DNA of 64,000 nt from Anoxybacter fermentans. GTDB lineage: Bacteria; Bacillota; Halanaerobiia; DY22613. The stretch spans positions 3,472,001-3,536,000 of the forward strand of contig NZ_CP016379.1 in assembly GCF_003991135.1 (NCBI RefSeq), read 5' to 3'. Position numbers and translations under genes: made by a program. The notes beneath the pieces were generated by a model, which saw only the letters and a list, made by a program, of their open reading frames with translations, was not told where the DNA came from and made no database searches. Shown piece after piece: positions 1 to 64,000 of the stretch. Each line of letters begins with the position of its first letter. Position 1 is the stretch's first letter.

Positions 1-13
1 AATAATAGAAAGG

Positions 14-43
14 TTGACAATCTAGCTTCTTCTATGGTATTAT
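14..43 (+). promoter_or_regulatory. promoter of birA-bioY
   Basis: TTGACA at 14-19 and TATTAT at 38-43 with an 18-base spacer, shortly upstream of the birA ribosome binding site. No BirA-type long inverted operator is obvious here. Confidence 0.6.
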
Positions 44-75
44 TTTGCTAGATGTTATAAAAGGAGGTGGACGGG

Positions 76-1050
76 ATGTCAGAATCGCTGCGCCAGACCA
101 TTCTTAAGCTGTTATCTGAGCAGGATACATATATATCAGGGCAGGAACTATCAGAAAGATTGGGAGTTTCCCGAACTGCCATTTGGAAGCATATCAGTGC
201 CCTTAAAGAAAAAGGGTATGAGATTGAATCTATACCCAATAAAGGGTATCGGTTATTAAATACCCCGAATAGATTGATTCCTGAAGAAATTTTGAGAAAT
301 TTAAAAACTACTACTTTGGGAAAAAAGATTGTATTTTTTGAAGAGATTGATTCTACTAATACTCAGGCCAAAGAATCTGCCTTAGATTATCCTGAAGGAA
401 CCATCTTTTTAGCTGAAGCCCAGACTAAGGGTCGGGGCCGACTTGGGCGTAGCTGGAGTTCAATACCAGGAAAGGGTATCTGGTGTTCGGTACTGTTAAA
501 ACCATCTCTTGACCCAACCTTTGCCGGTCAATTTCCACTGCTTACAGCTGTTGCTATTGCTGAAACGTTCCATAATCTAGGAGTAGATGCAAAGATCAAA
601 TGGCCCAATGATCTTTTGGTGGATGGAAAAAAAATTTGCGGTATTTTAACGGAAATGGGGGCAGAATTGGACAGGATAAATTATCTGGTTATCGGCTTTG
701 GGATAAATGTCAAACATAAGCTTGAAGACTTTCCGAAAGAGATTCGAACTATTGCTACATCGTTGGAAATGGTACTTAAAAAGGAAGTTGATCGGGTTCA
801 ATTGCTTTGCGATATCCTTTTAAAATTGGAAAAATACTATTTCCAACTCTTAAAAGAAGGGTTTGAGCCAATTCGAAAGCTATGGAAAGAATATACCTGC
901 ACTCTAGGTCACGAGGTTAAAATTTCACGTTTTAACGAACTTCCCCTTTTTGGAAAAGCCCTTGATTTAAATCCGGATGGTTCTTTGCTTTTTGAGTTAC
1001 CTGATGGTCAGATAATCAATGTTCATTCAGGAGAAATAGGACTTCAATAA
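76..1050 (+). CDS. birA: bifunctional biotin ligase / biotin operon repressor BirA
   Basis: Joins biotin to carboxylase carrier proteins through biotinyl-AMP and, in the long form, represses biotin genes. The 324-residue product has an N-terminal winged HTH (about residues 1-60, with LSERLGVSRTAIWKHI), the catalytic glycine/arginine loop GRGRLGRSW near residue 122, KWPNDLLVDGKKICGIL near 180, and the small C-terminal domain of group II ligases. ATG 76 is preferred over GTG 67 because AAAGGAGG at 61-68 lies about 8 bases before it. bioY follows after 20 bases, so it is probably co-transcribed and supplies the biotin that BirA senses. Confidence 0.93.
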   Translation: MSESLRQTILKLLSEQDTYISGQELSERLGVSRTAIWKHISALKEKGYEIESIPNKGYRLLNTPNRLIPEEILRNLKTTTLGKKIVFFEEIDSTNTQAKESALDYPEGTIFLAEAQTKGRGRLGRSWSSIPGKGIWCSVLLKPSLDPTFAGQFPLLTAVAIAETFHNLGVDAKIKWPNDLLVDGKKICGILTEMGAELDRINYLVIGFGINVKHKLEDFPKEIRTIATSLEMVLKKEVDRVQLLCDILLKLEKYYFQLLKEGFEPIRKLWKEYTCTLGHEVKISRFNELPLFGKALDLNPDGSLLFELPDGQIINVHSGEIGLQ

Positions 1051-1070
1051 AACAAAGGAGGAATCTTAAA

Positions 1071-1610
1071 ATGAAAACAAAACAAATTATTTTAACAGGC
1101 TTATTTGCTGCATTAACTGCAGTAGGTGCAATGATTACAATTCCATTGCCTTTTAGCCCAGTACCTATAACTTTGCAAATTCTCTTTACCTTGCTTGCTG
1201 GAATTATTCTAGGTAGCCGTTATGGTGCTTTAAGTCAGCTTATCTATTTGTTTTTGGGTGGAATCGGTCTTCCTGTTTTTGCTGGAGGTAGTGGAGGATT
1301 TCAGGCTCTTGTAGGTCCAACGGCAGGATATCTCTGGGGTTTTGTTTTGGCTGCCTTTGTAGTAGGATTGATTGCCGAACACCGTTCTTCTTTAAAAACT
1401 GATATTTTTGCCATGTTGATCGGTATAATTCTCATTTATTTGCCCGGAATGATGGGGTTACATTGGATTGCAGGATTATCTTTTTCCAAGGCATTTGCCC
1501 TGGGTGTGTTACCTTTTATCCCGGGTGATCTTACAAAAGTATTATTAGCTGCTTTGATTAAAAGGCAACTTAGCAGTAGAGTTCCTTTTATTTTTGGTGA
1601 AGAAGGTTAA
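1071..1610 (+). CDS. bioY: biotin transporter substrate-binding subunit BioY
   Basis: Integral membrane S component of a biotin ECF-type transporter. It is 179 residues with about six hydrophobic segments. Family hallmarks are the N-terminal ALTAVGAMITIPLPFSPVPI segment, the LGSRYGALSQLIYLFLGGIGLPVF loop and the PGDLTK motif near the C-terminus. No EcfA or EcfT gene is in the window, so it either uses shared energising subunits elsewhere or works alone. It is preceded by AAAGGAGGAAT and lies directly behind birA. No biotin synthesis genes are present here, which would fit biotin uptake rather than synthesis. Confidence 0.92.
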   Translation: MKTKQIILTGLFAALTAVGAMITIPLPFSPVPITLQILFTLLAGIILGSRYGALSQLIYLFLGGIGLPVFAGGSGGFQALVGPTAGYLWGFVLAAFVVGLIAEHRSSLKTDIFAMLIGIILIYLPGMMGLHWIAGLSFSKAFALGVLPFIPGDLTKVLLAALIKRQLSSRVPFIFGEEG

Positions 1611-1678
1611 AGATTGATTTTTAAATCCAATTCTGTTAAAATAGTTCTGGCAATTGGAAATTGAAGGAGTGAATCAGG

Positions 1679-2443
1679 ATGGTTTTAGTGATTGATGTAG
1701 GGAATACTAATACTGTATTGGGGGTATATCGTGGAGATGAGTTAATTGCCTATTGGCGTGTAGCCAGTGACCGTCAAAAAACCAGTGATGAATATGGAAT
1801 TCTCTTTTATAGTTTACTTTCACATAAGGGAATTAATACCAAAGATATCCGGAGGATTATCATATCAAGCGTTGTACCCCCATTGGTGACAACTTTAGAA
1901 AAGGTCTGCCAGAACTATTTTAACATTCAGCCCCATGTGGTTGGCCCTGGTACCAAAACCGGAATGAATATTAAAATGGACAATCCTAAAGAAGTAGGGG
2001 CTGACCGTATTGTGAATGCGGTAGCAGCATATCATCTGTATGGTGGTCCTGTAATTATTGTCGATTTTGGTACGGCTACTACTTTCTGTGCAGTTAATTC
2101 TAAAGGAGATTATTTGGGTGGAGCCATTGCTCCCGGTGTAGGTATTGCTACAGAGGCCCTTTTTGCCCGTGCATCCAAACTTCCAAGAATTGAGCTTGTC
2201 AAACCTAAAAGGGTTATCGGAAAAAATACTATTGAAGGGATGCAGGCGGGGATTATTTATGGCTTTGTAGGTCAGGTGGATGGTGTTGTTCGGAGGATGC
2301 AAAAGGAGCTGGGAGAGAAAGCAAAAGTTGTGGCAACTGGTGGTCTATCATCTTTGATCGGGCCCGAGTCAGAAACTATTGAAATAATCAACCCTCTATT
2401 GACCCTTCAGGGATTGTTAATTATCGATAAAATGAATCCCTAA
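1679..2443 (+). CDS. coaX: type III pantothenate kinase
   Basis: Phosphorylates pantothenate in the first committed step of coenzyme A synthesis. The 254-residue product has the ASKHA-fold phosphate loop [12 protein letters not shown] at its N-terminus, the central [10 protein letters not shown] motif near residue 125 with the catalytic-type aspartate, and [16 protein letters not shown] near 145. Length is normal for CoaX. The spacing of 68 bases from bioY with no clear terminator leaves co-transcription possible; dusB follows after 13 bases. Confidence 0.95.
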
Positions 2444-2456
2444 TGGGAGTGGTTCC

Positions 2457-3455
2457 ATGAAGATTGGAAATATAGTCATTGAAAATCCGGTGATTTTAGC
2501 ACCTATGGCGGGAGTAACAGATCTACCCTTTCGACAGATTGTCAAAAAAATGGGCTGTGGTCTGGTTTATACCGAGATGGTAAGCGCAAAGGGTTTAATT
2601 TATGGCAATGAAAGGACTGAAAGACTTCTTGAGTTTGAGAAAGATGAAATTCCTGTTGCCATTCAGCTCTTTGGCTCTGAACCAGAGATTATGGCAAAAG
2701 CAGCCCGCCTGGTAGCAGAAAAAAAGCCAGCGATTATTGATATCAATATGGGTTGCCCTACTCCTAAAATAGTTAAAAATGGTGATGGTTCAGCTTTGAT
2801 GAAAGATCCAGTTCTGGCTGGCGAAATTGTTGCTGCTATGACTGAGGCTGTTGATATACCCATTACTGTTAAGATGCGTAAAGGTTGGGATGAAGATAGT
2901 GTTAATGCTGTAGAACTGGCTCAAATCTGTGTTAAAAATGGTGCTAAAGCAATAGCAGTTCACGGACGAACCAGAGAACAGTTTTATTCAGGGAAAGCAG
3001 ATTGGAAGATTATTCGAGAGGTAAAAGAAGCTGTAGATGTTCCTGTTATTGGTAATGGAGATATTTTTTCGCCGGAAGATGCGGTAGCTATGTTTGAAGA
3101 AACAGGCTGTGATGCTGTGATGATTGGTCGTGGCTGTCAGGGCAATCCCTGGATTTTTAAGCGGGTGACCCATTATCTTAAAACAGGTGAAATCCTGCCA
3201 CCTCCTTCATATTCTGAACGGATTAAGATGGCTATCGAACATTTTAAGAGACATATTGCCTATAAAGGGGAAGAAGCTGGTATTCCTCAGATGCGCAAAC
3301 ACCTGGCCTGGTATATAAAGGGTTTACCTCATTGTACTAAGGTGAAAGAGGAAATCTTCCGTCTAAAGAGTTCTGATGAGATCATTTCAACTTTGCGGGA
3401 TTATTTAGGGGAGTTAGAAGGTGATCAGTTGCAAAAAGTTAATTTTTCGCTTTAA
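2457..3455 (+). CDS. dusB: tRNA-dihydrouridine synthase DusB
   Basis: FMN-dependent reduction of uridines in tRNA. The 332-residue product has the N-terminal LAPMAGVTDLPFR flavin-binding motif, NMGCPTPKIVKNGDG near residue 97 with the catalytic cysteine of the GCP motif, KMRKGWD near 140, AVHGRTREQFYSG near 168 and the VIGNGDI and MIGRGCQGNPW phosphate-binding loops. The last eight codons and the stop (3429-3455) are identical in character to the end of the dispersed palindromic repeat family, so the natural C-terminus seems to have been replaced by repeat insertion without loss of the catalytic domain. Confidence 0.95.
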   Translation: MKIGNIVIENPVILAPMAGVTDLPFRQIVKKMGCGLVYTEMVSAKGLIYGNERTERLLEFEKDEIPVAIQLFGSEPEIMAKAARLVAEKKPAIIDINMGCPTPKIVKNGDGSALMKDPVLAGEIVAAMTEAVDIPITVKMRKGWDEDSVNAVELAQICVKNGAKAIAVHGRTREQFYSGKADWKIIREVKEAVDVPVIGNGDIFSPEDAVAMFEETGCDAVMIGRGCQGNPWIFKRVTHYLKTGEILPPPSYSERIKMAIEHFKRHIAYKGEEAGIPQMRKHLAWYIKGLPHCTKVKEEIFRLKSSDEIISTLRDYLGELEGDQLQKVNFSL

Positions 3456-3620
3456 AAGAAATTTTTGAACCATTTGAAGTTTGATTTCGGTATAATCCAT
3501 GGGTCTTCTACCTATGAATTGGCTTATTATATACTGTGATGAGGCCATTCTTTTCAATCTCACTAAGATGGTTAAACGAAAAATTTCTAGGGCGTTCAAA
3601 ATTAGCTTTTTTGTAGTTTA
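3429..3620 (+). repeat. palindromic repeat copy 1 (overlaps dusB end)
   Basis: Starts TTGCAAAAAGTTAATTTTTC and ends AAATTAGCTTTTTGTAGTTTA; the ends are inverted copies. This copy has a diverged centre that lacks the two inner hairpins seen in other copies. It supplies the dusB stop codon and lies 14 bases from the insertion sequence. Confidence 0.8.
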
Positions 3621-3632
3621 GCCATTATATTT

Positions 3633-5417
3633 AAGGGGCTGTCTCAAAAGTAATTAATTACTTTTGGGCATGGCCCCTTTTTTCATTGTTCATTTTAAAT
3701 TCATTGAAAATTTTTCTGTTAAGAAAATAAAAACCCATACCTGACATTCTATACTGTTGCCAGTTTAGCCAGGTTATGGGCTATACACAGTAAACCCCAT
3801 TCAATTTTTACTTTCTCAAGGCCACGAAGCAGAAATCTCCGGAATGACCAATTACCTTTGATCCTTCCAAAGACAGATTCCGCTTCAATTGCTCTTTGAG
3901 AACGGAGTTTCATACCTTTATCGGAACAAAGGTTTTCCTTTACCTTTTGCTTATATTCACGTAATTTAAAATTTATTCTTATTACTCGATCACCTTTGGC
4001 CCTGGTACAATTTTCTTTTAACTCACACTCATCACAATTTTCGCATTTGTAATATCTAATTTGTTTAGTATATCCATTTTCAGTCTTAATTTCTTTTGTC
4101 TTACAGTAAATGAGTCTTCTTTGAGCAGGACAAATAAACTCGTCGTTTTCTTTATCATACGGCCAGTTTTCTACTTTAAATATATCATTTTTAAACTTCT
4201 TCTTTTGTTCTTTATGAAAAGTATTATACTTAACATAAATATTAGTATTGGCTTTCTCTAAGTAATCATAATTTTCCTCACTACCATAACCTGAATCAGC
4301 TATCACATTTTCCGGAATCTTACCTGTAACTTCTTTTACTTTTTCTAAATGAGGTATTAAGCATCTTGAATCTGCCGGCCTTTGATGAATACTATAACCA
4401 ACTACAAACTGATTCTCTGTACCTATCTGAACATTATATGCGGGCTTCAATTGCCCATTTTTCATGTGGTCTTCTTTCATTCTCATAAAAGTTGCATCAG
4501 TATCTGTTTTAGAATAACTGTTTCGTCCATTTAAAATCTCTTCCTGCTGCTCATATTTTTTCATTCGAGGAAGACATTTATCTTTGAGCTCTTTAACTGT
4601 TTTTTTTAACTTCTTATCTTTGGAGTTCTTTTCTAGACGTTCTTCAAGTTCCTTAATTTTTTCTTCGAGTTTCTTTGAATCTATTTCTTTTCCTTCACCC
4701 ATCTCCTCCAGGTCATTATCCCCATACAATCTATTCTCTTCTTCGTTGGTTTTCTCAATCTCTTTTAAAAGTTCATTAATTTTTGCCCTAAGCCTTGCTT
4801 TGTACTTCTTTGTCGCTTTTCTCCAGACAAAGCTATATTTGTTTGCATTAGCTTCTATTTTTGTACCATCTAAAAAGTAATTCTCTAACTTTACATATCC
4901 TTCTTCTATAAGAAGTTCCAATACTGATGCAAATACCTCATCAATAACATCTTTCATGATCTCTGATCTGAATCGGTTTATCGTCCGAAAATCAGGTTTA
5001 TTGTTACCACTAAGCCACATAAAATAAATATTTTCCCGAAGTGCCTTGGCAATTCGTCTTGATGAATATATTCTCTGAGTATAGGCATATACTATAACCT
5101 TAAGCATCATTTTCGGATGGTAGCTGCTTCTACCCCCACCTTTATATTTTTCAAGCAGGGGTTCAATATTCATCCTTTCTATAGCTGAATTTACCACCCT
5201 TACTAAATGATTTTCAGGAATAAACACATCAAAACTCAAAGGCAACATTGTCTGATTCATATTATATTCAATAAATGTCTTTTTATTATGGTTTTTCCTC
5301 TTCATATTTATATTTTACCATAAAAAAAAGGTGTTGTCTTTATAAAAATTTCTGACAACACCTTTCTTTTAATATTTACTTTTGGGGGTTATAAAGGGAC
5401 TTTTGGGACAGCCCCTT
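3633..5417 (-). mobile_element. IS1182-family insertion sequence
   Basis: Bounded by inverted repeats GGGGCTGTCTCAAAAGT at 3635-3651 and, on the other strand, GGGGCTGTCCCAAAAGT at 5399-5415 (16 of 17 match). It contains one intact transposase gene on the minus strand. I see no convincing target duplication. Its right end lies within 5 bases of the stop codon of the MurE-like gene, and its left end is 14 bases from a palindromic repeat. Confidence 0.85.
3749..5305 (-). CDS. IS1182-family transposase
   Basis: DDE transposase of 518 residues that appears intact. It has the family N-terminus with LPLSFDVFIPENHLVR, the first acidic residue in YFLDGTKIEAN near residue 145, the second in VIADSGYGSEENY near 340, and the glutamate in AIEAESVFGRIKGNW near 475. 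A lysine/glutamate-rich coiled-coil stretch (about 165-240) and a four-cysteine zinc-ribbon-like segment (CENCDECELKENC) near 425 are usual for the group. The full length and undamaged frame suggest recent arrival or activity. The terminal inverted repeats do not resemble those of the dispersed palindromes, so it is not an obvious source of their mobility. Confidence 0.93.
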   Translation of the reverse strand: MKRKNHNKKTFIEYNMNQTMLPLSFDVFIPENHLVRVVNSAIERMNIEPLLEKYKGGGRSSYHPKMMLKVIVYAYTQRIYSSRRIAKALRENIYFMWLSGNNKPDFRTINRFRSEIMKDVIDEVFASVLELLIEEGYVKLENYFLDGTKIEANANKYSFVWRKATKKYKARLRAKINELLKEIEKTNEEENRLYGDNDLEEMGEGKEIDSKKLEEKIKELEERLEKNSKDKKLKKTVKELKDKCLPRMKKYEQQEEILNGRNSYSKTDTDATFMRMKEDHMKNGQLKPAYNVQIGTENQFVVGYSIHQRPADSRCLIPHLEKVKEVTGKIPENVIADSGYGSEENYDYLEKANTNIYVKYNTFHKEQKKKFKNDIFKVENWPYDKENDEFICPAQRRLIYCKTKEIKTENGYTKQIRYYKCENCDECELKENCTRAKGDRVIRINFKLREYKQKVKENLCSDKGMKLRSQRAIEAESVFGRIKGNWSFRRFLLRGLEKVKIEWGLLCIAHNLAKLATV

Positions 5418-5419
5418 TT

Positions 5420-6847
5420 TTATGTTCTATATATTTCTTCTAAAATTAACTTTCCTGCTTCGTCCATAGCATGAGCTCCCAATAAAAGAATTATATCTCC
5501 GGATTCAACCATTTTTAATACTTTCTTAAAATAAGGTAGTAACTCAGGGTTATGTTCAAACTTTATACCTTGTTCTTTAAGGGTTTTTAAAAAGATTTCC
5601 TCTTCCTCGGGATGAACCAGATCATCTTCTTTTACCAGTTCGGCACAGTTTGTGATCATCAATTTAACGTTGGGTAGTTTTTTAACCCATCCAGCGATGA
5701 TTCTGGCATTGTCCTGATTGATTTTAACTCCCCGGTTGCCCCGGATAGCGTTAATGATATATAGTTTTTTATAGGTTAAGTTCTGTACGGTTTCAAAAAC
5801 TGCGGTATAACTTCCGGGATTATGGGCACAATCATCAATAACAGTAAAATCACCATCATAGATAATCTGAAAACGTCGCCATACTCCGGTAAAAGTAGAG
5901 ATATTTTGCACCTGTTTTGGAGTTAATCCCAAAAGAAGCCCGGCTCCGCAGGCGCCCAGAGTGTTATATACATTATGTTTACCTGGTAGTTTGATCTCAA
6001 TTGGTATTCGCATTGGTTCAATTTTGGCATATCTGGTCTGAATGGAATTACGCACTACCAGATCATAATAGGTTTTAAGATTTTTCTGGCGGATGTTTTC
6101 TGCTGAAATCATATTCTTTTTCTTAAATCCATAGGTGACAACCTGTGCTTTAATATCTTTGGAAATAAAATTGGCATGAGGATCATCCCCATTTATAAGG
6201 GCAATGGCATTATCTTTTAGTTGTTCGAAAAGACTTTTTTTAATTCTAACATAGTGCTCAAAATTCTTATGAAAGTCGAAATGGTCCCGGGTTACATTAG
6301 TAAAAATGGTAAGATCAAAATCAATTCCATAGGTTCGCTTTAATTCAATTCCGTGAGACGAGACCTCCATAGAAACTGCTTTAAGATTTGCATCCACCAT
6401 TTCACGCAGATATTTTTGCAGTTCTACGGCATCAGGTGTAGTCAGTTGGGCCTTTCTTGTTTTTAATCCTGTATCAATGTCCACAGTACCTATAAGTCCG
6501 CAGCCGATCCCATTTTTATTGAAGAGATGGTGGAGCAAAAAAGTTGAAGTTGTCTTTCCATTTGTTCCCGTTACTCCAATAGTTAGCAAAAAACGGGATG
6601 GATAATCATAGATATAAGCAGCCAATTCGGCGAGGGCAATCCGACCATCTGGAACCTGTTGAACCGGTACATCGACGGATAAATCTATAGGTTTTTCAGT
6701 GATGATAACTGAAGCCCCTCTGGCTAAAGCGTCCTCAATATACTCGTGTCCATCTCTTTTAAGGCCCTGGATTGCTACAAAAGCAAACCCGGGCTTTACT
6801 TTCCGGGAGTCACATGTAACTCCCCGAATATCTCTAAATAATTTCAA
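5420..6847 (-). CDS. MurE-like Mur ligase of unknown substrate
   Basis: ATP-dependent amide ligase of the Mur family, 475 residues with the three MurE domains. Visible are the N-terminal UDP-binding-type domain (GVTCDSRKVKPG), the P-loop GVTGTNGKTTS near residue 92, TTPDAVELQ near 138, MEVSSHGIELKR near 160 and FTNVTRDHFDFH near 182. The C-terminal domain has DDCAHNPGSY, but the DNPR-type signature with which MurE recognises diaminopimelate or lysine is absent; TNCAELVKEDD stands near the equivalent position. I therefore infer a MurE relative with another amino substrate, not the peptidoglycan enzyme. Start is TTG (CAA at 6845-6847). It is divergent from the HTH/unknown/AAR-like genes, and its stop abuts the insertion sequence. 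Confidence 0.75.
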   Translation of the reverse strand: MKLFRDIRGVTCDSRKVKPGFAFVAIQGLKRDGHEYIEDALARGASVIITEKPIDLSVDVPVQQVPDGRIALAELAAYIYDYPSRFLLTIGVTGTNGKTTSTFLLHHLFNKNGIGCGLIGTVDIDTGLKTRKAQLTTPDAVELQKYLREMVDANLKAVSMEVSSHGIELKRTYGIDFDLTIFTNVTRDHFDFHKNFEHYVRIKKSLFEQLKDNAIALINGDDPHANFISKDIKAQVVTYGFKKKNMISAENIRQKNLKTYYDLVVRNSIQTRYAKIEPMRIPIEIKLPGKHNVYNTLGACGAGLLLGLTPKQVQNISTFTGVWRRFQIIYDGDFTVIDDCAHNPGSYTAVFETVQNLTYKKLYIINAIRGNRGVKINQDNARIIAGWVKKLPNVKLMITNCAELVKEDDLVHPEEEEIFLKTLKEQGIKFEHNPELLPYFKKVLKMVESGDIILLLGAHAMDEAGKLILEEIYRT

Positions 6848-6963
6848 TGGCGGTGCCCCCTTACCTTTCCTACTTGAGTTTATTATTTAGTAATGCCCTA
6901 ATTATTATTATAATATTTTTATGTTAGTTTTTCAGTATTATTTTCCAAAAATTAATTGCCATA

Positions 6964-7010
6964 TTGACTTAAATTTGTTACAATCTAATTGTACACAAAA
7001 TTGTGCACAT
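6964..7010 (+). promoter_or_regulatory. candidate promoter and tandem-palindrome operator
   Basis: TTGACT at 6964-6969 is followed by two adjacent palindromes, TTGTACACAA at 6989-6998 and TTGTGCACAT at 7001-7010, in the divergent region between the MurE-like gene and the HTH gene. No clean -10 box is visible at 17 bases, so the promoter is tentative. The palindromes are plausible binding sites for the HTH protein encoded just downstream. Confidence 0.4.
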
Positions 7011-7058
7011 AATAAAGATTTTTTTGGGGATTATATCTTTAAGAGGAGTGAAAAATCA

Positions 7059-7580
7059 TTGGAATTAATCCGCATTGGTGATAAAGTTATCAATAAAAAT
7101 AAAATTTTTAGAATGATCGAAAAAATTTTAAATCTTCGCAGTCAGGGTCTTTCTCAAACAGAGGTAGCTAGAGAATTAGAAGTTGAACGGACTTTTATTT
7201 CAAGGTTAGAGAGCCTTGGGGAGGTGCATAAAGGTGGTAGGATAGCTATTGTTGGATTTCCAATTGCTAATGTAGAAGAGATTCGGGAGATGGCATTAAA
7301 TGAGGGAGTAGAATTTGTTTTACTCATGTCAGAGAAGGAACGTTGGTCATTTATTAAAAGAGATGGGCTTGATATCTTTAATCAGATAATGGAGATTCTT
7401 ATTCGTCTTAAGGAATATGATCTGGTTATTTTTTTAGGTTCAGATATGCGGATTGATCTGGCTGATACTTTATTGGAAGGAAAGGTTGTTGGGATTGAAC
7501 TTGGTACTTCCCCTATTACAGAAGATAAATACATAGACCCGTCAATTCTTAAAAACATTATTAAGAATTTTCGAAAATAA
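7059..7580 (+). CDS. HTH protein with a C-terminal Rossmann-like domain
   Basis: Probable DNA-binding regulator of the neighbouring genes. I take the start as TTG 7059, with AGAGGAGTG 8 bases before it; upstream in-frame starts lack a binding site and would encode promoter sequence. The 173-residue product has an HTH (LRSQGLSQTEVARELEVERTFISRLE with the turn near residue 35) followed by alternating hydrophobic strands and helices (RIAIVGFPIANVEE, YDLVIFLGSD) like a small nucleotide- or ligand-binding domain. No named family is certain to me. The next gene begins 14 bases downstream with AAAGGAGGGTG, indicating an operon. Confidence 0.65.
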   Translation: MELIRIGDKVINKNKIFRMIEKILNLRSQGLSQTEVARELEVERTFISRLESLGEVHKGGRIAIVGFPIANVEEIREMALNEGVEFVLLMSEKERWSFIKRDGLDIFNQIMEILIRLKEYDLVIFLGSDMRIDLADTLLEGKVVGIELGTSPITEDKYIDPSILKNIIKNFRK

Positions 7581-7594
7581 AGGAGGGTGAATAG

Positions 7595-8530
7595 ATGAAA
7601 CATGTGGTCAGTATTAGTCTCGGTTCATCAGAAAGGGATCATGCAGTAGAAACGGAGATTTTAGGTGAAAAGTTTTTAATCGAACGCCGGGGAACTGATG
7701 GAGATATAAATAAAGCTATCCAGTTGTTTAAAGAAATGGATGGTAAAGTGGATGCTTTTGGGTTGGGCGGAATTGATCTTTACATTTATGCTGGTCAAAA
7801 ACGTTATACATTTAGGGATGCAGAAAAGATTATTCGACATATCCGTCATACACCCGTAGTCGATGGCAGTGGACTTAAAAATACGCTGGAGCGAAAAGTG
7901 GTTCATTACCTTGCACAGGAGTATGGTTATGATTTAAAAGGTAAAAAGGTGCTTATGGTCTGCGCTGTGGATCGATTTGGTATGGCAGAAGCTTTGATTG
8001 AAGAGGGAAGTGATGTAACCTTTGGAGATATGATCTTTGCCTTGGGGATTCCGGTTCCTTTGAAATCTATTAAAAGTTTAAATCGGTTGGCCCGGGTACT
8101 TTGTCCTGTAATAACTAAACTACCGTTTAAGATGCTTTATCCTACTGGAAATAGACAAAAAGAAGAGAGCCAGGAACGTTTTAATTCATTTTATGAGGAG
8201 GCAGATATTATTGCGGGTGATTTCCACTATATTCGAAAATATTTACCAAAAGATATTCATGGAAAGTTGATTTTGACAAATACCGTGACCTCCCGTGATG
8301 TAGAGATGCTTAAATCACGTGGAGCCTGGATGTTGGTGACCACAACTCCTAACTTAAATGGTCGTTCTTTTGGAACCAATGTGATGGAAGCGGTTTTGGT
8401 CTCATTATCCGATAAAAAGCCCGCAGAATTAACTCCCGCTGACTATGATCGACTTTTGGATCAGATCGGATTTGTTCCCAGAATTGAAATTCTAAACCCT
8501 GTTCAGGAAAGTCAAACAATCGTATTGTAA
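7595..8530 (+). CDS. conserved protein, sometimes labelled quinate dehydrogenase-like
   Basis: A 311-residue soluble protein with no signal peptide or membrane segment. It has an N-terminal region around AFGLGGIDLYIYAG, a helical segment, then GKKVLMVCAVDRFGMAEAL near residue 108, which looks like a dinucleotide- or substrate-binding turn, and VTTTPNLNGRSFGTNVMEAVL near 248. I recall similar proteins annotated as quinate 5-dehydrogenase, but I see no catalytic residues that justify that name. It sits between the HTH gene and the AAR-like reductase gene in the same orientation with tight spacing, so a shared pathway is likely. Confidence 0.6.
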   Translation: MKHVVSISLGSSERDHAVETEILGEKFLIERRGTDGDINKAIQLFKEMDGKVDAFGLGGIDLYIYAGQKRYTFRDAEKIIRHIRHTPVVDGSGLKNTLERKVVHYLAQEYGYDLKGKKVLMVCAVDRFGMAEALIEEGSDVTFGDMIFALGIPVPLKSIKSLNRLARVLCPVITKLPFKMLYPTGNRQKEESQERFNSFYEEADIIAGDFHYIRKYLPKDIHGKLILTNTVTSRDVEMLKSRGAWMLVTTTPNLNGRSFGTNVMEAVLVSLSDKKPAELTPADYDRLLDQIGFVPRIEILNPVQESQTIVL

Positions 8531-8558
8531 ATTAAATTTATTAAGGAGGTTAATATAC

Positions 8559-9641
8559 TTGACCAAATTTGCCTTTATTATTCATCCATTGGATGTTGGT
8601 GATGTAAGCAGGAAGTTTCCCTGGATGAAGCATCTATCTGATAAAATGGTTGAAAATATTATGCGCTGTCTTCCTCCATTTACTGCATCTGAGATTACCG
8701 GAGTTCGCTCTGTTTTGGGTGAGGAGGTAGAAGGATGGTTTGTTGCCTGTCCTTTAACAGCAAGACAGATGGTGCAGTATCCGGAACATTATGTTTTAAA
8801 GAAAATTATTAAGGCCTGTAAAAAGGCCGAAAAATTAGGGGCAGAAATAATTGGCCTTGGAGCTTTTACATCGGTAGTAGGAGATAAGGGAATCAGTATT
8901 AGTCGGGCTCTAAATATCCCTGTAACAACCGGTAACTCTTACACTGTAGCTACGGCTTTGGAAAGTATTATTCTGGCTGCTCATGAAATGGGACTGGATT
9001 TAAAAGAGGAAAGGATAACTGTTGTGGGAGCTACTGGTTCTATTGGTCGAGCCTGTAGCAAAATATTGGCAGAAGAGTGTACTGAGATCAATCTTCTAGC
9101 CCGTACTGAAAAAAAATTATTCGAGTTGGCAGATGAGTTAACAGCTATTAATCCTGATATAAAGGTCAATATCTATTTACCGGAACAAATGAAGGAGTGT
9201 CTTTCTAAGTCCAGAATTATCCTGTCTGCTTCTGGAGCTGTTTGTGAATTGATTCAACCTGAAATGCTTCTCCCAGGCTCGGTAGTTTGTGATGTGGCTC
9301 GCCCCAGAGATGTGGCGGTAAAAGTTGCTGAGAAAAGAGATGATGTGCTGGTTATTGAAGGTGGTGTAGTAATGGTTCCTGGTCCTGTGGAGTTTAACCT
9401 TGATTTTGGATTTCCACCGAAGACCAGTTATGCCTGTATGGCTGAGACCATGATTCTGGCGTTAGAAAAACGTTTTGAGTGCTATTCTTTAGGACCTGAG
9501 TTAGAACTTGAAAAAATTCGTGAGATCTCAGATCTGGCCCGTAAACATGGATTTAAATTAGCGGGTTTGAGAAGCTTTGAACGGGCCATAACCCCTGAGG
9601 TTTTAAAACAAATTCGTAATCGAGTCAAAGAAGTTATTTGA
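8559..9641 (+). CDS. long-chain acyl-ACP reductase (AAR)-like oxidoreductase
   Basis: A 360-residue protein resembling cyanobacterial acyl-ACP reductase, which reduces acyl-ACP to fatty aldehyde with NADPH. Shared landmarks are LGAFTSVVGDKG near residue 100, TTGNSYTVATALE near 123, the Rossmann loop VVGATGSIGRACS at 155-167, LLARTEKKL, SASGAVCELIQPEML, and YACMAETM, in which Cys293 corresponds to the catalytic cysteine of FACFAEAM in AAR; the C-terminal KHGF is also shared. Other genomes label such genes shikimate dehydrogenase, with little support. Start is TTG with AAGGAGG before it. Specificity for acyl-ACP is inference; family resemblance is clear by eye. Confidence 0.6.
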   Translation: MTKFAFIIHPLDVGDVSRKFPWMKHLSDKMVENIMRCLPPFTASEITGVRSVLGEEVEGWFVACPLTARQMVQYPEHYVLKKIIKACKKAEKLGAEIIGLGAFTSVVGDKGISISRALNIPVTTGNSYTVATALESIILAAHEMGLDLKEERITVVGATGSIGRACSKILAEECTEINLLARTEKKLFELADELTAINPDIKVNIYLPEQMKECLSKSRIILSASGAVCELIQPEMLLPGSVVCDVARPRDVAVKVAEKRDDVLVIEGGVVMVPGPVEFNLDFGFPPKTSYACMAETMILALEKRFECYSLGPELELEKIREISDLARKHGFKLAGLRSFERAITPEVLKQIRNRVKEVI

Positions 9642-9642
9642 C

Positions 9643-9671
9643 TTGACAAATTTTAGAGAATAAATTATAAT
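9643..9671 (+). promoter_or_regulatory. consensus promoter of greA
   Basis: TTGACA at 9643-9648, a 17-base spacer and TATAAT at 9666-9671: a perfect vegetative promoter just after the AAR-like stop codon. Confidence 0.85.
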
Positions 9672-9696
9672 AAGTTATTAATGAAAGGCACATACT

Positions 9697-9730
9697 TAGT
9701 GTCAGAAATTTTTTCTGGCACTAATTTTTC
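9697..9730 (+). terminator. leader terminator/attenuator before greA
   Basis: TAGTGTCAGAAA (9697-9708) pairs with TTTCTGGCACTA (9712-9723), followed by a T-rich run. It lies about 20 bases after the expected transcription start, so it would end transcripts from the greA promoter unless read through. Confidence 0.65.
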
Positions 9731-9803
9731 TTGTGTAAAATCAATTTGTTAAATCCTGTTTTTAAGTTCAGGATAAATTTTAATAGAAAAGGAGACGGGT
9801 GTT

Positions 9804-10274
9804 ATGGCGGAGGAAATTATTTTAACACGTGAAGGTTTCAAAAAATTAGAAGAAGAGTTAAATCATTTAAAAAATGTACGTCGTAGAGAGGTTGCTAAAC
9901 GAATCAAACATGCCCGGGAGTTTGGAGATATCAGTGAAAATTCCGAATACGACGAAGCTAAGAATGAGCAGGCATTTGTCGAAGGTCGAATTCGTGAAAT
10001 TGAGCATTTGTTGCGTAAGGCCAGGATTGCTGAAGAAGAGAGTGAAGCTGATGTAGTCTCTGTAGGTAAAACTGTAACATTGAAAGATTTAGACAATAAT
10101 GAAGAGATTACATACAGCATTGTTGGTTCAGTAGAATCTGACCCATTGAACTACAAAATTTCTAACGAATCACCTTTAGGTAAGGCTATTATTGGTAAAA
10201 AAGTTGGTGATATCGTTGAGTTTGATGCTCCAATTGGTCGAGTTAGATATCGGATTATGGCATTAAAAAAGTAA
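9804..10274 (+). CDS. greA: transcript cleavage factor GreA
   Basis: Rescues backtracked RNA polymerase by stimulating cleavage of the nascent RNA. The 156-residue product has the N-terminal antiparallel coiled coil, whose tip carries the acidic residues of GDISENSEYDEAK near residue 40, and a C-terminal FKBP-like domain ending in SPLGKAIIGKKVGDIVEF near 120. Length is normal. It is preceded by its own consensus promoter and an attenuator-like hairpin in a leader of about 125 bases. lysS follows after 32 bases with AAGGAGG, so the two are co-transcribed. Confidence 0.96.
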   Translation: MAEEIILTREGFKKLEEELNHLKNVRRREVAKRIKHAREFGDISENSEYDEAKNEQAFVEGRIREIEHLLRKARIAEEESEADVVSVGKTVTLKDLDNNEEITYSIVGSVESDPLNYKISNESPLGKAIIGKKVGDIVEFDAPIGRVRYRIMALKK

Positions 10275-10282
10275 AGACGTAA

Positions 10283-11779
<1,497 letters not shown>

Positions 11780-11789
11780 TTAGAACAAG

Positions 11790-11819
11790 CCAGGTAGATT
11801 TAGCTCTACCTGGTTTTTT
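11790..11819 (+). terminator. terminator of greA-lysS
   Basis: CCAGGTAG and CTACCTGG form a hairpin followed by six T residues. Confidence 0.9.
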
Positions 11820-11901
11820 ATAGTATGATTTGTGACTTTATGCTCTAATCTGGGTACTGAATATGAAAAAATCTTGACTTAAAAATTTTTTAAAAAACCT
11901 C

Positions 11902-11930
11902 TTGACAAGTATGACAATAAATGATATGAT
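11902..11930 (+). promoter_or_regulatory. rRNA operon promoter
   Basis: TTGACA at 11902-11907, a 17-base spacer and TATGAT at 11925-11930, about 120 bases before the 16S gene. A second TTGACT lies about 30 bases upstream (11873-11878) in an A/T-rich tract that could act as an upstream element. Confidence 0.8.
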
Positions 11931-11963
11931 ACTAGGTGTCGCGACAATAAGCGACAGGAAAAA

Positions 11964-11993
11964 ATGACCTTTGAAAAGTGAACAGCAATCAGC
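11964..11993 (+). other. 16S processing stem, left arm
   Basis: The arm starting ATGACC and ending CAATCAGC pairs almost perfectly with 13641-13670 on the far side of the 16S gene (GCTGATTG...GGTCAT), leaving a few mismatches in the middle. This is the expected long helix cut by RNase III. Confidence 0.8.
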
Positions 11994-12050
11994 CAGAAGA
12001 TTTCCTTTGAGTTAAGGAAACTAAGCGCTTTAAAGTGCTTAAGATAGATT

Positions 12051-13635
<1,585 letters not shown>

Positions 13636-13640
13636 AGAGT

Positions 13641-13670
13641 GCTGATTGCTGTTCACTTTTGAGAGGTCAT
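13641..13670 (+). other. 16S processing stem, right arm
   Basis: Complementary to 11964-11993. The spacer between 16S and 23S is only about 90 bases and contains no tRNA gene. Confidence 0.8.
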
Positions 13671-13715
13671 AAGCCTTTCAGTCTGTACTTTGAAAACTGC
13701 ATATTGGGGTTCGAG

Positions 13716-16706
<2,991 letters not shown>

Positions 16707-16756
16707 TCGAAGATCCCAGTATGCAGTTTTGAAAGTACAGAGTTAGGAGAATGGTC

Positions 16757-16785
16757 TTGACAAAGTTGATGTGATGTAGTAGAAT
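16757..16785 (+). promoter_or_regulatory. internal promoter for 5S rRNA and tRNA-Asn
   Basis: TTGACA at 16757-16762, a 17-base spacer and TAGAAT at 16780-16785, between the end of 23S and the start of 5S. The distance to the 5S gene (about 30 bases) suits a start just upstream of it. Confidence 0.7.
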
Positions 16786-16816
16786 AAGAGATGTGAATGA
16801 GAAAAGGTAATAAAGT

Positions 16817-16935
<119 letters not shown>

Positions 16936-16949
16936 TTTTTAAATAGCAT

Positions 16950-17025
16950 TCCCCAATAGCTCAGCTGGTAGAGCAACTGGCTGTTAACCAGTGGGTCGCA
17001 GGTTCGAGTCCTGCTTGGGGAGCCA
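16950..17025 (+). tRNA. tRNA-Asn (GTT)
   Basis: 76 bases with acceptor stem TCCCCAA/TTGGGGA, D-arm AGCTCAGCTGGTAGAGC, anticodon loop CTGTTAACC reading GTT (asparagine), T-loop GGTTCGAGTCC and encoded CCA. It is the last gene of the rRNA operon. Confidence 0.97.
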
Positions 17026-17041
17026 TTTTTATGTCATTAAA

Positions 17042-17066
17042 GCCTGGATTTTTCCAGGTTTTTTTA
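17042..17066 (+). terminator. terminator of the rRNA operon
   Basis: CCTGGA and TCCAGG enclose a short T loop, followed by seven T residues. Confidence 0.88.
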
Positions 17067-17847
17067 ATGTCAAGGAAATTATCATTTATTTCGACTGAGA
17101 TCGAACTGTAGGTGGTTTGAAAAATTTTTTCTGAAGAGTAACACATGTTGATTGTGATAGAGTGTCCGAAGATTATTTGCGGATGTGGTCAAATATAAAT
17201 AGTAAATCCTAAAATTAGTATCAGGTGATAATTTAATGTTGAAAGTATATTTTTTATACGTTATAATAGATATAGTTGTATCTTATAAAATATAAAAATT
17301 TTCTACAGTAGTGAAAAAATGGCTTATTTTTTTATTTAATATAGTCATTTTTTGACATATTACAAATAACTTATAAGTAAATATGTAATCTATCATTACT
17401 AATTATGTTATACAAAAGATATCACAATTAACGTCAATTAATAAAGATACTATACTATAATAATATCATTTATGTTGGTCAATCCAGTTGAAACTGGCAT
17501 TATTTGATAATAGTTTATAATATTCAGAGGTAGTATTTAGAATTATTGATTGATTAAATTGCAAAAAACTAATTGAGCTATATAGAAATTTTTCGTTAAA
17601 CCATATTAATTTCGACTGAAATCGAATATTAGATGATTCGAAAAATTTCTTTATAAAGTGAAAAATTAGTTTTTTGTAGTAAAATCTTGATTGTAATTTT
17701 AATCGTTAATAAAAAGATATTGTTAATTAATGGTAGTCATATCTGCATCTTTCATATATTATGGGTGAAGAGTATTGACCAATGAACTATTATTTTATCA
17801 CCAATGATTTTTTTTTATGAAAACAGAAAAAGTTCAGGAGGGAGAAT
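17067..17847. other. AT-rich noncoding stretch
   Basis: About 780 bases of very AT-rich DNA without a supportable gene. It holds a decayed repeat fragment at about 17084-17137 (TTTCGACTGAGATCGAAC), a short repeat copy at 17551-17686, and otherwise sequence I cannot assign. The promoter of the ABC operon should lie near its right end, but no convincing box pair is visible. Confidence 0.6.
17551..17686 (-). repeat. palindromic repeat copy 2 (short form)
   Basis: Starts TGATTAAATTGCAAAAAAC and ends in inverted TTAGTTTTTTGTAGTAAAAT. The inner hairpin section is missing, leaving about 135 bases. Confidence 0.75.
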
Positions 17848-18849
17848 ATGAAAAAAGAGGTGATAGTTGTAAAAAAGTTAACAAAATATTATAAACGAAA
17901 AGTAAAAAAAGAAGATAGTTTTTGGAAGCATTTGATAAAACGCGATTATGAGGTTGTAAAAGCTTTAAAGGAAATTGATTTAAGCATATCCGAAGGTGAG
18001 ATTGTTGGTTATGTTGGCTTGAATGGTGCTGGAAAATCAACTACTATTAAACTTCTGACTGGTATTCTTCACCCTGATTCTGGAAGTATAGAAGTTTTCG
18101 GTATGAATCCTTTCAAACATCGCCAGAGAATAGTGGCGAGAATAGGAGTAATGTTTGGGCAAAGGAGTCATCTATTATGGGATTTACCTTTAATTCATTC
18201 TCTGGATTTATTAAAGAAAATTTATAATATTCCGGATAATATTTATCAAGAGAGTATTGAGTTGGCTAAAAAATATTTGGGTATAGGTGATTTGCTAAAA
18301 ATTCCCGTGAGAACTATGAGTTTAGGGCAAAGAATTCGGGGAGAATTTACAGCTATTATGCTACATCAACCAGAAATTCTTTTTCTAGATGAACCAACTA
18401 TTGGTCTGGATGTTATTACTAAAAATGAAATAAAAAAATTATTGCATTACTTAAATGAAGAAAAGGGTTGTACTATATTTTTGACGACACATGATCTTCG
18501 GGATATTGAAAAGATATGTAAAAGAGTAGTAGTATTGGATGAAGGCAGAATTATTTTGGATGATCAGGTTAATAATTTATTAAATAAAGTTGAATCTCAA
18601 TTTTTATCAGTTACCTTTGCTGATATGAGAGTACCTGAATCATTATTGCAATTTGAAGGTATTGAAGTGTTGAGTAAAGATAAAAATGTTGCCCGAATTA
18701 AATATGACCGTAAATATTATACTATAGAATCATTGCTAAAAAAATTGATGACAAATTATAACATTGAAGGTTTTTATTTAGAACAGCCTGATTTAGAAGA
18801 GATTATTCTCAATCTTTATAAATCCAGAAGAAATAAGGTGGTTGTTTAA
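17848..18849 (+). CDS. ABC-2 type exporter ATP-binding protein
   Basis: ATPase subunit of 333 residues. It has Walker A GLNGAGKSTT near residue 56, Q-loop FGQRSHLLWDLP near 107, signature SLGQRIRGEF near 152, Walker B ILFLDEPTIGLD near 171 and the switch histidine TTHDLRDIEK near 212, plus a C-terminal extension of about 100 residues. It is the first gene of a three-gene operon with two permease genes. The W-D-L-P spacing and the paired DUF990-type permeases place it among ABC-2 exporters of undefined substrate; a drug, peptide or envelope component is possible. Confidence 0.9.
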   Translation: MKKEVIVVKKLTKYYKRKVKKEDSFWKHLIKRDYEVVKALKEIDLSISEGEIVGYVGLNGAGKSTTIKLLTGILHPDSGSIEVFGMNPFKHRQRIVARIGVMFGQRSHLLWDLPLIHSLDLLKKIYNIPDNIYQESIELAKKYLGIGDLLKIPVRTMSLGQRIRGEFTAIMLHQPEILFLDEPTIGLDVITKNEIKKLLHYLNEEKGCTIFLTTHDLRDIEKICKRVVVLDEGRIILDDQVNNLLNKVESQFLSVTFADMRVPESLLQFEGIEVLSKDKNVARIKYDRKYYTIESLLKKLMTNYNIEGFYLEQPDLEEIILNLYKSRRNKVVV

Positions 18850-18850
18850 T

Positions 18851-19636
18851 ATGAAGTACCTGGCATATGTTGAATCCAGGATAAAAATAGGAAAGAATTA
18901 TAAATTTAATTTTTATTCGATGATTGTGAGTACTTTAATTATGTTCTTTGTTGAATATGCATTATGGCGTGCGGTTTTTTTTAGTAAAGATCAAATAGTA
19001 GGTCTCACCTTTGGGAAGATATTTCAATATCTTATTTTCGGGCATATTCTTCGAAAATTTTTAGGTGGGGGGGTTGACCGGGAAATAGGTGAAAATTTTA
19101 AAGAAGGAAAGATTGTTATTGATTTGGTTAAGCCTATTAATATCGTTTATAAAACTTTGTTTTACGATCTGGGGCGAGGTTTATTAGAAGTATTTACAGT
19201 GGGAGTTCCATTTATAGTAATTTTATTTATGGGCTATCAATACATAGAATTTAGTTTTAAGAAAGTATGTTTATATATTTTAATGTGTATTTTTGGTTAT
19301 ATTATCTACTTTTTAATAAATTTTATTTTTGGATTAGTATGTTTTTGGACTAAATCTATCATTGGTATCACCAGTTTGAAAATTGCTATCTGGGGAATTC
19401 TCTCTGGTACTTTTATTCCGTTTGAATTATATCCAGAGTGGTTATTAAATTTAGCAAATGTACTTCCCTTTAGGGCAACTTATTATATTCCTGTATCAAT
19501 TTGGATTAAATCTACTCATTTTGAGCAAGTTTTAAGATTAATGGGAATACAGCTTTTCTGGATTATTATCTTAGCAACTATTGTTTCTGTTTTGGAAAAA
19601 ATTGCATTGAAAACCTATGTGGTACAAGGAGGTTAA
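18851..19636 (+). CDS. ABC-2 type exporter permease 1
   Basis: A 261-residue integral membrane protein with about six hydrophobic segments (for example MIVSTLIMFFVEYALW near residue 27 and VPFIVILFMGYQYI near 120). It looks like the first member of the paired DUF990-type permeases. ATG 18851 is chosen because AAGGTGG at 18835-18841 sits about 9 bases before it; the in-frame TTG at 18842 abuts that site. It starts one base after the ATPase stop. The substrate cannot be read from the sequence. Confidence 0.85.
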   Translation: MKYLAYVESRIKIGKNYKFNFYSMIVSTLIMFFVEYALWRAVFFSKDQIVGLTFGKIFQYLIFGHILRKFLGGGVDREIGENFKEGKIVIDLVKPINIVYKTLFYDLGRGLLEVFTVGVPFIVILFMGYQYIEFSFKKVCLYILMCIFGYIIYFLINFIFGLVCFWTKSIIGITSLKIAIWGILSGTFIPFELYPEWLLNLANVLPFRATYYIPVSIWIKSTHFEQVLRLMGIQLFWIIILATIVSVLEKIALKTYVVQGG

Positions 19637-19640
19637 TTGG

Positions 19641-20435
19641 ATGTTGCGTTATTGGAAATGTTTTTGTGCTTATTTTAAGGCAAATTTATTAACCTGGGCA
19701 GAATATAGATTGGATTTTCTTGCACTGAATGTTTCAAATATTATTTATCTGGTTGTAGGGGTAATTAATATTGAAATACTTTTTACTCAAGTAGATAATA
19801 TAATGGGATGGAATAAATATCATATATTCTGGATGCTGGGTTTTTATTATTTGGTTAAAACACTCTGGAATACATTATTCATCAATACTTTGGATATAGG
19901 TTATTGGGTTCGTAGTGGAAAACTGGATTTATTTATGGTTCGCCCCTTAAATCCGTTATTTCAGTTAATTTGTACTGGTCGGTATAATACAGAATTTGCT
20001 CTTGATGAGTTGGTATTAGGACTTGGTTTGATAATTTATGCGAATAACCATTTAGGAATTGTTTGGGATTCAGGTTCTATTGCTTACTTTATCATTTCAC
20101 TAATGAGTGGTGTATTGGTGTATGGTGGTATAATATTTTTATTATCCTGTATTTCGCTATGGACTATACAGAGTGATACTCTTTTTGAATTTATTTACAA
20201 CCTGGAACGTTTAATTGAATATCCAATTGACATATATGGAGTATTTATTAAATATTTCTTAACCTTTGTTTTACCTCTGGGATTTGTAAGTTTTTATCCA
20301 GCTCAGTTTTTCTTTAATGTAGGTAATTATAGGTGGTTTATTTTCGCTGAACCTTTTATAGGAGTTGTACTTACTGTACTAGGACTAGCTATTTGGAAGC
20401 AGGGGCTTAAGGGTTATCAAAGTACTGGTTCCTAA
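19641..20435 (+). CDS. ABC-2 type exporter permease 2
   Basis: A 264-residue membrane protein with about six hydrophobic segments and the family motif VRSGKLDLFMVRPLNPLFQ near residue 90. I use ATG 19641 because AAGGAGG at 19626-19632 is about 8 bases before it; an upstream ATG at 19617 would overlap the previous gene. With permease 1 it would form the membrane heterodimer. The following 235 bases to the barrel gene hold no gene or clear terminator that I can support. Confidence 0.87.
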   Translation: MLRYWKCFCAYFKANLLTWAEYRLDFLALNVSNIIYLVVGVINIEILFTQVDNIMGWNKYHIFWMLGFYYLVKTLWNTLFINTLDIGYWVRSGKLDLFMVRPLNPLFQLICTGRYNTEFALDELVLGLGLIIYANNHLGIVWDSGSIAYFIISLMSGVLVYGGIIFLLSCISLWTIQSDTLFEFIYNLERLIEYPIDIYGVFIKYFLTFVLPLGFVSFYPAQFFFNVGNYRWFIFAEPFIGVVLTVLGLAIWKQGLKGYQSTGS

Positions 20436-20670
20436 ATTTAAAGGGTGGGACTGTTTTTTATGAGAAACTAAAATCTCTGGGAAAAATTTACATCTGCGAT
20501 AGCAGAAAGTATTTAATAACATCAGATATTGCAAAAGATTTGCAGACTTAGAGAAAATGAAGAACGGATAAATATACCATAAAAAAGAGGAAAAAGGTCA
20601 CGGGAGGAAATAAGGCAATTATGTAGAATTTATTTCAATAAAGACTAAAAAGGAAAGGCAGGTAGGGAAG

Positions 20671-21732
20671 ATGAAAAAGTTTTCAATCTTGTTATTACTC
20701 TGTTTTCTTTTAATAAGTGAACAAGTTGGAGCTACTGAACTGGTAGGTCCAAAGGCTTTTGGTATGGGGGGAGCTTTTACAGCAGTGGCCGATGATGCTA
20801 GTAGTTTATATTGGAACCCCGCTGGTCTAACCAGTAGTGGTTTTTTGGGAGGAGAGGTTTCTTTTGGAGCAAGTACTTCCTCACTTAAAGATTTTGCTGA
20901 TCTGACCCAAACTTTTGGAAATGGTGATTATTTAAAACTGTTAAACGAATTAGAAAAAGGCAAGAATTTTGCCGGACGTTTAACTGGATTTATCGGTGCA
21001 AATCTAAAAAAATTTAGTGGCGGTATTATTATTAATGAAGAACTGCGGTTCAATACCAATGATGCTATAGGTTATCGTTATTCTGAGAAGATTGGAAACA
21101 TAGGTATGGCAGTAGACCTGACCAGACCGATTTTAAATCTGGGTCGACTTTCTATTGGTGCTAATTTTAAAATTATCCAGCGTGATAAATATCAGTATCA
21201 ATACAATTATAACAGTGGAGAATTTGAATTACTCAGTCAGACTCCGAGTAAAAGCCAGGAATTGGGACTGGATGTAGGTGCTCTTGGTCGAGTTACTAAT
21301 ATTTTAAATGTGGCTTTGGTGGCGAGAAATTTAAAGGTGACTTTAAAAGAAGATGACCAATTCCATATGAGTTTAAAAGCACCTGAATCCATTACCCTTG
21401 GTGCTGCATTAAAACTGCCCGTGCCATTTGCCGCAACTTTGGCAGCTGACTTAGAACATGTTTTTGGCACTGAAGACGAAGCTGGAAACCCGGTTGATGC
21501 GGTTGATATTTTACATTTGGGTTTAGAAAAGCGTCTTTTCTTTAATGCTCTATCTTTACGGGCGGGAGTTTATGGTCCATTCCAGACCTCTGAGAGAGCT
21601 TTTAAAGATAAGTTGACTTATACTGCAGGATTAGGCTTGAACATTTTGGCTTTCCATGTAAATGGCGCTTTAGGGGTTTCTAATGACTTTGAGAATATGC
21701 ATGGGACTTTATCGGCATCGGTTAAGTTTTGA
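20671..21732 (+). CDS. PorV/TraF-like outer-membrane beta-barrel protein
   Basis: A 353-residue secreted protein: signal peptide of about 21 residues (LLLLCFLLISEQVGA), then the hallmark GPKAFGMGGAFTAVADDASSLYWNPAGL of the PorV / TraF / UPF0164 group within the FadL-type barrel superfamily, and alternating strands to a C-terminus ending in aromatic SVKF. Such barrels sit in an outer membrane, so this gene is the best evidence in the window that the organism is diderm. Its role (transport of hydrophobic compounds or surface assembly) is unknown. A strong terminator follows. Confidence 0.8.
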   Translation: MKKFSILLLLCFLLISEQVGATELVGPKAFGMGGAFTAVADDASSLYWNPAGLTSSGFLGGEVSFGASTSSLKDFADLTQTFGNGDYLKLLNELEKGKNFAGRLTGFIGANLKKFSGGIIINEELRFNTNDAIGYRYSEKIGNIGMAVDLTRPILNLGRLSIGANFKIIQRDKYQYQYNYNSGEFELLSQTPSKSQELGLDVGALGRVTNILNVALVARNLKVTLKEDDQFHMSLKAPESITLGAALKLPVPFAATLAADLEHVFGTEDEAGNPVDAVDILHLGLEKRLFFNALSLRAGVYGPFQTSERAFKDKLTYTAGLGLNILAFHVNGALGVSNDFENMHGTLSASVKF

Positions 21733-21752
21733 TGGTTTTGATATGGGTATAA

Positions 21753-21808
21753 AAAATAGTCGTCTTAAACCCCGTATTTTATTAAGAGGGGTAAGGCGAC
21801 TATTTTTA
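21753..21808. terminator. strong bidirectional-looking terminator
   Basis: AAATAGTCG...AACCCC pairs with GGGGTAAGGCGACTATTT; the stem is A-rich on the left and T-rich on the right. Confidence 0.88.
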
Positions 21809-21832
21809 TTTCTATTTCCCTAATAAATTATG

Positions 21833-21970
21833 TGGTTTTACTGCAAAAAGCTAATTTTGAGCACCATAGAAATTTTTCTTTAAACCATCTTATTTCGACT
21901 GAAATTGAGCTTTAGATGGTTCGAAAAATTTCTTTATGAAGCGAAAAATTAGCTTTTTGCAGTTTAATCA
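21833..21970 (-). repeat. palindromic repeat copy 3 (short form)
   Basis: TTACTGCAAAAAGCTAATTT at the left, with the inverted AAATTAGCTTTTTGCAGTTT at the right. The central hairpins are deleted, leaving a long snap-back palindrome of about 135 bases next to the C-GCAxxG-C-C gene stop. Confidence 0.85.
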
Positions 21971-21979
21971 TTATGTTCT

Positions 21980-22459
21980 TTAGCCTAATTTTTTGAAAAG
22001 TAACTTCAGCCTTCCTGTTTTCTGATATTTAAAAATTAACTCCATTGTTTTACCTGCTACATCACCGGTAATTTCAATACATTGCTTAATATGCTCCTTA
22101 CTACCAAACTTGAAATTTCTAGTTAGTACACGGCAGCAGGTACTTTTGTAGTTCTTTTTAAACCAATCGTGAAGTTCTCTGGCAGCAGGATAGATTTTGG
22201 GACATTTTTTTCCAGGCTCAGTCCGACCAAATACTAGTCCCAGAGCCATCACTCCGCCGCTTATGGCTCCACATACACAACCCGACTCGCCGATTCCTGC
22301 TGGGAAACCAGAGGCTAATTTGACAATTTCATCTGGAAATGGTTTTTCAAGTAGCTCATTTATTGTGTAAAGAACTGCTTCAGCACAGAGAAATTCACCT
22401 TTTTTATATCTTTCTGCGGCAAGTTTTCTTGCTTTTTGGATCATTTGTTCTTCTGTCAT
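21980..22459 (-). CDS. C-GCAxxG-C-C family protein
   Basis: A 159-residue soluble protein of the cysteine-rich redox family named after its motif. Visible cysteines are in FLCAEAVL near residue 24, GESGCVCGAISGGVMALG near 56, the KKCPKIYP segment near 84 and STCCRVLTR near 105. Members are often annotated as possible oxidoreductases or metal-linked proteins in anaerobes; the reaction is not known. It is transcribed alone, toward the barrel gene, and flanked by palindromic repeats on both sides. Confidence 0.85.
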   Translation of the reverse strand: MTEEQMIQKARKLAAERYKKGEFLCAEAVLYTINELLEKPFPDEIVKLASGFPAGIGESGCVCGAISGGVMALGLVFGRTEPGKKCPKIYPAARELHDWFKKNYKSTCCRVLTRNFKFGSKEHIKQCIEITGDVAGKTMELIFKYQKTGRLKLLFKKLG

Positions 22460-22493
22460 TTTTAAAACCTCCCAGGCTTTTAATCGATATAGT

Positions 22494-22804
22494 ATGATTT
22501 CATTGCAAAAAGCTAATTTTTCGAGTCGTCTAAAGTTCGATTTCGGTGTAATTCATATTCGATTCATGGATGATTAAACTGCAAAAAGTTAATTTTGAAT
22601 TGTTAAACCATCTTAGTAAGATTGAAAAGAATGGCCTCATATGAGGATGAGTGTGTCTTATTTTGACTGAAATCGAACTTTAGATGGTTCGAAAAATTTT
22701 TTTATAAAGTGAAGAATTAGCTTTTTGCAGTAAAACCATGGATTGGTTTATCATATTAAGTAAGATGGTTTAACAACTCAAAATTAGCTTTTCGCGGTTT
22801 AATT
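22494..22804. repeat. palindromic repeat copy 4 (composite, nested)
   Basis: A copy starting TTGCAAAAAGCTAATTTTTC at 22503 is interrupted near 22565 by a second start AAACTGCAAAAAGTTAATTT, which ends at TTTTTGCAGTAAAACCATG near 22740. The outer copy then resumes and ends AAATTAGCTTTTCGCGGTTT near 22800. This looks like one repeat inserted in another. Confidence 0.7.
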
Positions 22805-22984
22805 ATTTAAATTCAAAGTTGAACCCTTAATTTCCTGCAATTTTTATTGAAAGTTTTAAAAGTAGCTTATTCTTAGAAGGTAAAATACTGGCTCTTTTTT
22901 ATATTTCCAAGAAAAAAGGAAATAATAAATGAATAAGTGAGCTAATCGCTGAAATTAGGAATTATAAGCCAAAAAAAGATTTTT

Positions 22985-23059
22985 TTTGACCTTTTTTGAC
23001 CTTGAATATATACATGATTAGGAATATAATGTAAATAGAAAAGGTCAAAGATAGTCAAA
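22985..23059 (+). promoter_or_regulatory. ctsR operon promoter flanked by two CtsR boxes
   Basis: An upstream box reads TTTGACC-TTT-TTTGACC at 22985-23001 (perfect heptads on the minus strand). TTGAAT at 23002-23007 and TATAAT at 23025-23030 form the promoter with a 17-base spacer. A second box, GGTCAAA-GAT-AGTCAAA, is at 23043-23059. This matches the known CtsR heptad direct repeat with 3-base spacing and predicts autoregulated heat-shock control. Confidence 0.92.
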
Positions 23060-23079
23060 ATCAAAGGATGGTGGTAGTG

Positions 23080-23547
23080 GTGAGTAGCCTGGTGCAGCGG
23101 ATAGAAAACTACATTAAAAAACTTTTAAACCAGTCGGATGGTCGGTTGCGTGTGAGACGAAGGGAGTTAGCTGATCACTTCAAATGTGTTCCTTCCCAGA
23201 TTAACTATGTCTTAAAGACCAGATTTACCATTGAACGGGGATACATTGTAGAGAGCCAACGGGGTGGGGGCGGTTTTATCGAAATTCGTAAACTGGTTTT
23301 TGACCATCCTGAGGAAGATTTTCTCTATTCTGCTCTTGAGCTGATCGGTGATGAACTAAGTCAACAGCAGGCTTTGAATCTAATTCATAATCTAGAAGAG
23401 AGGAAGATTTTAACCAAACGTGAGAGTGCGATTTTGCAGTCCATGCTGCATCGGAGGAATTTGAATATTGAACTGCCCTATCGGGATTATCTAAGAGCCA
23501 GACTTTTAAAAGCTGCTCTGGGTGCCATCATGAAGACCGATGATTAA
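23080..23547 (+). CDS. ctsR: stress-response repressor CtsR
   Basis: Represses clp and its own operon, and is released at high temperature. The 155-residue product (from GTG 23080) has the N-terminal winged HTH with RRRELADHFKCVPSQINYVLKTRF, the glycine-rich wing ESQRGGGGFIEI near residue 62 that senses heat and contacts DNA, and a C-terminal helical domain that the McsB kinase system acts on in other Firmicutes. The start is uncertain among GTG 23080, GTG 23077 and ATG 23068; AAAGGA at 23064-23069 favours the later ones. The operon continues to mcsA. Confidence 0.95.
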   Translation: MSSLVQRIENYIKKLLNQSDGRLRVRRRELADHFKCVPSQINYVLKTRFTIERGYIVESQRGGGGFIEIRKLVFDHPEEDFLYSALELIGDELSQQQALNLIHNLEERKILTKRESAILQSMLHRRNLNIELPYRDYLRARLLKAALGAIMKTDD

Positions 23548-23581
23548 AAATAAACATAATAAAAAAAGGAGGTTTTGATAA

Positions 23582-24109
23582 ATGTTATGTCAAAATTGTG
23601 GAGAACGAACTGCCAGTGTGCATGTTACAAGGATTATAAATGGTGAAAAAACTGAGTTATATTTATGTGAACAGTGTGCCCGGGAAAAAGGTGAATTGGA
23701 TTTTGCTACTGATCCATTTTCCTTCCATAATCTCTTGGCGGGAATTTTAAAACCAGAAATACATCCGGGACGAAGTTTTATTCAGACAGATGGAGATCAG
23801 TGTAAAAACTGTCAAATGAGTTTTGCTGAATTTGGGAGAATAGGTCGATTTGGGTGTAGTGAATGTTATAACGAATTTGATTTCAGGTTGGATCAATTGC
23901 TTAGGCGGATTCACGGAAGTGCCCGGCATACCGGTAAAATTCCTGAAAGAAAAGGAAAAACCATTTTGATCAAAAAGAAGATTAAAGAGTTGCGGAATGA
24001 ACTTGAACGTGCTGTTGCTAAAGAAGAATTTGAAAGAGCAGCAGAACTTAGAGACCGCATTCGTGAACTTGAAAGGCGGAGTATGTTTCAAGACGGAGGT
24101 GAAGGCTAA
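23582..24109 (+). CDS. mcsA: McsA, activator of the protein-arginine kinase
   Basis: Zinc-binding partner of McsB, 175 residues. Paired cysteines are visible as CQNCG near residue 3, CEQCA near 35, CKNCQ near 77 and CSEC near 95, and the C-terminal UVR motif (AVAKEEFERAAELRDRIRELE) is near 145. The stop codon overlaps the mcsB start by one base (TAATG), indicating translational coupling of the pair. It is part of the CtsR-controlled operon. Confidence 0.95.
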   Translation: MLCQNCGERTASVHVTRIINGEKTELYLCEQCAREKGELDFATDPFSFHNLLAGILKPEIHPGRSFIQTDGDQCKNCQMSFAEFGRIGRFGCSECYNEFDFRLDQLLRRIHGSARHTGKIPERKGKTILIKKKIKELRNELERAVAKEEFERAAELRDRIRELERRSMFQDGGEG

Positions 24110-25167
24110 TGTCTTTGCGTGACCTGATTAATAAAGAATTAAGTAAATGGATGCTGGCACCCGGGCCAGAGTCGGATGTAGTTATAAGTAGTAGAGTTCG
24201 TCTAGCTCGTAATATTACAGGAATTCCTTTTCCCAATCGTGCCACACCCGAACAGGCAAAACAGGTCTACAACCAGGTACAAAAAGCGTTAGAAGATCGT
24301 ACTGCTTTTAATTTAAAATTGGTTGATTTAAGCCGGTTATCCGAGATTGAACGTACTGCGATGATGGAAAAACATCTGATTAGCCCCATGCATGCTGAAG
24401 GAGGACAATACAAAGGTGTAGCCTTCAGCGAAGATGAAGTCATTAGTGTGATGATCAATGAAGAGGATCATATAAGAGCCCAGGTGCTATATCCGGGATT
24501 TCAGGTTGAAGAAGCATATCGGGTTGTAAATCAACTGGATAATTTTCTCGAATCTAAGTTAGATTTTGCCTTTTCAGAGAAATATGGATATTTGACTGCC
24601 TGTCCAACTAATGTGGGAACGGGAATGAGAGCTTCGGTGATGGTACATTTACCCGGTTTGAATCTTGCTAACCGGATTCAGCAGATGCTTCAGGGAGTTT
24701 CTAAATTGGGGCTTACTGTAAGAGGAGTATTTGGTGAGGGAACAGAGGCACAGGGCAATTTATATCAAATCTCAAATCAGGTTACTTTAGGACGGACAGA
24801 AGAAGAGATCATTGATAATTTAAATCGGGTAACTGAAAAGATCATAGAAAATGAACGTTATTGGCGACAACAGCTTTTAAAAGAACGTAAAGATGATTTA
24901 ACAGACCGGATTATGCGTTCTTATGGATTGCTCATGTATGCTCATAAAATGAGTAGTGAAGAAGCTGTCCGTTTGCTTTCTGATGTAAGGTTAGGTATAG
25001 ACTTGGGTATAATTAAAAATGTTGAACCGAATGTCTTTAGTGAATTGATTGTTTTAACCCGTCCGGGATATTTACAAAAAATTGAAAATAAAACTTTGAA
25101 ACCGGAAGAGCGTGATATTCGACGGGCAGCTTTGATACGTAAAAGGTTACGGTTAACTCAAAGTTAA
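24109..25167 (+). CDS. mcsB: protein-arginine kinase McsB
   Basis: Phosphorylates arginines of CtsR and of misfolded proteins, marking them for ClpC-ClpP. The 352-residue product is a phosphagen-kinase-type catalytic domain with SSRVRLARNITG near residue 26, the NEEDHIR motif near 120, the substrate loop with CPTNVGTGMRASV near 165 (including the catalytic cysteine) and FGEGTEAQGNLYQISNQ near 208. A C-terminal helical pArg-binding domain follows. The operon is broken between this gene and clpC by a palindromic repeat. Confidence 0.96.
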   Translation: MSLRDLINKELSKWMLAPGPESDVVISSRVRLARNITGIPFPNRATPEQAKQVYNQVQKALEDRTAFNLKLVDLSRLSEIERTAMMEKHLISPMHAEGGQYKGVAFSEDEVISVMINEEDHIRAQVLYPGFQVEEAYRVVNQLDNFLESKLDFAFSEKYGYLTACPTNVGTGMRASVMVHLPGLNLANRIQQMLQGVSKLGLTVRGVFGEGTEAQGNLYQISNQVTLGRTEEEIIDNLNRVTEKIIENERYWRQQLLKERKDDLTDRIMRSYGLLMYAHKMSSEEAVRLLSDVRLGIDLGIIKNVEPNVFSELIVLTRPGYLQKIENKTLKPEERDIRRAALIRKRLRLTQS

Positions 25168-25174
25168 GTTAAGG

Positions 25175-25392
25175 TTATATTGCAAAAAGTTAATTTTTCG
25201 CTTAAAGAGAAATTCTTCGAACTATCTAAAGCTCGATTTCAGTCGAAATAAGATTCCCTAATCAAAGGGCTCTCCTGGCCCTTGATTAGCTCATCCCTCC
25301 TGTGATGAGGCCTTATTTCGACTTCAATCTCGCTAAGATGGTTTAGTGAAAAATTTCTATATCGCTCAAAATTAACTTTTTGCAGTAGAATC
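25175..25392 (+). repeat. palindromic repeat copy 5 (full, inside clpC operon)
   Basis: Full-length copy of about 218 bases between mcsB and clpC. Inner hairpins are CTAATCAAAGGGC...GGCCCTTGATTAG and the region around CTCATCCCTCCTGTGATGAG. Copy ends are TTGCAAAAAGTTAATTTTTC and its inverse AAATTAACTTTTTGCAGTAG. Confidence 0.9.
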
Positions 25393-25427
25393 AGTTAATT
25401 AAATTCTTAAAATGGAGGTGGGATTTA

Positions 25428-27860
25428 ATGTTTGGAAGATTTACTGAAAGAGCAAAAAGGGTCATGTTGCTGGCTGAAGAAGAAGCTAAAAGGTTAAACC
25501 ATGGATATGTTGGTACAGAACATCTTTTATTGGGGTTAATCAGGGAAGGTCAGGGTGTAGCGGCTAGAGCTTTAGCAGAAGTAGGTATTAATTTTGATCA
25601 GGTCAGGGCCGAGGTTGAAAAAATTATTGGTCGGGGAGATTATCCAGTGGAAGGTAAATTGGGCTTTACTCCTCGCTCTAAAAAAGTATTGAACTTATCT
25701 TTAGATGAAGCAAGACAGTTAGGACATAATTATATCGGTACCGAGCATCTCCTTTTAGGATTAATCAGAGAAGGTGAGGGTGTAGCTGCACGGGTTTTAA
25801 AGGAACTGGGAGCTGATTTAAACTCAGTACGTAATACAGTTATAAAGCTTTTAGGCGGTCCTCAGAAGATGACAGGTGGTGCTCAAGGGGGTAGAACCCG
25901 GAGCAATACACCTACTCTAGACGAGTTTGGTCGAGATTTGACCGAGATGGCTGAACAGGGCAAACTGGATCCTGTTATTGGCCGTGAAAAAGAGATTGAA
26001 CGGGTAATTCAGATTTTGAGCCGCCGTACCAAAAACAATCCATGCCTTATTGGAGAGCCTGGAGTTGGTAAAACTGCTATTGCTGAAGGTCTTGCCCAGC
26101 GGATTGTTGAAGAGAATGTGCCCGAAAACTTATTGGATAAACGGATTGTGTCATTGGATCTGGGTTCTTTGGTAGCCGGTTCTAAATATCGGGGTGAATT
26201 TGAAAAGCGGATGAAAGCTATTATTGAGGAGATTCGCCAGGCTGGGGATGTAATTATCTTTATTGATGAGATTCATACTCTTGTTGGTGCAGGAGCAGCT
26301 GAAGGTGCTATCGATGCGGCTAATATTTTAAAACCTGCTCTGGCACGTGGTGAGATTCAGTGTATTGGTGCTACCACTCTGGATGAATACCGTAAATATA
26401 TCGAAAAGGATGCAGCATTGGAACGCCGTTTCCAGGCAATTTTAGTCGAAGAATCAACAGTAGAAGAGACTATAAAAATTCTCGAAGGTTTACGAGATGT
26501 CTATGAAGCTCATCATAGAGTTAAGATTACCGATGAAGCTATTAGAGCTGCTGCTTATCTATCTGACCGTTATATTACCAATCGTTTCTTGCCGGATAAA
26601 GCCATCGACCTGGTTGATGAAGCAGCTTCTAAAGTCCGGTTACGGCAAAATACCCGTCCCCCAAAGATCAAAGAATTGAGTGCACGGTTGGAAGATATTG
26701 AAAAGGAAAAGGAAGCAGCAGTTAAGGCTCAGGAGTTTGAAAAAGCTGCTCGTCTCCGTGATGAGGAAAAGAAACTGAGGGAAGAACTGGAAGCTACCCG
26801 TAAAGAATGGACACAAAAGAAGGGGATCGATCAATCTGTAGTGACAGAAAATGAGATTGCCGAAGTGGTTTCAAACTGGACTGGAATTCCTGTAAATAAA
26901 ATGACAATAGAAGAGTCAGAAAGACTCCTACACTTAGAAGAAGAGCTTCATAAAAGAGTGGTTGGTCAGGATGAGGCAATTGTGGCAGTTTCCAAAGCTA
27001 TTCGGCGTGCCCGTGCTGGATTGAAAGATCCGAAACGGCCAATTGGTTCCTTTATCTTCCTTGGTCCGACTGGTGTTGGTAAAACAGAGCTGGCCCGGGC
27101 ATTGGCTGAAGCCATGTTTAATGATGAGGATGCGATGATTAGAATTGATATGTCAGAGTATATGGAAAAACATGCCGTTTCCCGTCTGATTGGTGCGCCT
27201 CCGGGATATGTAGGTTATGATGAAGGTGGTCAGTTAACAGAACAGGTTCGCCGTCGTCCATATTCTGTTATTCTATTAGATGAGATTGAAAAAGCTCATC
27301 CAGAAGTATTCAATGTTCTCCTTCAGGTTCTGGAAGATGGACATTTGACTGATGCTCAGGGGCGGAAAGTGGACTTTAAAAATACCGTTATTATCATGAC
27401 TTCCAATGTAGGAGCCACTATGATAGAAAAAGGTCGAATGGGCTTTGTTACTGAAACTGAAGAAGAAAGAGAGAAAAATCAATATGAGAAGATGAAAGAA
27501 CGGGTTATGGGTGAACTTCGCCGGACCTTCAGGCCTGAGTTCTTAAATCGGATTGATGAAGTCATTGTCTTCCATGCACTAAATAAAGAACATATTAAAG
27601 CCATAGTTGATCTGATGCTTAATGAATTGAATGAAAAATTAAAAGACCGGAATATGAAAATTGAAGTTACACCAGCAGCTAGAGAATATCTAGCAGAAGA
27701 GGGATTTGATTCTGAATTTGGTGCACGTCCTTTAAGAAGAGCAATTCAACGGCTAATTGAAAATCCTCTCTCTGAAAAAATACTGGAAGGTGAATTTAAA
27801 GAAAATGATACAATTTTAATCGATGTCGAAAACAAGGAAATCAAATTTATGAAAAAATAG
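25428..27860 (+). CDS. clpC: ATP-dependent Clp protease ATP-binding subunit ClpC
   Basis: Hsp100 unfoldase that feeds ClpP with the help of McsB or MecA. Domains in the 810-residue protein are two Clp N repeats (about 1-145), AAA1 with [13 protein letters not shown] near residue 208, a UVR-containing middle domain near 425 ([19 protein letters not shown]), AAA2 with [13 protein letters not shown] near 545, and the C-terminal D2 small domain. The ClpP-docking loop should lie near KGRMGFV around 665. The start has TGGAGGTGGG ahead of it. Transcription from the ctsR promoter would have to cross the repeat at 25175-25392. Confidence 0.97.
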
Positions 27861-27869
27861 AATAACATC

Positions 27870-27898
27870 TTGTAAATTGCTACTAAAAATGTTATAAT
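27870..27898 (+). promoter_or_regulatory. promoter of radA-disA
   Basis: TTGTAA at 27870-27875, a 17-base spacer and TATAAT at 27893-27898, right after the clpC stop codon. Confidence 0.7.
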
Positions 27899-27931
27899 AA
27901 AAGATAGTTTTAGTATCTGGAGGTTCGCTAA

Positions 27932-29293
27932 ATGGCGAAGAAAAAAACCCGGTTTATCTGTCAGAAATGTGGATATGAGGCAATAAAATGGTATGGCCAG
28001 TGCCCTGATTGTAAAGAATGGAATACACTGGTAGAAGAAATTGTTACTTCTCAACAGAGAAAAGAACGACCAACATTGGTTAATCCGCCTCAATCAATTA
28101 GAAAACTTAAAACTGACAGATATCAACGATTAAAAACATTATTAGGTGAGCTTGACCGGGTTTTGGGTGGAGGTATTGTCCCCGGGTCTTTAATCCTGAT
28201 AGGAGGGGATCCGGGGATTGGTAAATCTACTCTTCTTTTACAGGTAGCGGATCGGATTGCCCGGGATTACGGTAAGGTTTTATATGTAACAGGAGAAGAA
28301 TCGGGTAGTCAAGTTCGCATGCGAGCTGAGAGACTGAAGACAATGTGTGAGAAATTATATGTTCAATCTGAGAATAATATATTTACCATTGAAGAGGGAA
28401 TAAATAAAATTAATCCCATTATGGTGATTGTTGATTCTATACAAACGATATTTAATCCGGATTTGAGTTCAGCTCCCGGTAGTATAAGCCAGGTGAGGGA
28501 GACTTCATCTCATTTAATGCGGATAGCTAAAGAAAGAGGTATCCCCATTTTTGTTGTGGGGCATGTGACTAAGGAAGGAAGTTTAGCTGGCCCTAGAGTT
28601 TTAGAACATATGGTGGATACAGTACTTTATTTTGAAGGTGACCGCCATCATTCCTATCGGATTTTGCGGGCAGTCAAAAATCGTTTCGGCTCGACAAATG
28701 AGATAGGTATTTTTGAAATGCAGCAGACCGGTCTTATAGAAGTACCCAATCCTTCAGAGGTATTTCTTTCCGAACGGCCCCAGGGAGCTTCTGGATCAGT
28801 AGTTATCCCCTCAGTAGAAGGTAGTCGTCCCATTCTTATTGAATTACAGGCTTTAGTTAGTTCTGCTAACTTTGCTACTCCACAGCGGATGACAGCTGGA
28901 GTAGATCGTAACAGGGTTGCACTGGTATTGGCTGTTTTGGAGAAAAAGATAGGTATGTATATCCAGAGTCAGGATGTTTATATTAATGTGGTTGGAGGGG
29001 TCAGGTTGAGTGAACCTGCCCTTGATTTAGGAATTGCTGTTGCCTGTGCTTCGAGTTACCGTGAAAAACCGATCGATTCTAAAGTTGCAATTGTGGGTGA
29101 AGTAGGATTGGCCGGAGAAATACGGGCAGTCCAGCAGATTGAAGCCAGAGTTAAAGAAGCAAAAAAATTGGGTTTTACCAGGGTGATCATGCCCTGGAGT
29201 AATTATAAAGCTATGGACTTTGACCCTGAGATGGAATTAGTAGGAGTCAAAGATCTAAATGAAGCATTATCTTTATTGTTGGGAGGTGAATAA
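27932..29293 (+). CDS. radA: DNA repair protein RadA
   Basis: Branch-migration ATPase in recombination. The 453-residue protein has an N-terminal zinc finger (CQKCGYEAIKWYGQCPDCKEW, four cysteines), Walker A GGDPGIGKSTLLLQ near residue 90, the RadA-specific KNRFGS motif near 250, and a C-terminal Lon-like S16 domain with VNVVGGVRLSEPALDLGIAVA near 350. The length is standard. disA starts immediately after its stop codon, the usual Firmicute pairing, so DNA repair and c-di-AMP signalling are co-expressed. Confidence 0.97.
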   Translation: MAKKKTRFICQKCGYEAIKWYGQCPDCKEWNTLVEEIVTSQQRKERPTLVNPPQSIRKLKTDRYQRLKTLLGELDRVLGGGIVPGSLILIGGDPGIGKSTLLLQVADRIARDYGKVLYVTGEESGSQVRMRAERLKTMCEKLYVQSENNIFTIEEGINKINPIMVIVDSIQTIFNPDLSSAPGSISQVRETSSHLMRIAKERGIPIFVVGHVTKEGSLAGPRVLEHMVDTVLYFEGDRHHSYRILRAVKNRFGSTNEIGIFEMQQTGLIEVPNPSEVFLSERPQGASGSVVIPSVEGSRPILIELQALVSSANFATPQRMTAGVDRNRVALVLAVLEKKIGMYIQSQDVYINVVGGVRLSEPALDLGIAVACASSYREKPIDSKVAIVGEVGLAGEIRAVQQIEARVKEAKKLGFTRVIMPWSNYKAMDFDPEMELVGVKDLNEALSLLLGGE

Positions 29294-30463
29294 ATGGATG
29301 AGAAATTGATGGAGGTATTAAAAATTATTGCACCGGGGACTCCTTTCCGGGAAGGTCTGGAAAATATCTTGCGGGCAAAAACAGGTGCGTTGATTGTTGT
29401 TGGAGATAGTGAAGAAGTATTGGGAATAGTAGACGGTGGGTTCAATATTAATTGTGAACTAACTCCTGCCAGGTTATATGAATTGGCCAAAATGGATGGG
29501 GCCATTATTTTAAATAAAACTGCGGACCGGATTCTTATTGCTAATGCACAGTTGGTACCGGATCCTTCGATCGCTTCATTTGAAACGGGAATCAGACACC
29601 GGACTGCAGAACGTGTAGCCCGTCAAACTGGTGAATTGATTATCTCTATTTCCCAACGCCGGGATATTATTTCTCTTTATTACGGAGATTCAAAATATGT
29701 TTTGGAGGATATTAGAGTTATTCTTTCCAAAGGTAATCAGGCAATTCAAACACTGGAAAAGTATCGTTCTGTCCTTGATAAGGTATTGAACAATTTAAGT
29801 TCACTTGAGTTTGATGATCTGGTTACTCTAGCTGATGTTACAAAAGTACTACAGAGAATTGAAATGGTTTTACGAATTCAAAAAGAGATTGAAGGTTATA
29901 TCTGTGAGTTAGGAACTGAAGGTCGCCTTCTTAAGATGCAATTAGAAGAATTGATGGCAAATGTACGGGAAGAAGGTGTTTTAATTATTCGAGATTATAT
30001 TCATGAAGATTTACTTGCGCAAAAAGAAGAAGAATCGGACAAACTGGATGAAGAATCAATAGCAGAAGAAAAAACTGAAAAAATAGAAAAAGAAAGGGAT
30101 AAAATAAAGAAAAAGAGCCGGGAGATGATTGCTGAGGAGATTATCGATGAACTGATTGACTGGTTTTCTGATGATTTGTTAAGTTTATCTACAATTAGCA
30201 AGGCATTAGGTTATGGCAGTACATTAAATGTCCTGGATCAATTTATTACTCCTAGAGGTTATCGATTATTACGAAAGATACCACGTCTACCAATGCCTGT
30301 CATAGAAAATCTGGTTCAGACTTTAGGAAATTTTCAGCGTATTTTGAATGCTTCCATTGATGAACTGGATGATGTAGAAGGTATCGGTGAAGTACGGGCC
30401 AAAGCTATAAAAGAAGGACTGCGCCATTTGCGGGATCGGGTTGGTTTAGATAAATATGTCTAA
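29294..30463 (+). CDS. disA: diadenylate cyclase DisA
   Basis: DNA-integrity scanning enzyme that makes c-di-AMP from two ATP and pauses on branched DNA. The 389-residue protein has the DAC domain with KMDGAIIL near residue 75 (DGA) and GIRHRTAERVARQTG near 106 (RHR), a helical spine, and C-terminal helix-hairpin-helix DNA binding (DELDDVEGIGEVRAKAIKEG near 355). It is somewhat long for the family: a highly charged stretch at about 240-275 (EEEKTEKIEKERDKIKKK type) extends the spine. No phosphodiesterase gene is nearby. Confidence 0.96.
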   Translation: MDEKLMEVLKIIAPGTPFREGLENILRAKTGALIVVGDSEEVLGIVDGGFNINCELTPARLYELAKMDGAIILNKTADRILIANAQLVPDPSIASFETGIRHRTAERVARQTGELIISISQRRDIISLYYGDSKYVLEDIRVILSKGNQAIQTLEKYRSVLDKVLNNLSSLEFDDLVTLADVTKVLQRIEMVLRIQKEIEGYICELGTEGRLLKMQLEELMANVREEGVLIIRDYIHEDLLAQKEEESDKLDEESIAEEKTEKIEKERDKIKKKSREMIAEEIIDELIDWFSDDLLSLSTISKALGYGSTLNVLDQFITPRGYRLLRKIPRLPMPVIENLVQTLGNFQRILNASIDELDDVEGIGEVRAKAIKEGLRHLRDRVGLDKYV

Positions 30464-30508
30464 ATAGGTATAATTTTTTTTAAAAATGGAAAAAATATCT
30501 CTAAAGGG

Positions 30509-30952
30509 TTAACGGAGATTATATATTCCAAGGGTTTTAATTCGGTTTAGTTCTTTATTTAAGATCTCTCTGAAATCCAGATTTAAAAGTTCGCAGAGAG
30601 CAGAGGTGTAGAACATCACTTTGCCCAATTCGTCTTCAATTATGTCTTGACAGTTTTGACAAAGCTGTCCTTCTAAATGATCATCCAGATATTCCTTTAA
30701 TTCTGAGAAGCTAATATCTTCTGGTATTTTCTGTTTTTCTGCATGTATTTGAATACAGCCGCAACTGGTAACTGCTTTTATGATAGCACGATTGGTTCTA
30801 GCATTGGTTTCCTGGAATTTGGATAAAACATCGAGAATACTCTGATGCCGAACCAGAGAATAACGAACTTCTTTTTGAAATGAACTACAGAGTTTATTAC
30901 AATCATTCTGCTTTTTCAATGTACTCACTCCCCGGTATTCTTTTTCTTTCAT
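30509..30952 (-). CDS. conserved hypothetical protein near disA/carD
   Basis: A 147-residue, mostly helical, soluble protein transcribed toward disA. It has an RHQSILDVLSKFQETNARTNRAI segment near residue 35, SCGC near 63 and CQNC near 98 (possible metal pairs), and a C-terminal part DELGKVMFYTSALCELLNLD that resembles the helix pattern of MazG-like proteins. That resemblance is weak and I do not assign a reaction. I recall similar genes beside disA or carD in other clostridia, so it is a genuine conserved family. Confidence 0.65.
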   Translation of the reverse strand: MKEKEYRGVSTLKKQNDCNKLCSSFQKEVRYSLVRHQSILDVLSKFQETNARTNRAIIKAVTSCGCIQIHAEKQKIPEDISFSELKEYLDDHLEGQLCQNCQDIIEDELGKVMFYTSALCELLNLDFREILNKELNRIKTLGIYNLR

Positions 30953-31036
30953 TATAGTTTTAACTGTGAATGATTGTCAAGGAATTTAATTAATTTATAT
31001 AATTTGTTTAGGATGAATTTTTACTAATGGACTGAA

Positions 31037-31066
31037 TTGACACCTGAAATAGGTGGGTGTTATAAT
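31037..31066 (+). promoter_or_regulatory. promoter of carD with a spacer palindrome
   Basis: TTGACA at 31037-31042, an 18-base spacer and TATAAT at 31061-31066. The spacer contains CACCT-gaaat-AGGTG, an inverted repeat placed where a repressor or an intrinsic bend would act. Confidence 0.75.
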
Positions 31067-31109
31067 AATAAATAGGAATTTAATGGATTTATCAGGAGGT
31101 TTTTAACTT

Positions 31110-31601
31110 ATGTTTAAAGTTGGTGATAAAGTAGTATACCCCAAACATGGGGCAGGAACAATTATTGGGGTAGAGGAGCGAGAAGTTTTAGGTAAAAAGC
31201 AGCAGTACTATATTATCGATTTGTCTATTGGTGGATTGACTGCAATGCTGCCAATTAATAAGGCAGAGAAGTTGGGAATTCGTAAGGTTATTGATGAAGA
31301 TGAAGTTAAAGAAGTAATTAATGTTTTAAAAGGCGATAAAAGTAAGATGTCAAAAAATTGGAATCGCCGTTATCGAAATAACTTAGAGAAGATTAAAACC
31401 GGGGATATTTATGAAGTTACGGAAGTTGTACGTAATTTGACATTACGTGATATGGAGAAGGGATTATCAACTGGTGAGAAAAAAATGTTGAATAATGCAA
31501 GACAAATTTTAATAAGTGAATTAGTATTGGCCAAGGAGATGGACGAGGAGCAAGTAGAGGCCATGATAAATGATATTTTTTATTCCGATGATAAAAGTTA
31601 A
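31110..31601 (+). CDS. CarD family transcription regulator
   Basis: Binds RNA polymerase beta subunit and modulates promoter opening. The 163-residue product has the N-terminal Tudor-like RNAP-interaction domain (FKVGDKVVYPKHGAGTI near residue 2) and a C-terminal helical DNA-binding domain with WNRRYRNNLEKIKTGD near 88 and LSTGEKKMLNNARQIL near 120. It has its own promoter and terminator and sits before the PIN/TRAM and isoprenoid genes as in many clostridia. Confidence 0.94.
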   Translation: MFKVGDKVVYPKHGAGTIIGVEEREVLGKKQQYYIIDLSIGGLTAMLPINKAEKLGIRKVIDEDEVKEVINVLKGDKSKMSKNWNRRYRNNLEKIKTGDIYEVTEVVRNLTLRDMEKGLSTGEKKMLNNARQILISELVLAKEMDEEQVEAMINDIFYSDDKS

Positions 31602-31625
31602 CGTCAGGTCTCCTGACGTTTTCAT
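31600..31625 (+). terminator. terminator of carD
   Basis: AACGTCAGG and CCTGACGTT form a perfect hairpin with a 3-base loop, followed by TTTCATT. The hairpin overlaps the carD stop codon. Confidence 0.75.
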
Positions 31626-31703
31626 TATAAGTTATAAACTTTTCTAAAATTAAGAATGAAATGCAGCATTTTGATAAATAATAGGAAAGGAGGTGTCATT
31701 AAT

Positions 31704-32804
31704 ATGTTAAAAAAAATTATTAGAATTTTTAGTACAGCTTTTGGTGGTGTGATTGGTTATCAGGTTGTTGAATTATTTATCCCTGCTTTAAATTTAAAAG
31801 ATTTATTGAATCAACCGCAATCTTTATTTAAAAGTTTTTATTTTTATGGTGTTATTGGTGGCGCAGTTTTTGGGATGATTTTAATTCCTTTTATTATTGA
31901 ATTTCTTATTCAGTTGGTAGTGAAGGTTGAACGTCAATTGCAAAAGGTACCTTTTATTGATATATTAGCAGGTGCATTAGGGGCAATTGTAGGTCTTATT
32001 TTAGGTATTCTACTTAATTATGCATTTCCAATTTCTAATTTATTGAAGTTTGGTTCTTCTATACAGGTTCTAGTAAATTTGATCCTTGCCTACTTGGGAT
32101 TAACAATTACAGTTAGAAAAAGGGATGATTTCTTTAATTTGTTCCAGAAGTTTCCCGGTTCTGGCGGGAAAATATGGCGTAAACAGCAAGATAATATATC
32201 TGCTAAAATATTGGATACCAGTGTTATAATTGATGGTCGTATTGCAGATATTTGTAAGACAGGTTTTATAGAAGGAACGCTGGTGATTCCCGAGTTTGTA
32301 TTAGAGGAGTTACGTCATATTGCTGATTCACCGGATTTATTGAAGAGGAATCGCGGTCGTCGGGGTCTGGACATTTTGAATCAGATTCAAAAGGATATGA
32401 ATGTTAAGGTAGAGATTGTAGATGCTGATTTTGATGATGTAGATGAAGTAGATAGCAAATTGGTTAAATTAGCAAAGATGATGGATGGTAAGATTATTAC
32501 AAATGATTTTAATTTAAATAAAGTTGCAGAATTACATGGTGTACCAGTTTTAAATATTAACGAGTTATCTAATGCATTAAAACCTATTGTCTTACCTGGT
32601 GAAGAGATGGAAGTTAAAGTAATTAAAGAAGGAAAAGAGTATGGTCAGGGTGTAGCCTATCTGGATGATGGTACCATGATTGTAGTTGACCATGGAAAAA
32701 ATCATATTGGCGAAGAGATTGAAGTTCTGGTTACCAGTATTCTACAGACCGCAGCTGGTCGCATGATTTTTGCCAAACCAAAGGCTATGAAACAGGTATT
32801 ATGA
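31704..32804 (+). CDS. PIN/TRAM domain membrane protein (YacL type)
   Basis: Four N-terminal hydrophobic segments (about residues 1-140), then a PIN nuclease-like domain beginning KILDTSVIIDGRIADICKTG near residue 168 with the acidic DTS and GRI motifs and ITNDFNLNKVAELHGV near 265, and a TRAM RNA-binding domain at the C-terminus (LDDGTMIVVDHGKNHIGEEI). ATG 31704 is preferred: AAAGGAGGTG lies 9 bases upstream, whereas the earlier in-frame ATG at 31656 has none. Probable RNA-related membrane-anchored protein; activity unproven. It precedes ispD by 14 bases. Confidence 0.88.
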   Translation: MLKKIIRIFSTAFGGVIGYQVVELFIPALNLKDLLNQPQSLFKSFYFYGVIGGAVFGMILIPFIIEFLIQLVVKVERQLQKVPFIDILAGALGAIVGLILGILLNYAFPISNLLKFGSSIQVLVNLILAYLGLTITVRKRDDFFNLFQKFPGSGGKIWRKQQDNISAKILDTSVIIDGRIADICKTGFIEGTLVIPEFVLEELRHIADSPDLLKRNRGRRGLDILNQIQKDMNVKVEIVDADFDDVDEVDSKLVKLAKMMDGKIITNDFNLNKVAELHGVPVLNINELSNALKPIVLPGEEMEVKVIKEGKEYGQGVAYLDDGTMIVVDHGKNHIGEEIEVLVTSILQTAAGRMIFAKPKAMKQVL

Positions 32805-32818
32805 AGGTGTGATTATAT

Positions 32819-33517
32819 ATGAAAGTTTCGGCTATAATAGCTGCAGCCGGTCGAGGTAGACGGATGGGTGGCAAACAAAATAAGCAATTTTTAAGACTTG
32901 GCAATGATATGATCCTTAATTTGACCTTACAACAATTGGATCAAATTGAGGAGATTAAAGAACTAATTGTAGTTGTTGGTGCTTCAGAGGTAAAATTTTG
33001 TTTAGAAGAAATCTTTGCAAAAGGAAATTTTCAAACACCTTATAGAGTAATAGCTGGAGGAAAAGAACGGCAGGACTCGGTTAGGGCGGGTCTTGCTGTT
33101 CTCTCTCATACGACAGATTATGTTTTGATTCATGACGGTGCCCGTCCCCTTATCACAAAAGAGTTAATCAAAAATGCTCTGAAAACAGCTAAAGAAAAAG
33201 GAACAGCAGTACTCGCAGTACCGGTCAAAGATACGATTAAAGTGGTTGATCAGGAAGGATATGTAAAATCAACACCGGAGCGTGCAACTCTCCGTGCAGT
33301 TCAGACTCCACAAATTTTTAGGAAAGATTTGATCTGTGCTGCCTATGAAAAGGCCGAACAAACCGGGTTTTACGGTACCGATGATGCATCATTAGTAGAA
33401 GCTATGGGTGTACCGGTTTTTTTAGTTGAGGGCTCCTATGAAAATATCAAAATTACCACACCAGAAGATTTACTATTAGCAGAAGAGATATTACGGAGGA
33501 GATCTAAATGCGGGTAG
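32819..33517 (+). CDS. ispD: 2-C-methyl-D-erythritol 4-phosphate cytidylyltransferase
   Basis: Makes CDP-methylerythritol in the non-mevalonate isoprenoid pathway. The 232-residue protein has the nucleotidyltransferase start IIAAAGRGRRMGGKQNKQFL, GGKERQDSVRAGL near residue 80, HDGARPL near 104 and TPQIF near 160. It overlaps ispF by 10 bases, so the two successive pathway steps are translationally coupled. Confidence 0.96.
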   Translation: MKVSAIIAAAGRGRRMGGKQNKQFLRLGNDMILNLTLQQLDQIEEIKELIVVVGASEVKFCLEEIFAKGNFQTPYRVIAGGKERQDSVRAGLAVLSHTTDYVLIHDGARPLITKELIKNALKTAKEKGTAVLAVPVKDTIKVVDQEGYVKSTPERATLRAVQTPQIFRKDLICAAYEKAEQTGFYGTDDASLVEAMGVPVFLVEGSYENIKITTPEDLLLAEEILRRRSKCG

Positions 33518-34008
33518 GAATTGGTTATGATGTTCATAGATTGGGTGAAGGTGAAGATTTGATCCTGGGTGGGGTACATATTCCCTATGATAAAGGTTTA
33601 ATTGGTCATTCTGATGCAGATGTCTTGACTCATGCAATAATGGATGCTATACTAGGAGCGTTGGGACGAAAAGATATAGGATATCATTTCCCTGATACTG
33701 AAGAAAAATATAAAGGAATATCCAGCTTAAAATTGTTGGAACGGGTCCAGGAACTGATGGCCCGGGATGGGTACCAATTAGGTAATCTGGATTCAATTAT
33801 TATAGCTCAGGCTCCCAGGCTCGCACCTTTTATTGATCAGATGATTCAAAATGTTACCCGGGTTTTAAAGGTAGAGCCTGGGCAGGTAAATATTAAGGCT
33901 ACAACAACTGAAAAACTCGGCTTTGTTGGTAGAGGTGAAGGGATCGCTGCACAGGTAATTGTTTTAATTAAAAAAAGAGAGGAAGAAAGTGAAGAGGTAG
34001 GAAGGTGA
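33508..34008 (+). CDS. ispF: 2-C-methyl-D-erythritol 2,4-cyclodiphosphate synthase
   Basis: Cyclises CDP-methylerythritol phosphate with loss of CMP. The 166-residue product has metal-binding GYDVHRL near residue 6, GGVHIPYDKGLIGHSDADVL near 22 and the ATTTEKLGFVGRGEGIAAQ signature near 130. It overlaps ispD; the CBS/HutP-like gene starts 5 bases after its stop. IspE is not in the window. Confidence 0.96.
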   Translation: MRVGIGYDVHRLGEGEDLILGGVHIPYDKGLIGHSDADVLTHAIMDAILGALGRKDIGYHFPDTEEKYKGISSLKLLERVQELMARDGYQLGNLDSIIIAQAPRLAPFIDQMIQNVTRVLKVEPGQVNIKATTTEKLGFVGRGEGIAAQVIVLIKKREEESEEVGR

Positions 34009-34013
34009 GTTGA

Positions 34014-34784
34014 ATGTTTGTAAAAGATATAATGGTGAAGAATCCAATTACCGTTTCTCCAGATGCTACATTGTTGGAAGCTGAAAAGCTCATGTCTGTC
34101 AACAATATTGGCAGATTGATTGTGGTTGAGGACGGAAAGGTAATTGGAATGTTGACTGACAGTGATCTGGTACATCAACATGAATTGGAGACCAAAGTTG
34201 AGGTCTTGATGTCAACAGATGTTATTAAAGTTTATGAAGACCAGACAGTACAGGAAGCCGCTGCACTTATGGCAGACCATCACATTGGTGGATTGCCTGT
34301 TTTTGACCGTGAAGAAAATCTGGTCGGGATTGTAACTGCTGAAGATCTGGTTGTTGGTTTTGTCCGTGAAGAAAGTCAGGCAAAAATTACTCCTGAGAGT
34401 GCGGCCATTTATCTGTCTATGACCCGGAGTAGAGAATATGAGAAATATTGGTTAGAAAAGGTCCAGGGTTATGGTTATCGGGCTGCTATCACTCAGACTG
34501 GCGCCAGTGCTGAAAAACTGGCGATAAAGTTAAGAGAGAGTACAACGGTAGCAGCTATTGCCCGTGGTGTGATCAGTGAAAATTCCCGGGAAAAGATGGC
34601 CGTTTCTAATGCGGTTAAAGATGCTTATTCTCAGCTGGCCTTAGTTAACCCTGGTCTCGGTGGAGGATTTAAGATTGCCATTGTTCGGGGTGAAGGTCGG
34701 CTCGCTGTGGCTATCTTTGGTAAATTTGGCCATGCGCTGGTAGATGGGCCTGAGCAGTTGACTGTGGGGACAAGTGTGATATAG
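34014..34784 (+). CDS. CBS-pair protein fused to a HutP-like domain
   Basis: A 256-residue protein. Residues about 1-118 are two CBS motifs (DIMVKNPITVSPDATLLEA and VLMSTDVIKVYEDQTVQEAA, each ending in IGxLxVxD-type strands) that in other proteins bind adenine nucleotides. Residues about 135-256 follow the layout of HutP, the RNA-binding antiterminator: GYRAAITQTGASAEKL, a helical AIARGVISENSREKMAVSNAVKDAYSQ segment, GGGFKIAIVRGEGRLAVAIFGKFGHALVDGPEQLTVGTSVI. The HutP metal-binding histidines are not conserved at the matching places. Function is inferred as a nucleotide-sensing regulator, possibly of RNA. It ends the ispD-ispF operon; a strong terminator follows. Confidence 0.6.
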   Translation: MFVKDIMVKNPITVSPDATLLEAEKLMSVNNIGRLIVVEDGKVIGMLTDSDLVHQHELETKVEVLMSTDVIKVYEDQTVQEAAALMADHHIGGLPVFDREENLVGIVTAEDLVVGFVREESQAKITPESAAIYLSMTRSREYEKYWLEKVQGYGYRAAITQTGASAEKLAIKLRESTTVAAIARGVISENSREKMAVSNAVKDAYSQLALVNPGLGGGFKIAIVRGEGRLAVAIFGKFGHALVDGPEQLTVGTSVI

Positions 34785-34814
34785 GGGAATTATAGTTTGC
34801 TTGATCATAGAATA

Positions 34815-34866
34815 TACCCTCCTATAGATTAACATGTTAATCTTCTATAGGAGGGTTATTTTTTTG
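34815..34866 (+). terminator. terminator of the carD-side operon
   Basis: CCCTCCTATAGA pairs with TCTATAGGAGGG around a second inner palindrome AACATGTT; seven or more T residues follow. Confidence 0.93.
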
Positions 34867-34882
34867 CGTTTTTTTATTAATG

Positions 34883-35101
34883 GTTAAACTGTAAAAAGCT
34901 AATTTTTCGCTTCTTGAGAAATTTTTCGAATCATCTAAAGCTCGATTTCCGCCGAAATAAGGCTTCCTAATCAAATGGCCCTCCTGGCCCTTGATTAGCT
35001 CATCACCTCCTGTGATGAGGTCTTATTTCGTCGAAAATCTCGCTAAGATGATTTGGCAAAAATTTCTATGTCGCTCAAAATTAGCTTTTTGCAGTATAAT
35101 C
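34883..35101 (+). repeat. palindromic repeat copy 6 (full)
   Basis: Typical full copy. Ends are AAACTGTAAAAAGCTAATTT and inverse AAATTAGCTTTTTGCAGTAT. Inner hairpin CTAATCAAATGGCC / GGCCCTTGATTAG lies at 34967-34998 and CTCATCAC / GTGATGAG at about 34999-35019. The outer 50-base arms also pair (CATCT...AGATG), giving a cloverleaf-like fold. Confidence 0.92.
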
Positions 35102-35106
35102 ATTAA

Positions 35107-35238
35107 TAATTAAACTGTAAAAGGCTAATTTTAAATACCATTGAAATTTTTAATTTAACCATCTTAGTGAGATTGAACGAGAAATAAAACTTCATCATAG
35201 GAGTTGATGAACTAATCATGTTACTTTTACAGTTTATT
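35107..35238 (-). repeat. palindromic repeat copy 7 (diverged, short)
   Basis: Begins AATTAAACTGTAAAAGGC and ends TTACTTTTACAGTTTA only a few bases after copy 6. The right half is decayed. Confidence 0.6.
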
Positions 35239-35366
35239 TATTAATAAATTTTTATAGAAAACAGAAGGAATTTAAAAGAATGTTGACGAAATAAAAGTTA
35301 AAATTCTCATCTATCTTCTATTTGCTGTTTCTAGATTTTTTAGCTTTTTATAAAGAGGTGTTAAGA

Positions 35367-35678
35367 GTGTCGGAACGAATAAAAGGGTTAGTCCTGGTAG
35401 GGATATTAATTTGTTTAGTTATAATTGCTTTTAAACCTGCTCCACAGTTAAATATTCAACCAGCGATAAATTTAGGTGATTCGATTATTCAACTTGGACC
35501 TAATCGAATTGCGATAGTGGAGACAAATATTAATTCGGGTTTATATGGAACAGTTTTAGTGTTTGATTTTGATGATAAAACGGGTACTTTTAACCTGGTG
35601 GGTAAATTTAACTATAAAGATTATTTTCGAAAGCCTCAAAAATATGGTTTAGTAAAGGAAGAAAAAGGAAATTATTGA
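35367..35678 (+). CDS. small membrane-anchored hypothetical protein
   Basis: 103 residues from GTG 35367 (AGAGGTG lies 6 bases before it). It has an N-terminal hydrophobic segment LVLVGILICLVIIAF (about residues 7-21), then a short extracytoplasmic domain with alternating strands (SIIQLGPNRIAIVET, YGTVLVFDFDDKTGTFNLVG). I recognise no family. It stands alone between repeats and the lysine riboswitch. Confidence 0.55.
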   Translation: MSERIKGLVLVGILICLVIIAFKPAPQLNIQPAINLGDSIIQLGPNRIAIVETNINSGLYGTVLVFDFDDKTGTFNLVGKFNYKDYFRKPQKYGLVKEEKGNY

Positions 35679-35740
35679 ATAGATAGCTTAGAGGAAATAG
35701 TGTAGAGGGAGAAAGATTTATAAAATTTTTATGATAAAAC

Positions 35741-35768
35741 TTGACAGCAGTTAAATTTATGTTATAAT
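35741..35768 (+). promoter_or_regulatory. promoter of the lysine-riboswitch transcript
   Basis: TTGACA at 35741-35746, a 16-base spacer and TATAAT at 35763-35768. Confidence 0.8.
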
Positions 35769-35813
35769 AGGCTTAACAACTTAATATGTGCTTCTCACCT
35801 TTTCGCGGAAAGT

Positions 35814-36064
35814 GAGGATAGAGGCGCGGTTAAGAATGAGTAGGGAAACTGAGTTTTGGGGAACGGTGAAGTTTCTCGAAAGGTCTTGCCGCCGAAGTGA
35901 ATGACACTCACCCAGGTGTCATTTGCTGGGCCAATGCCGAATAGGTATTGGACTGTCACTACCTACCGGTGGGTAGTGGAGAGCTATCTTCAGACGGAAA
36001 GGGAAGGGTTTTTCTTTTCTATTTTCCGACTGTAAGAGGCTCTCGACTACGAGAGCTTTTTTTA
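35814..36064 (+). promoter_or_regulatory. lysine riboswitch (L-box) with terminator
   Basis: The L-box core is readable: GATAGAGGCGCGG near 35816, TGGGGAACGGTGAAG near 35857, GAAAGGTCTTGCCGCCGAAG near 35878, CTGGGCCAATGCCGAATAGG near 35927, and CACTACCTACCGGTGGGTAG near 35957 with CTATC closing P1. The terminator is GCTCTCGACTACGAGAGC at 36039-36056 plus T run. GAGAGC at 35979-35984, beside P1, is identical to the terminator's right arm, so GCTCTC at 36039-36044 can pair with either: a visible on/off switch. Lysine should favour termination. Confidence 0.93.
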
Positions 36065-36096
36065 ATGGGTAAAAAAGTTAAGGGAGGAGTTTAAAA

Positions 36097-37656
36097 ATGG
36101 AAAACTTTGGAGTACTATCACTTTTACCACCACTTGTAGCTATTATTCTGGCACTGTATTGGAGGAGAGTTATTCCATCTCTGTTTTTGGGAATCTGGGT
36201 TGCGGCAACTATGATTAATGGATTTAATCCCTTCATGGGTTTTTATAAAGCTTTTGAAGAATTTATCATTCCAAGCCTGGGCTCTAAATGGAATGCAACA
36301 ATTATTATGTATGGAGCAGCTTTTGGTGGTCTGATTGCTATTTTACAAAAAACCGGGGGTGCCCATGCAGTAGCTGAAGCAATTACGAAACGGGTTAAAT
36401 CCTCAACAGGAGCCCAGATTGCAACCTGGCTATTTGGAATTGTTATCTTTTTTGATGATTATTTTAATGCTTTGACAGTAGGAAACGTAATGCGGCCTAT
36501 TTGCGATAAGGTACGTATTTCCCGGGAAAAGTTAGCGTATATTGTTGATTCCACTTCTGCTCCTATCTGCCTTTTAATACCTGTTTCAACCTGGATTGTA
36601 TATGTTATGGGATTGATTGGAACTGAGTTTCAAAAGTTAGGGATTACTGAATCCCCATATCTGGCTTATTTAAAAACCATTCCGTATAATTTGTATTCAA
36701 TTCTGGCTTTAGTGATGGTTGCAATTATTGCTGTTACTAAAGTTGAATTTGGGCCAATGGCTCAGGCTGAACTGAGAGCAAGAAAGACTGGAAAGGTTTT
36801 AGCAGATGATGCAAATCCACCATCTTCCAAAGAAATTACCGAAGCTAGACCGAAAGAAGGTATTATTCCACGGGTTTCAAATATGGTTATTCCATTGGCT
36901 GTTCTTCTTATCATGATTCCACCATTATTTCTCTGGACTGGTGGATATAAGTGGGGCGGCAGTATTGTTGAGGCTGTAGGTAATGCTGACGGAGCTATGT
37001 CAACTTTGATAGCAGTTTTAATAGCTAGTCTGGTTGGAATTATTCTGGGAATTAGGCAGAAAATCTTTGATTTTAATGAAGGGTTGGATACTTTTATTGA
37101 AGGTGTCAAGGGGATGGTTCTGGCTTTTTTGATTCTGATTCTGGCCTGGTCCATCGGTGATGCAACCCGTGCAGTGGGAACAGCCGATTTTATTGTTCAA
37201 ATTGCTAAAGGAGTTCTTTCACCATCTCTAATTCCGGTAGTTACTTTTGTTGCCGGATGTATAATCTCTTTTTCTACCGGAACATCTTACGGTACATTTG
37301 CCATTATGATGCCCATTGCAGTACCTATAGCCTCTTCAATGGGAGTACCGATTTTTCCTGTTATTGCTGCTGTATTGAGCGGCGGAATTTTTGGTGACCA
37401 CTGTTCGCCAATCTCCGATACAACTATCCTTTCATCTACAGGTGCATCCTGTGACCATGTGGCTCATGTTCGAACACAGCTACCCTATGCCATAACAACC
37501 GGTTTGAGCGCATTGGTTGGTTTTCTGGTTATCGGTTATGTAAAATCTGCTTTAGTATCACTGGTAGTTAGTGTAATTTTACTCTATCTTCTGGTTCGTG
37601 TTTTCAGCAAAATATGGTCTGTTGAAGAGTCAATTGAAGATGTATTTGTTGCTTAA
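36097..37656 (+). CDS. NhaC-family antiporter/transporter, probable lysine transporter
   Basis: A 519-residue polytopic membrane protein of the NhaC/ion-transporter superfamily with about 11-12 hydrophobic segments, IVIFFDDYFNALTVGNVMRPICDK near residue 123, DSTSAPICLLIPVSTW near 150, GDATRAVGTADF near 353 and GGIFGDHCSPISDTTILSSTG near 430. NhaC proper exchanges sodium and protons; related genes under lysine riboswitches are known to be lysine transporters, so the L-box directly upstream makes lysine uptake the best reading. Substrate is inference; family is clear. Confidence 0.88.
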   Translation: MENFGVLSLLPPLVAIILALYWRRVIPSLFLGIWVAATMINGFNPFMGFYKAFEEFIIPSLGSKWNATIIMYGAAFGGLIAILQKTGGAHAVAEAITKRVKSSTGAQIATWLFGIVIFFDDYFNALTVGNVMRPICDKVRISREKLAYIVDSTSAPICLLIPVSTWIVYVMGLIGTEFQKLGITESPYLAYLKTIPYNLYSILALVMVAIIAVTKVEFGPMAQAELRARKTGKVLADDANPPSSKEITEARPKEGIIPRVSNMVIPLAVLLIMIPPLFLWTGGYKWGGSIVEAVGNADGAMSTLIAVLIASLVGIILGIRQKIFDFNEGLDTFIEGVKGMVLAFLILILAWSIGDATRAVGTADFIVQIAKGVLSPSLIPVVTFVAGCIISFSTGTSYGTFAIMMPIAVPIASSMGVPIFPVIAAVLSGGIFGDHCSPISDTTILSSTGASCDHVAHVRTQLPYAITTGLSALVGFLVIGYVKSALVSLVVSVILLYLLVRVFSKIWSVEESIEDVFVA

Positions 37657-37664
37657 GTGCACTG

Positions 37665-37704
37665 AAGCTGTTGACCTAAGTTAAAAAGGTCAACAGCTTT
37701 TTTT
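37665..37704 (+). terminator. terminator after the NhaC-like gene
   Basis: AAGCTGTTGACCT pairs with AGGTCAACAGCTT, followed by T residues. Confidence 0.92.
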
Positions 37705-37765
37705 AGTGTTTAAGAAATTATACTTTTTCGTAGGTTATAGATAATATTTGGTACAGATAATTTAT

Positions 37766-37985
37766 AAAAACTGCACAAAGCTAATTTAGAGCGTTATTGA
37801 AATTTTTCGTTAAACTATCTTAGTGAGATTGAAGGAGAAATAAGGTCTCATCACAGGATGTGATGAGCTAATCAAGGGCCAGGAGGATCCATTGATTAGT
37901 GTGTCTTATTTCGACGGAAATCGAACATTAGATGGTTCGAAAAATTTCTTTATGAAGCGAAAAATTAGCTTTGTGTAGTAAAATA
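37766..37985 (-). repeat. palindromic repeat copy 8 (full, reverse)
   Basis: Reverse orientation: starts CTGCACAAAGCTAATTTAGAG, with GTCTCATCACAGGATGTGATGA and CTAATCAAGGGCCAGGAGGAT in the centre, and ends AAATTAGCTTTGTGTAGTA. The paired substitutions in both ends (GCACAAAGC and GCTTTGTG) keep the terminal complementarity. Confidence 0.88.
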
Positions 37986-38077
37986 AGATTAAGTGCTCGA
38001 AGGGCATTTTGTTCGTGTTCAGGAAATTATACTCTCTTCAAACTAAAATTTAAATTAGTAAAAATTTATTTCATATC

Positions 38078-38106
38078 TTGATTTTTGTCAACAAAGGTGA
38101 TATAAT
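38078..38106 (+). promoter_or_regulatory. promoter of the TPR-peptide pair
   Basis: TTGATT at 38078-38083, a 17-base spacer and TATAAT at 38101-38106, about 40 bases before the TPR start codon. Confidence 0.75.
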
Positions 38107-38148
38107 AAAAATGTAAATTGTTTGCAAGTTCAAAAGAGGGGTGCAGAG

Positions 38149-39138
38149 ATGTCTTTTGTAACACATAAGGAAAAAATTTCAGATTATTTAGGTATGGCAA
38201 GAAAATACATAGGAACAAATGATTTTGTGAATTTTATGAAAAATATATCCATAGCTGAATATCTATCCGAAAATGATCGAGAGTCTTTAGAAGAGACATT
38301 GTTTTTATTGGCAGAAGGTTTTTATAAGTTTGGCAAGTACAAGGAAGCATATGAGGTAGTTAACAGAATATTAACACTGGTAGAAAATGAAAAGACAAGG
38401 TACAGATTGTTACGTACTAAAGGAATGATTTTAGGAAAAATGGGGAATCTGGATGCGGCAATTAAAATCTTTGAAAAGCTCTTAGAAAATTGTTCATCTG
38501 AGGGATGGAGTTTAAATAATCTGGCCTGGATATATCTTTATAAATACCAGTTGGAATCAGATACAGAGTATTTACCCAAAGTAATTCAATATGGCCTGAA
38601 AGCAGTAGAATCATTTGATTTCATAACAGATCCGGTACTTAAAAAAAGTATCTTGATCAACCTTGGGAATGCTTATTGGTACTGTGAAAACTATGAGAAA
38701 GCCCTTGAATTTTTTCTGAAAGCTCTTGAGTTTGTAAAAGATGATCCAGATCCTAAGATATTGAATAATATTGGTGTTACCTATGCAAGAATGAGAAAAA
38801 TTGATAAAGCAGAAAAATACTTGCGAAAAGCTGAATTAATTGCAGAAAGAAAAAAGGATTACTTTGAGTTGGGTCAGGCTAACCTGATTCGTGCCAGGAT
38901 ATATGAATGGAACTACAATGATTATATGAAGGCTAAAGAATATTTTTTAATTGCTTTTGATAAATTTGTTCTGGCAAATGCACTATTAGAAGCATACAAA
39001 TCTCTAAAAAATATTTTGCGATTAAATGAAAAGTTAAACCGGGAGTCTATTGATATTCTTTGTAATAGATTGAAAACAAATTTGATTGAAAATTTAGGAG
39101 AAGAAGAAACATTAAGATTAGAAAGGAGGGAAGATTGA
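38149..39138 (+). CDS. TPR protein, candidate RRNPP-type peptide receptor
   Basis: A 329-residue, all-helical soluble protein without a recognisable HTH. At least six tetratricopeptide-like units are visible, for example YKFGKYKEAYEVVNRILTL near residue 62, LGKMGNLDAAIKIFEKLLEN near 102, LGNAYWYCENYEKALEFFLK near 178 and NIGVTYARMRKIDKAEKYL near 212. ATG 38149 has AGAGGGG before it; an upstream TTG does not. Its stop overlaps the ATG of a 42-residue exported peptide (TGATG). TPR bundle plus overlapping exported peptide is the architecture of Rap-Phr and related RRNPP systems. Being HTH-free it would act, like Rap proteins, through protein partners. This function is inference. Confidence 0.75.
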   Translation: MSFVTHKEKISDYLGMARKYIGTNDFVNFMKNISIAEYLSENDRESLEETLFLLAEGFYKFGKYKEAYEVVNRILTLVENEKTRYRLLRTKGMILGKMGNLDAAIKIFEKLLENCSSEGWSLNNLAWIYLYKYQLESDTEYLPKVIQYGLKAVESFDFITDPVLKKSILINLGNAYWYCENYEKALEFFLKALEFVKDDPDPKILNNIGVTYARMRKIDKAEKYLRKAELIAERKKDYFELGQANLIRARIYEWNYNDYMKAKEYFLIAFDKFVLANALLEAYKSLKNILRLNEKLNRESIDILCNRLKTNLIENLGEEETLRLERRED

Positions 39139-39266
39139 TGAAGAAGATTTTAACGATTTTGGCTGCTGTAGCAATTGTCCTCTCTTTATCTTGTGGGGTG
39201 TTGGCCGATCCTTCTCCAGATCCTGGGCCATTCCCCCTTGCAGAATCTGTACAGATTATAGATTGA
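39138..39266 (+). CDS. short exported propeptide, candidate signalling peptide
   Basis: 42 codons beginning at ATG 39138, overlapping the TPR stop by one base and preceded by GAAAGGAGGG. The N-terminus MKKILTILAAVAIVLSLSCG is a signal peptide; VLA/D offers a signal peptidase site after residue 23, leaving 19 residues starting DPSPDPGPFP and ending AESVQIID. Size, secretion signal and position match Phr-type propeptides, which are exported, trimmed to 5-10 residues, and re-imported to bind the TPR receptor. No Opp transporter is in the window. The active fragment cannot be read from the sequence. Confidence 0.75.
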   Translation: MKKILTILAAVAIVLSLSCGVLADPSPDPGPFPLAESVQIID

Positions 39267-39282
39267 TAAATTTTTAGCTAAA

Positions 39283-39327
39283 CTCTTAAACCCTGGTTAA
39301 TTAACCATGGTTTAAGAGCTTTTTTTT
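39283..39327 (+). terminator. terminator after the TPR-peptide pair
   Basis: CTCTTAAACC and GGTTTAAGAG enclose a second palindrome GGTTAATTAACC; eight T residues follow. It defines the pair as a two-gene unit. Confidence 0.93.
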
Positions 39328-39386
39328 GATTGTATATGCCTGAAGGCTATAAAATGATTGGACAGGATTTATTCAAAATAATGATT

Positions 39387-39607
39387 GATTAAACTGCAAA
39401 AAGCTAATTTTTCGCTTTTTGAGAAATTTTTCGAATCATCTAAAGCTCGATTTCCGCCGAAATAAGGCTTCCTAATCAAAGGGCCATCTTGCCCTTGATT
39501 AGCTCATCACCTCCTGTGATGAGGTTTTATTTCGTCGGAAATCTCGCTAAGATGATTTGGTGAAAAATTTCTATGTCGCTCAAAATTAGCTTTTTGCAGT
39601 ATAATCA
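39387..39607 (+). repeat. palindromic repeat copy 9 (full)
   Basis: GATTAAACTGCAAAAAGC at the left and GCTTTTTGCAGTATAATC at the right, with hairpins CTAATCAAAGGGCC...GCCCTTGATTAG and CTCATCAC...GTGATGAG inside. It fills most of the 414 bases between the peptide gene and the DUF1002 gene. Confidence 0.92.
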
Positions 39608-39680
39608 TAAATAAATATCTTGTATAATTTTCATAAATCTCCTTAACCTAAACTAAAAGAGGTGTTAAGGGGATGAGGAG

Positions 39681-40547
39681 ATGAAAGTATTTAAATTCCT
39701 GTTGCTAATTATCATTTTCCTTAGTATAATAACCATGAATGTATTAGCTATTCAAGGTCAGGAATTTATTTCATTTGGCACAGATTTAAACCGGGCCCAG
39801 CGGGAACAGATGCTTAAATACTTCCAGCCTGCTGCTCGTCCACAAATGTTGGAAGTGACCAATGCTGAAGAATATTATTATCTGAGCAAATATGTACCGG
39901 CTGAACAGATCGGTAGCAGAGCTATATCTTCGGTATATCTAAAGACTCTACCCACCGATTCCGGAATCCAGGTTGAGACCTTAAACATTACCTGGGTTAC
40001 CGATGGAATGTATGCCAATGCAGCAGTAACGGCAGGTGTTAAAGATGTAATGATCAAAGCGGCTGCTCCTTTTCCTGTTTCAGGGACTGCAGCTTTAACG
40101 GGCATCTTTAAAACTTTTGAACAGGCCCAAGGCCAGCCTATTGATTCTAAGAGAAAGGAGACCGCTTATCAAGAATTAGTTATAACTGGTCAATTAGGAG
40201 AAGAGATTGGCAAGGAAAATGCAGAAGTTTTAATGCGGGATGTAAAAGAAGAAGTAGTGAAAAGGGACGTAAAAGATCCAGAAGAGATCAGGATTATTAT
40301 TGAGACCAAAGCAGGTGAATATAACCTGGAGTTGACAGAAAAACAGATTCAGGATATAGAAAAACTGATGGAAAAGATCAATATGCTGAATCTAAATGTA
40401 ACAGAGATCAACAAACAACTTAAAAGTCTTGAGACGAAGATTGAAGGAATTCAAAGACAGGGTGAAAAGATAAAGGGAATACTGGCCCTAATATTGGATT
40501 TGCTTCAGAGATTGGTCAATATTTTGGCCAAAATTTTTATAAGATGA
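39681..40547 (+). CDS. DUF1002-type secreted protein
   Basis: A 288-residue exported protein: signal peptide LLLIIIFLSIITMNVLA (cut near residue 23), then the DUF1002 pattern with FGTDLNRAQREQMLKYF near 31, VTNAEEYYYLSKYVP near 58, SRAISSVYLKTL near 77, ITWVTDGMYANAAVTAGVKDV near 102 and PFPVSGTAALTGIFKTFE near 130. The C-terminal third is a coiled coil. The family is found in Firmicutes with unknown function. It stands alone between a repeat and the T-box leader of cysE. Confidence 0.82.
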   Translation: MKVFKFLLLIIIFLSIITMNVLAIQGQEFISFGTDLNRAQREQMLKYFQPAARPQMLEVTNAEEYYYLSKYVPAEQIGSRAISSVYLKTLPTDSGIQVETLNITWVTDGMYANAAVTAGVKDVMIKAAAPFPVSGTAALTGIFKTFEQAQGQPIDSKRKETAYQELVITGQLGEEIGKENAEVLMRDVKEEVVKRDVKDPEEIRIIIETKAGEYNLELTEKQIQDIEKLMEKINMLNLNVTEINKQLKSLETKIEGIQRQGEKIKGILALILDLLQRLVNILAKIFIR

Positions 40548-40558
40548 ACCTAAGGCTC

Positions 40559-40868
40559 TTGAAAAATTGAGCAAAATCAATTATAATTAAATCATAGTAA
40601 AATACTCGGAAAAAGCAATGATGGGGAGAGAACAGTCCAGATTCTTCTGCCAGAGAGAAGATGCCCGTGGCTGAAAGCATCTTTCAGGAGAAGGATTGTT
40701 TATGCACCCTTAAGCTGGATGGTCGAAAGGAAAAGTAGGCCATTCCCGGGTGGTGTACGTTATTACACCGTAAAGTGAGCTTTAAGGTCAAGCCTTAAGG
40801 CTAAGCAGAGTGGAACCGCGGTAAATTAACCGTCTCTGTAGTCTGGTACTATAGGGGCGTTTTTTTAT
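40559..40868 (+). promoter_or_regulatory. T-box leader of cysE, probably cysteine-specific
   Basis: Promoter TTGAAA (40559-40564), 17 bases, TATAAT (40582-40587). The leader holds stem I with a plausible specifier TGC at 40703-40705 (TATGCACCC), the T-box AGAGTGGAACCGCGG at 40807-40821 and a terminator at 40831-40868 (CGTCTCTGTAGT with ACTATAGGGGCG, then T run). The specifier call rests on position and on the downstream gene. Uncharged tRNA-Cys would allow read-through. Confidence 0.9.
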
Positions 40869-40901
40869 TAAGAGTAAAAAGATTATAGGAGGTGTGAAAA
40901 A

Positions 40902-41576
40902 GTGTTTAAAACTATAAGGGAAGATATCAAGGCGATTTTTGAAAGAGATCCAGCAGCAAAAAATATTGTGGAAGTCATCTTGTGCTATTCGGGACTTCAT
41001 GCAATTATTTTACATCGTATTGCCCACTGGTTTTATAATAAAGGGTTCACCACTATTGCGCGTATTATTTCCCAATTTAGCCGTTTTCTTACAGGAATTG
41101 AAATTCACCCTGGTGCAAAAATTGGTAAAGGGGTATTCATTGATCACGGTGCTGGTGTGGTTATCGGTGAAACAACAGAGATTGGTGATAATGTAACTAT
41201 CTACCAAGGTGTGACCCTGGGTGGTACTGGAAAAGAGAAAGGTAAGCGCCATCCTACTATTGGAGATAACGTACTGATCAGTGCTGGAGCAAAAATTCTG
41301 GGTTCTATTAAAATTGGTAATAATGTCAAAGTAGGAGCTGGTTCGGTGGTTTTAGACCCGGTACCTGATAATTGTACAGTTGTTGGTGTTCCGGGGCGTG
41401 TTGTAATCCAAAATGGTCATAAAGTTCCACGTACTGATCTAGATCACCATCTCCCTGATCCGGTTGTGGAGATGATAAAAGATTTACAAAATCGGATAAA
41501 CTATTTAGAAGAGCTTATTTTAAAAGAAAAAGATGCAGAATATAAAAAAGTGGATAAATTAGGCAAAGCTAATTGA
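40902..41576 (+). CDS. cysE: serine O-acetyltransferase
   Basis: Acetylates serine in the first step of cysteine synthesis. The 224-residue product has a helical N-terminal region, then the left-handed beta-helix of hexapeptide repeats with [33 protein letters not shown] near residue 65, [24 protein letters not shown] near 106 and VPGRVV near 164. GTG start with GGAGGTG ahead. It is controlled by the T-box. cysS, often next to cysE, is absent here. Confidence 0.94.
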
Positions 41577-41601
41577 CATCTTTCTATTAGTAGAGTATAA
41601 T
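41573..41601 (+). promoter_or_regulatory. consensus promoter of mrnC
   Basis: TTGACA at 41573-41578, a 17-base spacer and TATAAT at 41596-41601, a perfect match. Its -35 box contains the cysE stop codon. Confidence 0.85.
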
Positions 41602-41657
41602 TTTCAGAAAGATAATAGTTGTTATTACAAAAAGATAATCTGGATGGAGTGCTTTTA

Positions 41658-42125
41658 ATGATTCATGAATTATTGTTAACCTTTTTAAAAACAGCAGAAA
41701 AATCAACTAATGAAGAAGGACAAATTCAAACTGTACAAATTAAATCAATACCCCCGGGAATTATGGCCTATATGGGAGACGGGATCTTTGAGCTGGTCGT
41801 CCGAAATTTTTTTATTCAACAGGGTATTTGGGATTCCAAAAAGCTTCATTTGAAAGTAACCGAGTTTGTAAATGCCAAAGCTCAGGCCCGTCTCCTTAGA
41901 GAGATAAAAGATAAGTTAACAGATGAAGAAAAAACTATTTTGCGTCGCGGTCGTAATTCCAATGCTGGTAATGTTCCGCGTAATACCAATGTTTCAGATT
42001 ATCGTTATAGTACAGCCTTTGAGGCAGTATTGGGATATTTGATGCTTAAAGGTGATTATGATCGTCTTCAGGTATTGATAACGTTGATTGAAGAATATTT
42101 ACATCACCAAATCTCAGGAAATTAA
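41658..42125 (+). CDS. mrnC: Mini-ribonuclease 3
   Basis: Matures 23S rRNA by cutting its processing stem (seen here flanking the 23S gene). The 155-residue product is a lone RNase III catalytic domain without dsRBD: PPGIMAYMGDGIFELVVRNFF near residue 20 with the first acidic residues, and FEAVLGYLMLKGDYDRL near 115 with the second set; GRNSNAGNVPRNTNVSDYRYSTAFEA is a family motif. ATG 41658 is chosen over an upstream in-frame TTG at 41619 because GGAGTG lies at a suitable distance. Confidence 0.92.
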   Translation: MIHELLLTFLKTAEKSTNEEGQIQTVQIKSIPPGIMAYMGDGIFELVVRNFFIQQGIWDSKKLHLKVTEFVNAKAQARLLREIKDKLTDEEKTILRRGRNSNAGNVPRNTNVSDYRYSTAFEAVLGYLMLKGDYDRLQVLITLIEEYLHHQISGN

Positions 42126-42143
42126 CCCCTGAGGTTTATTTTT

Positions 42144-42280
42144 AGTAAAAAGCTATTTTCGAAGCATCTAAAGTTCGATTACAGTGACATGATTAGCTTA
42201 TCACTTCCTGTGATGCTTTCAATCTAGCTAAGATTTCAATGGTAATGGTATTCAAAATTAGCTTTTTGCAGTTTAATCAT
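42144..42280 (+). repeat. palindromic repeat copy 10 (truncated)
   Basis: Starts AGTAAAAAGCTATTTTCG and ends AAATTAGCTTTTTGCAGTTT. The centre retains only GCTTATCACTTCCTGTGATG; the first hairpin is deleted. It separates mrnC from thyX. Confidence 0.75.
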
Positions 42281-42312
42281 CTTTATAATAAAACGAGGGT
42301 AGGAGGTTATAA

Positions 42313-43089
42313 ATGAACTCAACAACACTTAAAGTAAAATTGTTGGCTTATACTAAAGAGGCAGAAAAATTAGTCACTGCTGCAGCAAGACTCTGTTATT
42401 CATCTTTGGGTGTTGATCAGGTATTGGAGAGTATTGATGAACCTATGCAGGAGAGATTTATTCAGATGCTGTTAGATTTAGGCCATGAATCACCTATTGA
42501 ACATGTTACTTTTACGTTTGGAATTGAAGGGGTTAGCCGGAGTCTTTTAGCTCAACTGACCCGGCATCGGATTGCTAGTTTCAGTGTTAAATCCCAACGT
42601 TATGTTAAGGAAGGCCAATTTAAATATATAATCCCTCCGGAGATTGATGATTTGCCTGAAGCAAAAGAAATTTTTCTTAAGGCAATGGAAGAGGATCAAA
42701 AACGATATAATCAACTGGTTGATCTTCTTTTTAGGAAAAACTATTCCCGTTTTTTAAAAGAAGGGCATAAAGAGGATAAGGCAAAACAGTTAGCTGAGAA
42801 AAAAGCCATTGAAGATGCCCGTTTTGTTCTTCCCAATGCCTGTGAGACTAAGTTGATCATGACTATGAATGCGCGCAGTCTCTTTAACTTTTTTAATCTT
42901 CGCTGCTGTAACCGGGCTCAGTGGGAGATTCGTAATCTGGCAAAAGAGATGCTTAAGTTGGTAAGAGAAACAGCCCCTAACCTCTTTAAAATGGCCGGGC
43001 CAGGTTGTTTGCGTGGACCGTGCCCGGAAGGAAAGATGTCCTGTGGAAAGCAAGATCAGGTGAGAAAAGAATTACTGTCACTGGAGTGA
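42313..43089 (+). CDS. thyX: flavin-dependent thymidylate synthase
   Basis: Converts dUMP to dTMP using FAD and NADPH. The 258-residue protein has the ThyX motif RHRIASFSVKSQR near residue 80, ARFVLPNACET near 177 and SLFNFFNLRCCNRAQWEIR near 196. The C-terminus has extra cysteines in CLRGPCPEGKMSCGK. It is a full-length ThyX. The rlmB gene begins 6 bases after the stop codon, so they are co-transcribed. Confidence 0.96.
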   Translation: MNSTTLKVKLLAYTKEAEKLVTAAARLCYSSLGVDQVLESIDEPMQERFIQMLLDLGHESPIEHVTFTFGIEGVSRSLLAQLTRHRIASFSVKSQRYVKEGQFKYIIPPEIDDLPEAKEIFLKAMEEDQKRYNQLVDLLFRKNYSRFLKEGHKEDKAKQLAEKKAIEDARFVLPNACETKLIMTMNARSLFNFFNLRCCNRAQWEIRNLAKEMLKLVRETAPNLFKMAGPGCLRGPCPEGKMSCGKQDQVRKELLSLE

Positions 43090-43095
43090 GGAGAA

Positions 43096-43830
43096 ATGAG
43101 AAAAATCGAAGGACGTAATCCGGTTTTAGAAGCTATGAACGCGGGTCGGGAGATTAAAAAATTAATTATTCAAAAAGGTGCTAGAGGTAGGAGTATACAG
43201 GAATTAATTGAGAGGGCTGATAAATTGAATATTCCGGTAGAAATGGCCGCTAAATCAGAATTGGACAGAATTGCAACTTCTAGCAATCATCAGGGTGTAG
43301 TTGCTTATGCTGATGAATTTCGTTATGTTCATATTGATGAAATTTTACAATTTGCTGAGGATAAGGGAGAAAGCCCTCTGATAGTTATCTTAGATAGAAT
43401 TCAGGATCCCCACAATTTAGGTTCAATTATCAGAACCGCCAATGCTGCTGGTGTACATGGAGTTATAATTCCTAAACATCGTGCTTCCGGGATTACTCCT
43501 GTAGTTACCAAAACTTCTGCGGGTGCGGTAGAATATACTAAAGTGGCCCGGGTAACAAATATTGCCCGTGCTATTGATGAATTAAAAGAAGCTGGTCTCT
43601 GGATTGTTGGAAGCGGATTGGAGGGGGATCGAAGTATTTACCAGGCAGATTTAAAAGGCCCTTTAGGAATTGTAATTGGCAGTGAGGGTGAAGGGATGCG
43701 CCGATTGGTTAAAGAAAAATGTGATTTTATAGTTCAGATTCCTATGTTTGGCCAAATTGAATCACTCAATGCCTCTGTTGCTGCTGGAATTATGATTTAC
43801 GAAGCAGTTCGTCAGCGACGATTTTCTTAA
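43096..43830 (+). CDS. rlmB: 23S rRNA (guanosine-2'-O-)-methyltransferase RlmB
   Basis: SPOUT-class methyltransferase of 244 residues. An N-terminal substrate-binding domain (RNPVLEAMNAGREIKKL near residue 6) precedes the knot domain with ILDRIQDPHNLGSIIRTANAAGVHGVI near 95, IVIGSEGEGMRRLVKE near 190 and IPMFGQIESLNASVAAGIMIYE near 215. Length and motifs are normal. A full repeat copy follows. Confidence 0.94.
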   Translation: MRKIEGRNPVLEAMNAGREIKKLIIQKGARGRSIQELIERADKLNIPVEMAAKSELDRIATSSNHQGVVAYADEFRYVHIDEILQFAEDKGESPLIVILDRIQDPHNLGSIIRTANAAGVHGVIIPKHRASGITPVVTKTSAGAVEYTKVARVTNIARAIDELKEAGLWIVGSGLEGDRSIYQADLKGPLGIVIGSEGEGMRRLVKEKCDFIVQIPMFGQIESLNASVAAGIMIYEAVRQRRFS

Positions 43831-43841
43831 ACAAGATTATG

Positions 43842-44062
43842 GTTAAACTGTAAAAAGCTAATTTTTCGCTCCTTGAGAAATTTTTCGAACCATCTAAAGT
43901 TCGATTTCAGTCGAAATAAAGCTACCTGATCAAAGGGCCCTCCTGGCCCTTGATTAGCTTATCAATCCTCATATGAGGCCTTATTTCGACTTCAATCTCG
44001 CTAAAATGGTTTAGCGAAAAATTTCTATGTTGCTTAAAATTAGTTTTTTGCAGTTTAATCAG
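43842..44062 (+). repeat. palindromic repeat copy 11 (full)
   Basis: GTTAAACTGTAAAAAGCTAA at the left and TTAGTTTTTTGCAGTTTAAT at the right; hairpins TGATCAAAGGGCC...GGCCCTTGATTAG and CCTCATATGAGG in the centre. Confidence 0.92.
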
Positions 44063-44100
44063 ATTATAAGTAAAAACTATCTCTGAAAATAGGTTTAACC

Positions 44101-44129
44101 TTGACTTATCTTATAGGAGTCATTATAAT
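44101..44129 (+). promoter_or_regulatory. promoter of sigH
   Basis: TTGACT at 44101-44106, a 17-base spacer and TATAAT at 44124-44129, about 90 bases before the sigH start. Confidence 0.78.
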
Positions 44130-44217
44130 AGATATAGATTAGTATATGAGTTAAATGGCAATTATGGGATGCTGGTAAAGGCTTTTTATTAAACCTGAAG
44201 GGCGGAGGGGATTAAGT

Positions 44218-44862
44218 TTGAGCGGAAATCTCAAGAAAAAAGAATATGAAGATTACAGCAACATGACGGATGATGAGCTGGTGGAATGTGCCCATAATGG
44301 TAACCAGGCTGCTTTAGAGTATTTGATCAAGAAGTATAAAAATTTTGTACGAGCTAAATCCAGGTCGTATTTTTTAGTGGGTGCTGACCGTGAAGATATC
44401 ATCCAGGAAGGAATGATTGGTCTTTACAAGGCTATTCGCGATTATAAAACGGACAGGCTAGCCTCATTCCGCGCATTTGCTGAGTTATGTATTACCCGTC
44501 AGATTATAACTGCAATAAAAACTGCTACGCGCCAGAAACATCAACCACTCAATTCATATGTTTCTTTAAACAAACCTATTTATGATGAAGAATCTGACAG
44601 AACCCTTTTAGATGTATTACGGGGAGGTAAACTTACAAATCCAGAAGAACTATTTATTAGCAAAGAAGCTTATAATTTAATTGAAAACAAAATTACCGAG
44701 ATGTTAAGTGATCTGGAATTGAATGTTTTACAGGAATATCTCGATGGTAAATCCTACCAGGAAATTGCTGATAATCTGAACCGTCATGTAAAGTCTGTAG
44801 ATAACGCTCTGCAGCGTGTCAAACGGAAACTGGAAGTTTTTCTTCAGAAACATAATTTTTAA
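44218..44862 (+). CDS. sigH: RNA polymerase sigma factor SigH (sigma-30 type)
   Basis: Alternative sigma factor of the transition phase and sporulation onset. The 214-residue product has region 2 with DREDIIQEGMIGLYKAIRDY near residue 60 and AFAELCITRQIITAIKTATRQKH near 82, and region 4 HTH LNVLQEYLDGKSYQEIADNLNRHVKSVDNALQRVK near 170. Start is TTG 44218 with GGCGGAGGGG before it. Its location after rlmB is the conserved one. Confidence 0.94.
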   Translation: MSGNLKKKEYEDYSNMTDDELVECAHNGNQAALEYLIKKYKNFVRAKSRSYFLVGADREDIIQEGMIGLYKAIRDYKTDRLASFRAFAELCITRQIITAIKTATRQKHQPLNSYVSLNKPIYDEESDRTLLDVLRGGKLTNPEELFISKEAYNLIENKITEMLSDLELNVLQEYLDGKSYQEIADNLNRHVKSVDNALQRVKRKLEVFLQKHNF

Positions 44863-44962
44863 TTTTAGGGATTATCTCTGTTAGTGCAAGCACTCCTTAG
44901 CGGGGGGGAGTAACTACCAGAGTTTTTTAAATACCCCGCATCTTTTAAAAAAAAATAATAGA

Positions 44963-44986
44963 GCGCCTCGTTGAGGCGCCGTTTTA
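44963..44986 (+). terminator. terminator after sigH
   Basis: GCGCCTC and GAGGCGC form a hairpin with a 3-base loop, followed by CGTTTTA. An A-run precedes it. Confidence 0.75.
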
Positions 44987-45065
44987 CATAGATAAAGTTA
45001 AGTTTTTTTAGCTAAATTTATTTAAAAAATCAAAATATGCGCAATGTTAAGGAGGATGACTTAGA

Positions 45066-46259
45066 ATGGCAAAAGAAAAATTTCAAAGGACTAAACCGCA
45101 CGTTAATGTCGGTACCATTGGTCACGTTGACCACGGAAAGACTACTTTAACTGCTGCTATTACTATGGTATTAGCTAACAAAGGTCTGGCTCAACCAAGA
45201 GCTTTCGATTCTATTGACAACGCACCTGAAGAAAGAGAAAGAGGTATTACTATCGCTACCGCTCACGTTGAGTATGAGACTGAAAAGCGTCACTATGCAC
45301 ACGTTGACTGTCCGGGCCATGCTGACTACGTTAAGAACATGATTACCGGTGCTGCTCAGATGGACGGTGCTATTTTGGTAGTTTCTGCAGCAGATGGTCC
45401 AATGCCACAGACCCGTGAGCACATTCTGTTGGCCCGTCAGGTAGGTGTGCCATACATTGTAGTATTCTTGAACAAAGCTGATATGGTAGATGATCCAGAG
45501 TTGTTAGAGCTGGTAGAGATGGAAGTAAGAGATCTGTTGAACCAATATGACTTCCCAGGAGATGAAGTACCAGTAATTGTTGGTTCAGCTTTGAAGGCAT
45601 TAGAAGACCCAGCAGCAGATAATGAGTGGACTCAAAAGATTATGGAACTGATGAATGCAATTGATGAGTATATTCCAGAGCCGGAGAGAGATACTGATAA
45701 GCCATTCTTAATGCCAGTAGAGGATGTATTTTCTATCACTGGTCGTGGTACAGTAGCAACTGGTCGTATTGAGCGCGGTACATTGCATCCTGGTGATGAA
45801 GTAGAGATTGTTGGTTTTGTTGAGACTCGTAAGACAGTATGTACCGGTGTTGAGATGTTCCGTAAGATGTTAGATGAGGCAGTAGCAGGAGACAATATTG
45901 GTGCATTGCTTAGAGGTATTGCTCGTGACGAAGTAGAGAGGGGTCAGGTATTGGCCAAGCCAGGTAGTATTACTCCGCATACTAAGTTTAAGGCAGAGGT
46001 TTATGTATTGAGCAAGGAAGAGGGAGGTCGTCATACTCCATTCTTCAGTGGATATAGACCTCAGTTCTACTTTAGAACAACTGACGTAACTGGTGAGATT
46101 ACTCTGCCAGAAGGTGTAGAGATGGTAATGCCTGGTGATAACATTGAAATGATAGGTACTCTAATTACTCCAGTTGCTATGGAAGAAGGTTTGCGTTTTG
46201 CTATCCGTGAGGGTGGCCGTACTGTAGGTGCAGGTGTTGTTACCGAGATTATTGAATAA
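45066..46259 (+). CDS. tuf: elongation factor Tu, copy 1
   Basis: Delivers aminoacyl-tRNA to the ribosome. 397 residues with GTP-binding [13 protein letters not shown] near residue 18, [12 protein letters not shown] near 80, NKADMV near 135 and the usual second and third barrels. The protein is identical to the copy at 61905-63098. By eye only two nucleotide differences, both silent, occur in the gene. The copies diverge just upstream of AAGGAGGATGACTTAG and right after the stop. This copy stands alone with its own terminator. Confidence 0.98.
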
Positions 46260-46265
46260 TAATCT

Positions 46266-46302
46266 AAAAAACTCCTGAAGATGTTTCTTCAGGAGTTTTT
46301 TC
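46266..46302 (+). terminator. terminator of tuf copy 1
   Basis: AAAAACTCCTGAAG and CTTCAGGAGTTTTTT form a long stem with flanking A and T runs. Confidence 0.95.
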
Positions 46303-46311
46303 AACCAAAAT

Positions 46312-46531
46312 AGTTAAACTGCAAAAAGCTAATTTTTCGCTTCTTGAGAAATTTTTCGAATCATCTAAAGCTCGATTTTTGCCGAAATAAGGCTTCCTAG
46401 TCAAAGGGCCATTTTGGCCTTTGATTAGCTCATTACCTCCTATGATGAGGCCTTATTTCGTTGGAAATCTCCTAAGATGATTTGGCGAAAAATTTCTATG
46501 TCGCTCAAAATTAGTTTTTTGCAGTATAATC
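46312..46531 (+). repeat. palindromic repeat copy 12 (full)
   Basis: GTTAAACTGCAAAAAGCTAA at the left and TTAGTTTTTTGCAGTATAAT at the right; hairpins CTAGTCAAAGGGCC...GGCCTTTGATTAG and CTCATTACCTCCTATGATGAG. The second hairpin has mismatches. It lies directly behind the tuf terminator. Confidence 0.9.
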
Positions 46532-46620
46532 TCAAAATTTATTAAAATAAGGGAGTATAAAATTTCTCAGATTTAGGTATTATATAGTTAAAAGTTTGCT
46601 TTAAATAGGCGGGATGGGTA

Positions 46621-47220
46621 ATGAATGAACATTATTTTTCACAAAATCCTGAAGTTGAGCATGATTTTCATGAGATTGTAGTTGAGCTTCGAGGCAGGAA
46701 ATATATATTTTTGACAGATGCAGGAGTTTTTTCGCGTAAGCGAATTGATCGGGGAACTGAGCTTTTAATTAAGGCTATGCAGATTAAGCTTTCAGATAAA
46801 GTTCTGGATATGGGATGCGGTTATGGTCCCATCGGAATTGTTGCTGCTGATCTGGCATTAGAAGGTCAGGTTGTAATGGTTGATATTAATCAGCGGGCAG
46901 TAGAATTAGCTAAGGAAAACCTTGAGAGGAATTGTATCACGAATGCCAGAGTGATTTTAAGTGATGGGTTTAGTAACGTAGAAGATAAAGATTTTGATGT
47001 TATTTTGATGAATCCACCTTTCCGCGCAGGTAAAAAAGTAGTTTATCCATTAATTGAGAAATCCAGAGAGCATTTGAAACCCGGTGGTTTGTTGTACACT
47101 GTCTGTCGGACACGGCAAGGTGCAAAGAGTCTGGCAAAAAAGATAGAAAAAGTTTTTGGCGAAGTAGATGAGGTAGATAAGGGAAGTGGATATAGAGTTT
47201 ATTGCGGTATTAAAAGATAA
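46621..47220 (+). CDS. class I SAM-dependent methyltransferase (RsmC/YbxB-like)
   Basis: A 199-residue methyltransferase domain. Visible are the SAM loop VLDMGCGYGPIGIVAADL near residue 62, VDINQRAVELAKENLERN near 88 and the NPPFRAGKK motif near 137, typical of RNA- or protein-amino-group N-methylases like RsmC (16S G1207). The short form with an N-terminal HYFSQNPEVEHD start is common in Firmicutes upstream of rpmG or rpoB. Target not certain. Confidence 0.85.
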   Translation: MNEHYFSQNPEVEHDFHEIVVELRGRKYIFLTDAGVFSRKRIDRGTELLIKAMQIKLSDKVLDMGCGYGPIGIVAADLALEGQVVMVDINQRAVELAKENLERNCITNARVILSDGFSNVEDKDFDVILMNPPFRAGKKVVYPLIEKSREHLKPGGLLYTVCRTRQGAKSLAKKIEKVFGEVDEVDKGSGYRVYCGIKR

Positions 47221-47239
47221 TTATATCAGTAAAATTTTA

Positions 47240-47268
47240 TTGACATTCCGGTCAAAATGTGATAAATT
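47240..47268 (+). promoter_or_regulatory. promoter of rpmG-secE-nusG
   Basis: TTGACA at 47240-47245, a 17-base spacer and TAAATT at 47263-47268, about 55 bases before rpmG. Confidence 0.72.
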
Positions 47269-47322
47269 AAATAAGGTATCCCAGATAACAAGTTAGTTAG
47301 CGCTGAGTCGGGAGGTGGCATC

Positions 47323-47472
47323 ATGAGAGAGATTATCACACTTGCCTGTACAGAGTGTAAACGGAGAAATTATTCTACTACTAAGAATAAGAGAAATACT
47401 AAAGAAAGATTGGAATTGAAAAAGTATTGCAAGTTTTGTAGAACCCACACTCTGCATAGAGAAACTAAATAA
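47323..47472 (+). CDS. rpmG: ribosomal protein L33
   Basis: 49 codons from ATG 47323 with GGGAGGTGG ahead. It is the zinc-binding type with two CxxC pairs (ACTEC near residue 8-11 and CKFC near 36-39). Typical L33 residues are [17 protein letters not shown] at the start and THTLHRETK at the end. It lies just before secE, its conserved site. No tRNA-Trp gene lies between them here. Confidence 0.95.
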
Positions 47473-47527
47473 TTTTTTTTAAAATTATAATTTGTTGATC
47501 AATAAAAAAATCAAGGGAAGTGAAAAA

Positions 47528-47731
47528 ATGGCTTCTAAGGGTTTATTAGCTCGGATAAAAAAATATTTTCGTGAAGTAAGAGCTGAGTTGCGTAAAGTTA
47601 ATTGGCCTAATTTTAAAGAGTTGGCTTCCTACACCACTGTTGTATTGGTAACAGTTTTTATTGTTGCGGTATTTATTGGGGTAGTTGATCTTATTTTTTC
47701 CAATCTCATTGCTCCTCTTATTATTCGCTAA
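47528..47731 (+). CDS. secE: preprotein translocase subunit SecE
   Basis: Small essential translocon subunit of 67 residues with a basic amphipathic helix (YFREVRAELRKVNWPNFKEL) and one C-terminal transmembrane segment (TTVVLVTVFIVAVFIGVVDLIF). I use ATG 47528, with GGGAAGTG before it, instead of the in-frame TTG at 47492, which would add a poor N-terminus. nusG follows after 47 bases. Confidence 0.93.
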   Translation: MASKGLLARIKKYFREVRAELRKVNWPNFKELASYTTVVLVTVFIVAVFIGVVDLIFSNLIAPLIIR

Positions 47732-47778
47732 ATAAAAGGGAGGTGAGGGTCCTACAAAAACTGTAGGGTCCCTTTGTT

Positions 47779-48309
47779 ATGACAAAAGAAAAGGAATGGT
47801 ATGTTATTCATACCTACTCCGGGCATGAGAATAAGGTGAAAGCTAATCTGGAAAAACGTATCGCAGCAACTGGAATGCAGGATAAGATTTTTCGTGTTCT
47901 TGTACCTACTGAAGAAAGAGTTGAGACAAAACAGGGTAAAAAAAAGGTCGTAAATAAGAAGATATTTCCCGGGTATGTTTTAGTAGAGATGATTATGACT
48001 GAAGAGACATGGTACATTGTACGAAATACCCCTGGCGTAACAGGATTTATTAGTAGCGGTACCAAACCTTTACCATTACCAGAGGATGAAGTTAAAGAAA
48101 TCTTAAAGAGCATGGGTATTAAAGAAGCTCGTCCTGAGATTAATTTTGAAAAGGGACAATCTGTCAAAATTACAGATGGTCCTTTTGAAGAATTTATTGG
48201 AGTTGTTCAGGAAATTTATCCTGAACGCGGTAAAGTTAAGGTATTGGTTTCGATGTTTGGCCGTGAAACACCTTTAGAACTGGACTTCAATCAGGTTGAA
48301 GAAGTTTAG
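47779..48309 (+). CDS. nusG: transcription termination/antitermination factor NusG
   Basis: A 176-residue protein with the NGN domain ([21 protein letters not shown] near residue 7, FPGYVLVEM near 62, NTPGVTGFI near 84) and the C-terminal KOW domain ([29 protein letters not shown] near 133). It ends where a putative L1-binding hairpin begins, so the nusG stop codon overlaps the ribosomal operon leader. Confidence 0.97.
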
Positions 48310-48338
48310 TGGGAGGATGTTTAAATCCGTTTAACCAC
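48309..48338 (+). promoter_or_regulatory. putative L1-binding hairpin before rplK
   Basis: GTGG (48309-48312) pairs with CCAC (48335-48338) and GGAT (48315-48318) with ATCC (48325-48328), separated by an asymmetric internal loop. The GTGGGAGG strand copies GGTGGGAGGC in the 23S L1 stalk at 15926-15935. L1 represses its own operon by such mimicry in other bacteria. Confidence 0.7.
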
Positions 48339-48359
48339 ATTAAAGGAGGTGTAATGAGA

Positions 48360-48785
48360 ATGGCTAAAAAGGTTGTTGGAGTAATAAAATTACAGATTCC
48401 TGCTGGTAAAGCAAATCCGGCTCCTCCAGTTGGTCCTGCTCTGGGTCAACATGGTGTAAACATTATGGAGTTTTGTAAAGCTTTTAATGCTAAAACAGCT
48501 CAACAGGCCGGAATGATTATTCCAGTGGAAATTACAGTTTATGCTGACCGGTCTTTCTCTTTTATTACTAAGACTCCGCCTGCTGCTGTTCTGTTAAAGA
48601 AAGCTGCCGGAATTGAAAAAGGTTCCGGTAGACCCAATTCAGAGAAGGTAGGAACTGTAACCAAAGAGCAAATTAAAGAGATTGCTGAAATAAAGATGCC
48701 GGATTTGAATGCTGCCAGTTTAGAAGCAGCTATGAGTATGATTGCGGGTACAGCCCGGAGTATGGGAATTGTTGTTACTGACTAA
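48360..48785 (+). CDS. rplK: ribosomal protein L11
   Basis: Stalk-base protein of the 50S subunit, 141 residues, with [31 protein letters not shown] at the N-terminus and the C-terminal RNA-binding domain ending [12 protein letters not shown] 48360 is favoured since AAAGGAGGTG at 48342-48351 stands 8 bases before it; ATG 48354 is too close to that site. It is followed by rplA with a second L1-like hairpin between. Confidence 0.96.
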
Positions 48786-48800
48786 ACTTTTTAAAATTTT

Positions 48801-48831
48801 GTGGGAGGATTTTGAAATCCGGTAATACCAC
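48801..48831 (+). promoter_or_regulatory. putative L1-binding hairpin before rplA
   Basis: Same structure as at 48309: GTGG/CCAC (48801-48804 with 48828-48831) and GGAT/ATCC (48807-48810 with 48817-48820), with a 6-base apical loop. Confidence 0.7.
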
Positions 48832-48848
48832 TAGGGAGGTTTGGAAAA

Positions 48849-49559
48849 ATGGCAAGAAAAAGGGGAAAACGTTACCTCGAAGCAGCTAAGAAAGTTGATA
48901 GACAGAAATTATATGAACCCAAGGAAGCCTTAAATTTAGTAAAAGAATTAGCAACTGCTAAATTTGATGAATCCGTTGAAGTTGCAGTAAAACTTGGTGT
49001 TGATCCTAAGCATGCAGATCAACAGGTTCGCGGTGCTGTTGTCCTACCTTACGGTACCGGTAAAGATGTTAGAGTTATTGTTTTTGCTCAGGGTGAAAAA
49101 GCTAAAGAGGCTAAGGAAGCTGGTGCTGACTTTGTAGGTGCTGAGGATTTAGCTGAAAAGATTGAAAAGGAAAACTGGTTGGACTTTGATGTAGCTATTG
49201 CTACTCCTGACATGATGAGGGTAGTAGGTCGTCTTGGACGTATTCTTGGTCCAAGAGGTTTGATGCCAAACCCAAAAGTTGGTACTGTAACTATGGATAT
49301 TGGTAAGGCAGTTCAGGAAGCAAAAGCCGGTAAGATAGAATACCGTGTTGATAGAACTTCCATTGTTCATGTTCCTATAGGAAAAGCTTCATTCCCTGTA
49401 GAACATCTGGTTGAAAACTTTAAGACAGTATTAAATGCGTTAATTAAAGCCAAACCTGCTGCAGCTAAAGGTAGATATTTGAGAAGTATTGCAGTATCTT
49501 CAACAATGGGGCCAGGTATCAAAATTGATCCTAATGTTGTTATGAACATGAATGAATAA
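48849..49559 (+). CDS. rplA: ribosomal protein L1
   Basis: L1-stalk protein and likely translational repressor of rplK-rplA. 236 residues with [24 protein letters not shown] near 18, [17 protein letters not shown] near 60, [10 protein letters not shown] near 140 and [11 protein letters not shown] near 160. Full length. It lies 62 bases after rplK, with the L1-like hairpin in the gap. Next comes a new promoter and the L10 leader. Confidence 0.97.
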
Positions 49560-49578
49560 TTTTGATAATAAAAAAGTC

Positions 49579-49752
49579 TTGACGACTTAATTGAAATATG
49601 TTATATTATTTTTTGTGAGAAAAACAGAATAATTTTTGTGCCGTAGACAGTAGGTGCCATTAAGGCTTAATATCCTACCGAGGCTGGATATAGAGATATT
49701 CCACACTCAGTGTTTTAAAGGCCTTCGTATGTCTACGAAGGCCTTTATTTAT
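49579..49752 (+). promoter_or_regulatory. promoter and L10-type leader with attenuator
   Basis: TTGACG (49579-49584), 17 bases, TATATT (49602-49607). The leader folds around GTGCCGTAGACAGTAGGTGC near 49638 and ends in the terminator AAAGGCCTTCGTA/TACGAAGGCCTTT at about 49717-49747. This is the known layout for control of rplJ-rplL by the L10-L12 complex in Firmicutes. Confidence 0.85.
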
Positions 49753-49815
49753 GTTGAGGTTTCTCTAGTCCGGCGGAATGGTAGAGATTTTCAGGCTAGC
49801 AGAGGAGGTGGAAGA

Positions 49816-50334
49816 ATGGCCCGCATTGATGAAAAGAAAAAGATTGTTGAAGAAATAGCAGAAAAGATGAATACAGCCAAATCAATGGTTATAACAGATT
49901 ATCGGGGATTAAATGTAGCAGAAGTAACTGAACTAAGAAAGAAACTAAGAGAAGCAGGTGTTGAGTTTAAAGTTATCAAGAATACTTTAACCCGCTTAGC
50001 TGCTCAAAAGGCTGGAATTGAAGGGTTAGATGAGATTTTGACTGGTCCAAATGCCATTGCTTTTGGTATGGAAGACCCTGTAAGTCCGGCTAAGATTTTG
50101 GTTGATTTTGCTAAGGAACATGAAAAGCTTGAGATTAAAGCTGGTATTTTGGATAAGAATGTTATTGGCCCTGAAAAAGTAAAAGATTTGGCTGATATTC
50201 CACCAAAAGAAGTTCTGCTCTCTATGGTTCTCAGGGGTATGCAAGGGCCAATTAGTGGTCTGGTTAATGTTCTTCAAGGTACCATTAGAAATCTGGTTTA
50301 TGTATTATCTGCTATTAAGGAGCAAAAAGCATAA
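49816..50334 (+). CDS. rplJ: ribosomal protein L10
   Basis: Anchors the L7/L12 stalk, 172 residues from ATG 49816 (AGGAGGTGG lies before it). It has [31 protein letters not shown] near 15, [13 protein letters not shown] near 50 and a C-terminal helix that binds L12 dimers. Upstream in-frame codons belong to the structured leader and are not translated. rplL follows after 36 bases. Confidence 0.96.
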
Positions 50335-50370
50335 AAAATTTATGAAAATTTGAAGGAGGTAAAATTGAAA

Positions 50371-50745
50371 ATGAATAAAGAGCAAATTATCGAAGCTATT
50401 GAGAACATGACTGTATTGGAATTGTCTGAGCTGGTTAAGGAACTGGAAGAAAGGTTTGGTGTTAGCGCTGCTGCTCCAGTAGCTATGGCTGCAATGCCAG
50501 GTGCTGTTGCAGGTGGTGCTGAAGCTGAAGAAAAAACTGAATTTGATGTAATTCTTAAATCCCCAGGTCAAAAGAAAATCCAGGTTATTAAAGTTGTTCG
50601 TGAAATCACCGGTCTGGGTCTTAAAGAAGCTAAAGAACTGGTTGATAATGCACCTAAGCCTGTTAAAGAAGGTGTTAGCAAAGAAGAGGCTGAAGAGATC
50701 AAGTCTAAACTGGAAGAAGCCGGTGCAGAAGTGGAAGTTAAGTAA
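50371..50745 (+). CDS. rplL: ribosomal protein L7/L12
   Basis: Stalk protein that recruits translation GTPases. 124 residues: dimerisation domain ([24 protein letters not shown]), an alanine-rich hinge ([17 protein letters not shown] near 35) and the C-terminal domain [24 protein letters not shown] near 70. ATG 50371 is chosen with AAGGAGGT 10 bases upstream. The gene is followed by a terminator and a repeat, so rpoB is not simply read from here. Confidence 0.97.
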
Positions 50746-50767
50746 TTGTTTTAAAAACAGAAATCAT

Positions 50768-50808
50768 AAAGCGCTCTGTTTTAAATGCAGAGTGCTTTAT
50801 TTTTTTTA
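50768..50808 (+). terminator. terminator of rplJ-rplL
   Basis: AAAGCGCTCTG pairs with CAGAGTGCTTT around a TTTTAAATG loop, then eight T residues. Confidence 0.92.
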
Positions 50809-50812
50809 ATAG

Positions 50813-51024
50813 ATGATTGTACTGCAAAAAGCTAATTTTGAGCGACATAGAAATTTTTCGCCAAATCATCTTAGCGAGATTTCTGACGAAATAAGGTCTC
50901 ATATGAGGATTGATGAGCTAATCAAGGGCCAGAAGGTGGAAGCCTTATTTCGGCGGAAATCGAGCTTTAAATGATTCGAAAAATTTCTCAAGAAGCGAAA
51001 AATTAACTTTTTGCAGTAAGATCA
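50813..51024 (-). repeat. palindromic repeat copy 13 (full, reverse)
   Basis: GATTGTACTGCAAAAAGC at the left and the inverse CTTTTTGCAGTAAGATCAT at the right. The first inner hairpin is CTCATATGAGGATTGATGAG-like; the second is reduced to CTAATCAAGGGCCAGAAGG. It separates rplL from rpoB. Confidence 0.88.
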
Positions 51025-51047
51025 TAGATTATTTATTATAAAAGTTC

Positions 51048-51076
51048 TTGACATCTAGAAAGTTATATGTTATTAT
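51048..51076 (+). promoter_or_regulatory. promoter of rpoB-rpoC
   Basis: TTGACA at 51048-51053, a 17-base spacer and TATTAT at 51071-51076, about 245 bases before the chosen rpoB start. The leader contains AGGAGGT-N4-ATG with a three-codon frame (51103-51114) and near 51250 a G/C-poor hairpin AAAGCGAGG...CCTTGCTTT. Confidence 0.78.
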
Positions 51077-51321
51077 TATACATTGTTATAGTAGGAGGTT
51101 ATAATGGGAACTTAAGGCTTTTTTATGTTAAAATCTCTTTTCACCCGATGAACTGAAGGACTTTATTGGTAAAATATATTTACCAGATTTACTTTTATGT
51201 ATAGACCAAATAATGGATGGTAATACTAAAATTAAGTTTTGGCAGAAAAAGCGAGGGCTTAAGAAAACCTTGCTTTTAATACCTTAATGTTCTTTTGAAA
51301 AACACGGGGGTGAGGGAATTA

Positions 51322-54300
51322 ATGGCTGTTACAGAACGGCAAGTACCTAGGCCAAGGAAATCTTATGCTAAGATCAAAGAGGTAATGGATGTTCCATATT
51401 TAATTAAAACACAGAAGGAATCTTATGAATGGTTTCTTAAAGAAGGTCTGCAAGAAATGTTTGATGAAATTTCACCGATCCAGGATTTTTCAGATAATCT
51501 GATTCTGGAGTTTGTTGATTATACCCTGGGGGAACCTAAGTATGATGTGAATGAGTGTAAAGATCGAGATGTTACATATGAAGCTCCGCTCAGGGTTAGA
51601 GTCCGGTTAATTAATAAAGAGACAGGTGAAGTAAAAGAACAGGAAGTATTTATGGGAAATTTGCCTTTAATGACCGAAAAGGGTACCTTTATCATTAACG
51701 GTGCTGAGCGGGTTGTTGTTAATCAGTTGGTTCGTTCGTCAGGTGTTTATTTTGGTGAAGAGAGAACTAAAGAGGGTAAACTTCTCTATAATGCGTCGAT
51801 TATTCCAAACAGAGGAGCCTGGATCGAATTTGAATATGATAAAAAAGAGATTTTAGCAGTTCGTATTGATCGTACCCGGAAAATCCCTGCCACAGTACTC
51901 TTTCGGGCACTGGGTTGGAGCACTGATTCGCAAATAATAGATCTTTTAGGAGATTATGAAGTAGTTCATAATACCCTGGAACGTGATAATACTGAATCTA
52001 GAGAAGAAGCACTAATTGAAATTTACAAAAAACTGCGTCCTGGTGAGCCCCCAACTGTTGAAAGTGCACAAAATTTAATTGATTCACTCTTCTTTGATCC
52101 AAAACGTTACGATCTAGCAGCTGTAGGACGTTATAAGTTAAATAAAAAGCTTGGTCTAGATATTCCGTTGGATCAGAGATGTCTAACCAAGGAAGATATT
52201 GTTGCTACAGTTCGTTATTTAATCAGATTAATTAACAAAGATCCTGATGCATGGGTAGATGATATTGATCATCTCGGAAATCGGCGTTTAAAGACAGTTG
52301 GTGAACTTTTGCAGAACCAGTTTAGAATCGGTCTTTCCAGAATGGAACGGGTTGTTAGGGAACGTATGACTATTCAGGATATAGATGTTATTACCCCTCA
52401 GGCCTTAATCAATACCCGACCTGTAGCGGCTGCAATCAAAGAGTTTTTTGGTAGTAGCCAGTTGTCACAGTTTATGGACCAAACTAACCCGATATCAGAG
52501 TTAACTCACAAGCGGCGTTTGAGTGCTTTAGGACCTGGTGGTTTGAGCCGTGAACGTGCCGGTTTTGAGGTACGTGACGTTCACCATTCCCATTATGGTC
52601 GAATTTGTCCAATCGAGACTCCTGAAGGTCCAAATATCGGTTTGATTGGTTCTCTTTGTACTTATGCACGGACAAATGAATTCGGTTTTATCGAGACTCC
52701 ATATAGAAGAGTAGAAAATGGACGGGTATTGAATGAAATCGATTATTTGACAGCTGATGAAGAGGATAAATTTATTATTGCACAGGCTAATGAACCGTTG
52801 GATGAAGATGGATACTTTATAAATAAGCGGGTTGTTGTACGTCATCGTGATGAGATTACCGTGACATCTCCAGATAAGGTTAATTATATGGATGTTTCTA
52901 CAAAACAGATTGTTGGTGTGGCAGCGTCACTAATTCCATTCCTGGAACATGATGATGCTAACCGTGCATTAATGGGTGCAAACATGCAACGTCAGGCTGT
53001 GCCTTTAATGATTACAGATGCACCGATAGTTGGTACAGGAATGGAATATCGAGCTGCCAAAGACTCTGGTGTATGTGTTGTGGCTAAAAACTCTGGTACT
53101 GTCATCAGAGTAAGTGCTGATCAGATCAAAATTAAAACTGACGATGGAACTGTTGATACTTATAATCTTTTAAAGTTCGTTCGTTCCAATCAGGGTAGCT
53201 GTATCAATCAAAAACCTATTGTCCGGAAAGGTCAACGGGTTGAAGCGGGTGATATCATAGCTGACGGTCCATCCTGTGATCATGGAGAATTGGCATTAGG
53301 ACGGAACACTTTAGTTGCCTTTATGACCTGGGAAGGATATAACTATGAGGACGCTATTCTGATTAGTGAAAAGTTAGTTAAAGAAGATGCTTTTACTTCA
53401 ATTCATATAGAGGAACACGAATGTGAAGTCCGTGATACAAAATTGGGTCCAGAAGAGATTACCCGGGATATTCCTAATGTAGGCGAGGATGCATTGAAGG
53501 ATTTGGATGATCGTGGAATTATTCGTGTTGGTGCAGAAGTTAAACCCGGTGATATTTTGGTGGGTAAAGTTACTCCAAAGGGAGAAACAGAACTTTCTGC
53601 TGAAGAACGGCTGCTTAGAGCCATCTTTGGTGAGAAGGCCCGGGAAGTTCGGGATACTTCTTTGAAAGTACCTCATGGTGAATCTGGAATTGTCGTTGAT
53701 GTAAAGGTATTCAGTCGGGAAAATGGTGATGAGTTAAAGCCTGGTGTTAATGAATTGGTTCGCGTTTATATTGCGAAAAAGCGTAAAATATCTGTTGGTG
53801 ATAAGATGGCCGGGCGGCACGGTAATAAAGGTGTTATTTCACGTATTTTACCGGAAGAGGATATGCCATTCCTACCAACAGGTGAACCTGTGGAGATTGT
53901 TTTAAACCCACTGGGTGTACCTTCCCGTATGAATATTGGGCAGGTATTAGAACTTCATTTGGGTATGGCGGCTAAAGCTTTGGGAATTTATGTAGAATCA
54001 CCTGTATTTAATGGTGCATCTGAGGAAGAAATATTCGAAGCACTTAAGGAAGCTGGTTTTGATGCCGATGGTAAGACTGTGCTTTATGATGGACGCACCG
54101 GTGAACCGTTTGAAAACCGGGTTGCTGTTGGATATATGTATATGCTTAAACTCCATCATCTGGTTGATGATAAGATTCATGCCCGTTCGACTGGACCTTA
54201 TTCACTGGTTACTCAGCAGCCATTGGGTGGTAAAGCCCAGTTTGGTGGCCAGCGTTTTGGTGAGATGGAGGTTTGGGCTTTAGAAGCTTATGGTGCTGCA

Positions 54301-54765
54301 TATACCCTTCAGGAAATGCTAACAGTTAAATCCGATGATGTAGTCGGTCGTGTTAAAACCTATGAGGCTATTGTTAAAGGTGAAAATGTACCTGAGCCGG
54401 GTATTCCAGAATCCTTTAAAGTCTTGATTAAAGAGATGCAAAGTATCGGTCTTGATGCCCGGGTATTTACTGAAGATGAGCAAGAGTTGCAGATTGCTGA
54501 AGAAGATGAGTTGAATGACACAGCACGCAAATTAGGTTTGGATATAGATCTTACTGATTTATCAGATCAGGATGATAAAGATGTTGAAGAAGATCAAGAT
54601 AATAATGAAGACGAAGAAATGGACGATGATTTTGACGTTGATGACATAGATTTAGATCCAGATGAAGAAGATCTTGATGATATTAATCTGGATGATGAAG
54701 ATTTTGATGCAGGGTATGATGACTTTGCTGATTATGATAACTATGATGATTATAACAATTATTAA
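51322..54765 (+). CDS. rpoB: RNA polymerase beta subunit
   Basis: 1147 residues from ATG 51322 (GGGGGTGAGGG lies before it; an in-frame TTG at 51295 is the alternative). Visible are the fork and rifampicin region [32 protein letters not shown] near residue 385, and the C-terminal [12 protein letters not shown] and [27 protein letters not shown] motifs that contact beta-prime. The C-terminus ends in an unusually acidic tail of about 60 residues rich in aspartate ([20 protein letters not shown]-like). rpoC follows after 64 bases. Confidence 0.98.
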
Positions 54766-54829
54766 TATTAATTTTCAAAGTATATGCGGATAAATTGAAG
54801 GATATAAAAAAGAGAAAGGGGCGAGACCC

Positions 54830-57800
54830 TTGTTTAATGTCAATAATTTTGACTCAATGAGAATTGGTTTAGCTTCGCCAGAACAGATTCGTGGTTGGTC
54901 TAGTGGTGAAGTAAAAAAACCAGAAACCATCAATTACCGCACTTTGAAACCTGAAAAAGAAGGTCTTTTCTGTGAAAAAATCTTTGGCCCGGTAAAGGAT
55001 TGGGAGTGCCATTGTGGTAAATACAAACGTGTTCGTTATAAAGGTGTAGTCTGTGATCGTTGTGGTGTAGAGGTAACCCGTTCTAAAGTCCGGCGTGAAA
55101 GGATGGGGCACATTGAACTGGCTGCTCCCTGTTCACATATCTGGTTTTTTAAAGGTATTCCCAGCCGTTTGGGTCTTGTTTTGGATATGTCTCCCCGGGC
55201 TTTAGAGAAAGTAATTTATTTTGTCTCTTATATTGTTATTGATCCAGGAGATACTCCTTTAAGTAAAAAACAGCTTCTTTCGGAAAATGAATATAGGGAA
55301 GCACGGCTCAAATACGGTAAATCTTTTAAAGCTGGAATGGGTGCGGAAGCTATCAAAGAAATTCTTAAAGAAATGGATCTGGATAAAACTATTGAAGAGT
55401 TGCGCAAAGAGATTCACGATAGTTCTGGACAGCGGAAAAAAAGAGCCATTCGACGGCTGGAAGTGTTAGAGGGTTTGAAAAAATCAGGTAATCGTCCTGA
55501 ATGGATGATTTTAGATGTAATTCCGGTTATTCCGCCCGATTTGCGTCCAATGGTTCAATTAGATGGTGGTCGTTTTGCTACTTCTGACTTAAATGATCTT
55601 TATCGTCGGGTTATCAATCGGAATAATCGTTTGAAAAGACTTTTAGATCTTGGGGCGCCTGAGATTATTATTAGGAATGAAAAGAGAATGCTCCAGGAAG
55701 CTGTTGATGCTCTCATCGATAATGGTCGCCGCGGGCGTCCTGTTACCGGAGCTGGAAATAGACCGCTTAAGTCTTTGAGTGATATGCTTAAAGGTAAACA
55801 GGGACGTTTCCGTCAAAATCTATTAGGAAAACGTGTTGACTATTCAGGGCGTTCTGTAATTGTTGTGGGCCCTGAACTTAAGATGCATCAATGCGGTCTG
55901 CCTAAAAAAATGGCATTAGAACTTTTCAAGCCCTTTGTCATGAAACGACTTGTAGATGAGGGGCTTGCACACAATATTAAAAGCGCAAAACGAATGGTAG
56001 AAAGGGTACAGGAAGAGGTATGGGGCATTTTAGAAGATGTAATTAAAGAACATCCAGTTCTCTTAAACCGTGCTCCTACCTTGCACCGGTTGGGGATTCA
56101 GGCCTTTGAACCTGTACTGGTAGAAGGGAAAGCTATCAAAATTCATCCATTAGTATGTACAGCATATAACGCAGACTTCGACGGTGACCAGATGGCAGTT
56201 CATGTTCCTTTATCTGCTGAGGCTCAGGCTGAAGCAAGATTATTAATGCTTTCCACCTATAACCTTCTCTCACCTGCTGATGGTCGTGCTATTGTAGTAC
56301 CGACCCAGGATATGATTTTAGGATGTTATTATCTGACCAAAGAAAGAGATGGAGCAAAAGGAGAAGGTAAAGTTTTTGTTAGTCCTGATGAAGCTATTTT
56401 AGCATATGAAACAGGTAAAGCAGAGCTTCATGCAAAAGTTAAAGTACGTTATTATGATGGTAAGATTATAGATACAACTATCGGTCGAATTATCTTCAAT
56501 GATATATTACCTGATAAATTAAGATTTAGAAATTATCCGATTGACAAGAAAGCTCTTGGTCGGCTAGTAAGCGAATCTTATCGGCTTTACGGTAATTCTA
56601 AAACTGCTGAGTTATTGGATAAAATTAAAGCTCTCGGATTCAAATATTCTACTAAATCTGGTATTACTATCTCTGTATCTGATGTTAAGATACCACCACA
56701 GAAAAAAGAAATACTTGCCAAAGCTGAGGAAGAAGTTAATCGAATTGAAGAACACTATCGTCGTGGGGCTATAACTGAACAGGAACGCTATCAAAAAGTT
56801 ATCAATATCTGGACCAAAGCAAAAGATGATATAACCCAGGCACTGTTAGATACCCTGGATCCATTTAACTCGATATTTATGATGTCTACCTCCGGTGCCC
56901 GTGGTAGTATTCCTCAAATTACTCAGCTTGCCGGTATGCGCGGGTTGATGGCTGACCCATCTGGTCGTATCATTGACTTGCCTATCAAATCGAATTTCCG
57001 TGAAGGCTTAAGCGTTCTGGAATACTTTATTTCTACCCACGGTGCCCGTAAAGGTCTTGCAGATACCGCATTACGGACTGCTGACTCCGGTTATCTAACC
57101 CGTCGTCTGGTGGATGTCTCTCAGGATGTAATTGTAAGAGAACATGATTGCGGTACTGAAGATGGTATTTATGTAGAAGCAATTCGGGAAGGAAATGAAG
57201 AGATTGAAACATTAGAAGAAAGATGTATCGGCCGGATGGCTGCTGAAGATATTATCCATCCTAAGACCAAAGAGGTTATTGTGGCCAGAAACAATGAGAT
57301 TGATGAAGAAAAGATGAAATTGATTAAAGAAGCGGGAATTAAGAAAGTTAAAATTCATTCAGTTTTGACATGTCAATCCCGGTATGGTGTTTGCCGTCTC
57401 TGTTACGGAAGGAATTTGGCAACCGGTAAATTGGTTGATATTGGTGAAGCAGTAGGTATTATAGCTGCTCAGTCTATTGGTGAACCTGGTACTCAGTTAA
57501 CAATGCGTACTTTCCATACCGGTGGTGTTGCTGGTGATGATATTACTCAAGGTTTACCGCGGGTTGAGGAACTTTTTGAGGCCAGAACTCCTAAAGGGCA
57601 GGCCATTATGGCTGATATAGGAGGGACTGTCCGAATTGTTGAAAAGAAAAATTCCCGCAAAATTATCATTGAAAGTGAAGATGGAAAGAAAAAGACTTAT
57701 CCAGTTCCCTATGGTGCCCAATTACGGGTTAAAGATTCTGACAAAGTAGAAGCTGGGGATCGGTTAACTGAAGGTCCAATTGATCCTGATAATCTGCTTA

Positions 57801-58345
57801 GAATTCGGGGACCACGTGTTGTACAGCAATATCTGTTGCAGGAAGTTCAAAGCGTATATCGTTCTCAGGGTGTTGAGATTAATGATAAGCATATTGAAAT
57901 AGTTATTCGCCAGATGATGAGAAAGGTAAAAATTCGTCGTTCCGGAGATACCGAGTTCTTGCCCGGTAGCCTGGTTGATAAATTTGAATTTGAAAAGGTC
58001 AACAAAAAAATCATTGCTTCCGGTGGTGAACCAGCTGAAGCGGAACCAGAACTGTTAGGGATTACTAAAGCATCTCTTGCTACAGATAGTTTTCTATCAG
58101 CAGCTTTCTTCCAGGAAACAACCAGGGTTTTGACGGAAGCAGCATTAAAAGGAAAAGTTGATCCATTGTTAGGTTTAAAAGAGAATGTGATCATTGGCCA
58201 ATTAATCCCTGCCGGAACAGGTATGAGAAGATATCGCGAGATTGAATTAGAACTTCATGAATCAGAGGCTGAGGCTTTAGAGAATGAGAAAACTAAAGAA
58301 GAAAAAAAAGAAGATACCTCTGAGCTGGTTTCCAACAAGGGATAA
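54830..58345 (+). CDS. rpoC: RNA polymerase beta-prime subunit
   Basis: 1171 residues from TTG 54830, preceded by GAAAGGGGCG. N-terminal zinc-binding [20 protein letters not shown] near residue 60, the catalytic magnesium loop [12 protein letters not shown] near 447, bridge and trigger-loop region [25 protein letters not shown] near 740, second cysteine cluster near 845 and [19 protein letters not shown] near 885. The C-terminus is lysine- and glutamate-rich. Normal Firmicute length. Confidence 0.98.
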
Positions 58346-58361
58346 AAATGATGAAAAGCTG

Positions 58362-58390
58362 TTGACAATATTATAGGAAAGTGTTAAAAT
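58362..58390 (+). promoter_or_regulatory. promoter of the L7Ae-like/str genes
   Basis: TTGACA at 58362-58367, a 17-base spacer and TAAAAT at 58385-58390, after the rpoC stop. Confidence 0.75.
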
Positions 58391-58447
58391 ACTTAAGTGT
58401 GTGTTAGTTAAACTGCCCTTTTCTTTGTGGAGAGGAGGTTGGTGATG

Positions 58448-58699
58448 ATGCTAACCAGACTTAAGGAGAGCGATAATAGAGTTGTTGGTTCCAAACAAAC
58501 TCTTAAAGCTCTTAAAGGGGAGCGTGTTGAACATCTATTTATTGCAAAAGATGCTGAGACAAGGATAACAGATCCATTGGTTGAATTAGCTAAAAAATCC
58601 AATGTTCCTATACATTATGTTGATACTATGGCCGAATTAGGTGAGGCAGCAGGTATTGAAGTTGGAGCTGCAGCTGCAGCAATTTTAAAAGACCAATAA
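58448..58699 (+). CDS. L7Ae-family K-turn binding protein (YbxF-like)
   Basis: About 83 residues, a kink-turn RNA-binding protein: VVGSKQTLKALKGERVEHLFIAKDAETRI near the start and PIHYVDTMAELGEAAGIEVGAAAAAIL at the end. Of the possible starts GTG 58442, ATG 58445 and ATG 58448, the last is at the best distance from GAGAGGAGG. It lies between rpoC and rpsL as in other Firmicutes. Role in the ribosome is uncertain. Confidence 0.9.
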   Translation: MLTRLKESDNRVVGSKQTLKALKGERVEHLFIAKDAETRITDPLVELAKKSNVPIHYVDTMAELGEAAGIEVGAAAAAILKDQ

Positions 58700-58729
58700 T
58701 TAATATATAATCTTATAACAACTCCCCAG

Positions 58730-58798
58730 AAGCATAAGGGGGTTATGCCCCATTAAAATTCTTAACCCCTCTCGCTCTTGTGGGTGAGAGGGGATTTT
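58730..58798 (+). terminator. hairpins in the rpsL leader
   Basis: GGGGTTATGCCCC-type hairpin near 58739, then CCCCTCTC/GAGAGGGG around 58766-58793 with ATTTT after it. It may end the L7Ae-like transcript or attenuate the str operon (rpsL on). Confidence 0.7.
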
Positions 58799-58863
58799 AG
58801 CGATAATAAATTTTAAAAATAATTTTTGGGATATATCAATATTTTATTAAGGAGGTGGAATCT

Positions 58864-59238
58864 ATGCCAACCATTAGTCAATTAGTCCGGAAAGGTCGTA
58901 AAAAGGTGACCAAAAAGGGAACTGCACCAGCTCTCCAGGGTTCTCCACAAAAGAGAGGGGTATGTACCAGAGTTTATACTACTACACCTAAGAAACCAAA
59001 CTCTGCATTAAGAAAGGTTGCCCGTGTTCGTTTGACTAACGGGATTGAGGTTACAGCTTATATTCCAGGTATTGGTCATAATTTGCAAGAACACAGTGTA
59101 GTATTGGTACGTGGTGGCCGTGTTAAGGATTTGCCTGGTGTTCGTTATCATATTGTTCGCGGTGCTCTGGATTGTGCAGGTGTTGAGAATCGTAAACAAG
59201 GTCGTTCTAAATATGGTGCTAAAAAACCAAAAAAATAA
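58864..59238 (+). CDS. rpsL: ribosomal protein S12
   Basis: Decoding-centre protein, 124 residues from ATG 58864 with AAGGAGGTGG before it. Has [13 protein letters not shown] at the N-terminus, the streptomycin-site [16 protein letters not shown] near 40, [23 protein letters not shown] near 80 and C-terminal [11 protein letters not shown]. The K of the PKKPNS loop, whose changes give streptomycin resistance, is the wild-type residue. rpsG follows after 49 bases. Confidence 0.98.
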
Positions 59239-59269
59239 TTTAATTCGTTATAGAATAGTATATAATTAG

Positions 59270-59758
<489 letters not shown>

Positions 59759-59789
59759 TTTGAATGAATGTTGTTAAGGAGGGAAAATA

Positions 59790-61862
59790 GTGGCCCGAAA
59801 ATATTCGTTGGAAAAAACCCGGAACATTGGTATCATGGCTCATATCGATGCGGGTAAAACAACAACTACAGAGCGAATCCTTTATTATACGGGTAGAGTT
59901 CATAAAATTGGAGAAGTACACGATGGCGCAGCTACAATGGACTGGATGGAACAGGAACAGGAACGCGGTATTACTATCACTTCTGCGGCCACTACCTGTG
60001 AATGGAAGAAACATCGAATTAATATTATAGACACGCCAGGCCACGTGGACTTTACCGTTGAGGTAGAGCGTTCTCTGCGTGTTCTGGATGGTGCTATTGC
60101 ATTATTTTGCGCTGTTGGTGGAGTTGAACCTCGATCTGAAACTGTATGGCGTCAAGCTGATAAATACGGTGTTCCGCGGATTGCTTTTGTTAACAAGATG
60201 GACCGGGTTGGTGCTGATTTCTTTAATGTTATAGAAATGATGCGGGAACGGCTTGGTGCTAATGCTGTTCCAATTCAGCTGCCAATCGGTTCAGAAGATA
60301 CATTCCGTGGAATTATCGATTTAGTCGAAATGAAGGCTTTAATTTACCATGATGAAGACTTAGGTGTGACTTTCGATAAGATTGATATTCCTGAAGAAAT
60401 GCGGGAAGAGGCAGAAGTATACCGTGAACAGTTACTTGAGACATTAGCTGAGCTTGACGAAGAATTGATGATGTTATATCTTGAAGGTGAGGAAATTCCT
60501 ACAGAATTAATTAAAAAAGTTCTTCGAAGAGGTACTATTAATGTAGAGATTATTCCCGTTTGTTGCGGGTCTGCCTTTAAAAATAAAGGGGTTCAGCCAC
60601 TTTTAGATGCTGTTATAGATTATCTTCCATCTCCATTGGATATTCCGCCGGTTAAAGGAATTAATCCGGAAACAGGAGAAGAAGAGGTTCGTCAGGCAGC
60701 TGATGATGCTCCATTTGCAGCTCTTGCTTTTAAGATTATGACTGACCCATATGTGGGTAAGTTAACTTATTTTAGAGTTTATTCTGGTGTATTAAAAGCC
60801 GGTTCTTATGTTTATAATTCTACCAAACAGGTAAAAGAAAGAATCGGACGAGTATTGCAGATGCATGCTAATCATCGGGAAGAACGGGATGCCGTTTATG
60901 CCGGTGACCTTGCAGCTGCTGTAGGTTTGAAAAAAACTACAACAGGGGATACACTTTGCTCTGAAGATAATCCGATTGTTCTGGAGTCAATGGAATTTCC
61001 AGAACCAGTTATCTCCGTTGCTATTGAACCTAAAACCAGAGCTGATCAGGATAAATTGGCAATTTCTCTTCAAAAATTAGCTGAAGAGGACCCAACCTTT
61101 AAAGTGCATATTGACCATGAAACTGGTCAAACAATCATTAGTGGTATGGGTGAGTTGCATTTAGAGATTATCGTTGATCGTCTTTTACGTGAATTTAAAG
61201 TAGAAGCTAATATTGGTAAACCACAAGTTGCTTATCGTGAGACAATTAGAAAAACAGTTCGCAATGTTGAAGGTAAATTTATCCGGCAAACTGGTGGTCG
61301 AGGCCAGTATGGTCATGTTATTATTGATGTCGAACCTCTTGAACCAGGTAAGGGCTTTGAATTTGTTAATGCCATCGTCGGTGGGGTTATTCCAAAGGAA
61401 TATATTCCGGCCGTAGAAGCAGGAATTAAAGAAGCTATGGAAAATGGTCTTTTGGGTGGATATCCTGTTGTAGATGTAAAAGTTACTTTAAAAGATGGTT
61501 CTTATCACGAAGTAGACTCTTCAGAAATGGCTTTCAAAATTGCGGGTTCTATAGCTTTTAGAGAAGCTGGTAAAAAAGCAAATCCGGTACTTTTAGAACC
61601 TATTATGAAAGTAGAAGTTGTTGTACCTGAAGAATATATGGGTGATGTAATTGGGGACTTAAATAGTCGTCGTGGCCGTATTGAAGGAATGGAAAGAAGG
61701 GCAACTGCCCAAGTAATCAAAGCTTATGTACCTCTGTCCATGATGTTTGGTTATGCTACAGATCTGCGTTCCAAAACTCAAGGTCGCGCCACATATGTAA
61801 TGCAGTTCTCTCATTATGAAGAAGTTCCATCAAATATTACTAAAGAAATTCTTCAAATTTAA
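59790..61862 (+). CDS. fusA: elongation factor G
   Basis: Translocase of 690 residues from GTG 59790. GTP-binding [13 protein letters not shown] near 17, [17 protein letters not shown] near 84 and NKMDR near 138, domain II from about 290, domain [24 protein letters not shown] near 440 and domain IV with [18 protein letters not shown] near 500. Full length, in the usual place between rpsG and tuf copy 2. Confidence 0.98.
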
Positions 61863-61904
61863 TCATTAATTCAATTTTCAAAAGGTAAAGGAGGATGACT
61901 TAGA

Positions 61905-63098
61905 ATGGCAAAAGAAAAATTTCAAAGGACTAAACCGCACGTTAATGTCGGTACCATTGGTCACGTTGACCACGGAAAGACTACTTTAACTGCTGCTATT
62001 ACTATGGTATTAGCTAACAAAGGTCTGGCTCAACCAAGAGCTTTCGATTCTATTGACAACGCACCTGAAGAAAGAGAAAGAGGTATTACTATCGCTACCG
62101 CTCACGTTGAGTATGAGACTGAAAAGCGTCACTATGCACACGTTGACTGTCCGGGCCATGCTGACTACGTTAAGAACATGATTACCGGTGCTGCTCAGAT
62201 GGACGGTGCTATTTTGGTAGTTTCTGCAGCAGATGGTCCAATGCCACAGACCCGTGAGCACATTCTGTTGGCCCGTCAGGTAGGTGTGCCATACATTGTA
62301 GTATTCTTGAACAAAGCTGATATGGTAGATGATCCAGAGTTGTTAGAGCTGGTAGAGATGGAAGTAAGAGATCTGTTGAACCAATATGACTTCCCAGGAG
62401 ATGAAGTACCAGTAATTGTTGGTTCAGCTTTGAAGGCATTAGAAGACCCAGCAGCAGATAATGAGTGGACTCAAAAGATTATGGAACTGATGAATGCAAT
62501 TGATGAGTATATTCCAGAGCCGGAGAGAGATACTGATAAGCCATTCTTAATGCCAGTAGAGGATGTATTTTCTATCACTGGTCGTGGTACAGTAGCAACT
62601 GGTCGTATTGAGCGCGGTACATTGCATCCTGGTGATGAAGTAGAGATTGTTGGTTTTGTTGAGACTCGTAAGACAGTATGTACCGGTGTTGAGATGTTCC
62701 GTAAGATGTTAGATGAGGCAGTAGCAGGAGACAATATTGGTGCATTGCTTAGAGGTATTGCTCGTGACGAGGTAGAGAGGGGTCAGGTATTGGCCAAGCC
62801 AGGTAGTATTACTCCGCATACCAAGTTTAAGGCAGAGGTTTATGTATTGAGCAAGGAAGAGGGAGGTCGTCATACTCCATTCTTCAGTGGATATAGACCT
62901 CAGTTCTACTTTAGAACAACTGACGTAACTGGTGAGATTACTCTGCCAGAAGGTGTAGAGATGGTAATGCCTGGTGATAACATTGAAATGATAGGTACTC
63001 TAATTACTCCAGTTGCTATGGAAGAAGGTTTGCGTTTTGCTATCCGTGAGGGTGGCCGTACTGTAGGTGCAGGTGTTGTTACCGAGATTATTGAATAA
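61905..63098 (+). CDS. tuf: elongation factor Tu, copy 2
   Basis: 397 residues, identical in protein sequence to the copy at 45066-46259, with the same G motifs. It sits in the normal str-operon position after fusA. The silent differences I see are GAA/GAG for a glutamate near 62771 and ACT/ACC for a threonine near 62821. The shared block starts at AAGGAGGATG, so even the ribosome binding sites agree. Confidence 0.98.
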
Positions 63099-63177
63099 GT
63101 TTAAAAAAAAATAAAAAAAACTCTGGCTTTTTCTCCAAAATTGTAGTAAAATAAATACTGTGTGTGTTAAAGAAAAG

Positions 63178-63212
63178 ATGAGGAGATATTCCTTAATCTC
63201 CTCCTCTTTTCT
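63178..63212 (+). terminator. terminator or attenuator after tuf copy 2
   Basis: GAGGAGAT (63180-63187) pairs with ATCTCCTC (63196-63203), followed by CTCTTTTCTT. Confidence 0.7.
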
Positions 63213-63244
63213 TGTGTTTTGGCAAGCGATGAAGTGAAAGGTTG

Positions 63245-63345
63245 CGTCATGTACACGCGGCCTGGTGTGTTTAACTCTAAAGCCAGGAAGATTCCTGGTT
63301 CTATTCTGCTGATAACATGAACACACCCGGACGTGTGGTACAATG
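63245..63345 (+). promoter_or_regulatory. structured leader of the S10 operon
   Basis: GGTGTGTT (63264-63271) pairs perfectly with AACACACC (63320-63327); GTACACG (63251) and CGTGTGGTAC (63333-63342) extend the helix imperfectly. An inner hairpin CCAGGAA/TTCCTGG is at 63283-63298. It is a Y-shaped element just before rpsJ, the first gene of the S10 operon, where L4 acts in other bacteria. Ligand unknown. Confidence 0.6.
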
Positions 63346-63407
63346 GGCGGGAATTTTCACAGAGCATGTCCGTTTATTAAAATGGGCGAAAAGGAGGGAG
63401 TATTTTA

Positions 63408-63716
63408 ATGGCTCAAGAAAAGATTAGGATTCGTCTTAAGGCGTATGAACATCAGATTTTGGATCAATCTGCTCGTCAAATTGTTGAGACCGCTAAAAGA
63501 AGTGGTGCAAAAGTTTCTGGACCAATTCCTTTACCAACAGAACGGGAAGTCTTTACAATTCTCAGATCTCCTCATATAAACAAAGATTCCCGTGAGCAGT
63601 TTGAGATGCGGACACACAAAAGATTGATTGATATTATTAATCCAACTCCAAAGACTGTTGATGCTTTAATGCGCCTGGATCTTCCAGCAGGTGTAAATAT
63701 CGAAATTAAGCTGTAA
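63408..63716 (+). CDS. rpsJ: ribosomal protein S10
   Basis: 30S protein of 102 residues: [41 protein letters not shown] at the N-terminus, [24 protein letters not shown] near 55 and the end [13 protein letters not shown]. First gene of the S10 ribosomal operon, AAAGGAGGGAG before ATG. rplC follows after 36 bases. Confidence 0.98.
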
Positions 63717-63752
63717 TATTAAATTAAGATTGGCACAGAGGAGGTGCAGATA

Positions 63753-64000
63753 ATGGCTAAAGGGATTTTGGGTAGAAAGATTGGTATGACTCAGATTTTT
63801 ACCGAAGAAGGTGAAGTAATCCCTGTAACTGTTGTAGAAGCTGGACCTTGTGTAGTGGTTCAGAAGAAAACCAAAGAAGTTGATGGATATGATGCTTATC
63901 AGATAGGTTTTGGCGAAATAAAACCAAAGCATGTTAATAAGCCATTAAAAGGACACTTTGAGAAAGCTGGTGTTGAACCTAAGAAATATTTAAGAGAGGT
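63753..64000 (+). CDS. rplC: ribosomal protein L3 (partial, runs off the window)
   Basis: Starts at ATG 63753 with GAGGAGGTGC ahead and stays open to the window end. The first 82 residues ([20 protein letters not shown], then [18 protein letters not shown]) are the unmistakable L3 N-terminus. The remainder lies outside the window. Confidence 0.97.

Follow-up and report, generated by a model that had tools for sequence, protein, structure and literature searches.

Recurrent coupling of a TPR receptor gene to an exported acidic, proline-rich peptide in Anoxybacter fermentans points to a probable RRNPPA-type signalling pair

Does the two-gene locus at 38149-39266 of the window, a 64,000-nucleotide stretch of the Anoxybacter fermentans genome (contig NZ_CP016379.1), encode an intracellular receptor together with the exported peptide that it senses and, if so, does it belong to a kind of system already known? 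The features under discussion are the following.

38149..39138, plus strand: receptor ORF (ATG at 38149, TGA at 39136-39138), encoding a 329-aa cytosolic TPR protein, a putative peptide receptor without HTH.
39138..39266, plus strand: propeptide ORF of 42 aa (ATG at 39138), overlapping the receptor stop via TGATG.
39120..39130, plus strand: Shine-Dalgarno sequence of the peptide ORF, AGAAAGGAGGG, within the last codons of the receptor.
39138..39206, plus strand: signal-peptide part, MKKILTILAAVAIVLSLSCGVLA, with predicted cleavage after VLA (rule-based, with a weak NCBIfam Phr_nterm match below the cut-off).
39207..39263, plus strand: 19-aa tail, DPSPDPGPFPLAESVQIID, the putative pheromone region, net charge -4 (acidic, proline-rich tails also occur in paralogous pairs).
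38078..38106, plus strand: possible promoter for the two genes, an extended -10 type (TTGATT-17-TATAAT, TG preceding the -10) that is a consensus match only.
39283..39325, plus strand: intrinsic terminator of the pair, with a stem at 39283-39318 (-19.2 kcal/mol, z -4.5) followed by U8.

Both ORFs were found as the initial annotation had described them, that is, a 329-residue TPR ORF ending in TGATG (Pfam TPR_12, E 2.9e-18) and a 42-residue ORF with a signal peptide, a VLA/D site and a 19-residue tail. Upstream of the peptide start stands AAAGGAGGG, with GGAGG. The signal peptide is a rule-based call (basic N-terminus with KK, hydrophobic core, V-L-A cleavage site), and the Phr signal-peptide family TIGR04429 (NCBIfam Phr_nterm) scores 16.2 bits against a cut-off of 25 (E 0.011). 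A lipoprotein reading was rejected, given that the NCBIfam lipoprotein match lies below its cut-off and that the other peptides do not conserve the cysteine. The strong terminator previously placed at 39283 is borne out, as no shuffle folds as well as its stem. The promoter attributed to the pair does match the consensus, but promoter-like sites are hardly above chance (13 found versus 10 expected), so that it is only plausible.

Several other features lie around the pair. A lysine riboswitch (RF00168, 129.9 bits) at 35811-35994 precedes an NhaC/ArcD-like antiporter gene (36097-37656), which for this reason may be a lysine transporter. Downstream, an exported DUF1002 protein (E 6.4e-76) is encoded at 39681-40547, and a T-box leader (RF00230, 98.2 bits) at 40609-40840 precedes a serine acetyltransferase-like gene at 40902.

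The coupling of the two ORFs was compared with a genomic background. The rule applied takes a long ORF (150 aa or more) and a short ORF whose start lies within -20 to +60 nt; the short ORF must have a Shine-Dalgarno sequence and a product with a basic N-terminus and a hydrophobic core as its only hydrophobic stretch. Across twenty 20-kb genome samples plus the window (464 kb), the short-ORF rule passes in one of 314 long ORFs, and this sole pass is the window pair itself. Among the receptor-family TPR genes of A. fermentans and Halothermothrix sp. MAG B5_bin.9 it passes in 18/28, as against 0/313 of the other background ORFs (Fisher p 3e-23), and it also passes in 4/22 TPR loci of the A. fermentans genome outside the family. 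By rule and inspection together, A. fermentans carries at least nine pairs (L001, L002, L003, L004, L006, L043, L051, L060 and L070), five of which (L006, L043, L051, L060 and L070) have more distant TPR receptors, and the Halothermothrix MAG carries fourteen. L070 was counted by inspection because its peptide begins 52 nt before the receptor stop. These results confirm that the receptor-peptide gene pair is real and beyond chance. The expectation that each homologous TPR gene would be followed by a short exported ORF with a variable C-terminus therefore held in part: it holds in 18/28, with tails that vary, but some family genes (L009, L012, L022-L024 and L027) have no peptide.

Some of these loci have an unusual arrangement. 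In the MAG, five receptor-family TPR genes form a tandem cluster (G001:C14:242720-247751): L022-L024 and L027, without a peptide, and L020, at the end of the cluster, with one. At L003 a further peptide ORF is present, the natural start of which seems to have been shifted out of frame at an A run, and the L003 pair sits between two near-identical copies (12-248 and 3077-3313) of a 78-aa excisionase-like HTH gene. At L011, an in-frame stop interrupts the receptor gene; the downstream peptide ORF looks intact.

The recurrence bears directly on the reading that takes the TPR protein for a structural scaffold and the peptide for an unrelated small secreted protein, co-transcribed by happenstance. 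The nearest structural matches of the receptor are indeed generic scaffolding TPRs such as LGN, but none of the background genes shows the coupling, and it recurs at least 23 times, with receptors that have diverged and tails that vary; we regard this reading as very improbable.

The peptide tails vary between pairs and share a set of common traits: they are acidic (net charge -2 to -6 in all 21 tails counted), nearly free of K/R, proline-rich and almost devoid of cysteine. Examples are DPSPDPGPFP, TTNGPLPIADED, EPYPDEDS, GPWPDPDTDG and GPFPYPDGPYS. Of the 24 compiled tails, 21 contain the pattern P-x(1-3)-P, versus 14.1 in composition shuffles, none of 2000 shuffles reaching 21; this is the only plain test, the xPxPD-like core patterns having been picked after viewing the tails. 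In addition, two propeptides are internally repeated. That of L030 contains a 12-aa unit twice (2 x 36 nt), and that of L060 contains about eight 10-aa units (at least six) at 30-nt spacing, such as SGPIEQPMEL and GPIEQPMEL-like units, which differ mostly by a few codons. In this regard, RRNPPA propeptides with multiple pheromone copies are known (PMC9765709), and the repeats of L030 and L060 resemble them.

These tail features also weigh on a second alternative, a secreted bacteriocin-like or toxin peptide accompanied by a TPR immunity or chaperone protein. The translational coupling between a larger protein and a small peptide destined for export would be in line with this notion, as would the many sactipeptide clusters reported in A. 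fermentans (PMC10931772). The tails, however, are acidic, with nearly no K/R and almost no cysteine, unlike cationic antimicrobial peptides; neither an exporter nor a modification gene adjoins the pair; and the multi-copy repeats fit pheromone propeptides better. We consider a bacteriocin or toxin function highly unlikely.

With respect to the receptor, the AlphaFold2 model (pLDDT 84.6, from an alignment of only two sequences) consists of eight helical hairpins plus a cap. Its best match among solved structures is the eukaryotic LGN (Z 26), followed among bacterial proteins by NprR (5dbk, Z 22.1), RapJ-PhrC (4gyo, Z 21.4) and several Raps (Z 20-21). The fold check thus yielded an eight-hairpin TPR superhelix compatible with the RRNPPA type, but since the unrelated LGN ranks higher, the likeness to NprR and Rap lacks specificity. 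PDB sequence searches returned generic TPRs only, and no sequence likeness to Rap or AimR was detectable beyond generic TPR. The family alignment shows N124, W127 and G96 to be near-invariant in peptide-bearing receptors; N124 and W127 occupy what we take, by TPR numbering, to be groove positions 6 and 9. W127 is present in 15/16 receptors with a peptide versus 2/8 without, and G96 in 14/16 versus 0/8, a contrast that is only a hint because shared ancestry is ignored and the tandem cluster gives several of the negatives.

The initial annotation had described the receptor as lacking an HTH, and this agrees with our results, for none is present in the model or among the Pfam and NCBIfam matches listed. 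The superposition on NprR covers model residues 1-313 and NprR residues 103-418 (301 residues aligned), model residue 1 falls on RapH 86 and RapJ 42, and model residue 8 falls on RapI 101. Given these starting points, the HTH-bearing part and most of the Rap bundle are absent; one alignment to RapF does begin at its residue 3, with a high rmsd of 6.5 A. NprR-NprX of the Bacillus cereus group accordingly resembles the pair in that its TPR domain superposes over the whole length and its peptide gene follows the receptor gene, but differs in its N-terminal HTH, and specific sequence similarity is lacking.

An orthodox Rap-Phr system, whose receptor acts on a response regulator (by dephosphorylation of a Spo0F-like one or sequestration of a ComA-like one) until the peptide lifts this effect, is closer in some respects. 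The gene layout is alike, an HTH-less TPR receptor being joined to a short propeptide exported by Sec (here by prediction), Rap structures are among the matches, Spo0A is present in the genome, although without a link to the pair, and the weak Phr_nterm match points the same way. In contrast, the N-terminal three-helix bundle by which Rap binds response regulators (RapH_N, PF18801) is absent among the receptor's Pfam matches listed, the best hit in the genome being below the cut-off and at another locus (E 0.95). The Rap-like protein-binding mode proposed earlier consequently loses its footing, the more so as the model begins at residues 42-101 of the RapH, RapJ and RapI chains. Moreover, the tails here are acidic and proline-rich, unlike Phr pentapeptides, most of which carry a basic residue. 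Together, these differences make an orthodox Rap-Phr system unlikely.

The novelty suggested for the pair has to be qualified. An HTH-less RRNPPA candidate subfamily, designated 'subfamily 17 of Anoxybacter fermentans', is in print according to the main text of PMC12700828, drawn from the RRNPP_detector set (PMC10075063), so that the pair is of a kind already known and the claim that no such pair had been described for this kind of organism falls. PMC10075063 gives ranges of 250-500 aa for receptors, 10-100 aa for propeptides and -60 to 400 bp for spacing. The window pair (329 aa, 42 aa, TGATG overlap, Shine-Dalgarno sequence) lies inside these length and spacing ranges, and its receptor is without an export signal of its own. 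Like subfamily 17, it combines an HTH-less TPR receptor with an adjacent propeptide in A. fermentans, and we infer that it belongs to this published subfamily. The main text of the two papers does not describe acidic, proline-rich tails, multi-copy propeptides or the size of the repertoire; with respect to that text, the paralogue census, the acidic proline-rich peptide code and the multi-copy propeptides appear to be new.

The distribution of the system is narrow, comprising one family. Searches covering 59 genomes from the class and 398 from the phylum gave strong matches to the family in A. fermentans and Halothermothrix sp. MAG B5_bin.9 only, and beyond these two there is one partial match (E 4.8e-16), to an HTH-TPR protein. 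Spread by phage or plasmid was rejected, as there is no phage match and the listed plasmid matches are generic cyanobacterial TPRs. A dispersed palindromic element of about 212 bp, with ends ACTGCAAAAAGCTAATTTT and no coding capacity seen, lies at 37770-37979 and 39391-39602, and recurs at some ten further sites in the window. A mobile cassette bounded by these flanking palindromes (~210 bp) was likewise rejected: with ~74 copies in the 400 kb of genome sampled, their presence beside the pair is to be expected, and the element is missing from 7/9 A. fermentans pairs. Extrapolation from that sample suggests some 650 copies genome-wide.

Taken together, the recurrence among paralogues, the variable tails, the multi-copy propeptides and a predicted TPR superhelix compatible with the RRNPPA type give good support to the reading of the locus as a receptor with an exported peptide. 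The locus as a whole is best explained as an intracellular peptide receptor of the RRNPPA type together with the pheromone cognate to it, with a probability of roughly 0.8. The 42-aa propeptide would be exported by Sec, with signal peptidase I presumably cutting after VLA, and trimming of the product would leave a short pheromone, acidic and rich in proline, from within DPSPDPGPFP. Re-import may proceed via one of the oligopeptide permeases of the genome, which encodes nine SBP_bac_5 proteins. The pheromone would then bind the cytosolic eight-hairpin protein in its concave groove, probably through an asparagine ladder (N124, N171 and N207) and stacking of W127 on its prolines. As the receptor has no HTH, its output most likely consists in contact with another regulatory protein, a contact that peptide binding would switch, and the cell would operate nine or more of these channels side by side.

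A more far-reaching view, which we put forward only tentatively and consider doubtful, is that of a family-restricted network of at least nine parallel channels with an acidic, xPxPD-like code and a third, undescribed output mode, the latter because the receptors have neither the HTH nor the Rap bundle.

If the receptor-pheromone reading is true, a deep-branching anaerobe lineage uses an enlarged vocabulary of peptides to communicate with itself, and this lineage stands outside the Bacilli, where HTH-less receptors have been best studied. As the two known output domains are both missing, the question arises of how the signal passes onward, and the tail pattern together with the internal repeats narrows down the candidate pheromones for direct synthesis and testing.
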